DNA of 13,237 bases, taken from the NCBI GenBank assembly GCA_017515945.1, contig JAFWDX010000314.1:1-13237 (forward strand), given 5' to 3'. A program made the translations under genes and the position numbers. The notes under the pieces are model-generated. The model was given only the letters and a program-made list of their open reading frames with translations. It ran no database searches and was not told the origin of the DNA. Each line of letters starts with the position of its first letter. Position 1 is the stretch's first letter. Positions 1 through 13,237 of the stretch are shown here, one piece after another. This DNA comes from Blautia sp. GTDB lineage: Bacteria; Bacillota; Clostridia; Lachnospirales; Lachnospiraceae.

Positions 1-22
1 AAAGGAGCCTGCGCCTGGCCTC

Positions 23-56
23 GTAACTGTGAAGGAGCTTGAGACTGAACAGTTAC
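23..56 (-). repeat. Dispersed palindromic element, copy A
   Basis: Arms GTAACTGT (23-30) and ACAGTTAC (49-56) are perfect 8-bp inverted repeats around an 18-base loop. The loop and right arm hold the core GACTGAACAGTT (43-54), which recurs exactly at 3421-3432, 4409-4420 (both on the opposite strand) and 9561-9572. Read on the minus strand, this copy matches copies B and C over GTAACTGTTCAGTC, then diverges in the loop, then matches again at the CACAGTTAC arm. No gene overlaps it. The function is unknown. Confidence 0.75.
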
Positions 57-67
57 AAGCTGTTTTT
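36..67 (+). terminator. Possible terminator of an upstream gene
   Basis: AGCTTG (36-41) can pair with CAAGCT (56-61) around a 14-base loop, and the stem is followed by GTTTTT. The shape is that of a weak intrinsic terminator for a gene lying left of the window. It overlaps repeat copy A, so the two folds would compete. The short stem and long loop make this uncertain. Confidence 0.3.
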
Positions 68-100
68 CTGTGCATCTGATCCCGTGGTATACAAGATTTC

Positions 101-126
101 AGGCGGCTGTCTGAGGACAGCCGCCT
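101..126 (+). promoter_or_regulatory. Perfect 11-bp hairpin upstream of the GtrA-like gene
   Basis: AGGCGGCTGTC (101-111) and GACAGCCGCCT (116-126) are perfect complements around the 4-base loop TGAG. The hairpin ends 21 bases before the GtrA-like start codon and just before its ribosome site (GGGAG, 136-140). No T-run follows on either strand, so it is not a standard terminator. It may be a transcript-stabilising or translation-affecting 5' leader structure. A TATACA (88-93) just upstream could be a poor -10 box, but no convincing -35 was seen. Confidence 0.5.
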
Positions 127-147
127 TACTGCAAAGGGAGAAAATAT

Positions 148-708
148 ATGGGCAATTTTGCAGAAAAGCATCCAAAGGCGGCTCAGTGGATCCGTGAGGG
201 CGGCCTGTTTCTGATCTTCAGTTATGTGGTCACTTTCCTGAAATGGGGTCTGCTGACTTTCCTCCCTGGTCTGTTCCACGGGCTGGTAGGAGATGTGGCC
301 TGGGCATGGCCCGGGCTCGATGTAAAACTGTTCGGTGTTCCTCTGACACTGGCCGTAATCGGCAACAGCCTTGCGGATGGCGGTCTGGCTTTCACACTGG
401 CCAATTTCACTTCGATCATCATCGGTGAATGCATCAACTTCCCCCTTCAGCGAAATGTCACCTTCCGGAGCAAGGGACCGGTTCTGCCTCAGATCTTGTG
501 TCATTTTGCCGGTGCGCTCGGCGTCTTCTTTGTCATGAATCTCTTCACCTGCATATGGAATCCTGTGACAGCCGCCTTAAAAGCACCTGACTGGCTCCGG
601 AACATCGGCACCACGGTAGTTACCGGAGGCGTCTCGATGGTCATTATCTTTGCGATTGACAAAACGATCTTCGCACCTGGTTTCGGAAAGAAAAAAGGAG
701 AAGCATAA
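148..708 (+). CDS. GtrA-like integral membrane protein
   Basis: A 186-residue protein with about four hydrophobic segments (roughly residues 18-43, 66-93, 116-137 and 152-174). A polar loop after the second segment carries NFPLQRNVTF, which resembles the NF-x-x-xR-x-xTF signature of the GtrA family. Members of that family are small membrane proteins linked to lipid-linked sugar transfer or polysaccharide modification. The exact substrate cannot be told. The start is supported by GGGAG at 136-140, seven bases before the ATG. The stop lies 3 bases before the GH3 gene, whose ribosome site sits inside this gene's end, so the two are almost certainly co-transcribed and probably translationally coupled. 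The tail is lysine-rich (GKKKGEA), which fits a cytoplasmic C-terminus. No glycosyltransferase partner is visible here. Confident of the family, not of the role. Confidence 0.8.
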   Translation: MGNFAEKHPKAAQWIREGGLFLIFSYVVTFLKWGLLTFLPGLFHGLVGDVAWAWPGLDVKLFGVPLTLAVIGNSLADGGLAFTLANFTSIIIGECINFPLQRNVTFRSKGPVLPQILCHFAGALGVFFVMNLFTCIWNPVTAALKAPDWLRNIGTTVVTGGVSMVIIFAIDKTIFAPGFGKKKGEA

Positions 709-711
709 GAT

Positions 712-3144
712 ATGGGAATCAAGCATGCAGACATCATTTCAAAGCTTTCACTGGACGAAAAATGTTATTTTCTGTCCGGACGTGATTTTTGGTCGACATA
801 CAGTTTTGAAGCAAAGGGCGTTCCCAGCATCATGCTGTCGGACGGCCCTCACGGCATCCGCAAACAGGAAGGAGCCGGAGACCAGCTTGGACTGAACGGT
901 TCCGTTCCGGCTACATGTTTCCCGACTGCCGCGACGATCGCAAACAGCTGGGATCCTGCCCTGGGCGAAGAGATCGGCAGGAATCTCGGTGAAGAGGCAG
1001 CATGCCAGGAAGTGGCTGTACTGCTCGGTCCGGGACTCAATATTAAAAGAAGCCCTCTGTGCGGACGTAACTTTGAGTATTTTTCGGAGGATCCGTACCT
1101 GGCCGGGAAGATGGCGGCAGGCTATATCCGCGGCATTCAGGAAAACGGTGTTTCCGCCTGCCCAAAGCATTTCGCAGCCAACAACACGGAGCTGCGCCGG
1201 CAGGCCAGCAATTCCGTGGTGGATGAACGGACCTTCAGAGAGATCTACCTGACAGGCTTCGAAATTGCTGTAAAGGAAGCTCATCCGAAGAGCATCATGT
1301 CCTCCTACAATGAGATCAACAGTGTTTATGCCAATGAGAACCCTCATCTGCTGCAGGAGATCCTGAGAGATGAATGGGGATTTGACGGATTTGTCGTCTC
1401 CGACTGGGGGGCCGGGAATGACTTTGTGGAAGGCGTCCGGGCAGGTTCTCATCTGGAGATGCCTACGACCGGAGGAGATTCCGCTGAACAGCTGATCCGT
1501 GCCGTCAAGGAAGGCAGGATTGAGGAAGCGATGGTGGACCGCCGGGTGGATGAACTGCTCGATGTGGTATTGTCCACACACAAGGCTCTGCAGCCGTACA
1601 AAGGCAAATCCTTTGACGTGGAAGCGCATCATGCGGCGGCTATGAAGGCCAGTGAAGAAAGTATCGTCCTGCTGAAAAATGACGGAAACATCCTCCCGTT
1701 AAAGGCAGGCACAAAGGTCGCAATCATCGGCGATTTTGCCGACGAACCCCGTTACCAGGGCGCAGGCTCCTCTGTAGTCAAGCCCACAAAGCTGGACAGT
1801 GCCATGAAGGTCGTCGGAGATTTCCCGCTTGAGGTCGTCGGATTTGAAAAAGGGTATCCCAGGGTCGGCGCCGGAGATGCAAAAATGAAAGCGGCGGCTG
1901 TGGAGCTGGCGAAAAAGGCGGATATTGTCCTCCTGTATCTTGGACTGGACGAGATTTCCGAATCCGAAGGCATTGACCGGCAGCATATGAAGCTGCCTTC
2001 CAGCCAGATCGAACTGCTTAATGAGGTTGCGGCAGTCAATGAAAATGTCGTGATCGTCATGTCGGCCGGATCTGCCGTGGAGATGCCCTGGCTGGATAAA
2101 TGCAAGGCCATGGTCTATGGCTATCTCTGTGGCCAGGCCGGTGCCGCGGCCGTTCTCAAGGTGATCACAGGCCAGGTAAATCCGTCAGGTAAGCTGTCCG
2201 AGTCCTATCCTGTATCCTATGAGGACGTATCCAGTGAGCCTTATTTCCCTGCTGAGGAGCGCTCGGTCGAATACCGTGAGGGCTTGTATGTCGGGTACCG
2301 GTATTTTGAGACTGTGGGAACGAAAGTACTGTTCCCGTTTGGCTATGGCCTGTCCTATACCACCTTCGAATACAGCGATGTGCAGGTATCTGATAAAGAG
2401 GTTTCCTTCACTCTTTCCAATACAGGAAATGTTGACGGAGCCGAGGTGGCACAGGTGTATGTCAGCGCTAAGGCACCCAGGGTGTATCGTCCAAAGAAGG
2501 AACTGAAAGGATTTGCAAAGGTCTTTCTGAAGGCAGGAGAGAGCCGCCAGGTGACCATTCCCCTGGATGACAAGGCATTCCGCTACTTTAATACAAAGAC
2601 AAACCGGTTCGAGATCGATGGCGGCGAGTACGAGATCCTGGTCGGTGCCAGTGTGGCGGATATCCGCCTGTGCGGTACGGTCACAGTGAAGGGAACCGAT
2701 GCACCGCTTGCCCTTGAGATTTCCGAACTTCCCAGCTATCAGAGCGGTGATATCAAAAATGTGTCCGATGAGGAGTTTACAAAGCTGCTCGGCCATCCGA
2801 TCCCGGACGGCAAGTGGACAGGCAAACTGCGGATGAATGACGCCATCGCCCAGCTTTACTATGCAAAGAGTCTGAAGGGGCGGCTGGTCGGCAAGATCCT
2901 GCAGAACATCCTCAACTCCAGCATGGCTAAGGGCAAGCCGGATCTGAACATCATCTTTATCACGAACATGCCCTTCAGGGCAATCGGCAAGATGGCGGGC
3001 GGTATGGTTTCACAGAAGATGTGCGAGAGTATCGTCACCATCGTGAACGGACATGCGATCGCCTTCTTTAAGGGACTGGGAGGCCTGATCGCGGGATTCT
3101 TCCGGCAGAGGAAGGTGCAGAAGAAAGCGAAGAGCTTCCACTGA
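712..3144 (+). CDS. Glycoside hydrolase family 3 beta-glycosidase
   Basis: An 810-residue GH3 enzyme; the family hydrolyses terminal beta-linked glucose, xylose or related sugars with retention of configuration. The N-terminal TIM barrel shows SDGPHG (43-48), KHF (152-154) and the nucleophile Asp231 in SDWG. The alpha/beta sandwich domain carries ESEGIDR (417-423), with Glu419 the likely acid/base by family pattern. PFGYGLSYTTFEY (about 542-554) leads into a fibronectin III-like domain (about 555-660). An extension of about 150 residues follows (661-810), with hydrophobic or amphipathic stretches and a basic tail, beyond the common GH3 core. There is no signal peptide, so the enzyme should be cytoplasmic and act on imported glycosides, perhaps held to the membrane by its tail. 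The ribosome site AAGGAG (695-700) lies within the end of the GtrA-like gene. The natural substrate (glucoside, xyloside or other) is not determinable by eye. Confidence 0.92.
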   Translation: MGIKHADIISKLSLDEKCYFLSGRDFWSTYSFEAKGVPSIMLSDGPHGIRKQEGAGDQLGLNGSVPATCFPTAATIANSWDPALGEEIGRNLGEEAACQEVAVLLGPGLNIKRSPLCGRNFEYFSEDPYLAGKMAAGYIRGIQENGVSACPKHFAANNTELRRQASNSVVDERTFREIYLTGFEIAVKEAHPKSIMSSYNEINSVYANENPHLLQEILRDEWGFDGFVVSDWGAGNDFVEGVRAGSHLEMPTTGGDSAEQLIRAVKEGRIEEAMVDRRVDELLDVVLSTHKALQPYKGKSFDVEAHHAAAMKASEESIVLLKNDGNILPLKAGTKVAIIGDFADEPRYQGAGSSVVKPTKLDSAMKVVGDFPLEVVGFEKGYPRVGAGDAKMKAAAVELAKKADIVLLYLGLDEISESEGIDRQHMKLPSSQIELLNEVAAVNENVVIVMSAGSAVEMPWLDKCKAMVYGYLCGQAGAAAVLKVITGQVNPSGKLSESYPVSYEDVSSEPYFPAEERSVEYREGLYVGYRYFETVGTKVLFPFGYGLSYTTFEYSDVQVSDKEVSFTLSNTGNVDGAEVAQVYVSAKAPRVYRPKKELKGFAKVFLKAGESRQVTIPLDDKAFRYFNTKTNRFEIDGGEYEILVGASVADIRLCGTVTVKGTDAPLALEISELPSYQSGDIKNVSDEEFTKLLGHPIPDGKWTGKLRMNDAIAQLYYAKSLKGRLVGKILQNILNSSMAKGKPDLNIIFITNMPFRAIGKMAGGMVSQKMCESIVTIVNGHAIAFFKGLGGLIAGFFRQRKVQKKAKSFH

Positions 3145-3200
3145 AGAGCCAGTCATAAATGAATGAGATCCATTTACCTGCCGTGTGTACAGACGAAAAC

Positions 3201-3244
3201 AGGGGACGGTTCTCTGTGTGGTATCACACAGAGAACCGTCCCCT
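3201..3244. repeat. Perfect 20-bp-arm palindrome (REP-like), possible tRNA terminator
   Basis: The left arm at 3201-3220 (begins AGGGGACGGTTC) and right arm at 3225-3244 are perfect complements over 20 bp around the loop GTAT. It sits between the convergent GH3 and tRNA-Ser genes, 11 bases past the mature tRNA 3' end. On the minus strand the stem is followed by GTTTTCG, so it could terminate the tRNA transcript. The plus-strand side has only two Ts. The GGGGACGGTTC core resembles extragenic REP-type palindromes I know from many bacteria, some of which are moved by REP-associated tyrosine transposases. No such transposase is in this window. Confidence 0.8.
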
Positions 3245-3254
3245 TACTGATCAA

Positions 3255-3342
3255 CGGAGATGGAGGGATTTGAACCCTCGCACCGGTTGCCCGGCCTACC
3301 GCATTTCGAGTGCGGACCCTTCAGCCACTTGGGTACATCTCC
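3255..3342 (-). tRNA. tRNA-Ser (anticodon CGA)
   Basis: Read on the minus strand, all cloverleaf parts are present: acceptor GGAGATG/CATCTCC, TA at positions 8-9, D-arm CCC/GGG, anticodon stem CCGCA/TGCGG with the loop CTCGAAA (anticodon CGA, 3306-3308), a long variable arm with a GGCCGG/CCGGT stem typical of class II tRNAs, and T-arm GAGGG-TTCAAAT-CCCTC. The discriminator base is G, as expected for serine. The 3' CCA is not encoded (TTG follows on the minus strand). It decodes the serine codon UCG. It has its own promoter (3376-3404) and a hairpin 11 bases downstream. Confidence 0.96.
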
Positions 3343-3375
3343 ACATACCTGAAGCATTCTCTTCAGGCAGAAAAT

Positions 3376-3404
3376 ATTATAGATGGTGCCTGTTCATTTG
3401 TCAA
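3376..3404 (-). promoter_or_regulatory. Consensus sigma-A promoter for tRNA-Ser
   Basis: On the minus strand, TTGACA (3404-3399) and TATAAT (3381-3376) are both exact consensus hexamers at the ideal 17-base spacing. Transcription would start near 3369, about 27 bases before the mature tRNA 5' end. The short leader contains a small inverted repeat, CCTGAAG (3347-3353) with CTTCAGG (3360-3366), that could act in precursor processing. Such strength fits a stable-RNA gene. Confidence 0.85.
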
Positions 3405-3414
3405 TGCAGGATTT

Positions 3415-3453
3415 TTCGTAACTGTTCAGTCACAAGTTACCCACAGTTACGAA
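3415..3453 (+). repeat. Dispersed palindromic element, copy B
   Basis: This is the best-preserved copy. TTCGTAACTGT (3415-3425) pairs perfectly with ACAGTTACGAA (3443-3453), giving 11-bp arms around a 17-base loop that carries TCAGTCAC. It contains the shared core AACTGTTCAGTC (3421-3432). It lies just past the cysE stop codon (5 bases) and upstream of the tRNA promoter. No T-run follows on either strand, so it does not look like an intrinsic terminator. Confidence 0.8.
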
Positions 3454-3457
3454 TTAT

Positions 3458-4381
3458 TCAGATCTCCCAGAACCAGACTTTTTCAGCGGCCTTTTTTCTG
3501 GGATTCTTGATCACAAGCTCCGGACTCTTGGTACTGACCTTGGTATCCGCATCGATGGAGGCCGTAATGAAGGTATTACCGGCGACGATGCTGTTGGCGC
3601 CGATGACGGTATCTCCTCCGAGTACCGTGGAGTTGGCATAGATCGTCACATGGTCCCCGATCGTGGGATGACGCTTTATATTGGCCAGAGCCTGCCCCAT
3701 GCGCGTGGAGAGCGCACCCAGGGTTACACCCTGATAGAGCTTGACATAATTACCGATGACCGTAGTCTCACCGATGACAACGCCGGTTCCGTGATCGATA
3801 AAGAAATATTCACCGATCGTTGCCCCTGGGTTGATATCGATCCCCGTACGGCTGTGCGCATGCTCGGTCATGATCCTGGGAATGAAAGGTACTTTCTCCA
3901 GGTAGAGCACATGCGCCAGCCTGTACACATAGATGGCATATAACCCCGGATAGGAAAAAATGATCTCTTCCTTGCTTTTGGCAGCAGGGTCACCGTCAAA
4001 ACCGGCCTGGACATCCTTTAACAGCAGCTCCTGAACCTGAGGCAGGCTTTCAAAAAAAGACGCGGTGACCTCATCTGCACGCACCGAGGTATCCTCATCC
4101 TCTTCGCTGAAGTAGGAAAAAGCGATGCCGATCTGAGTGCGAAGCCTGTCATAAAGCGCGTTCAGTCTGGACCCTGCGAAATACTCCGGAAACTCCATGG
4201 AGCAGGAATCATTTCCGAAGTATCCGGGAAAGACGACCGCACGCAGCTCCTTGATGATCGCAATGATCTCGTCTCTGCTGGGCAGACAGCGCCCGCCCCT
4301 GGCCATAAAAAGTTCTTCGTTACGATAATTGTCCGTAAGTCTTTCTACGGTTTTCAGGATCGCTGATTTTTTGTCGGTCAT
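3458..4381 (-). CDS. cysE: Serine O-acetyltransferase (CysE/EpsC type)
   Basis: A 307-residue enzyme that transfers acetyl from acetyl-CoA to L-serine to give O-acetylserine, the first step of cysteine synthesis; cytoplasmic. The first 140-170 residues are helical. Then comes the left-handed beta-helix of hexapeptide repeats (about 175-290). The family signature HAHSRTGIDINPGA (174-187) is followed by IDHGTGVVIGET (195-206), with the catalytic-type Asp196-His197. KLYQGVTLGA (214-223) is the expected acetyl-CoA-site strand. At 307 residues it is longer than classical bacterial CysE (about 270) and fits the longer EpsC-type group. It ends WFWEI; a C-terminal isoleucine is what CysE of the cysteine synthase complex inserts into CysK. 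No cysK is nearby. The start is backed by a purine-rich GGAGGG site 6-12 bases upstream of the ATG. It has its own divergent promoter at 4475-4503 and is flanked on both sides by repeat copies. Confidence 0.93.
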   Translation of the reverse strand: MTDKKSAILKTVERLTDNYRNEELFMARGGRCLPSRDEIIAIIKELRAVVFPGYFGNDSCSMEFPEYFAGSRLNALYDRLRTQIGIAFSYFSEEDEDTSVRADEVTASFFESLPQVQELLLKDVQAGFDGDPAAKSKEEIIFSYPGLYAIYVYRLAHVLYLEKVPFIPRIMTEHAHSRTGIDINPGATIGEYFFIDHGTGVVIGETTVIGNYVKLYQGVTLGALSTRMGQALANIKRHPTIGDHVTIYANSTVLGGDTVIGANSIVAGNTFITASIDADTKVSTKSPELVIKNPRKKAAEKVWFWEI

Positions 4382-4405
4382 AATTTCCCTCCGCCCTCTG
4401 TGCCC

Positions 4406-4439
4406 GTAACTGTTCAGTCACTGGCTTCTTCACAGTTGC
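4406..4439 (+). repeat. Dispersed palindromic element, copy C
   Basis: GTAACTGT (4406-4413) pairs with ACAGTTGC (4432-4439), 8 bp with one G-T wobble, around an 18-base loop starting TCAGTCAC. It contains the exact core AACTGTTCAGTC (4409-4420). It lies in the 5' untranslated region of cysE, between the predicted start of transcription (about 4468) and the ribosome site, in the same orientation as copy B on the other side of the gene. Confidence 0.75.
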
Positions 4440-4474
4440 TGTGCTTCATAATGTGCTTTAATACTATTCAGAGT

Positions 4475-4503
4475 ATCTTATCGCATGGAACATGTGAAGT
4501 CAA
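4475..4503 (-). promoter_or_regulatory. Probable sigma-A promoter for cysE
   Basis: On the minus strand, TTGACT (4503-4498, 5 of 6 consensus) and TAAGAT (4480-4475, 4 of 6) are separated by exactly 17 bases. Transcription would begin near 4468 and give a leader of about 87 bases containing repeat copy C. A small inverted repeat, ATACT (4461-4465) with AGTAT (4472-4476), overlaps the start site and could be an operator, though it is short. The leader is too short for a T-box. Confidence 0.6.
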
Positions 4504-4537
4504 GCGCAGGCATTGAAGTGACAGGGGTGTTTCATGA

Positions 4538-4566
4538 TGAGTCACGGGGACAGGTTCCCTGACTCA
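4538..4566. repeat. Second REP-like palindrome
   Basis: TGAGTCA (4538-4544) pairs with TGACTCA (4560-4566). Inside, GGGA (4547-4550) pairs with TCCC (4556-4559), leaving a two-base bulge and a CAGGT loop. It lies between the two divergent promoters, 3 bases left of the -35 box of the following gene. Its GGGGACAGGTTCCC centre resembles the GGGGACGGTTC centre of the palindrome at 3201-3244, suggesting related REP-type sequences. A binding site for a regulator is the alternative. Confidence 0.6.
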
Positions 4567-4569
4567 CTA

Positions 4570-4598
4570 TTGACAAAGCCGGAGTTTTAGAGTAGACT
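4570..4598 (+). promoter_or_regulatory. Probable sigma-A promoter for the LeuA-like/fusion operon
   Basis: TTGACA (4570-4575) is an exact -35 box. TAGACT (4593-4598) matches the -10 consensus at 4 of 6 positions, with 17-base spacing. Transcription would start near 4605, leaving a leader of about 145 bases before the ATG at 4749. That leader contains a terminator-like hairpin (4666-4691). Confidence 0.65.
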
Positions 4599-4665
4599 TT
4601 ACCAGACTAAAGTCAAGTCCCCGATGGTTTGTTTCATTGCCGGTTCAACTTCATCATTGTATGAC

Positions 4666-4691
4666 GGAACTGTCTGTGACAGCCTTTTTTT
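4666..4691 (+). terminator. Terminator-like hairpin in the operon leader (possible attenuator)
   Basis: GG(AA)CTGTC (4666-4674) pairs with GACAGCC (4678-4684): 7 bp with a two-base bulge and a TGT loop, directly followed by seven Ts (4685-4691). This is the layout of an intrinsic terminator placed between the predicted promoter and the first gene, so it may attenuate the operon. An unbroken frame, ATG 4624 to TAA 4744-4746, spans it (40 codons), but it has no visible ribosome site, so I do not call it a leader peptide. I could not find a convincing antiterminator or known riboswitch core. Confidence 0.45.
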
Positions 4692-4748
4692 GTACATACA
4701 GTTTCCTGAAGACACCGGCGCAAGAGTTTTACAAGGAGAGACTTAATA

Positions 4749-6158
4749 ATGAGAAGCATTAAACTGATCGACATCACACTCAGAGAATCCAACGCTTTCA
4801 GAGAAAGCGCGCTCAGCTTTAAAGAAAAGCTGGAGGTCGCCCGGGGACTGGACCGACTCCGGGTGGATGCGCTCGAGCTGCCTCCGATTGCCACAGGTAA
4901 AGCGGATCAGCTGTCCAACAAGACCATAGCATCTGTCGTCAACTGCGCCCTGACAGCCGCCGTTGACATGACAGGCAGTTCCGTGGAGGAGACCTGGGAG
5001 AGTATCCGGATGGCAAAACATCCGCGGCTCAATGTACTGGCTCCCACGTCTCCCGTTCAGATGGAATATATGGCGCACAAAAAGGCGCCGGCCATGCTGG
5101 AAGCGATCACCGAGACAGTAAAGAAATGCCGCTTCTTCTGTGAAATTGTAGAATTTTCCGCTCTGGACGCTACACGTGCCGAAAGAGACTTTTTATATAA
5201 AGCACTGGATGCCGCCGTGCAGGCCGGCGCGAGCCGTGTCACACTGTGTGATTCCGCGGGGATCTTTCTCCCGGATGAATTCGCCGCATTTGTCAGCGAG
5301 GTGAGGAGCAATGTGCCCTCACTGGAAAACATTGATATCTGTGTGCAGATCAGCGATGAGATGAATATGGCCGCAGCCTGTGCCGCCGCCGCAGTCAAAG
5401 CCGGGGCGGTAGGAGTGAAATGCACTGTGACGAGTGCGGGCTATCCGACTCTTGAGCAGATGAGCCGGTTTATCCGCGTAAAAGGCGTGGATCTGGACAT
5501 CAACAGCGGACTGCGCGTGACCGAGCTTTCCCGTACGATCTCCACCCTCAGCCATCTGCTGGAGACGCAACGCACAGAAACCTCTTCCTTTGATACGGTC
5601 GTGGGAAATGATATTTCCGGTGTCTGCCTGAGCGAGAATGATCAGATCTCCGATGTGATCAGCGTCGTACGCCAGCTTGGTTATGAACTCTCAGACGAGG
5701 ACTATGCCAAGGTGTATGAAGCGTTCCGCCGCGTGGCTGTCAAAAAGAGCTTTGTCGGCACCCGTGAGCTGGACGCCATTGTGGCCAGCACCGCCATGCA
5801 GGTGCCCACGACCTATCGGATCGAACGCTATGTCATCAACAGCGGCAATATTATTACAGCTACGGCCAACCTTACCCTGGAAAAAGACGGACAGAAGTTC
5901 CGCTCCGTGGCGATCGGAGATGGCCCTGTGGATGCCGCGTTCCTGGCGATCGAGCAGATCATCGGCCATCACTATGAACTGGACGATTTCCAGATCCAGA
6001 CGGTCACAGAAGGCCGTGAAGCCATGGGAAGCGCGCTCGTCAAGCTGCGCGCGAACGGCAAGCTTTATTCCGGAAACGGGATCTCCACCGATATCATCGG
6101 CGCGTCGATCCGTGCCTATATCAGTGCCCTCAACAAGATCGTGTATGAAGAAGGCTGA
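4749..6158 (+). CDS. 2-isopropylmalate synthase-like protein with altered metal site
   Basis: A 469-residue protein with the two-domain plan of LeuA: a DRE-TIM (HMG-CoA lyase-like) barrel at about 1-260 and a LeuA-type regulatory/dimerisation domain at about 355-465 (TYRIERYV, GDGPVDAA, GISTDIIGASIRAYISALN). Family members condense an acyl-CoA with a 2-oxo acid on a divalent metal. Key positions differ here. The TLRDG motif is TLRES, so Arg12 is kept but the metal-ligand Asp is Glu13. Glu43 (ALELP) is kept. The HxHND motif is QISDE, so His ligands become Gln200 and Ser202. The GxGERxGN loop is absent (SAGYPTLEQ). It is therefore unlikely to be an ordinary LeuA, homocitrate or citramalate synthase; a changed chemistry or a non-catalytic role are both possible. 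AAGGAG lies about 11 bases before the ATG. It is first in a two-gene operon with the fusion gene, 26 bases downstream. Confidence 0.8.
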   Translation: MRSIKLIDITLRESNAFRESALSFKEKLEVARGLDRLRVDALELPPIATGKADQLSNKTIASVVNCALTAAVDMTGSSVEETWESIRMAKHPRLNVLAPTSPVQMEYMAHKKAPAMLEAITETVKKCRFFCEIVEFSALDATRAERDFLYKALDAAVQAGASRVTLCDSAGIFLPDEFAAFVSEVRSNVPSLENIDICVQISDEMNMAAACAAAAVKAGAVGVKCTVTSAGYPTLEQMSRFIRVKGVDLDINSGLRVTELSRTISTLSHLLETQRTETSSFDTVVGNDISGVCLSENDQISDVISVVRQLGYELSDEDYAKVYEAFRRVAVKKSFVGTRELDAIVASTAMQVPTTYRIERYVINSGNIITATANLTLEKDGQKFRSVAIGDGPVDAAFLAIEQIIGHHYELDDFQIQTVTEGREAMGSALVKLRANGKLYSGNGISTDIIGASIRAYISALNKIVYEEG

Positions 6159-6184
6159 AAAGTCAGGACAGGAGGGTATGATAT

Positions 6185-8683
6185 ATGAAGCTTTCGTTTT
6201 CTATTCAGAACTGGTCCGGCATTTCGTGGAATGAGCTCTGCGCGGTTGCCTCGGATGTGCGGATCCAGGGTGTTGAAATATATGATGTGAAAAGTCCTGT
6301 CTTTGCAGGCAAGGATTCTCCCGCAAATCCTGAAATGGCCGCTGCCGCCAGACGCAGCCTGGTCCGTCAGAATCTGCAGGTTCCCTGTGTGGATACGGTA
6401 ATGGATTTTACCGATCCGGCCTTTGCGGATGAATTTGAAAATGTCCTCACCATGGCGGTTAATCTCGGCATCAGCTACATCGCTTTGCATACCCGGTGTG
6501 AGGATACATCGGTATGCGAAGCTTCTCTGCAGAGATTCATGGAACGCATAGCGGATACCAGAGTCGTACTGCTGGTGGAATCCACCGGTGAATATGCGGA
6601 TACCGCAAAGCTCCGTGACCTGCTCAACCGGTTTGCGGATGACAGACTGGGCGCGGTATGGGACATGTATGCCACGTATGTCCGGGGCAAGGAGGACGCG
6701 GAGACGACCATAACAAATCTCGGCGCGTATGTACGCCATGTGCATGTGCATGATTTTCGCTGGGACGACGGGGCTTTTGTCCCCGAGCTGATCGGTGACG
6801 GGTCCCTGCCCATGAAGGATATGATGAACGCCCTTCGTTCGGTCAATTATGACGGTTTCATTTCCCTGCAGTGGGATCCGGACTGGATCGAGGGGTTGGG
6901 CGACCTGGAGATCATCCTGATTCATTTCGCTACATGTATGGGCCGCTTTGAGAGTACGAGGCTGCATCGCCGTCACCATTACTGGAACAATGCGCATACC
7001 GGAAAATATGTCTGGAAGAAGGAAGAGTTGATCGACAAGACCTTCCCCCAGGTGCTGGACACCATGGTCAATGAATTCCCGGATCAGCTTGCGATCAAAT
7101 TTACGACCCTTGATTACACTCGTACGTACCGCCAGTTCAGGGACGACGTGGATGAATTTGCCCGCGCGCTGGTATCGCTGGGAGTGCGTGCAGGCAGCAA
7201 GGTCACCATCTGGGCGACCAATGTACCCGCCTGGTTTCTTACCTTCTGGGCCAGCACAAAGATCGGCGCGGTTCTGGTGACCATGAATACGGCGTACAAG
7301 ATCCATGAAGCGGAATATCTGCTGCGTCAGTCGGATACCCATACGCTGGTCATGATCGACGGTTACAGGGATTCCAACTATAAAGAGATCATCAACGAAC
7401 TGTGCCCGGAGCTGGCCTCCAATAAGCCCGGACAGCCGTTGCACGCCCGCCGGCTTCCCTTCCTGCGCAACGTGATCAGCGTGGGCTTTCGTATGCCCGG
7501 CGCCCTGACCTGGGAGGAATCTCTCGAGTATGCCAGCCGGACGCCCATGGCCGAGATTACCCGTATGGCCAGTGCGGTCAATGTCAATGATGTCTGCAAC
7601 ATGCAGTATACGTCCGGCACGACCGGATTCCCCAAAGGCGTCATGCTGACGCATTATAATATTGTAAATGACGGCAAGAGCATCGGCGACGGCATGGATC
7701 TGTCCACGGCGGACCGCATGATGATCCAGGTGCCCATGTTCCACTGCTTCGGGATGGTGCTGGCCATGACGGCCACCATGACCCATGGAGGAACGATCCT
7801 GCCGATTCCCTATTTCAGCCCGAAATCGTCCCTTGCATGCATCAACAATGAACATATAACGGCCTTTCATGGTGTGCCGGCGATGTTCATCGCCATGCTG
7901 CAGCATCCGGATTTCCCAAAGACGGATTTCAGTTACATGCGTACCGGCATCATGGCCGGAAGTCCCTGCCCGATCGCGGTCATGCGCGATGTGGTTGAAA
8001 AGATGCACATGCCTGAGATCGTTATCGTATACGGACAGACAGAGGCATCTCCGGGCTGTACGATGAGCCGGACGACAGATTCTCTGGAGGTCCGTGTGAC
8101 GACGGTCGGGAGAGCATTCCCGGAGATCGAGTGCAAGATTGTGGATCCCGAAACCGGGGAAGACTGCCCGGATGAGGTGATCGGTGAATTTGTGGCCCGC
8201 GGCTACAATATCATGAAAGGGTATTATAAGATGCCCAAAGCCACCGCCTCGGCCATCGACAAAGATGGATGGCTCCATACAGGCGATCTGGCCTGCCGGA
8301 CTCCGGAGGGGAATTACAGGATTACCGGGCGGCTTAAGGATATGATCATTCGTGGTGGTGAAAATATTTATCCCAAGGAGATCGAAGAATTTATCTATAC
8401 CCATCCAAAGGTGAGCGACGTACAGGTCATCGGCGTACCCGACCAGGCGATGGGTGAGAAGATCATGACCTGCATCATCCTCAAAGAAGGCGAGACCATG
8501 ACAGAACAGGAAATGAAGCAGTATGTTCTGGATCATATGGCAAAACACAAGGTGCCGAAATATATCGACTTTGTCGACGGATTCCCGATGAATGACGCCG
8601 GGAAGATCCAGAAATACAAAATGCGAGAGCAGGCGGTGGAAAAACTGGGCCTGCAGAAGGCGGCGTCGATCGAGACGGCCTGA
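6185..8683 (+). CDS. Fusion: sugar-isomerase-type TIM barrel + acyl-CoA synthetase
   Basis: One uninterrupted 832-residue frame. Residues 1-250 resemble xylose isomerase-like/AP endonuclease 2-type TIM barrels (sugar-phosphate isomerases and epimerases): VES with Glu132, WD with Asp160 and HVHVHD (185-190). The usual final Glu ligand appears as Gln229 in ISLQWDP. Residues about 275-825 form a complete adenylate-forming ligase of the fatty-acyl-CoA synthetase type (ACSF2-like by eye): P-loop YTSGTTGFPKG (475-485), YGQTE (616-620), GWLHTGD (695-701), GRLKDMIIRGGENIYP, and the catalytic C-terminal lysine Lys807 in AGKIQK. That half should activate a carboxylic acid with ATP and then load CoA. 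The substrate is unknown. The start is set by GGAGG at 6171-6175; an out-of-frame ATG at 6178 is ignored. It follows the LeuA-like gene by 26 bases and is followed by a strong terminator, so the pair is one operon. The joining of domains looks genuine, since no stop or restart signal is seen near residues 250-275. Confidence 0.88.
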   Translation: MKLSFSIQNWSGISWNELCAVASDVRIQGVEIYDVKSPVFAGKDSPANPEMAAAARRSLVRQNLQVPCVDTVMDFTDPAFADEFENVLTMAVNLGISYIALHTRCEDTSVCEASLQRFMERIADTRVVLLVESTGEYADTAKLRDLLNRFADDRLGAVWDMYATYVRGKEDAETTITNLGAYVRHVHVHDFRWDDGAFVPELIGDGSLPMKDMMNALRSVNYDGFISLQWDPDWIEGLGDLEIILIHFATCMGRFESTRLHRRHHYWNNAHTGKYVWKKEELIDKTFPQVLDTMVNEFPDQLAIKFTTLDYTRTYRQFRDDVDEFARALVSLGVRAGSKVTIWATNVPAWFLTFWASTKIGAVLVTMNTAYKIHEAEYLLRQSDTHTLVMIDGYRDSNYKEIINELCPELASNKPGQPLHARRLPFLRNVISVGFRMPGALTWEESLEYASRTPMAEITRMASAVNVNDVCNMQYTSGTTGFPKGVMLTHYNIVNDGKSIGDGMDLSTADRMMIQVPMFHCFGMVLAMTATMTHGGTILPIPYFSPKSSLACINNEHITAFHGVPAMFIAMLQHPDFPKTDFSYMRTGIMAGSPCPIAVMRDVVEKMHMPEIVIVYGQTEASPGCTMSRTTDSLEVRVTTVGRAFPEIECKIVDPETGEDCPDEVIGEFVARGYNIMKGYYKMPKATASAIDKDGWLHTGDLACRTPEGNYRITGRLKDMIIRGGENIYPKEIEEFIYTHPKVSDVQVIGVPDQAMGEKIMTCIILKEGETMTEQEMKQYVLDHMAKHKVPKYIDFVDGFPMNDAGKIQKYKMREQAVEKLGLQKAASIETA

Positions 8684-8689
8684 TCTATG

Positions 8690-8726
8690 ATACCTGTTCA
8701 GTCTGACTGGACAGGTATTATTTTTT
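8690..8726 (+). terminator. Strong intrinsic terminator closing the operon
   Basis: ATACCTGTTCAGT (8690-8702) pairs with ACTGGACAGGTAT (8706-8718), 13 bp with a single wobble, around the loop CTG, followed by TATTTTTT. It starts 7 bases after the fusion gene's stop. It separates the LeuA-like/fusion operon from the amidohydrolase-nifJ unit. The left arm contains CTGTTCAGTC, ten bases of the dispersed repeat core. Confidence 0.9.
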
Positions 8727-8731
8727 ATACT
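8703..8731 (+). promoter_or_regulatory. Weak candidate promoter for the amidohydrolase gene
   Basis: CTGACT (8703-8708, 4 of 6 to the -35 consensus) and TATACT (8726-8731, 5 of 6 to the -10 consensus) lie 17 bases apart, overlapping the terminator. Some promoter is expected here because the preceding operon is terminated, but the match is modest. Confidence 0.3.
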
Positions 8732-8753
8732 CGCATAAATCAGGAGAAAAAAG

Positions 8754-9566
8754 ATGTACAGAATCGTGGACAGTCATTGTCATATTTATCCGGATGGGAT
8801 CGCCCGAAAAGCCGTTAAGGCTGTGGACAGATTTTACGACGGTCTGCCGGCCGATCATCACGACGGAACGGTATCTACTTTGCTGGATTCCGGACGTGCA
8901 TGCGGGATCTCTCATTTTATCGTACATTCAGTGGCTACCACACCACATCAGGTTTCCTCCATCAATCATTTTATCGCACGCAGTGTTGCAGAGTCCGATG
9001 GACGCATGACCGGGATGGGTACCATGCATCTGGAGAGTGGTGACCTGGAAAGAGACCTGGATGAGATCATCGGTCTTGGCCTCAAGGGCGTCAAACTCCA
9101 TCCTGATATCCAGAAATTCAATGTGGATGATATACAGGCCATGCGGATCTTTGAGATGTGTGAGGATAAAGGGCTTCCGGTCTGTGTACATACGGGTGAT
9201 TACAGATACGATTATTCTAATCCGCCCCGAGTGGCCCGGGTCCTGCGGGCTTTCCCCAGGCTGAAATTTATTGGGGCTCATTTCGGCGGATGGAGCGTAT
9301 GGGACGAGGCGATCAGGATCCTGCCCGATTTTCCAAACCTGATGGTGGATACATCCTCCACTTTCCACTGGAAGGAACCGGAGGCTGTCCGGGAAATGAT
9401 CTATATTTACGGGCCGGAGCGGGTCATGTTCGGTACGGACTATCCGCTCTGGTATCAGGATCCGGATCTGGCTTATATGAGAACACTCAACCTGAAGCCG
9501 GAAGAGTTTGAAAAAATCTTCTGGAAAAATGCTGCGGAGCTATTTCACATCGACTTCGGTGACTGA
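8754..9566 (+). CDS. TIM-barrel metal-dependent hydrolase (amidohydrolase family 2)
   Basis: A 270-residue cytoplasmic protein with the metal-site pattern of the amidohydrolase superfamily, COG2159 type: DSHCH (His8, His10) on strand 1, GVKLHP (Lys114), VHTGD (His146), GAHFGG (His176) and FGTDYPL (Asp229). Relatives include hydrolases and the metal-dependent decarboxylases related to ACMSD and gamma-resorcylate decarboxylase. The substrate cannot be named from motifs alone. Length is normal and the protein looks intact. The start at 8754 is backed by AGGAG (8742-8746), 7 bases upstream. It lies 40 bases before nifJ on the same strand and probably shares its transcript. Its last codons and stop (GGT-GAC-TGA) lie on half a copy of the dispersed repeat. 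Confidence 0.82.
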   Translation: MYRIVDSHCHIYPDGIARKAVKAVDRFYDGLPADHHDGTVSTLLDSGRACGISHFIVHSVATTPHQVSSINHFIARSVAESDGRMTGMGTMHLESGDLERDLDEIIGLGLKGVKLHPDIQKFNVDDIQAMRIFEMCEDKGLPVCVHTGDYRYDYSNPPRVARVLRAFPRLKFIGAHFGGWSVWDEAIRILPDFPNLMVDTSSTFHWKEPEAVREMIYIYGPERVMFGTDYPLWYQDPDLAYMRTLNLKPEEFEKIFWKNAAELFHIDFGD

Positions 9567-9572
9567 ACAGTT
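9561..9572 (-). repeat. Dispersed palindromic element, half copy D
   Basis: The exact core GACTGAACAGTT lies at 9561-9572. The match to copies B and C extends to GTGACTGAACAGTT (9559-9572). The partner arm seen in copies A-C (GTAACTGT) is missing at the expected distance, so this is a half or decayed copy. It supplies the amidohydrolase stop codon (TGA, 9564-9566) and most of the spacer before nifJ. Confidence 0.6.
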
Positions 9573-9606
9573 GGCGGTTACCGTAAAACCTAATGGAGAC
9601 AGACAG

Positions 9607-12600
9607 ATGAACGACAACAAAAAAACATATGTAACGATGGACGGGAATGAGGCAGCGGCTTATATTGCCTATGCATTTACCGAGATCGCGGCAATCTATC
9701 CGATCACTCCGTCTTCACCCATGGCCGGAAAAACGGACGTATGGTCTGCCAAAGGCAGGAAAAATCTGTTCGGGCAGCAGGTGCAGCTGATGGAGATGCA
9801 GTCCGAGGCAGGTGCCTGCGCAGCTGTACACGGCGCGCTGCAGACAGGGGCGCTGGCCACCAGTTATACATCATCACAGGGACTGATGCTGATGATCCCG
9901 GTCATGCACCGGATCGCAGGCGAACGTCTGCCGGGTGTGCTGCATGTGGCTGCGAGAACCGTAGGCACACATGCCATGTCGATCTTTGGCGATCATTCGG
10001 ACGTGATGAACTGCCGACAGACCGGATTTGCCATGCTGGCCACCGGCAGTGTGCAGGAGGTCATGGATCTGGCAGGGGTCGCTCATCTGGCCGCTGTCAG
10101 GGGCAGGGTTCCCTTTATGCATTTCTTTGATGGCTTTCGGACGAGCCATGAGATCGACAAAGTGGAGCAGATCGATTACGAAGACCTGCGGGGCATGCTG
10201 GATTATGAAGCCCTCGATGCATTCAGAGCCCATGCACTCAATCCGGAGCATCCGATGATCCGTGCCACGGTGCAGAATCCGGACATCTATTTCCAGGTCC
10301 GTGAGGCCAATAATACCGCTTATGAACAGCTTCCGGATATTGTGGAAGATTATATGGGCAGGATCAATGAGCTGACCGGTCGGGATTATCACGTATTCAA
10401 CTATTATGGCGCACCGGATGCGGACAGAGTCATCGTAGCCATGGGATCTGTCTCAGGGTGCATCTGCGAAGTGGTGGATGCGCTCAACGCGGCAGGGGAG
10501 AAGGTCGGCTTTATTCAGGTTCATCTTTTCCGTCCCTTTGATATCTCACGATTTACTGCCGCCATACCTGCCACCTGCAAGGCCGTTGCCGTACTGGACC
10601 GCACAAAGGAAATGGGCAGTGCCGGCGAACCTCTTTATCAGGATGTATGTACTGCTCTGCGAGGAAGAAATGATCTGGTGGTGGTCGGAGGACGGTATGG
10701 CCTTTCCTCAAAGGATACAGCCCCGTCTCAGATCGTGGCGGTCTATGAGAATCTTCGCGCTGCTTCTCCGGTGAACAGCTTTACCATCGGGATCATTGAC
10801 GATGTGACGCACCGGTCTCTGCCGGAAAAAGGCGCCTTTTATCCTGAAAATGACGGCGTCGTGAGCTGCAAATTCTGGGGCCTGGGCTCAGATGGCACCG
10901 TCGGAGCCAACAAAAATACCGTGGAGATCATCAACAGTCATACCGCAAAATTTGCCCAGGCTTATTTTGAATATGACGCAAAGAAATCCTACGGAATCAC
11001 AAAGAGCCATCTGCGTTTTGGAGACAGTCCGATCCGCTCATCCTATTATGTGAAGCGCGCGGATTTTGTGGCGTGTCATAATCCGACATATATTGAGAGA
11101 TATGACATCGCCGAGGAGGTAAAGGACGGAGGCATCCTGCTCCTGAACTGCCCGTGGGAGGGCGCTGAACTGGAAAAGCACCTGCCAGCGCATACAAAAC
11201 GTGAGATCGCGTCCCGCCACATTCGTTTTTACACGATCGACGCCGTGAAAATCGCGGGAGAGCTTGGTCTTGGAAATCACTTCAATATGGTACTGCAGTC
11301 GGCGTTCTTCCATCTGATGCCGGTCATCCCGGTGGATGAGGCCGTCGGTTATATGAAAGACGCAGCGGCAAAGACATATTTTGCAAAGGGCGAAGAGGTC
11401 GTGGCGAAAAATCTGGCGGCGATCGATGCCGGAAAGGACGGCCTGAAGGAGGTCGCGGTTCCTGAAAGCTGGAAGGACACCCAGGATCCGCCGGCACAGC
11501 AGCGCAATGTCCCCGAGGTGGTGACAAAGATCCTGGAGCCGCTCAATGACCAGAAGGGTGATGATCTGCCGGTCAGCGCCTTTGAAAAATACATCGACGG
11601 AGTCATGGACATGGGCCTGACGGCTTATGAAAAACGCGGGATTGCGATCCGCGTGCCTGTATGGGATCCGGATAAATGCATTCAGTGCAATAAGTGCAGC
11701 TATGTCTGTCCGCATGCGGTGATCCGTCCCTATCTGCTGACAGAGAAAGAAAAAGCGTGTGCGCCTGAGGGAATGAAGACTGCGAATGCAAAAGGCAAGC
11801 AGGCAGAAGGTCTGTATTTTGCCATGCAGATCAGCGCTCTCGACTGCACGGGCTGCGGAAGCTGTGCCAATGTATGTCCCGCAAAGGAAAAAGCGTTGAC
11901 CATGACCGCGGCCGCGGATGTGCCGGATACCGGCGATGCCTGGGAATATGCGCTCTCACTGCCGGATAAAGGGGATATCTTTGATCCGTATACGGTCAAA
12001 GGCAGCCAGTTCCGCCGGCCGCTTCTGGAGTTCAGCGCAGCCTGTGCCGGCTGTGGAGAAACACCCTATGCAAAACTGCTGACCCAGCTGTACGGAGACC
12101 GCGTGTACTGGGCAAATGCCACCGGCTGTTCACAGGCCTGGGGCAGCGCGATGCCTGGTATTCCATATACCACCAATCCGGAAGGAAGGGGACCTGCCTG
12201 GTCCAACTCCCTGTTTGAAAATAATGCCGAATTCAGTCTGGGCATGGTCCTTTCCGTGCGCCAGCAGAGGGAAGCCCAAAAGATGAGGATCGAGGCCTAC
12301 AGGGAACAGACGGAGAATGAGACCGTGCGTGGGGCGATCGACGGCTGGCTGCAGACCTATGAGGATATCGACGCCAATGCGGCAGCGAGCCGGGATCTTA
12401 TCGCCGCTCTGGAAACATGTGGTGACGAAGCTGCGGATACGATCCTGCGTTATAAAGACCAGATCTCCAAAAAGACCTTCTGGATGTATGGCGGCGACGG
12501 CTGGGCTTATGATATCGGTTTCGGCGGTCTGGATCATGTCATCGCCAGCGGAGAGAATGTCAATGTGCTGATCGTGGATACAGAAGTTTACTCTAACACC

Positions 12601-13110
12601 GGTGGCCAGTCCAGTAAAGCTACCCCCATCGGCGCAGTGGCTCAGTTCGCGGCTGCCGGCAAAAAACGTCCCAAGAAGGACATTGGCGGCATGCTTATGA
12701 CATATGGGAATGTATATGTGGCACAGGTGGCCATGGGCGCGGATAATGCGCAGCTTGTCAAGGCCATTAGGGAGGCACAGGAATACAACGGGCCGAGTGT
12801 GATCGTCGCCTATGCGCCCTGCCAGAGCCATGGACTGAAATGCGGCATGGATAAGGTACAGGATGAGATGAAACGGGCCGTGGATGCAGGATACTGGTAT
12901 CTGTACAGATACAATCCGGACGCAGAAAAGAAATTTACACTTGACTCTAAGGCTCCGTCGATTCCTTATGAGGATTTCCTGGGAGGAGAAGTCCGTTACG
13001 CTTCCCTGCTGAGGACTTTCCCGGATAACGCAAAGCAGCTCTTTGCGGAAGGGGCCAGATTGTCAAAGGAAAAATATGACAGCCTGAAAAATATTGAGGA
13101 CAGGAGCTGA
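9607..13110 (+). CDS. nifJ: Pyruvate:ferredoxin (flavodoxin) oxidoreductase
   Basis: A 1167-residue single-chain enzyme that decarboxylates pyruvate to acetyl-CoA and CO2 and reduces ferredoxin; cytoplasmic, central to clostridial fermentation. Domains run in the expected order: pyruvate/TPP domain I with YPITPSSPMA near the N-terminus, a transketolase C-like domain, and the EKR-type linker region. A two-cluster ferredoxin domain follows (Cys691, 694, 697, 701 and Cys747, 750, 753, 757). The TPP domain carries the proximal-cluster cysteines Cys813, Cys816, Cys841 and Cys1072, the last in APCQSHG. The thiamine motif GGDGWAYDIGFGG includes Asp964. Everything needed is present. The start is placed at the ATG at 9607, 8 bases after GGAG (9595-9598), because MNDNKKTYVTMDGNEAAA matches family N-termini. 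An in-frame ATG at 9508 would lie inside the amidohydrolase gene and add 33 unrelated residues. Other 2-oxo acids cannot be excluded as substrates. Confidence 0.95.
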   Translation: MNDNKKTYVTMDGNEAAAYIAYAFTEIAAIYPITPSSPMAGKTDVWSAKGRKNLFGQQVQLMEMQSEAGACAAVHGALQTGALATSYTSSQGLMLMIPVMHRIAGERLPGVLHVAARTVGTHAMSIFGDHSDVMNCRQTGFAMLATGSVQEVMDLAGVAHLAAVRGRVPFMHFFDGFRTSHEIDKVEQIDYEDLRGMLDYEALDAFRAHALNPEHPMIRATVQNPDIYFQVREANNTAYEQLPDIVEDYMGRINELTGRDYHVFNYYGAPDADRVIVAMGSVSGCICEVVDALNAAGEKVGFIQVHLFRPFDISRFTAAIPATCKAVAVLDRTKEMGSAGEPLYQDVCTALRGRNDLVVVGGRYGLSSKDTAPSQIVAVYENLRAASPVNSFTIGIIDDVTHRSLPEKGAFYPENDGVVSCKFWGLGSDGTVGANKNTVEIINSHTAKFAQAYFEYDAKKSYGITKSHLRFGDSPIRSSYYVKRADFVACHNPTYIERYDIAEEVKDGGILLLNCPWEGAELEKHLPAHTKREIASRHIRFYTIDAVKIAGELGLGNHFNMVLQSAFFHLMPVIPVDEAVGYMKDAAAKTYFAKGEEVVAKNLAAIDAGKDGLKEVAVPESWKDTQDPPAQQRNVPEVVTKILEPLNDQKGDDLPVSAFEKYIDGVMDMGLTAYEKRGIAIRVPVWDPDKCIQCNKCSYVCPHAVIRPYLLTEKEKACAPEGMKTANAKGKQAEGLYFAMQISALDCTGCGSCANVCPAKEKALTMTAAADVPDTGDAWEYALSLPDKGDIFDPYTVKGSQFRRPLLEFSAACAGCGETPYAKLLTQLYGDRVYWANATGCSQAWGSAMPGIPYTTNPEGRGPAWSNSLFENNAEFSLGMVLSVRQQREAQKMRIEAYREQTENETVRGAIDGWLQTYEDIDANAAASRDLIAALETCGDEAADTILRYKDQISKKTFWMYGGDGWAYDIGFGGLDHVIASGENVNVLIVDTEVYSNTGGQSSKATPIGAVAQFAAAGKKRPKKDIGGMLMTYGNVYVAQVAMGADNAQLVKAIREAQEYNGPSVIVAYAPCQSHGLKCGMDKVQDEMKRAVDAGYWYLYRYNPDAEKKFTLDSKAPSIPYEDFLGGEVRYASLLRTFPDNAKQLFAEGARLSKEKYDSLKNIEDRS

Positions 13111-13174
13111 AGCTTTGCCTGTCATATACACACTTCTGTTTACGTGACAAGATAATAATTGCCGGACAGAGACG

Positions 13175-13217
13175 ATCCGCCGCATTCTGGTTCAGACTGA
13201 ACCAGGGTGCGGCGGAT
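13175..13217. terminator. Large hairpin downstream of nifJ
   Basis: ATCCGCCGCA (13175-13184) pairs with TGCGGCGGAT (13208-13217). Two T-G wobbles then lead to CTGGTTCA (13187-13194) pairing with TGAACCAG (13198-13205) around the loop GAC. That makes about 20 bp in all, beginning 64 bases after the nifJ stop. Only a poor T-run follows (TGTTG), so termination would rest on stem strength. The loop side carries GACTGAAC, the first eight bases of the dispersed repeat core. The rest of 13111-13237 shows no gene. Confidence 0.6.
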
Positions 13218-13237
13218 TGTTGCGTCATAACTGAGTA

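Follow-up and report, generated by a model that had tools for sequence, protein, structure and literature searches.

The locus analyzed here, a 13,237-nucleotide stretch of Blautia sp. DNA (the window), raises the question of what a protein with the fold of isopropylmalate synthase (LeuA) does once its metal site has been rewritten. The protein is encoded by ORF 4749-6158, which has AAGGAG on its 5' side, and a first-pass annotation made from the DNA letters had proposed either new chemistry or a regulatory pseudoenzyme. LeuAx is our own label for this protein and its family. The reading that we favor, and consider reasonably probable, is that LeuAx is a leucine-sensing regulatory pseudoenzyme of an acyl-CoA ligase that would feed isovalerate into leucine via reductive carboxylation.

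The LeuA-like fold, including the C-terminal dimer domain, was confirmed by Pfam, with an HMGL-like match at residues 4 to 259 (4e-34) and a LeuA_dimer match of 108.7 bits, over the cut-off of 24.9. We called residues from alignments with solved LeuA chains and with five canonical LeuA proteins from clostridia. D8, R12, and E43 are kept, the Asp of the DRE motif is E13, HCH is replaced by Q200-I201-S202, and the IGERAGN loop reads SAG----YPT, with four residues missing. The annotation had anticipated these calls for the HxH ligands, the DRE motif, the GxGERxGN loop, Arg12, and Glu43. LeuAx of the window thus has the fold of the HMGL-like/DRE-TIM metallolyase barrel and lacks its metal site, and TIGR00973 gives it 281.3 bits, far under the curated cut-off of 598.7. 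In a structure model built from 24 sequences, the regulatory domain came out weakly (mean pLDDT of 74.7), and a model built from 52 sequences reached a mean of 85.9 there; the structure comparisons mostly cover residues 1 to 290, and the regulatory domain was judged mainly by sequence.

Table 1. Positions of the features of the window discussed in the text
Feature	Coordinates	Strand	Basis or detail
Promoter-like site TTGACA-17-TAGACT before LeuAx	4570..4598	+	Consensus scan, weak
Terminator-like hairpin and T run in leader	4670..4690	+	Consensus scan, weak
LeuAx, putative LeuA-like pseudoenzyme	4749..6158	+	ATG start, 469 aa plus stop
Catalytic barrel, apparently dead, residues 1-265	4749..5543	+	E13, Q200-I201-S202, GERAG loop deleted
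LeuA_dimer (regulatory) domain, residues 339-464	5763..6140	+	PF08502, E 2.5e-31
Xylose-isomerase-type TIM barrel, N-terminal part of fused ORF	6185..7009	+	PF01261, 1.4e-18
AMP-forming acyl-CoA ligase, C-terminal part of fused ORF	7010..8683	+	PF00501, 9.1e-88
16-pair terminator-like hairpin after two-gene unit	8687..8721	+	Consensus scan
Amidohydrolase (Amidohydro_2)	8754..9566	+	PF04909, 6.7e-41
One-piece pyruvate:ferredoxin oxidoreductase (PFOR), mechanical ORF	9508..13110	+	TIGR02176, 1729.5 bits, cut-off 911

The LeuAx family is large. When a relative (L074) was used as the query, 7545 of 8000 scored candidates matched at an E value of ≤1e-100, and its best match to the five canonical LeuA proteins reached only 2e-80. 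Among the 80 named relatives that carry the gene, two are Eggerthellaceae, and most are metagenome-assembled genomes (MAGs) of Clostridia from the gut and rumen. The annotation had warned that pipelines would misname the protein, and this was half right: one relative (P0084) bears an isopropylmalate/homocitrate name, another (P0153) is a "regulatory domain-containing protein," and the other few printed source names are "hypothetical protein." None of 240 proteins listed by two family searches has an HxHND motif. We aligned 218 members, comprising 120 listed proteins (that of the window included), 78 of 80 scan loci (the other two were short or broken and were dropped), and 20 loci from the class sample. 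R12, D13, H200, and H202 occur together in none of the 218, window included; none has Asp at position 13 or HxH at 200 to 202, and a lone His at 200 or 202 is found in just two (L050 and L088). The GERAG-type loop is shortened by four residues in 210 members and by three in the other 8. After removal of sequences at least 70% alike, 62 remained, in which position 200 is Q (20), E (17), S (12), or another residue (13), and position 13 is E (22), Q (17), or another residue (23); position 202 is S in 44, and position 12 is R in 37 or K in 19. Neither QxS nor TLRES, whose conservation across a clade the annotation had put forward as a check, is fixed in the family. One would expect a new enzyme to retain a residue set of its own, and none is conserved at the metal positions of the 62 dereplicated sequences. 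Since none of the 218 keeps the metal set and the replacements vary, new metal chemistry is unlikely; a new metal site was rejected because no conserved replacement set was found at the metal positions across the full alignment.

The gene after LeuAx encodes the fused TIM barrel and ligase listed in Table 1. A ligase lies downstream of LeuAx in 75 of 81 loci; in each of the other six, less than 900 bp of contig remains. With start codons picked by a script, the median gap is 2 nt; 71 of the 75 gaps are within 100 nt, and 23 are 4-nt overlaps. In a class sample of 243 genomes, searched for LeuAx at E ≤1e-70, all 22 LeuAx genes abut the fused gene by their coordinates. We take S477, D701, and K807 to be the catalytic motif positions of the ligase, and these are intact in all 84 LeuAx-linked and all 20 LeuAx-less copies. 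The window ligase resembles the PRK12583-like AMP-forming acyl-CoA ligases (NF009233; 692.5 bits) in retaining these residues; it differs from them in falling under the cut-off of 832, in being fused to the xylose-isomerase-type barrel, and in being paired with LeuAx. Each residue presumably required at the metal site of a xylose-isomerase-type barrel is present in 20 of 20 LeuAx-less fused copies, whereas the same positions vary in the 84 LeuAx-linked copies (E at 229 in 50, H at 163 in 35) and are altered to T134, A163, and Q229 in the window, indicating that the barrel of the ligase has decayed where LeuAx is present.

The fused gene also occurs on its own. By a hand count of the matches listed, 50 of the 72 class-sample genomes with the fused gene have no LeuAx match at 1e-70, and LeuAx is near the fused gene in none of the 20 such loci whose surroundings were fetched. 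We therefore rejected the proposal that the fused ligase always requires LeuAx; that the ligase does not need LeuAx counts against our best reading. In a quick, midpoint-rooted ligase tree, two changes of the LeuAx label were needed. The occurrence of the fused ligase on its own, together with the conjectural nature of LeuAx-ligase contact, lends something to an alternative in which LeuAx senses a branched-chain ligand and acts on a transporter, the oxidoreductase, or a transcription factor, or only scaffolds the second decayed barrel. We judge this alternative unlikely in view of the 22 of 22 adjoining gene pairs, the frequent 4-nt overlaps, and a ligase barrel that is decayed beside LeuAx and intact in the 20 copies without it.

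The predicted substrate of the ligase comes from T-box leaders. The Rfam T-box model (RF00230) scored over threshold just 5' of LeuAx in 4 of 7 and 7 of 8 loci given (11 of 15), the set of 8 having been chosen after a core scan. That scan found a T-box 5' of LeuAx in 71 of 101 loci, of which 56 come from the 77 scan loci having 400 nt of upstream sequence and 15 from the 20 class loci, two sets whose genomes may overlap. The 21 scan loci without a T-box include L024 and L025, close relatives of the window, and Rfam detected no T-box in the window at either threshold, a point against the favored reading. Among 72 specifiers before LeuAx, 64 read Leu (55 CUC, 8 CUG, and 1 CUA), 6 were undecoded, and 2 were other (L080 and L101); all six specifiers read by eye from the Rfam alignments were Leu (five CUC and one CUG). 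The 20 loci with the fused ligase, an intact isomerase-type barrel site, and no LeuAx (L116 to L135) have a T-box in 13 cases, 11 of them Leu, 1 undecoded, and 1 AUG. A second ligase type, with helix-turn-helix (HTH), cupin, and MbcS-like ligase domains and assigned through similarity to L061, has 35 T-boxes, read as Ile (17), Val (9), undecoded (5), and other (4); one of the last group, at L089, reads GUC, Val, by eye. Locus L089 has three T-boxes, which read Leu, Ile, and Val. Before other genes, 58 T-boxes gave 46 undecoded specifiers, 12 mixed codons, and no Leu, so that the specifier pattern does not force Leu. From the Leu T-boxes of relatives, we predict that the fused ORF encodes an isovaleryl-CoA ligase.

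Leaders of leucine genes offer a precedent: a CUC triplet gives leucine-dependent control in the Bacillus subtilis ilv-leu operon, according to the title of a reference within PMC2494555, and RF00230 leaders with CUC or CUG specifiers likewise precede LeuAx in relatives. The known targets named in the accessible portions of PMC2494555 and PMC3766115 are genes for tRNA ligases, biosynthesis, and transport, a point of difference from the LeuAx leaders, and the CoA and ferredoxin terms looked for do not occur in the main texts of the two papers. Where many relatives carry a T-box, the window has an inverted repeat (TGAGTCA...TGACTCA) with promoter- and terminator-like sites (4536 to 4690), perhaps another attenuator. 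Among 155 fetched loci, the only ones with the repeat (about 4536 to 4564) are L001 and L003, both copies of the contig of the window; both site scans were weak, with 7 promoter-like sites against 5.1 expected in shuffles and 7 terminators against 3.9.

Genes that could supply the later steps lie near LeuAx in part of the family. Of 81 loci, 17 have a branched-chain aminotransferase near LeuAx and 34 have VorB or a one-piece PFOR there; the four aminotransferases scanned scored 510, 469, 453, and 500 bits (cut-off, 307), and the three VorB proteins scored 541, 549, and 532 bits (cut-off, 399). VorB, an aminotransferase, or the HTH-cupin-MbcS-like ligase adjoins 11 of 20 LeuAx class loci versus 1 of 20 LeuAx-less ones (P = 0.0012), a count that leaves out PFOR, which is found upstream at LeuAx-less locus L131. 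VOR or an aminotransferase stands directly beside LeuAx in just 4 of 20 class-sample loci. The window's own oxidoreductase, whose true start is probably about 100 nt downstream of 9508, is a candidate for the carboxylating enzyme of the proposed route, and against that route it scores by family as an ordinary PFOR. A one-piece PFOR homologue lies beside LeuAx in 21 of 81 loci only, and in the window a terminator-like hairpin stands between the two, which weakens the idea that PFOR is always part of the LeuAx unit. Amidohydrolase homologues occur within 8 kb of LeuAx in 20 of 81 loci. On the minus strand, the window also has a serine O-acetyltransferase-like gene (3458 to 4381; 151 bits against a cysE cut-off of 211) and a tRNA-Ser (cga; 3254 to 3343), and in several relatives a P-loop protein (ParA/CbiA-like, below cut-off; L083:15017-15709 and relatives) precedes VorB.

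The second ligase type is represented by L061:6338-8605, in which the HTH, cupin, and MbcS-like acyl-CoA ligase domains were scanned, and L099:15059-17350. MbcS, the methylbutyryl-CoA synthetase of Staphylococcus aureus, was the best model for the two ligases of this type that were scanned (429 and 441 bits), under its cut-off of 850; the Pfam-scanned copy differs from MbcS in its N-terminal HTH and cupin domains, and the cupin may be another sensor. According to the part of PMC10026030 available, MbcS works best on 2-methylbutyrate and isobutyrate and uses isovalerate poorly, which agrees with the MbcS-like ligase having Ile and Val T-boxes and with Leu being served by another ligase.

The usual leucine pathway is scarce in carriers. 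Among 50 carriers, drawn from the 80 scan loci, LeuB was over cut-off in 7 and canonical LeuA was found in 3; LeuB is the better marker of the pathway because the TIGR00973 search misses a longer LeuA type. In the class sample, with shared descent ignored, LeuB was found in 4 of 22 carriers versus 148 of 221 others (P = 1.1e-5), canonical LeuA in 2 of 22 versus 78 of 221 (P = 0.015), ilvC in 5 of 22 versus 135 of 221 (P = 0.001), and an aminotransferase in 20 of 22 versus 165 of 221, which is no difference (P = 0.12). Within the window's genus, again ignoring shared descent, LeuB was present in 0 of 9 carriers versus 24 of 28 others (P = 5.7e-6), and in 0 of 5 versus 17 of 17 at a completeness of at least 89%. 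Against our reading, some carriers keep the usual leucine genes: the two most divergent (G143 and G214) retain LeuA, LeuB, and ilvC. Given that carriers are also low in ilvC, several may simply be amino acid auxotrophs.

The same scarcity would suit amino acid fermenters, in which leucine biosynthesis is often missing, and thus an opposite flux: the aminotransferase and VOR or PFOR would oxidize leucine to isovaleryl-CoA and isovalerate, with LeuAx signaling leucine supply. Both VOR and the aminotransferase are reversible. AMP-forming ligases spend ATP, however, which suits uptake, and T-boxes with Leu, Ile, and Val specifiers turn genes on when charged tRNA is scarce, which is the logic of supply. 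The window's own genome also counts against oxidation: this MAG, 79% complete, yielded ilvC but neither LeuA nor LeuB. We regard this direction of flux as improbable.

The distribution of constraint within LeuAx bears on whether it could be an enzyme of another kind. Pairwise identity among LeuAx proteins is 41% in the barrel versus 67% in the regulatory domain, the latter being higher in 1891 of 1891 (nonindependent) pairs; for the five canonical LeuA proteins, the values are 60% and 48%, and the regulatory domain is higher in 0 of 10 pairs, likewise not independent. LeuAx thus departs from LeuA (TIGR00973, PRK00915) in lacking its metal ligands, DRE Asp, and GERAG loop and in having a barrel less constrained than its regulatory domain. 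Of 22 regulatory-domain columns invariant in the five canonical proteins, 17 are retained in more than 90% of the family. At the positions that we take to form the leucine pocket, mapped by hand onto LeuAx, G392, P393, L411, F414, G422, A425, D448, and I449 are each kept in at least 210 of 218 members; the residue at 418 is T in 149, S in 44, and A in 25, and position 445 varies less (I 193). Metal-free chemistry on an acyl-CoA or a 2-oxoacid could draw on the conserved barrel residues D8, E43, D140, R143, and D168 and on the family-specific, fixed T165, K224, and E106. We nevertheless hold it to be very unlikely, as the metal positions drift, the loop is deleted, and the barrel is the least conserved part, with 38 of 92 canonical-invariant barrel columns retained in less than 10% of the family. 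Regulation of an ordinary LeuA through mixed dimers is barely credible and was rejected: the two proteins have the dimer domain in common and occur together in a few carriers (3 of 50 for canonical LeuA; 2 of 22), but most carriers show no LeuA, a full-length LeuA of any type is present in at most 9 of 50 among the matches listed, and an HMGL-like search of the window's 79% complete genome found no other LeuA-type gene.

Of the two roles first proposed for LeuAx, new chemistry therefore found no support, and a LeuA-derived regulatory pseudoenzyme is well supported by the sequences: the metal site is gone in 218 of 218 members, its replacements vary, the loop is deleted, constraint has shifted to the regulatory domain, and the gene is paired with an intact acyl-CoA ligase. 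The link to the ligase, the T-boxes of relatives, and the missing leucine pathway of carriers go beyond what the annotation had noted.

We infer an isovalerate-to-leucine pathway and, more loosely, a sensor role for LeuAx. LeuA would have lost catalysis and been retained as a leucine-sensing regulatory subunit, partnering the co-encoded fusion of a degenerate TIM barrel and an intact AMP-forming ligase. The ligase would turn isovalerate into isovaleryl-CoA, which a branched-chain 2-oxoacid:ferredoxin oxidoreductase (VorABC in many relatives, perhaps the PFOR-type enzyme next door in the window) would carboxylate to 2-ketoisocaproate, and a branched-chain aminotransferase would convert this to leucine. 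Leucine bound by the LeuA_dimer domain would then throttle the ligase, the same feedback that LeuA gives the usual pathway. In the setting of such a route, a LeuA stripped of catalysis and left with its leucine domain would most simply be a feedback sensor of the ligase. To a wider scenario we give an even chance: in a branch of gut and rumen Clostridia, leucine derived from isovalerate would replace that derived from pyruvate. Three T-box-controlled acid:CoA ligases would act on isovalerate for Leu, 2-methylbutyrate for Ile, and isobutyrate for Val, and VOR and the aminotransferase would be common to all. LeuA, useless as an enzyme, would have been recruited to the Leu ligase as a subunit that senses leucine, and the TIM barrel of that ligase would then also have lost its active site.

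That rumen microbes can make leucine out of isovalerate is long established, and in the rumen branched-chain acids act as growth factors. Carboxylation of isovalerate to leucine in rumen anaerobes was described by Allison and coworkers in 1962 and 1966, as cited in the part of PMC7356843 available, and excerpts of PMC2812497 and PMC10658910 cover the route for methanogens. The predicted chemistry of the LeuAx module is the same, and its carriers are mostly gut and rumen MAGs; the classic work differs in being biochemical. The literature matches listed contained no gene set with a LeuA-derived sensor for the isovalerate route. Likewise, no LeuAx protein, isopropylmalate synthase pseudoenzyme, or T-box acyl-CoA ligase appeared among the listed titles and abstract beginnings of open-licence papers, which is weak evidence.

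If true, the wider scenario would supply the genetic basis of a rumen route from branched-chain fatty acids that has been characterized by biochemistry. LeuAx with its ligase may lead to the genes behind a nutritional route recognized in rumen microbes since the 1960s. The gene set is concrete and testable and carries built-in substrate labels in its T-box specifiers. LeuAx itself, from a family of thousands whose members with a printed name are mostly called hypothetical, would be a clear example of an enzyme that has probably become a sensor, its active site abandoned by selection and its allosteric domain retained. The finding bears on which gut bacteria depend on acids from their neighbors.
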